Source of the DNA: Chloroflexota bacterium
GTDB lineage: Bacteria > Chloroflexota > Anaerolineae > B4-G1 > DUEL01
Direction: 5' to 3'
Assembly (NCBI GenBank): GCA_017743275.1
Contig: JAGHZG010000021.1
Span: forward strand, 1-11,185
Length of the DNA stretch: 11,185 bases
A program made the translations under genes and the position numbers. Shown here piece by piece: positions 1 through 11,185 of the stretch (position 1 is its first letter; every line of letters starts with the position of its first letter). The notes beneath the pieces are model-generated. The model saw nothing but the letters and a program-made list of their open reading frames with translations, had not been told where the DNA came from and made no database searches.

Positions 1-1
1 T

Positions 2-568
2 GTCGCCTACGCGCAGGTGGGCAAGTCTCTGGGCCTGCCCACCCACACCTACCTGGGCGCCAGCGCCGCCAAGGTGGTGGATGCTCAGGCAGGGCTGGAG
101 AGCGGCATTACCGCCGTCATCGGCGCGCTGGGCGGCATCAACATGATCTCCGGCGCCGGCATGCTGGACTTCCTGGCCTGCCAGAGTGCGGAAAAACTGG
201 TGGTGGACGCCGAGGCGGTCGGCATGGCCCTGCGGCTGGTGGAGGGCATCCAGGTCCACACCGACACCCTGGCGCTGGAGATGTTTGAGTCCATCGGTTT
301 CCGGGGCGACTTCCTGAAGCAGAAAATCACGCGCCAACTCTTCCCGAAGGAGCAGTATCTGCCCTCGGCGGTGCTGGAGCGGGGCTCCATCCGGGCCTGG
401 GAGGAGGGGGGCCGGCTGGACACCTTTGCCCGGGCGAAGGCCCGCGTGCGGGAACTGCTGGCCGCCTACCAGCGCCCGCCGATGGACCCCGACCAGGAGC
501 GGGAACTGCGGTCCATGGTGGAGCGGCTGGCCCGCCATGCCGGAATGGACTCCCTGCCGCCGCTGTAG
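2..568 (+). CDS. Trimethylamine methyltransferase (MttB) family protein, C-terminal part
   Basis: This is the C-terminal 188 residues of a methyltransferase whose start lies before the window; the frame is open from base 2. The sequence has the MttB-superfamily C-terminal style: TYLGASAAKVVDAQAG near the start, then a Gly/Ala/Met-rich barrel segment (GALGGINMISGAGMLDF), and a helical tail with FLKQKITRQLFPKEQYLP. Family members move a methyl group from a quaternary or tertiary amine (trimethylamine, glycine betaine, carnitine and similar) to a cognate corrinoid protein in the cytoplasm. The substrate cannot be told from this fragment, and no corrinoid protein or activase gene is visible nearby. 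No in-frame UAG occurs in the visible part before the terminal TAG, so nothing here points to a pyrrolysine enzyme, although the residue could lie upstream. The terminal TAG lies inside the palindromic repeat starting at 565. Family assignment is fairly secure; substrate is unknown. Confidence 0.85.
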   Translation, partial: VAYAQVGKSLGLPTHTYLGASAAKVVDAQAGLESGITAVIGALGGINMISGAGMLDFLACQSAEKLVVDAEAVGMALRLVEGIQVHTDTLALEMFESIGFRGDFLKQKITRQLFPKEQYLPSAVLERGSIRAWEEGGRLDTFARAKARVRELLAAYQRPPMDPDQERELRSMVERLARHAGMDSLPPL

Positions 569-612
569 CGCGGGCCGCCAGGCCCTGCATACAGGCGGAC
601 CACCTGCGCTAC
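565..612. repeat. GTAGCGC palindromic repeat, copy 1
   Basis: This 48-bp element begins GTAGCGCGGGC and ends CACCTGCGCTAC, so its ends are inverted (GTAGCGC/GCGCTAC). It has two internal inverted segments (GGGCCGCCAGGCCC and a CAGGCGG-type arm). It belongs to the same family as the copies at 2507, 8619 and 10217. It overlaps the end of the methyltransferase gene: the TAG stop codon is bases 2-4 of the element. Confidence 0.7.
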
Positions 613-632
613 CAGGCCGCTGTGGCGCCGGT

Positions 633-731
633 CCGGTTTGAGAGTAACGGTCGGCGAAGGCCGACCCCCGGCCGCAGGCCCAGGAAGGACGACTTCCGTC
701 GGCGCCGTTGGCACCGACAGCCCGGCCGGTA
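633..731. repeat. 99-bp two-hairpin repeat, copy 1
   Basis: This stretch aligns without gaps to 2602-2700, with about 15 differences by hand count. It contains two hairpins: GGTCGGC-GAAG-GCCGACC at 649-666 and GGAAG-GACGA-CTTCC at about 683-697. A 27-base core around the second hairpin (AGGAAGGACGACTTCCGTCG and the following GCGCCGT) is identical in both copies. It ends 13 bases before the ATG of the next gene, so it would lie in that gene's leader if it is transcribed. I do not recognise it as a known riboswitch. Confidence 0.75.
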
Positions 732-744
732 ACAGGGAGGCGTT

Positions 745-972
745 ATGAAACCCGAACTGGTTGTTATCGCCTTCCTCGTCGTCATTGTTGCGGCTCTGGC
801 CCTGCTTTCCCCGCCAGGCGCGGCTTTCCTGGAGCGGGTGATGGGCGAGAGCCTCAAGGCCCGGGCCGCGGAGTATGTGGATGCTCAGGGTTCTCCGGGA
901 CGTGTACCCTCTGGGAGAGGAACCACTCTTCTGGCGGAGAGTTTACCGGTGCGGGCCGGAGGGGGCCGGTGA
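745..972 (+). CDS. Small protein with N-terminal membrane anchor, unknown function
   Basis: This is a 75-codon ORF starting at ATG after a good Shine-Dalgarno (GGGAGG, 4 bases upstream). Residues 5-25 (LVVIAFLVVIVAALALLS) form one strongly hydrophobic segment, followed by an amphipathic stretch (FLERVMGESLKARAAEYV). After about residue 46 the frame becomes Gly/Arg/Ser-rich with poor GC at third positions. The +1 frame over the same bases (881-1009) looks more like real protein. The gene may therefore be an anchor peptide that overlaps a second gene, or a single gene of about 87 residues interrupted by a frameshift near 876-881. The annotated 3' end is uncertain for this reason. I do not recognise a family. 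It lies in the same orientation just upstream of the secreted glycoside-hydrolase-like gene and could be in its operon. Confidence 0.5.
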   Translation: MKPELVVIAFLVVIVAALALLSPPGAAFLERVMGESLKARAAEYVDAQGSPGRVPSGRGTTLLAESLPVRAGGGR

Positions 973-1009
973 GGCGCGCTGGCTGGACCTCCCCGATCCT
1001 TCACAATAA
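881..1009 (+). CDS. Overlapping 42-residue ORF, possibly the second half of the preceding gene
   Basis: This ORF lies in the +1 frame relative to the preceding ORF and starts at an ATG within it. It encodes 42 residues beginning MLRVLRDVYPLGEEPLFWRR and ending WLDLPDPSQ. Third-position GC is about 70% here, against about 50% in the competing frame over the same stretch, by hand count. The peptide composition (Leu, Arg, Glu, Trp, Tyr, Asp) looks like genuine protein. No Shine-Dalgarno precedes the ATG closely, so translation would depend on coupling to, or a frameshift from, the upstream anchor ORF. I do not recognise a family. It is either the true C-terminal part of the 745 gene or a small overlapping gene. 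Confidence 0.35.
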   Translation: MLRVLRDVYPLGEEPLFWRRVYRCGPEGAGEARWLDLPDPSQ

Positions 1010-1045
1010 GGCGCGCGGCAAAACAAAGTGCTGTTGGGGGAAACG

Positions 1046-2467
1046 GTGGTCTTCAAGGGATGGCTGACCAGTATTGTGCTGCTCTGCCTGGTGGCGGTCC
1101 TGACGCCTGTGCTCTTGCCCGTCTCGTTCGCAACGAGGCATGAAGCGCGGCGGAGCGCCGTCCCGGAAACCGGGGATGACTGGTACATCCGCAACGGGTT
1201 TGACCGCCAGCCTCCGCCGCCGGCCGAACCCTGGCCGCGCCCCCTGCCGCCATCGTCGCCCGCCACCGTTGCCCCGGCGGGCGATTTCTTCGTGTATCTC
1301 CCGATGGTGACCAGGGGGGCATCGCCGGAATTCCGGGCCCTGTGGGTCACCCGCTTTGACTGGACGCGCGCCGACGGCACCTGGGCGCAGCCGTCAGCCC
1401 TGGTGGCCATCGCGGAGCAGGCGGCCGCCGCCCACTTCAACGTCCTGCTCTTCCAGGTGCGCGGGGTGGGGGACGCTTTCTACACCCCAGGGAACGAGCC
1501 CTGGTCCTCCCGCCTGACGGGAACCGTCTCCAACACCCTCGGCACCGATCCCGGTTTTGACCCCCTGGCGGTGCTGATAGAGGCGGCCCACGCCCGCGGC
1601 CTCCAGGTCCACGCCTACCTGAACGTCTACCCGACCTGGCTCTGTAAGATTGGCGCCCCCCCGGATGGCACGGTACCTCTTCATCCGTTCTGGGCCTTTT
1701 CGCAGGGGAACGGCATCTCCTGGAGCGCATGGCGGGTGTACGATTCGGGCGGCAACCCGATGAACCTGATGACCTGCCTGTCGTACCTCTGGGCCACCCC
1801 GGCCTGGGAGGGGATGCGTTCCCACTTTCTCAACGTTGTCACCGACCTGGTGACCCGCTACGACCTGGACGGGGTCCATCTGGACCTGGTCCGCTATCCG
1901 GGCCGGAACTACTCCTACGACCCGTTCACGCCCTCGTTTCCGAACGACGGGTCCCGGGCCGACTGGCAGCGGGAGCAGGTCAACCGGCTGGTCCGGGAGA
2001 CGTATCAGATTGTGAAGGCCCACCGGCCCAATGCCTGGGTGACGGCGGCCGTGTGGGGAGTGTACCAGAACAAATGGGGATGGCCCTCCTTCAGCCAGGG
2101 GTACAGCGACTACTATCAGGACTCCAAGCGCTGGCTGCGCGAGGGCTGGGTAGACGCCATCATGCCGATGATCTATCCTGCCAATCCCTCGTCTAATTGT
2201 CCGGACAACACCGTCTGGATACTGGAACGGTTCCGCATGCTGGTGGCGGACTTCCTGGCCGACGCCGGAGGGCGGTATGTCTTCCCCGGCATTCACGGTG
2301 GCTACGCCTGTTTTGACGACACCATCAACCGCATCCAGGCCAGCCGGGAGTTGGGGGCAAGGGGACAGGCCATCTTTTCCCACGGTTCGGTCAACAGCAG
2401 GGGCTACTGGGACGAACTGGCCCTTCAGGCGTACCCATCTCCGGCCCCCGTACCCCCGTTGCCCTGA
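1046..2467 (+). CDS. Secreted glycoside hydrolase-like protein (GHL10/DUF187, COG1649 family)
   Basis: The protein has 473 residues from the GTG at 1046. I chose this start because GGGGG lies 5 bases upstream and the product then begins with a compact signal peptide (MVFKGWLTS, then a Leu/Val-rich core). The frame is also open from a GTG at 1028. After a Pro-rich spacer comes FFVYLPMVTRG, a linker style I associate with exported Chloroflexota proteins. The TIM-barrel-like domain then runs from EFRALWVTRFDW (about residue 95) to near the end. Its family hallmarks are FNVLLFQVRGVGDAFY (131-146), GLQVHAYLNVYPTW (185-198), YDLDGVHLDLVRYPG (272-286), WVTAAVWGVY (331-340) and DAIMPMIYP (370-378). 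Asp and Glu residues at the strand ends (as in HLDLVRYPG) are the likely catalytic or binding carboxylates. Members are predicted to act on extracellular or cell-wall polysaccharide; the substrate is not known from sequence. It starts 36 bases after the small ORFs and is probably co-transcribed with them. Confidence 0.85.
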   Translation: MVFKGWLTSIVLLCLVAVLTPVLLPVSFATRHEARRSAVPETGDDWYIRNGFDRQPPPPAEPWPRPLPPSSPATVAPAGDFFVYLPMVTRGASPEFRALWVTRFDWTRADGTWAQPSALVAIAEQAAAAHFNVLLFQVRGVGDAFYTPGNEPWSSRLTGTVSNTLGTDPGFDPLAVLIEAAHARGLQVHAYLNVYPTWLCKIGAPPDGTVPLHPFWAFSQGNGISWSAWRVYDSGGNPMNLMTCLSYLWATPAWEGMRSHFLNVVTDLVTRYDLDGVHLDLVRYPGRNYSYDPFTPSFPNDGSRADWQREQVNRLVRETYQIVKAHRPNAWVTAAVWGVYQNKWGWPSFSQGYSDYYQDSKRWLREGWVDAIMPMIYPANPSSNCPDNTVWILERFRMLVADFLADAGGRYVFPGIHGGYACFDDTINRIQASRELGARGQAIFSHGSVNSRGYWDELALQAYPSPAPVPPLP

Positions 2468-2479
2468 TGGGTCTGGCCA

Positions 2480-2503
2480 GTACAGGCTGACAGCCTGTGT
2501 TAC
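2480..2503. repeat. Short hairpin repeat related to the GTAGCGC family
   Basis: ACAGGCT-GAC-AGCCTGT forms a perfect 7-bp stem, flanked by GT and GTTAC. This matches the left half of the repeat copies at 8619 and 10217 (GCAGGCT...AGCCTG). It lies 12 bases after the stop of the glycoside-hydrolase-like gene, so it could act as a transcript 3'-end hairpin, although no T-run follows. Confidence 0.5.
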
Positions 2504-2506
2504 CGC

Positions 2507-2552
2507 GTAGCGCCGGCCGCCAGGCCGGTTCCCTCCTGATAGCCTGCGCTAC
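2507..2552. repeat. GTAGCGC palindromic repeat, copy 2
   Basis: This 46-bp element has perfect 7-bp inverted ends (GTAGCGC and GCGCTAC) and an internal CCGGCCGCCAGGCCGG arm. It is followed by related half-units: GTAGCGCCGGCCATTTGGCC from 2561 and CAGCGCCGGCC-GTCT-GGCCGG at about 2679-2698. The interval 2480-2700 is therefore a mosaic of repeat units with no gene in it. Confidence 0.7.
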
Positions 2553-2601
2553 GGGCCGCTGTAGCGCCGGCCATTTGGCCGGTGTGGCGCTGGCCGCCGG
2601 G

Positions 2602-2700
2602 CCGGTTTGAGAGCAGCGGTCGGCGAAGGCCGACCGGAGGCCTGCGGCCCAGGAAGGACGACTTCCGTCGGCGCCGTCAGCGCCGGCCGTCTGGCCGGTA
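2602..2700. repeat. 99-bp two-hairpin repeat, copy 2
   Basis: This is the gap-free counterpart of 633-731. The hairpin GGTCGGC-GAAG-GCCGACC is at 2618-2635 and GGAAG-GACGA-CTTCC at about 2652-2666. It ends 29 bases before the kamA start codon. Both copies sit in the same orientation relative to the downstream gene and follow a GTAGCGC-type repeat. Confidence 0.75.
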
Positions 2701-2729
2701 TCTGATTCAATATCAAGCGAGGAGGAAGC

Positions 2730-4016
2730 ATGCCCGCTCATCTGGAACTCACCGAACGCCGCACCCCGCCGCCCCCGTGGCAGGACGTGCCCTGGGAGCA
2801 GTGGGAGGACTGGCACTGGCAACTGGCTAACCGCATCACCACCGTGGAGGAACTGGCCCGCGTCATCCCGCTGACCGAGGAAGAGAAGGCGATGATTGAG
2901 GAATCGCTGGGGACGCTGCGGATGGCCATCACCCCCTACTACGCCAGCCTGATGGACCCCAACGACCCCCACGACCCCATCCGCCAGCGGGCTGTGCCCA
3001 CCCTCTACGAGAAAATTGTTCGCCCGGAGGACATGCGGGACCCCCTCCACGAGGACACCGACTCCCCCGCGCCCGGCCTCACCCACCGCTACCCGGACCG
3101 GGTGCTCCTGCTGGTCACCGACCAGTGTGCGATGTACTGCCGCCACTGCACCCGCCGTCGCTATGCCGGGGAGACCGACATGCCCCGCTCCCAGGCGGAG
3201 ATAGATGCCGCCATCGCCTACATCCGGGAGCACCGGGAGGTCCGGGACGTCCTCTTCAGCGGCGGCGACCCGTTCACCCTCTCCACCGAGCGCCTGGAGT
3301 ACATCGTGGCGAAACTTCACGAGATTCCCCACGTGGAGATTGTCCGCTACGGGACCGCCGCGCCGGTCACCTTTCCCCAGCGCATCACTGATGAACTGGT
3401 GAACATGCTGAAGAAGTACCAGCCGGTCTGGATCAACACCCACTTCAACCACCCCAGGGAGTTGACCCCGCGCGCCCGTCAGGCGTTGGCGAAACTGGCC
3501 GACGCGGGCTTTGTCCTGGGCAACCAGACCGTCCTCCTGCGCGGCGTCAACGACTGCCCGTACATCATCAAGGAACTCTGCCAGCGGCTGGTGGAGAACC
3601 GCGTTCGCCCATACCGCCTCTACCAGTGCGACCTCTCCCTGGGCATCGGCCATTTCCGGACGACCATCGCGCGGGGGATTGAGATCATAGAGCACCTCTC
3701 CGGCCACACCACCGGCTTCGCCGTGCCGGAGTTTATGGTGGACCTGCCCGGTGGCGGCGGGAAGACGCCGGTGAACCCCCGCTATCTCATCGCATGGAAC
3801 GGCCGGGTGGCGATTTTCCGCAACTACGAGGGGGTCATTGCCCGCTACACGGAGCCGGACGACTACCGGTTTGAGTGCCCGCCCCACTGCCGCATCTGCG
3901 AGGAGCGGCGGGCGCGCGGGCTGGACGAGCCGAAAGTCGGGCCGGCGCGCCTCTTTGCCGGGGAGGCCATTGCCCTGGAGCCTGCCGACCTCCCTCGCCG
4001 GGCCCGCCGCCGGTAA
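2730..4016 (+). CDS. kamA: L-lysine 2,3-aminomutase
   Basis: This is a 428-residue radical-SAM, PLP-dependent enzyme that converts L-lysine to L-beta-lysine in the cytoplasm, the first step of lysine fermentation or of N-epsilon-acetyl-beta-lysine osmolyte synthesis. The start is secure: GAGGAGG lies 6-7 bases upstream of the ATG. The 4Fe-4S/SAM motif CAMYCRHC gives C133, C137 and C140. SGGDP at 177-181 is the SAM-binding Gly-rich strand. K345 in PGGGGKTP is the expected PLP Schiff-base lysine. D301 (QCDLSLG) and D338 (MVDLPGG) match the two aspartates that hold the substrate lysine side-chain amine, which argues for lysine rather than glutamate 2,3-aminomutase. C276 with C383, C387 and C390 resembles the family's structural zinc site. 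Length is normal. No acetyltransferase (ablB) or other lysine-fermentation gene is adjacent, so the pathway role is open. A 99-bp repeat precedes it and a hairpin follows it. Confidence 0.95.
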   Translation: MPAHLELTERRTPPPPWQDVPWEQWEDWHWQLANRITTVEELARVIPLTEEEKAMIEESLGTLRMAITPYYASLMDPNDPHDPIRQRAVPTLYEKIVRPEDMRDPLHEDTDSPAPGLTHRYPDRVLLLVTDQCAMYCRHCTRRRYAGETDMPRSQAEIDAAIAYIREHREVRDVLFSGGDPFTLSTERLEYIVAKLHEIPHVEIVRYGTAAPVTFPQRITDELVNMLKKYQPVWINTHFNHPRELTPRARQALAKLADAGFVLGNQTVLLRGVNDCPYIIKELCQRLVENRVRPYRLYQCDLSLGIGHFRTTIARGIEIIEHLSGHTTGFAVPEFMVDLPGGGGKTPVNPRYLIAWNGRVAIFRNYEGVIARYTEPDDYRFECPPHCRICEERRARGLDEPKVGPARLFAGEAIALEPADLPRRARRR

Positions 4017-4018
4017 CC

Positions 4019-4052
4019 GATGTAGGCCAACTGCTTGCCGTTGGCCTGCATC
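4019..4052 (+). terminator. Hairpin downstream of kamA
   Basis: GATGTAGGCCAAC and GTTGGCCTGCATC form a 13-bp stem with one G-T wobble and an 8-base loop, starting 3 bases after the kamA stop. No T-run follows, so this is either an atypical terminator or a 3'-end-stabilising hairpin. Confidence 0.5.
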
Positions 4053-4095
4053 CTCTGGGCTTCCAACGATTTTGGGAGCCGCCTGCCTGTTAGAT

Positions 4096-4124
4096 TTGGC
4101 TTCCCGTTGACTTTACATTATAAT
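4096..4124 (+). promoter_or_regulatory. Predicted sigma-70-type promoter (TTGGCT-17-TATAAT)
   Basis: TTGGCT at 4096-4101 and a consensus TATAAT at 4119-4124 are separated by 17 bases. The predicted start of transcription is near 4131, just upstream of the decayed toxin-antitoxin remnant. It would drive that remnant and the nucleotidyltransferase gene behind it. It has the same architecture as the promoters at 4971 and 8723. Confidence 0.65.
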
Positions 4125-4146
4125 AGTCTATAGCCAGAAACAGGCG

Positions 4147-4209
4147 GTTGCCGCTGGAGAGCGCGGCGAGCCGTTGGATGAGGTTGTGCGAAAACTGAGT
4201 CTGGAGTAG
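4147..4209 (+). pseudogene. Possible antitoxin C-terminal remnant
   Basis: This open frame has no usable start codon and ends ERGEPLDEVVRKLSLE-stop. That ending resembles the C-terminal tail of RelB/Phd-type antitoxins. The stop is 4 bases before the GTG that opens a RelE/ParE-like toxin fragment, the compact spacing usual in such operons. The N-terminal part is missing: the predicted transcription start (about 4131) lies almost at the remnant. The evidence is context and a short tail only. Confidence 0.3.
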
Positions 4210-4213
4210 CGCT

Positions 4214-4294
4214 GTGTATTCCGTCCGTATCCTGGACGCCGCCATTCGTGACCTGGAGCGCCTGGACAGGCCGGTTGGCCGTCGTATTGTTGCC
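4214..4294 (+). pseudogene. RelE/ParE-family toxin, N-terminal remnant
   Basis: From a GTG, about 27 residues read YSVRILDAAIRDLERLDRPVGRRIVA. This is the characteristic first strand and helices of RelE/ParE ribosome-dependent or gyrase toxins (Y.V.I...A..DL..LD..V.RRI). The rest of the toxin fold is absent. The frame continues without a stop into about 36 residues of Arg/Pro-rich sequence and then into the nucleotidyltransferase gene. This looks like a deletion that joined the toxin's start to sequence upstream of the nucleotidyltransferase. A functional toxin is unlikely because the catalytic half is missing. Confidence 0.55.
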
Positions 4295-4402
4295 GACCGT
4301 CGTCCTTCGCCGACCCAGCGGCGGCGATGGGTGCTGGAAATGGCCCGCCGCCGGGCCCGGCCCGGCACAGGCAGCCTGCCGGAACGATTGCGGAGCGGAC
4401 CG

Positions 4403-4915
4403 ATGACCCAATGGCCAGACCTTCGTCCGGTGCTGGAAGGAATCCCCTGGGCCGTGGTGGGGGCCGTGGCGACCCGTCTCTACATGCCAGAACGGGCCAC
4501 CCGTGACCTGGACATCCTGATCCGGCGGGAGGACGAGCAGACGGTGCGGAATCGCCTGGAGACGGCGGGCTACCGCTATGGCGTTTCTCTGGCAGTTCCC
4601 GGATTTACCGTTTGCTCCCCCGATGGGGTCGCGATAGATGTTCTGCTGGGAGATGCCCCGTGGGTGGAGGAAGCACTGGCAGCCCCGCGTGTGGACCCGA
4701 CGGGTCTGCCCGTGCTGGACCTCCCCTACCTGGTGCTGATGAAACTGGAGGCCTCCCGCCTTCAGGACATAGCCGACCTGGCCCGGATGCTGGGCCTGGC
4801 CTCAGAGTCGGAACGAGAACGGGTCCGGGCTGCCGTTGCCCGGTACGTCCCCGACGCGCTGGAGGATCTGGAGTCCTTGATCTACCTGGGAATGCTGGAA
4901 ATGGGAACGGAATGA
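4403..4915 (+). CDS. MNT-type nucleotidyltransferase domain protein
   Basis: The protein has 170 residues from the ATG at 4403, chosen for GGAG 7 bases upstream. The same frame is open back to the GTG at 4214, which would give a 233-residue fusion. It carries the minimal nucleotidyltransferase signature WAVVGAVATRLYMPERATRDLDIL, with D35 and D37 as the DxD metal ligands and D79 (VAIDVLLG) as the third carboxylate. The C-terminal half has LPYLVLMKLEASRLQDIADLARML, typical of AbiEii-like and related stand-alone nucleotidyltransferases. All three acidic residues are present, so activity is plausible. Related proteins often act as toxins or antitoxins that transfer nucleotides to a partner (HEPN proteins, tRNA), but no partner gene is intact here. 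The segment RRRWVLEMARRRARPGTGSL just before the ATG may belong to the native protein, in which case the true start was lost. Biological role is unknown. Confidence 0.75.
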   Translation: MTQWPDLRPVLEGIPWAVVGAVATRLYMPERATRDLDILIRREDEQTVRNRLETAGYRYGVSLAVPGFTVCSPDGVAIDVLLGDAPWVEEALAAPRVDPTGLPVLDLPYLVLMKLEASRLQDIADLARMLGLASESERERVRAAVARYVPDALEDLESLIYLGMLEMGTE

Positions 4916-4936
4916 TGGCCACTCCATTCTACAACC

Positions 4937-4962
4937 GAACGGAAACGAACGCTTTCAGAACG
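4937..4962 (+). promoter_or_regulatory. Three phased GAACG repeats, candidate operator
   Basis: GAACG occurs at 4937, 4947 and 4958, spaced 10 and 11 bases, so all three face the same side of the helix. The block ends 8 bases before the -35 hexamer of the DeoR-family gene. Read on the other strand it is a series of CGTTC units inside TTTTCGTTC- and GTTCGTTTC-like sequence, similar in style to the TTCG-rich repeated operators of DeoR-family regulators. Autoregulation is inferred, not shown. Confidence 0.4.
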
Positions 4963-4970
4963 AAAACCGC

Positions 4971-4999
4971 TTGGCAAAAATTCCCTTCTGTTGTATAAT
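4971..4999 (+). promoter_or_regulatory. Predicted promoter TTGGCA-17-TATAAT, leaderless start
   Basis: TTGGCA at 4971-4976 and TATAAT at 4994-4999 have optimal 17-base spacing. Only 8 bases separate the TATAAT from the ATG at 5008, so transcription should start at or within a base or two of the start codon. No Shine-Dalgarno precedes the ATG. Confidence 0.8.
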
Positions 5000-5007
5000 C
5001 AAACTGC

Positions 5008-5757
5008 ATGGGAACACCGACCCCGCAGAGAAGGGCGGAGATCGCTCGCCTGCTGGCCCGGAGCGGCGCGGTCCGGGTGGCCGACCTGGCGGCCCGTTTC
5101 GGGACCTCTGAGCCCGCGATCCGTCGGGACCTGGAGTGGCTGGAGGCCCAGGGGCTGGCCCGGCGGATTCGCGGCGGCGCTGTCGCCACGCATCCCCCGA
5201 CGGATTCCCCACCGTCCCCCGATGCGGTCCCGGTGCGAATCGGGAGGGCCGCTGCGGGCCTGGTGCGGGCGGGGGAGACCGTCTTCATCGGCCCCGGCCT
5301 CATGACGCTGGAGGTCGCTCGCGCCCTCTCAGAGCATCCCCCGCTGACCATCATCACCAACGGCCTCTCTATCGCCCGCCAGATTGCCGACCATACCTCT
5401 CATACCCTTATCCTGACCGGGGGGCAACTGGAGCGTGCGGAGGGAGAACTGACCGGTCACCTGCCCCGGTCCGCGCTGGAGACCCTGCGCGCCGATCGGG
5501 TGGTCCTGGAACTGGGGGGAGTGGATGCCGCCGAGGGTCTGACGGACGACCGCCTTTCTCAGGCGGAACTGGCGCGGATGCTCTTTCAGCGGGGGCTACA
5601 GGTAGTGGTACTGGTGCCGCCCGATAGGGTGGGGCGGGTGGCGGCGGCCTACATCGGGCCGGTCACCGATGCCGATGTCATCGTCACCGCCCGCGAGGCC
5701 GACTCGGCCCCCCTCTGGGACCTGGCCGAAACCGGTGTACGGGTTCTTCTGGCCTGA
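5008..5757 (+). CDS. DeoR/GlpR-family transcriptional regulator
   Basis: This 249-residue protein has normal family length. Residues 6-57 form the DeoR winged helix-turn-helix ([20 protein letters not shown], then [20 protein letters not shown] and ARRIRGGA). The C-terminal effector domain has TIITNGL (114-120), LTGGQLE (136-142) and [11 protein letters not shown] (169-179). The usual sugar-phosphate-binding D.GTT loop is replaced by GPGLMT at 95-100, and the Lys-containing segment just before it is shortened. The effector may therefore differ from a classic sugar phosphate. It most likely represses or activates the ABC transporter ATPase gene 35 bases downstream and itself, through the GAACG repeats upstream. 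The start follows from the promoter geometry (leaderless). A downstream start cannot be excluded but would cut into the helix-turn-helix. Confidence 0.85.
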
Positions 5758-5792
5758 TTCTGCAATCTGTAAAATCTGCACAAGGAGGAACA

Positions 5793-6893
5793 ATGGCAAG
5801 CGTCACATACGACCATGTCACCAAAAGGTTCGGGGACGTGATCGCCGTCAACGACCTGACCATCCACATTGAGGACGGGGAGTTCCTGGTCTTCGTCGGC
5901 CCGTCGGGCTGTGGCAAGACGACCGCACTGCGGCTCCTGGCGGGGCTGGAGGAACTCACGTCCGGCAATATCTACATCGGGGACCGGCTGGTGAACGACG
6001 TCCCGCCCAAAGACCGGGATATCGCGATGGTCTTCCAGTCCTACGCGCTTTATCCCCATATGACTGTCTACGAGAACATGGCCTTTGGGCTGAAACTGCG
6101 CAAAGTCCCCAAGAAGGAAATTGACCGGCGGGTGCGGGAGGCGGCGCGCATCCTGGGGATTGAGAATCTCCTGGACCGCAAACCGAAACAACTTTCCGGC
6201 GGTCAGCGGCAGCGGGTGGCGGTGGGACGGGCCATCGTCCGGGAGCCGGCCGTCTTCCTGATGGATGAGCCCCTCTCCAACCTGGATGCCAAACTGCGGG
6301 TGCAGGCCCGCGCCGAACTTTCCAAACTCCACCAGCGCCTGGGCACGACCTTCATCTACGTGACCCACGACCAGGTGGAGGCGATGACCATGGGCACCCG
6401 GATCGCCGTGCTCAACGCGGGGGTTCTCCAGCAGGTAGATACACCCCAGAACCTCTACGACTACCCGGCCAACATCTTTGTGGCCGGATTTATTGGCAGC
6501 CCGGCAATGAACTTTTTTAACGCGAAATTGGTGAGCATAGACGGAGTGGTCACCATAGATACCGGAGATTTTATCGTGCCCATTCCAATGGCCAAACAAG
6601 AGATCTATCGGCCGTATCTGGGTAAGGAGATTGTCTTCGGTATCCGGCCCGAGGATGTCCACGACCCCGATTTTGTCCCGCCGGGCATCTCGGCGGCGGC
6701 GGTGGAGGCGCGGGTGGCGGTGACCGAGTTGATGGGGAACGAGGTCATCGCCTATCTGGATACGGAACACTACGAATTCCTGGGTCGCTTTGATCCCCGG
6801 ACGAAGGCCCGGGTGGGCATCACGATGCGGGTGGTCCTGAATATGGACCGGATGCATATTTTTGACCGTCAGACGGAGTTGGCCCTTCGGTAG
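5793..6893 (+). CDS. MalK/UgpC-type sugar ABC transporter ATP-binding protein
   Basis: This 366-residue cytoplasmic ATPase energises a carbohydrate or glycerol-phosphate importer of the CUT1 type. AAGGAGG precedes the ATG by 6 bases. Walker A is GPSGCGKT (36-43), the Q-loop is Q82 in [15 protein letters not shown], the signature is LSGGQ (134-138), Walker B is VFLMDE (154-159), the D-loop is SNLD, and the switch histidine is H192 (THDQVEAM). After about residue 235 comes the MalK-type regulatory OB/TOBE region, with GIRPEDV at 283-289 and a C-terminal FDRQTE segment (357-362). All catalytic elements are present. No permease or solute-binding protein gene is in the window, so it may be a shared ATPase serving transporters encoded elsewhere. 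It is co-oriented with the DeoR regulator and ends at a strong terminator. Confidence 0.93.
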
Positions 6894-6929
6894 TGGTCTC
6901 TTTCTGACACGCGGCCCATACGTCCTGCT

Positions 6930-6974
6930 AACGCGATGGGGGCGGGTGGTGTTGTCACCCGCCCCCATCGCGTT
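6930..6974 (+). terminator. Strong hairpin terminator after the ABC ATPase gene
   Basis: AACGCGATGGGGGCGGGTG and CACCCGCCCCCATCGCGTT form a perfect 19-bp stem with a 7-base loop (GTGTTGT), beginning 37 bases after the stop codon. Only a short T-run (the final TTT of GCGTTT) follows. Because the stem is symmetric it could also work on the other strand, where it would protect against read-through toward the ABC operon. Confidence 0.8.
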
Positions 6975-7370
6975 TCAGGGCTCCCGGCGCGGTCGGTTTC
7001 GTGTAGTCATCACAGCAACTCCCTGGCGGCATTGCTTGTGTTGATTGTTTTGATGGAGCGTAACCACCTGCCTGTCGGTCGTCATGGCGAGGCGGCCTTA
7101 GCCGCCGAAGCAATCCTCTCACAGGTGTCACAGAAGTCTCAGTTCGTATGGAAGTTGAGATTGCTTCGCCGCCTTCAGCGGCTCGCAACGATATGGGGGA
7201 GGGTGGTTGCGATGTAGCACCGGATTTATCCTGCCGGATTTATCCTGCGGTAACTTTTTATGCGCTGGCTGACGTCATCCTTCCCGGGCCCGCGACCATT
7301 TCGTGTAGTCATTAAAGGAAACAAGATGACTGGTTGCCCTTCGTTCAGTTTCTTTGAGATAAACTTCAGG
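6975..7370. other. Non-coding interval between convergent genes
   Basis: No convincing gene is visible. The interval holds the palindrome at 7080-7192, a 14-base direct repeat (TTTCGTGTAGTCAT at 6997-7010 and 7299-7312) that brackets it, and a tandem 14-base duplication (CCGGATTTATCCTG at 7220-7247). The longer open frame that enters it from the right is antisense to the isomerase gene. Confidence 0.6.
7080..7192. repeat. MITE-like palindrome with GAAGCAATC arms
   Basis: The left arm CGTCATGGCGAGGCGGCC and onward to GCCGAAGCAATC is answered by an inverted right arm running from GAGATTGCTTCGCCGCC to CGGCTCGCAACGAT. Each arm has its own hairpin: GGCGGC-CTTA-GCCGCC on the left and GCCGC-CTTCA-GCGGC on the right. 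The style (cgtca-tgcgag-gaagcaatctc) matches short dispersed palindromes that I recall from several bacterial phyla, including Chloroflexota. No transposase is nearby. Confidence 0.65.
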
Positions 7371-8444
7371 CTATACGAAATTCCCCATCTTTGCCAACCG
7401 TTTCTTCAGGTAGTCAATCGGTGGCACCGGGGTGGGGTCGGCCCCGTTCAACATCGCCAGATAAAGGCTCACATAATCCCCGAAGTGGATGAGCGAGAGC
7501 ATCTGGGCCAGTCGGCTGTTTCCCCTTGCCCGGATTTCATCGGGCGCTATTCCCTCCTGAAGCAGCAGTTCCCGGGTTACCTGCCAGCGGGCCTTCACCC
7601 GGGGGTGGTCCAGAGACGAGCAAAGCATCACCACATATACCTGGTCCCGTACTCCCGCAGGGATTCCGTATCCCACCACTGCGTTGTGGTTCAGTTCCGG
7701 CATCTCCTCCCAAACAGCCCACTGTTTGGCATTCTCATTGAACTGGCTCTTCCATCGTCGGGCCACCGGGGCCAGAAATCCCGCGCCGTACACTACCGGC
7801 AACCGTCCGATCAGTTGCCCCGCCAGACGCTTCGCTGGATTCCGGACCGTCGGGGTTTCCGGCCGCAACTCCTGCTGCCAGGCCTCTACCACTGCAATCG
7901 CTTCGTCCAGGTCATCCCCGGGATCCCGGATCAGACCGGCGCGCCAGAGAATGCCCAGCAGCAGTATCAGCGAATAGCCAATCGCAGCCCGGGGGGCCAG
8001 GCAGGGAGAGAAGCGAAGCAGGGGAATCCCTCTCTCCTCAGCCATCGCAGCCAGATCACCGCCTGTGGCCACCACCACCAGCCGACAACCCCGCTCCAGG
8101 GCCTGCTCAAAAGTGGAAAGGGTCTCCTCAGTCTTGCCGGAGTAACTGGAACCCACGACCAGAGTCTCCGGCCCCGCATAGGCGGGCAGGTCGTACCCAC
8201 CAACGGAGAGGATGGGCACAGGACTCTCATCGGCGACCAGCGCGGCCGCCAGCGCGCCGCCAATGGCCGACCCACCCATCCCCAGCACCACCAGGTTCTG
8301 CACCTGTCGGTACGATTCCGGCAGAGAGAACTCCTGCACCAGACACCAGGCATCAGCGCAGTGGACCGGCAGTTCGGCAATCCGGTCCCGCATCCGCTGA
8401 GGATCCTGCTCTTCGTAGAGTTTCGGATCGTCCAGGTTGACCAT
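7371..8444 (-). CDS. Bifunctional phosphoglucose/phosphomannose isomerase
   Basis: This 357-residue cytoplasmic enzyme of the SIS-fold PGI/PMI family interconverts fructose 6-phosphate with glucose 6-phosphate and mannose 6-phosphate. The chosen ATG (8444) has AGGAGAG 5 bases upstream; the frame is open further upstream, but that part covers the promoter. The first SIS domain has GMGGSAIGG (55-63) and the sugar-phosphate loop SSYSGKTEET (99-108). The second half has NENAKQ (236-241) and PELNHNAVVG (249-258), where E250 and H253 match the acid/base residues of the family. The C-terminus YLKKRLAKMGNFV is typical. In relatives the loop reads SGNTxET, so the Asn to Lys change at residue 103 is unusual. 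It is monocistronic here, transcribed away from the lipoprotein gene and convergent with the ABC operon. It would feed mannose or glucose units into glycolysis. Confidence 0.92.
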   Translation of the reverse strand: MVNLDDPKLYEEQDPQRMRDRIAELPVHCADAWCLVQEFSLPESYRQVQNLVVLGMGGSAIGGALAAALVADESPVPILSVGGYDLPAYAGPETLVVGSSYSGKTEETLSTFEQALERGCRLVVVATGGDLAAMAEERGIPLLRFSPCLAPRAAIGYSLILLLGILWRAGLIRDPGDDLDEAIAVVEAWQQELRPETPTVRNPAKRLAGQLIGRLPVVYGAGFLAPVARRWKSQFNENAKQWAVWEEMPELNHNAVVGYGIPAGVRDQVYVVMLCSSLDHPRVKARWQVTRELLLQEGIAPDEIRARGNSRLAQMLSLIHFGDYVSLYLAMLNGADPTPVPPIDYLKKRLAKMGNFV

Positions 8445-8514
8445 GCTTCTCTCCTGAAACACGTGATAGATACGCGAAAGACAAGAAAAGCACAAAGGTC
8501 TCCATTCGGGCCAG

Positions 8515-8542
8515 AGTATAGCCGGAAAGGGCAATTTGTCAA
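8515..8542 (-). promoter_or_regulatory. Predicted promoter of the isomerase gene (TTGACA-16-TATACT)
   Basis: On the minus strand a consensus TTGACA (8542-8537) and TATACT (8520-8515) are separated by 16 bases. Transcription would start near 8508, leaving a leader of about 63 bases with a normal Shine-Dalgarno. The upstream extension of the open frame overlaps this promoter, which supports the ATG at 8444 as the true start. Confidence 0.75.
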
Positions 8543-8618
8543 CTCAGAACCGGGTTGTCCCGCAATTTTGCACCCCCCGTAATTGCCTGCCCGAATCGGT
8601 TTGTCGGTTTGCAGGTAA

Positions 8619-8665
8619 GTAGTGCAGGCTGTCAGCCTGTATGCAGGCCTGGCGGCCTGCGCTGC
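8619..8665. repeat. GTAGCGC palindromic repeat, copy 3
   Basis: This 47-bp element begins GTAGTGCAGGCTGTCAGCCT and ends CTGGCGGCCTGCGCTGC. It aligns without gaps to the copy at 10217-10263. It contains two hairpins (GCAGGCT-GTC-AGCCTG and GCAGGCC-TGGC-GGCCTGC). It sits between two divergent promoters. Confidence 0.75.
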
Positions 8666-8722
8666 AAGGGCATATCTTTGCCGCGTCCAGGTAGTTGCTC
8701 CCATGCTTTCGCCCCTTTTCCA

Positions 8723-8751
8723 TTGGCACTCTGCCGTTTCCGTGTTATAAT
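8723..8751 (+). promoter_or_regulatory. Predicted promoter TTGGCA-17-TATAAT, near-leaderless
   Basis: TTGGCA at 8723-8728 and TATAAT at 8746-8751 are 17 bases apart, identical in both boxes to the DeoR-gene promoter. The ATG at 8762 is 10 bases beyond the TATAAT, so the 5' leader would be about 3-5 bases. No Shine-Dalgarno is present between promoter and ATG. Confidence 0.8.
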
Positions 8752-8761
8752 CTCCATCGCT

Positions 8762-10057
8762 ATGAGCGGCCAACATGTTCACCCACTTACCCGTTTTCTG
8801 CTCCCGGCCCTCGGGGCCCTGATACTGGCGCTTCTGCTGGCGGGGTGCGGCGAACAGCCCCTGCTCTCCGACGTCTCCTTCTCCAAAGACCGCATCACCC
8901 CCAACGCCGACGGCCAGGACGACGTGCTGGTCATCCGCTACCGGCTGGCTCGCGCGGCGAACCTGTCCATCTACTTCCTGGACGAGGCGGGAAACCGCTA
9001 CGTCTTCCGGGACCGTCAGCCCCGCGCCCCCACCGGCGAGCGGGAGCCGTACTCCGTCTACTTCTCCGGCATCGTGGACGGCTATACGCTTCCCGGCGAG
9101 AACTTTGAGGGGTTCACCGTCACCCACCGGGTGCTGCAGGACGGCGTCTACACCTGGGTGGTGGAGGCCACCGAGGCGAATGGTCACACCGAGCGGGTCA
9201 CCGGCACTCTCACCATCGCCGATGCCGACACGACGTTGCCGGAACTGCGCAACTTCACCGTCTCGCCCCCCGTCTTCACCCCCAACCGGGACGGCATCAG
9301 CGACCGGGCACGGTTCAACGTCTTCGTGACCAAGCCCTACGTGTCGCTGGTCGTGTACCTGCTGCGGGCGGACGGGACCGACGACGTCCGGTATCACGTG
9401 GCGGAGGACGAGCGGAGCCCGGCCCGCCCCGGCGAGCGGGGTTTGCACACCTTTGACTACTACGCCGGGGTGGACCTGGGCGCCGAACCCCCACCCGACG
9501 GGACTTACACCGTCTGGGCGGAGGTGCAGGACGCGATGGGGCAGCGGGTGGTCGCCACGTCCACCCTGACCATCAAGAACGGCGGGGTGCCCCGGGCCTA
9601 CATCCTCAACGGCGAGGTGGAGTGGTCGGCCCAGAGCGTCGCGCTGAGGGAGACCCTCTGGTTCACGCTGACGGTGGAGAACGACAGCGCCACCCCCATC
9701 CGCACCAGCGGCCCGCCCCCCGGTACCGTCTATGATAGCGACCAGAACTACGCCACCCTGGGAGAGACCATCCAATCCGGTGTCTTCCGGGTGGGCATCC
9801 ACTGCGAGAACGCGCTGATCAACTACCCCTGGCGCTGGGCGGTGGGAGATGAGAGCGTGCTGGTAAGGGACGAGGAGGGCTATATCTACCTTCCCCCCTT
9901 CACCCGCGCAGTGGTGACCGGCGGCATCCGCTTCGTGAGCGTGGAGGGGAAGCGCAACCCCCAGTACTGCTGGGCCGGCCTCATCCACGAGGACGTGGAA
10001 ATCTCTTCAGTGAACGACCGGGTGGACCCGGTGTTCCTGTTCATCCAGGTGCCGTGA
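8762..10057 (+). CDS. Lipoprotein with FlgD-like Ig modules, unknown function
   Basis: The protein has 431 residues from the ATG at 8762. The frame is open 69 codons further upstream, but that part covers a repeat and the promoter. A lipoprotein signal peptide is clear: FLLPALGALILALLLAGC, with lipobox LLAGC and lipidated C29. Two related beta-rich modules follow. Each begins with an Asp-rich PN.DG motif (TPNADGQDD at 46-54, TPNRDGISD at 173-181) and ends with a DG.Y(T) strand (DGVYTWVVEA at 127-136, DGTYTVWAEV at 246-255), the pattern of FlgD/gliding-motility-type Ig-like domains, probably calcium-binding. The last 150 residues (from about 283) are a third beta-rich region with two cysteines, C348 and C403, that could form a disulfide. 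The protein should be anchored outside the membrane; a structural or adhesive role is likely but not shown. It appears monocistronic. Confidence 0.8.
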   Translation: MSGQHVHPLTRFLLPALGALILALLLAGCGEQPLLSDVSFSKDRITPNADGQDDVLVIRYRLARAANLSIYFLDEAGNRYVFRDRQPRAPTGEREPYSVYFSGIVDGYTLPGENFEGFTVTHRVLQDGVYTWVVEATEANGHTERVTGTLTIADADTTLPELRNFTVSPPVFTPNRDGISDRARFNVFVTKPYVSLVVYLLRADGTDDVRYHVAEDERSPARPGERGLHTFDYYAGVDLGAEPPPDGTYTVWAEVQDAMGQRVVATSTLTIKNGGVPRAYILNGEVEWSAQSVALRETLWFTLTVENDSATPIRTSGPPPGTVYDSDQNYATLGETIQSGVFRVGIHCENALINYPWRWAVGDESVLVRDEEGYIYLPPFTRAVVTGGIRFVSVEGKRNPQYCWAGLIHEDVEISSVNDRVDPVFLFIQVP

Positions 10058-10072
10058 ACTATTTGAAACCAC

Positions 10073-10207
10073 CAGGAGTTACGCAGTTGAGTTGTTTCCG
10101 AACGTGCCAGGCACTTCTGGAAGTGCCTGGCACGTTCTCCCCGCTGGGAGGAAGAACAGTTGCCGGGCAAAACTCCAAGAGTGATCCTCCCAACTGCGTA
10201 AGTCCTG
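10073..10207. mobile_element. 135-bp MITE with 17-bp inverted ends and 5-bp target duplication
   Basis: The left end CAGGAGTTACGCAGTTG (10073-10089) and right end CAACTGCGTAAGTCCTG (10191-10207) are inverted repeats with one mismatch. Both are flanked by ACCAC (10068-10072 and 10208-10212), a perfect 5-base direct repeat as expected for a target-site duplication. The interior holds a perfect 18-base inverted repeat (arms at 10100-10117 and 10120-10137, GTGCCAGGCACTTC style). There is no coding capacity, so it would need a transposase in trans from an element with the same ends. It inserted 15 bases after the lipoprotein stop codon. Confidence 0.8.
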
Positions 10208-10216
10208 ACCACAAGC

Positions 10217-10263
10217 GTAACGCAGGCTATTAGCCTGCACACAGGTCTGGCGGCCTGCGCTAC
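10217..10263. repeat. GTAGCGC palindromic repeat, copy 4
   Basis: This 47-bp element begins GTAACGCAGGCTATTAGCCT and ends CTGGCGGCCTGCGCTAC, matching copy 3 along its whole length. A half-unit (GTAGCGCAGG, 10326-10335) follows about 60 bases later and runs into the Shine-Dalgarno of the last gene. Confidence 0.75.
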
Positions 10264-10344
10264 AGATGTCGGCTGATAATGAACCTGGGGGGCGAATAGA
10301 CAGCGTCAGGTACCCAGCGCCGTAAGTAGCGCAGGGGGTGTGTT

Positions 10345-11185
10345 ATGCGCTTACTTTGCACGCTCGGAGTCCACGAGTGGAAAAGGGTTTACATTGGCCC
10401 GAAATCCTGCGAGGCTCGGGAAAAATGTGTGCACTGTGGAGCACCTGGAAAGACTGTAGGGCCTGTGCACAAATGGGAATGGATTGAGCGAACTCCCTGC
10501 ATCAGAGAGCAGGTTTGTGCGCGTTGTGGTGCGACAGGCCAGGTTGAAGAAAGGGAACATACATGGGAGTGGGTTGAGCGAAGTCCTTGTGTAAGGGAGC
10601 AGATTTGTAGGCGTTGTGGTACAGTTGGTAAGACGGAGAAGAAAGAACATCAATGGAAAAGGGATTATCATCTGAAGGTTGAGACTATAGAGGGTTGGCC
10701 TCTAGGTCCTGCAGCCAGAAGCATTCGCCTGCATCTTCCCTCATTCACCGTTATTGGTACATCTTCCCGGCCCTCAAGGGTTAATGAATCTTTGCGCAGC
10801 CTGATGTTTGTGTTCAATTTTGAGCCCTACGAAGAAACAGAACTCGCTATTATCATACTTTCGGCGGCCCAACGACAAGGAATAGAGATTGTGCCAGAAG
10901 CTGCTATCCTGTTGGCCAGGTATAGCGATGGGAATCCCTCTCAGGGACTGAACTTGCTCAAAAAAGCGCATATGTATGCTATCGTTCGTGCAGACGGGCG
11001 TATTACCCCTGATGTTGTGGAAAATGCATCCACCCTGTTTGAGTTAGACGATGCACCTCGCGCCGCGGCGAGACAACGCATACCGGATGATGTGAAGAGA
11101 TTTGTCTGGCAACGCGACGGAGGGCGTTGTGTGAAGTGCGGGAGCCGCGAGAATTTAGAATTTGATCACATCATCCCAATTTCTA
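10345..11185 (+). CDS. Chimeric protein: CCCH zinc repeats, RuvB-derived lid, HNH endonuclease (3' end cut)
   Basis: The visible 280 residues run open to the window edge. The ATG is 6 bases after GGGGG. Residues 1-14 (MRLLCTLGVHEWKR) resemble the start of small zinc-binding phage proteins. Residues 22-104 are three units C-x5-C-x2-C-G-x10-H-x-W with an exact 30-residue period (C22/C28/C31/H42, C52/C58/C61/H72, C82/C88/C91/H102). Residues 107-236 match the middle of RuvB: DYHLKVETIE, then GPAARSIRLHLPSFTVIGTS, EPYEETELAIIILSAAQRQG and GNPSQGLNLLKKA, corresponding to the strand after Walker B, sensor 1 and the AAA+ lid. There is no Walker A or B. From about 243, IPDDVKRFVWQRDGGRCVKC plus NLEFDHIIPIS is the start of an HNH nuclease (C262, C265, D274, H275). 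It is probably a DNA-binding nuclease, perhaps phage- or defence-related. Codons are visibly more A/T-ending than in the rest of the window. Confidence 0.8.
   Translation, partial: MRLLCTLGVHEWKRVYIGPKSCEAREKCVHCGAPGKTVGPVHKWEWIERTPCIREQVCARCGATGQVEEREHTWEWVERSPCVREQICRRCGTVGKTEKKEHQWKRDYHLKVETIEGWPLGPAARSIRLHLPSFTVIGTSSRPSRVNESLRSLMFVFNFEPYEETELAIIILSAAQRQGIEIVPEAAILLARYSDGNPSQGLNLLKKAHMYAIVRADGRITPDVVENASTLFELDDAPRAAARQRIPDDVKRFVWQRDGGRCVKCGSRENLEFDHIIPIS

Follow-up and report, generated by a model that had tools for sequence, protein, structure and literature searches.

The window analysed here, a stretch of 11,185 nucleotides that constitutes one entire contig (C428) of a Chloroflexota assembly (2.26 Mb, 442 contigs, 76.5% complete), ends in a gene whose product carries zinc-type repeats, a part of the Holliday junction ATPase RuvB and the beginning of an HNH nuclease. 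How did such an order of domains come about, and what use might a nuclease have for a part of RuvB? A preliminary description had proposed a chimera in which a RuvB lid, possibly used as a docking surface, is combined with zinc modules in front and a nuclease behind.

Anatomy of the window gene

The open reading frame (10345..11184, forward strand; 280 aa) runs through all of its segments without a stop and is still open at the contig end. Its first part contains three tandem repeats of the form C-x5-C-x2-C-x10-H, at residues 22-42 (10408..10470), 52-72 (10498..10560) and 82-102 (10588..10650), which confirms the CCCH repeats originally reported; three such repeats never arose when the N-terminal 107 residues were shuffled 5000 times, and no Pfam model matched them above its cut-off in the proteins scanned. 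Residues 121-236 (116 residues) match RuvB in profile searches (NCBIfam PRK00080, E=1.2e-16; TIGR00635, E=2.5e-15) and in the PDB (RuvB chains to E=3.8e-14, with a one-residue gap), as had been proposed for the middle region, and the score of the protein, 60.6 bits, lies far under the RuvB equivalog cut-off of 282 bits. This region comprises a remnant of the RuvB large domain (10705..10827), with the second strand of the presensor-1 hairpin and the sensor-1 strand, modelled with low to middling confidence in the close relative P0001, followed by a RuvB-type lid (residues 162-235; 10828..11049). Pfam recognizes the lid as AAA_lid_4 above cut-off and the tail of RuvB_N, at residues 121-152, under cut-off. 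The correspondence with RuvB is nearly gap-free to the end of the lid, as first noted, but its first residues are GPAARS, half-way through the presensor-1 hairpin. The HNH module, from IPDDVK onward (11080..11184), is located where the RuvB winged helix should begin; Pfam and the alignment agree with the domain order of the preliminary description on this point. The contig end truncates the module, and only the first half of the HNH motif lies within the window; taken alone, this half, from about residue 246, yields a Pfam match with E=0.21, and the full motif is present in P0001.

The gene has a GC content of 50% against 64% for window bases 1-10057 and was therefore probably acquired from outside. 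Upstream of the gene lies a dispersed repeat identified by repeat search and not assigned to a strand, a 135-bp palindrome (10073..10207) with an inner perfect inverted repeat of 18 bp. A copy with 98% identity is present on contig C431, along with weaker near-full copies, and the 38-bp core recurs at many sites of the genome, as in a MITE- or REP-like family. An Rfam scan found nothing.

Intact relatives and an in-frame deletion

P0001 (306 aa), encoded on another contig, is 99% identical to the window protein across the entire open reading frame and has the whole HNH domain, thereby completing the part cut off by the contig end. In P0002 (439 aa) and P0003 (469 aa), the zinc repeats are followed by a complete RuvB P-loop domain, the lid and the HNH module. 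Relative to P0002, the window protein is without exactly 133 residues between L120 and G121 (10704..10705), in frame, and outside this gap the two proteins differ at five residues. The deleted stretch contains Walker B and the P-loop as well as one of the two strands of the hairpin that binds RuvA; the ATPase core with Walker A and Walker B is accordingly absent from the window protein. P0004 (274 aa), which begins within the ATPase domain and retains Walker A and Walker B, is identical to the window protein at all 160 residues past the junction. The junction is the same in P0001, in which residues 31 and 111 are unlike those of the window protein, and it therefore stands on two contigs. Judging from its anatomy and from the alignment with P0002, the window gene is almost certainly an in-frame deletion derivative of a fuller RuvB-HNH form. 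The idea that zinc modules replaced the front half of the ATPase was abandoned, since P0002 and P0003 have the zinc repeats before a whole RuvB ATPase. The window allele would be in decay or else encode a nuclease that has nothing but the zinc repeats and the lid to guide it.

Size, composition and distribution of the RuvB-HNH family

Sequence comparison places the window gene in a family of RuvB paralogues, here called RuvB-HNH, in which a predicted HNH nuclease replaces the DNA-gripping winged helix; no RuvB_C model was matched in the family proteins scanned with Pfam, the HNH module standing in its place. The same HNH module is attached to RuvB-like sequence in at least 130 proteins. This number is a lower bound, the second protein search having scored 8000 candidates, and consists of 122 proteins defined by Pfam domains among the matches listed (P0001-P0029 and P0121-P0214, without P0137, which has no HNH) and 8 further members recognized by the HNH pattern among RuvB relatives found with the AAA part of P0172. 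The N-terminal companions are diverse and include, in the proteins scanned with Pfam, a double zinc ribbon (P0164), Sel1 (P0180), GYF_2 (P0205) and Mrr_N (P0200), and at least one C-x4-6-C-x2-C motif, a loose pattern, precedes the HNH in 27 of the 122. The RuvB P-loop is absent in 10 of the 122, namely nine proteins without letters at that place and P0200, which represents a second form lacking the ATPase front half, with Mrr_N directly before the part that follows Walker B. Where databases name the members, the names are RuvB, HNH endonuclease or similar, and the source name 'Holliday junction DNA helicase RuvB', borne by several, should be taken as a warning for annotation.

Several members have peculiarities of their own. 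P0200 (330 aa, on a contig of 1.5 Mb) consists of Mrr_N, the post-Walker B half of RuvB, the lid and the HNH, and in its linker ERQAIPDDVGxF is repeated twice ahead of the true HNH start. P0168 has, ahead of RuvB and HNH, a tryptophan-rich domain that by eye resembles the one of stand-alone HNH proteins, and P0210 retains the RuvB winged-helix model with the HNH behind it; both are possible intermediates of fusion.

Few of the Chloroflexota genomes searched contain a member. Within one order, 1 of 400 genomes contained a member (E<=1e-52), and the taxonomic family of this genome yielded 1 of 152, the same genome again. In the taxonomic family of the window itself (13 genomes), the matches off the window contig were all of RuvB length, and in 400 genomes of the phylum all matches listed off the window contig end near the end of the RuvB part. 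A strict search of 396 genomes of the class returned no members at a threshold that also missed the window's own genome, and none of the RuvB-type open reading frames at loci L005-L123 has the HNH pattern. Ordinary RuvB dominated the matches listed in a scan of genome contigs. A scan of the viral collection with the hairpin-to-lid part confirmed no member, and the best 20 places each in phages and plasmids extend over the RuvB part without including the HNH.

Origins of the fusions

Phylogenetic analysis (FastTree) of 255 rows, 119 of them with HNH, resolved a clade A of 73 rows (support 99) and a clade B, in which 42 HNH rows are joined by the frameshifted P0217. Clade B is nested in the RuvB group matched by P0172, whose AAA part shares 70-79% identity with listed winged-helix RuvB; three of these bear the names Verrucomicrobia, Verrucomicrobiota or Limisphaerales. 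Clade C consists of P0027 and P0182, beside P0039 and P0048, and P0168 and P0210 are separate. Twelve of 267 rows, with less than 85% of columns filled, were left out of the tree, all of them HNH rows and P0001 among them; P0200 was retained although its front letters there are those of Mrr_N. Decay on the nuclease side was seen in clade B, where the HNH of P0217 is apparently frameshifted and P0185 has lost a CxxC.

With P0217 scored as lacking HNH in both, the 255-row tree needs at the fewest 6 state changes and an 85-row tree 5; a 55-row tree needs 4. In AU tests, in which the groups were named after viewing a tree and the p-values share the faults of the model, a single origin was rejected for all fusions (p=1.6e-5), for A and B (p=5e-4), for B and C (p=4e-9) and for A and C (p=0.010), as were the pairings of P0168 with C (p=0.011) and with P0210 (p=0.037), whereas a joint origin with P0210 was tolerated for B (p=0.185) and for C (p=0.47). 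It was also tolerated for A and P0168, which already form one side of a branch (support 53). Because the pairings of A with P0168, B with P0210 and C with P0210 were not rejected, we claim no more than three origins; that number is supported, and more are possible.

Between clades A and B, the mean identity is 70% for the HNH modules and 36% for the AAA parts, which indicates that one HNH module was joined to different RuvB parents. On the parent of clade A the trees conflict: in the FastTree analysis of 255 rows, four RuvB from Patescibacteria, Peregrinibacteria or Parcubacteria records adjoin the clade (support 99), whereas an IQ-TREE mixture model on 85 rows puts it among RuvB of Chloroflexota and Anaerolineae (support 94 and 89). 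By identity, the nearest RuvB belongs to the Chloroflexota set for 40 of the 73 clade A members and to others for 33.

Residues lost and residues kept

Sixty sites are invariant in RuvB (at >=98% in 135 RuvB rows; P0039 numbering). Twenty of these are kept (>=90%) in both A and B, including G60, G63, G65 and K66 of the P-loop and G140, A143 and R144 of the hairpin, and seven are lost (<20%) in both: A158, P168, R172 (the finger), R213, R215, R219 (sensor 2) and D255. The trans arginine finger is kept in 0/73 rows of clade A, 4/42 of clade B and 4/4 of the other four; the corresponding numbers are 0/73, 2/42 and 0/4 for the sensor-2 arginine, 23/72, 36/42 and 4/4 for the Walker B glutamate, and 71/73, 40/42 and 4/4 for the P-loop (Walker A) lysine, against 135, 135, 136 and 136, respectively, of 136 RuvB rows that include the frameshifted family member P0217. 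Over the 119 family rows of the tree, the P-loop lysine is present in 115, the finger in 8 and the sensor-2 arginine in 2, and the HNH motif (zinc cysteines and DH...N...N) is complete in 115 of 118 family rows, the exceptions being P0013, P0150 and P0185. In the alignment, clades A and B, which are the largest, have lost predicted motor residues in parallel. The window protein itself has LRSLM-F at the finger site (T. thermophilus R158), compared with LRDRFGI in RuvB P0034, and GNPSQ, compared with GTPRI, at the sensor-2 site (T. thermophilus R205), the arginine being absent from both. The roles of the finger, sensor-2 and hairpin residues are those given in passages of PMC10272136 and PMC9477746, with numbering matched by motif and not by superposition. 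The pattern suggests that ATP binding, the docking surface and the nuclease are under selection and the full hydrolysis cycle is not.

Structure models and the RuvA-binding surface

The AlphaFold2 model of the intact P0002 (pLDDT 88, pTM 0.67) has a confident AAA+ core in which the hairpin strands are formed at residues 246-251 and 258-263. In the model of the window-type P0001 (pLDDT 80, pTM 0.38), the lid is confident and is the best-modelled part, and the zinc repeats and the HNH are fairly confident; residues 103-121 and 123-127 have pLDDT <50, the means of the ten-residue blocks of 121-160 range from 49 to 74, and the hairpin strands are absent. According to passages of PMC9477746, domain III of RuvA contacts the large domain of RuvB through the presensor-1 hairpin and through helix alpha3, and passages of PMC10272136 likewise give the hairpin as a RuvA-binding element. 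The lid is thus a doubtful docking surface; for the intact members, the earlier suggestion of a nuclease directed at RuvAB or Holliday junctions may still hold. The core of the hairpin sequence is conserved in clades A and B, and docking on RuvA is predicted from this conservation, which could serve the fold alone. Half of the hairpin is deleted in the window type: the first strand is missing and so, by the extent of the deleted stretch (from before the P-loop to inside the hairpin), would be helix alpha3.

The HNH module without RuvB

Among the matches listed as P0030-P0120, 42 HNH proteins are without RuvB. In 29 of the 42, a loose pattern detects an unnamed tryptophan-rich domain with the core WWMF...FYWEDEGY, and at E<=0.001 Pfam finds nothing but HNH models and NinG in any of the 42. 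The viral collection contains 57 loci with a relative of the HNH, and no RuvB domain was present in the ten proteins scanned from these loci. A contig of this collection (L133:5308-6195) encodes a fusion of this HNH module with an FtsK gamma domain (E=6e-25). The gamma domain of FtsK recognizes sites that orient the chromosome, and this protein joins a second piece of a DNA motor to the nuclease module of RuvB-HNH.

Gene neighbourhoods

Besides the window one locus was found, in genome G979 (L126), of the ruvB-DUF2905-queA type, with the RuvB-HNH gene at positions 3579-4511. The gene order is ruvB, a small ORF with TumE, DUF2905, RuvB-HNH, DUF2971, MNT, HEPN and queA; in genome G337, the RuvB of which is 97% identical, DUF2905 and queA adjoin with nothing between them. 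TumE, MNT and DUF2971 match the PADLOC candidate models PDC-M44B, PDC-S09 and PDC-S31, and HEPN matches no PADLOC model. The distance between ruvB and queA could be measured in 19 of 23 genomes and exceeds 1.1 kb in 10, of which four, judged from Pfam, are of defence type: G979 and the loci with a KAP NTPase (G224), an EcoO109I-type restriction-modification system (G248) and an AAA_16/NPHP3_N protein (G112). The remaining six hold other genes (beta-CASP, M55 peptidase, SpoU methylase, Y1 transposase, etc.), and the cargo of such loci is therefore mixed, which speaks against reading much into the setting in G979. In the window, the eight neighbours scanned match metabolic, transport or regulatory models or none, with nothing defence-like, and no model of PADLOC-DB 2.0.0 covers the fusion in the window protein, P0002, P0005, P0172, P0180 or P0200, in which the P-loop or HNH gave weak partial matches. 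The gene context is weak evidence for an accessory and perhaps defensive role. In G979, the last 17 codons of ruvB recur behind the TumE pair (L126:2498-3274), and a duplicate of the start of queA forms the beginning of the MNT gene (L126:5551-6603), so that the cassettes look as if each had restored the edge of the gene it entered.

Possible function and alternative explanations

We give about an even chance to an explanation in which RuvB-HNH proteins are nucleases on an ATP-binding, non-motor RuvB scaffold with an accessory or defensive task and the window allele is a form without the scaffold. Intact members would bind ATP without translocating. As most of them are without the trans finger and sensor 2 but have the P-loop and the hairpin core, they would probably assemble or dock without branch migration, either on RuvA at Holliday junctions and reversed forks or on one another, and the HNH domain would cut the DNA held at the docking site, most likely as an accessory or defence nuclease. 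Given the Walker B glutamate in 23/72 rows of A and 36/42 of B and the finger in the other four, hydrolysis is possible in some members.

The same data can be read as decay, in which a promiscuous HNH captures duplicated host genes and the RuvB part is a passenger, its motor already broken in clade A and the window representing a further step of loss. Such a course would suit the occurrence of the module without RuvB (the 42 proteins and viral proteins, one of the latter with FtsK gamma), the degenerate Walker B in most of clade A, the damaged HNH of P0217 and P0185 and the 10 of 122 members lacking the RuvB P-loop. However, the loss is selective, for the P-loop lysine (115 of 119) and the hairpin core are kept and the same finger and sensor-2 sites are gone in both clades, and the 42 RuvB-less proteins have no other Pfam enzyme domain, making RuvB look like the favoured partner, albeit with a query that itself contained RuvB; we regard passenger decay as rather unlikely. 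Conversely, some members could hydrolyse ATP and unite RuvB and a resolvase in one chain, as might be expected from P0027, P0168, P0182 and P0210, which keep the finger, the Walker B glutamate and the P-loop lysine, and from the retention of this glutamate in clade B. Yet the sensor-2 arginine is missing from all four and from all but two rows of B, the finger is nearly lost in B and wholly in A, and the window allele, without a P-loop, could not be such an enzyme, which renders an active motor-nuclease improbable.

The remaining two alternatives concern the window allele. There is a slim chance that the assembly joined two parts of one intact gene, given the position at a contig end, relatives of the intact form with 98-99% identity, and a P0001 contig of only 1421 bases that may share source material with the window; against this, P0001 has the identical junction and yet differs at two other residues, the reading frame is preserved across the join, and the ends of the missing stretch appear, at the protein level, to share no misleading repeat. 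The chimera of zinc modules, nuclease and lid first suggested is consistent with the domain order of the allele, with the lid being its best-modelled part and with P0200, in which a different N-terminal domain lies straight before the post-Walker B half. It nonetheless seems very improbable, because intact relatives point to a deletion and not to an assembly of parts and because, in the passages of PMC9477746 and PMC10272136 cited above, RuvA binds outside the lid.

The preferred reading, that of nucleases on a non-motor RuvB scaffold, can be extended, tentatively and at less than even chances, to a convergent class of junction-targeted nucleases: ATP-gated pseudo-motors that would dock through the RuvA-binding hairpin and cut invading or damaged DNA at its Holliday junctions or reversed forks, their timing set by N-terminal sensors (zinc repeats, Mrr_N, Sel1, GYF), with some alleles having shed the motor. 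RuvB is among the most conserved bacterial repair motors; if copies of it were separately turned into nuclease scaffolds, losing the same two hydrolysis residues twice, they would constitute a natural experiment that distinguishes surfaces for docking from those for motion. Should docking prove true, the nuclease would exploit a hijacked RuvB interface to target recombination intermediates.

Comparison with known systems

No description of a RuvB-HNH fusion was found among the listed titles and abstract openings of open-licence papers searched with RuvB and HNH terms, and the sole paper combining RuvB, HNH, fusion and AAA terms is a review of jumbo phages (PMC7824862). The convergent family is thus apparently undescribed. 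The preliminary description was correct in that no literature account of this domain order was found, but a family with the fuller order is already present in databases.

RuvB itself, the ATPase of Holliday junction branch migration (PF05496, PF17864, PF05491), is the closest known system: the intact members scanned match its P-loop and lid models, and the AAA parts are on average 40% identical to RuvB in clade A (maximum 60%) and 51% in clade B (maximum 75%). RuvB-HNH proteins resemble it in the retained P-loop and hairpin core and differ in carrying an HNH instead of the winged helix, or following it in the case of P0210, and in mostly missing the finger and sensor-2 arginines, the window protein being also without Walker A and Walker B. 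Stand-alone HNH proteins (PF01844/PF14279, PIPDDVKxFVWQRDGG type) have the same module, with a mean identity of 78% between clade A and the 42 stand-alone proteins, but where RuvB-HNH has RuvB in front, 29 of the 42 show the tryptophan-rich pattern instead. The edge of the HNH also weakly matches 8fm1 and 9dif (E=0.07) and PADLOC effectors (E about 0.003). Cap5 is an effector of the SAVED-HNH type, and RuvB-HNH proteins are akin to it and to other HNH defence effectors in the fusion of a nuclease to a controlling domain; they are distinguished by lacking, according to Pfam, the SAVED domain, and their would-be controlling domain is derived from RuvB.
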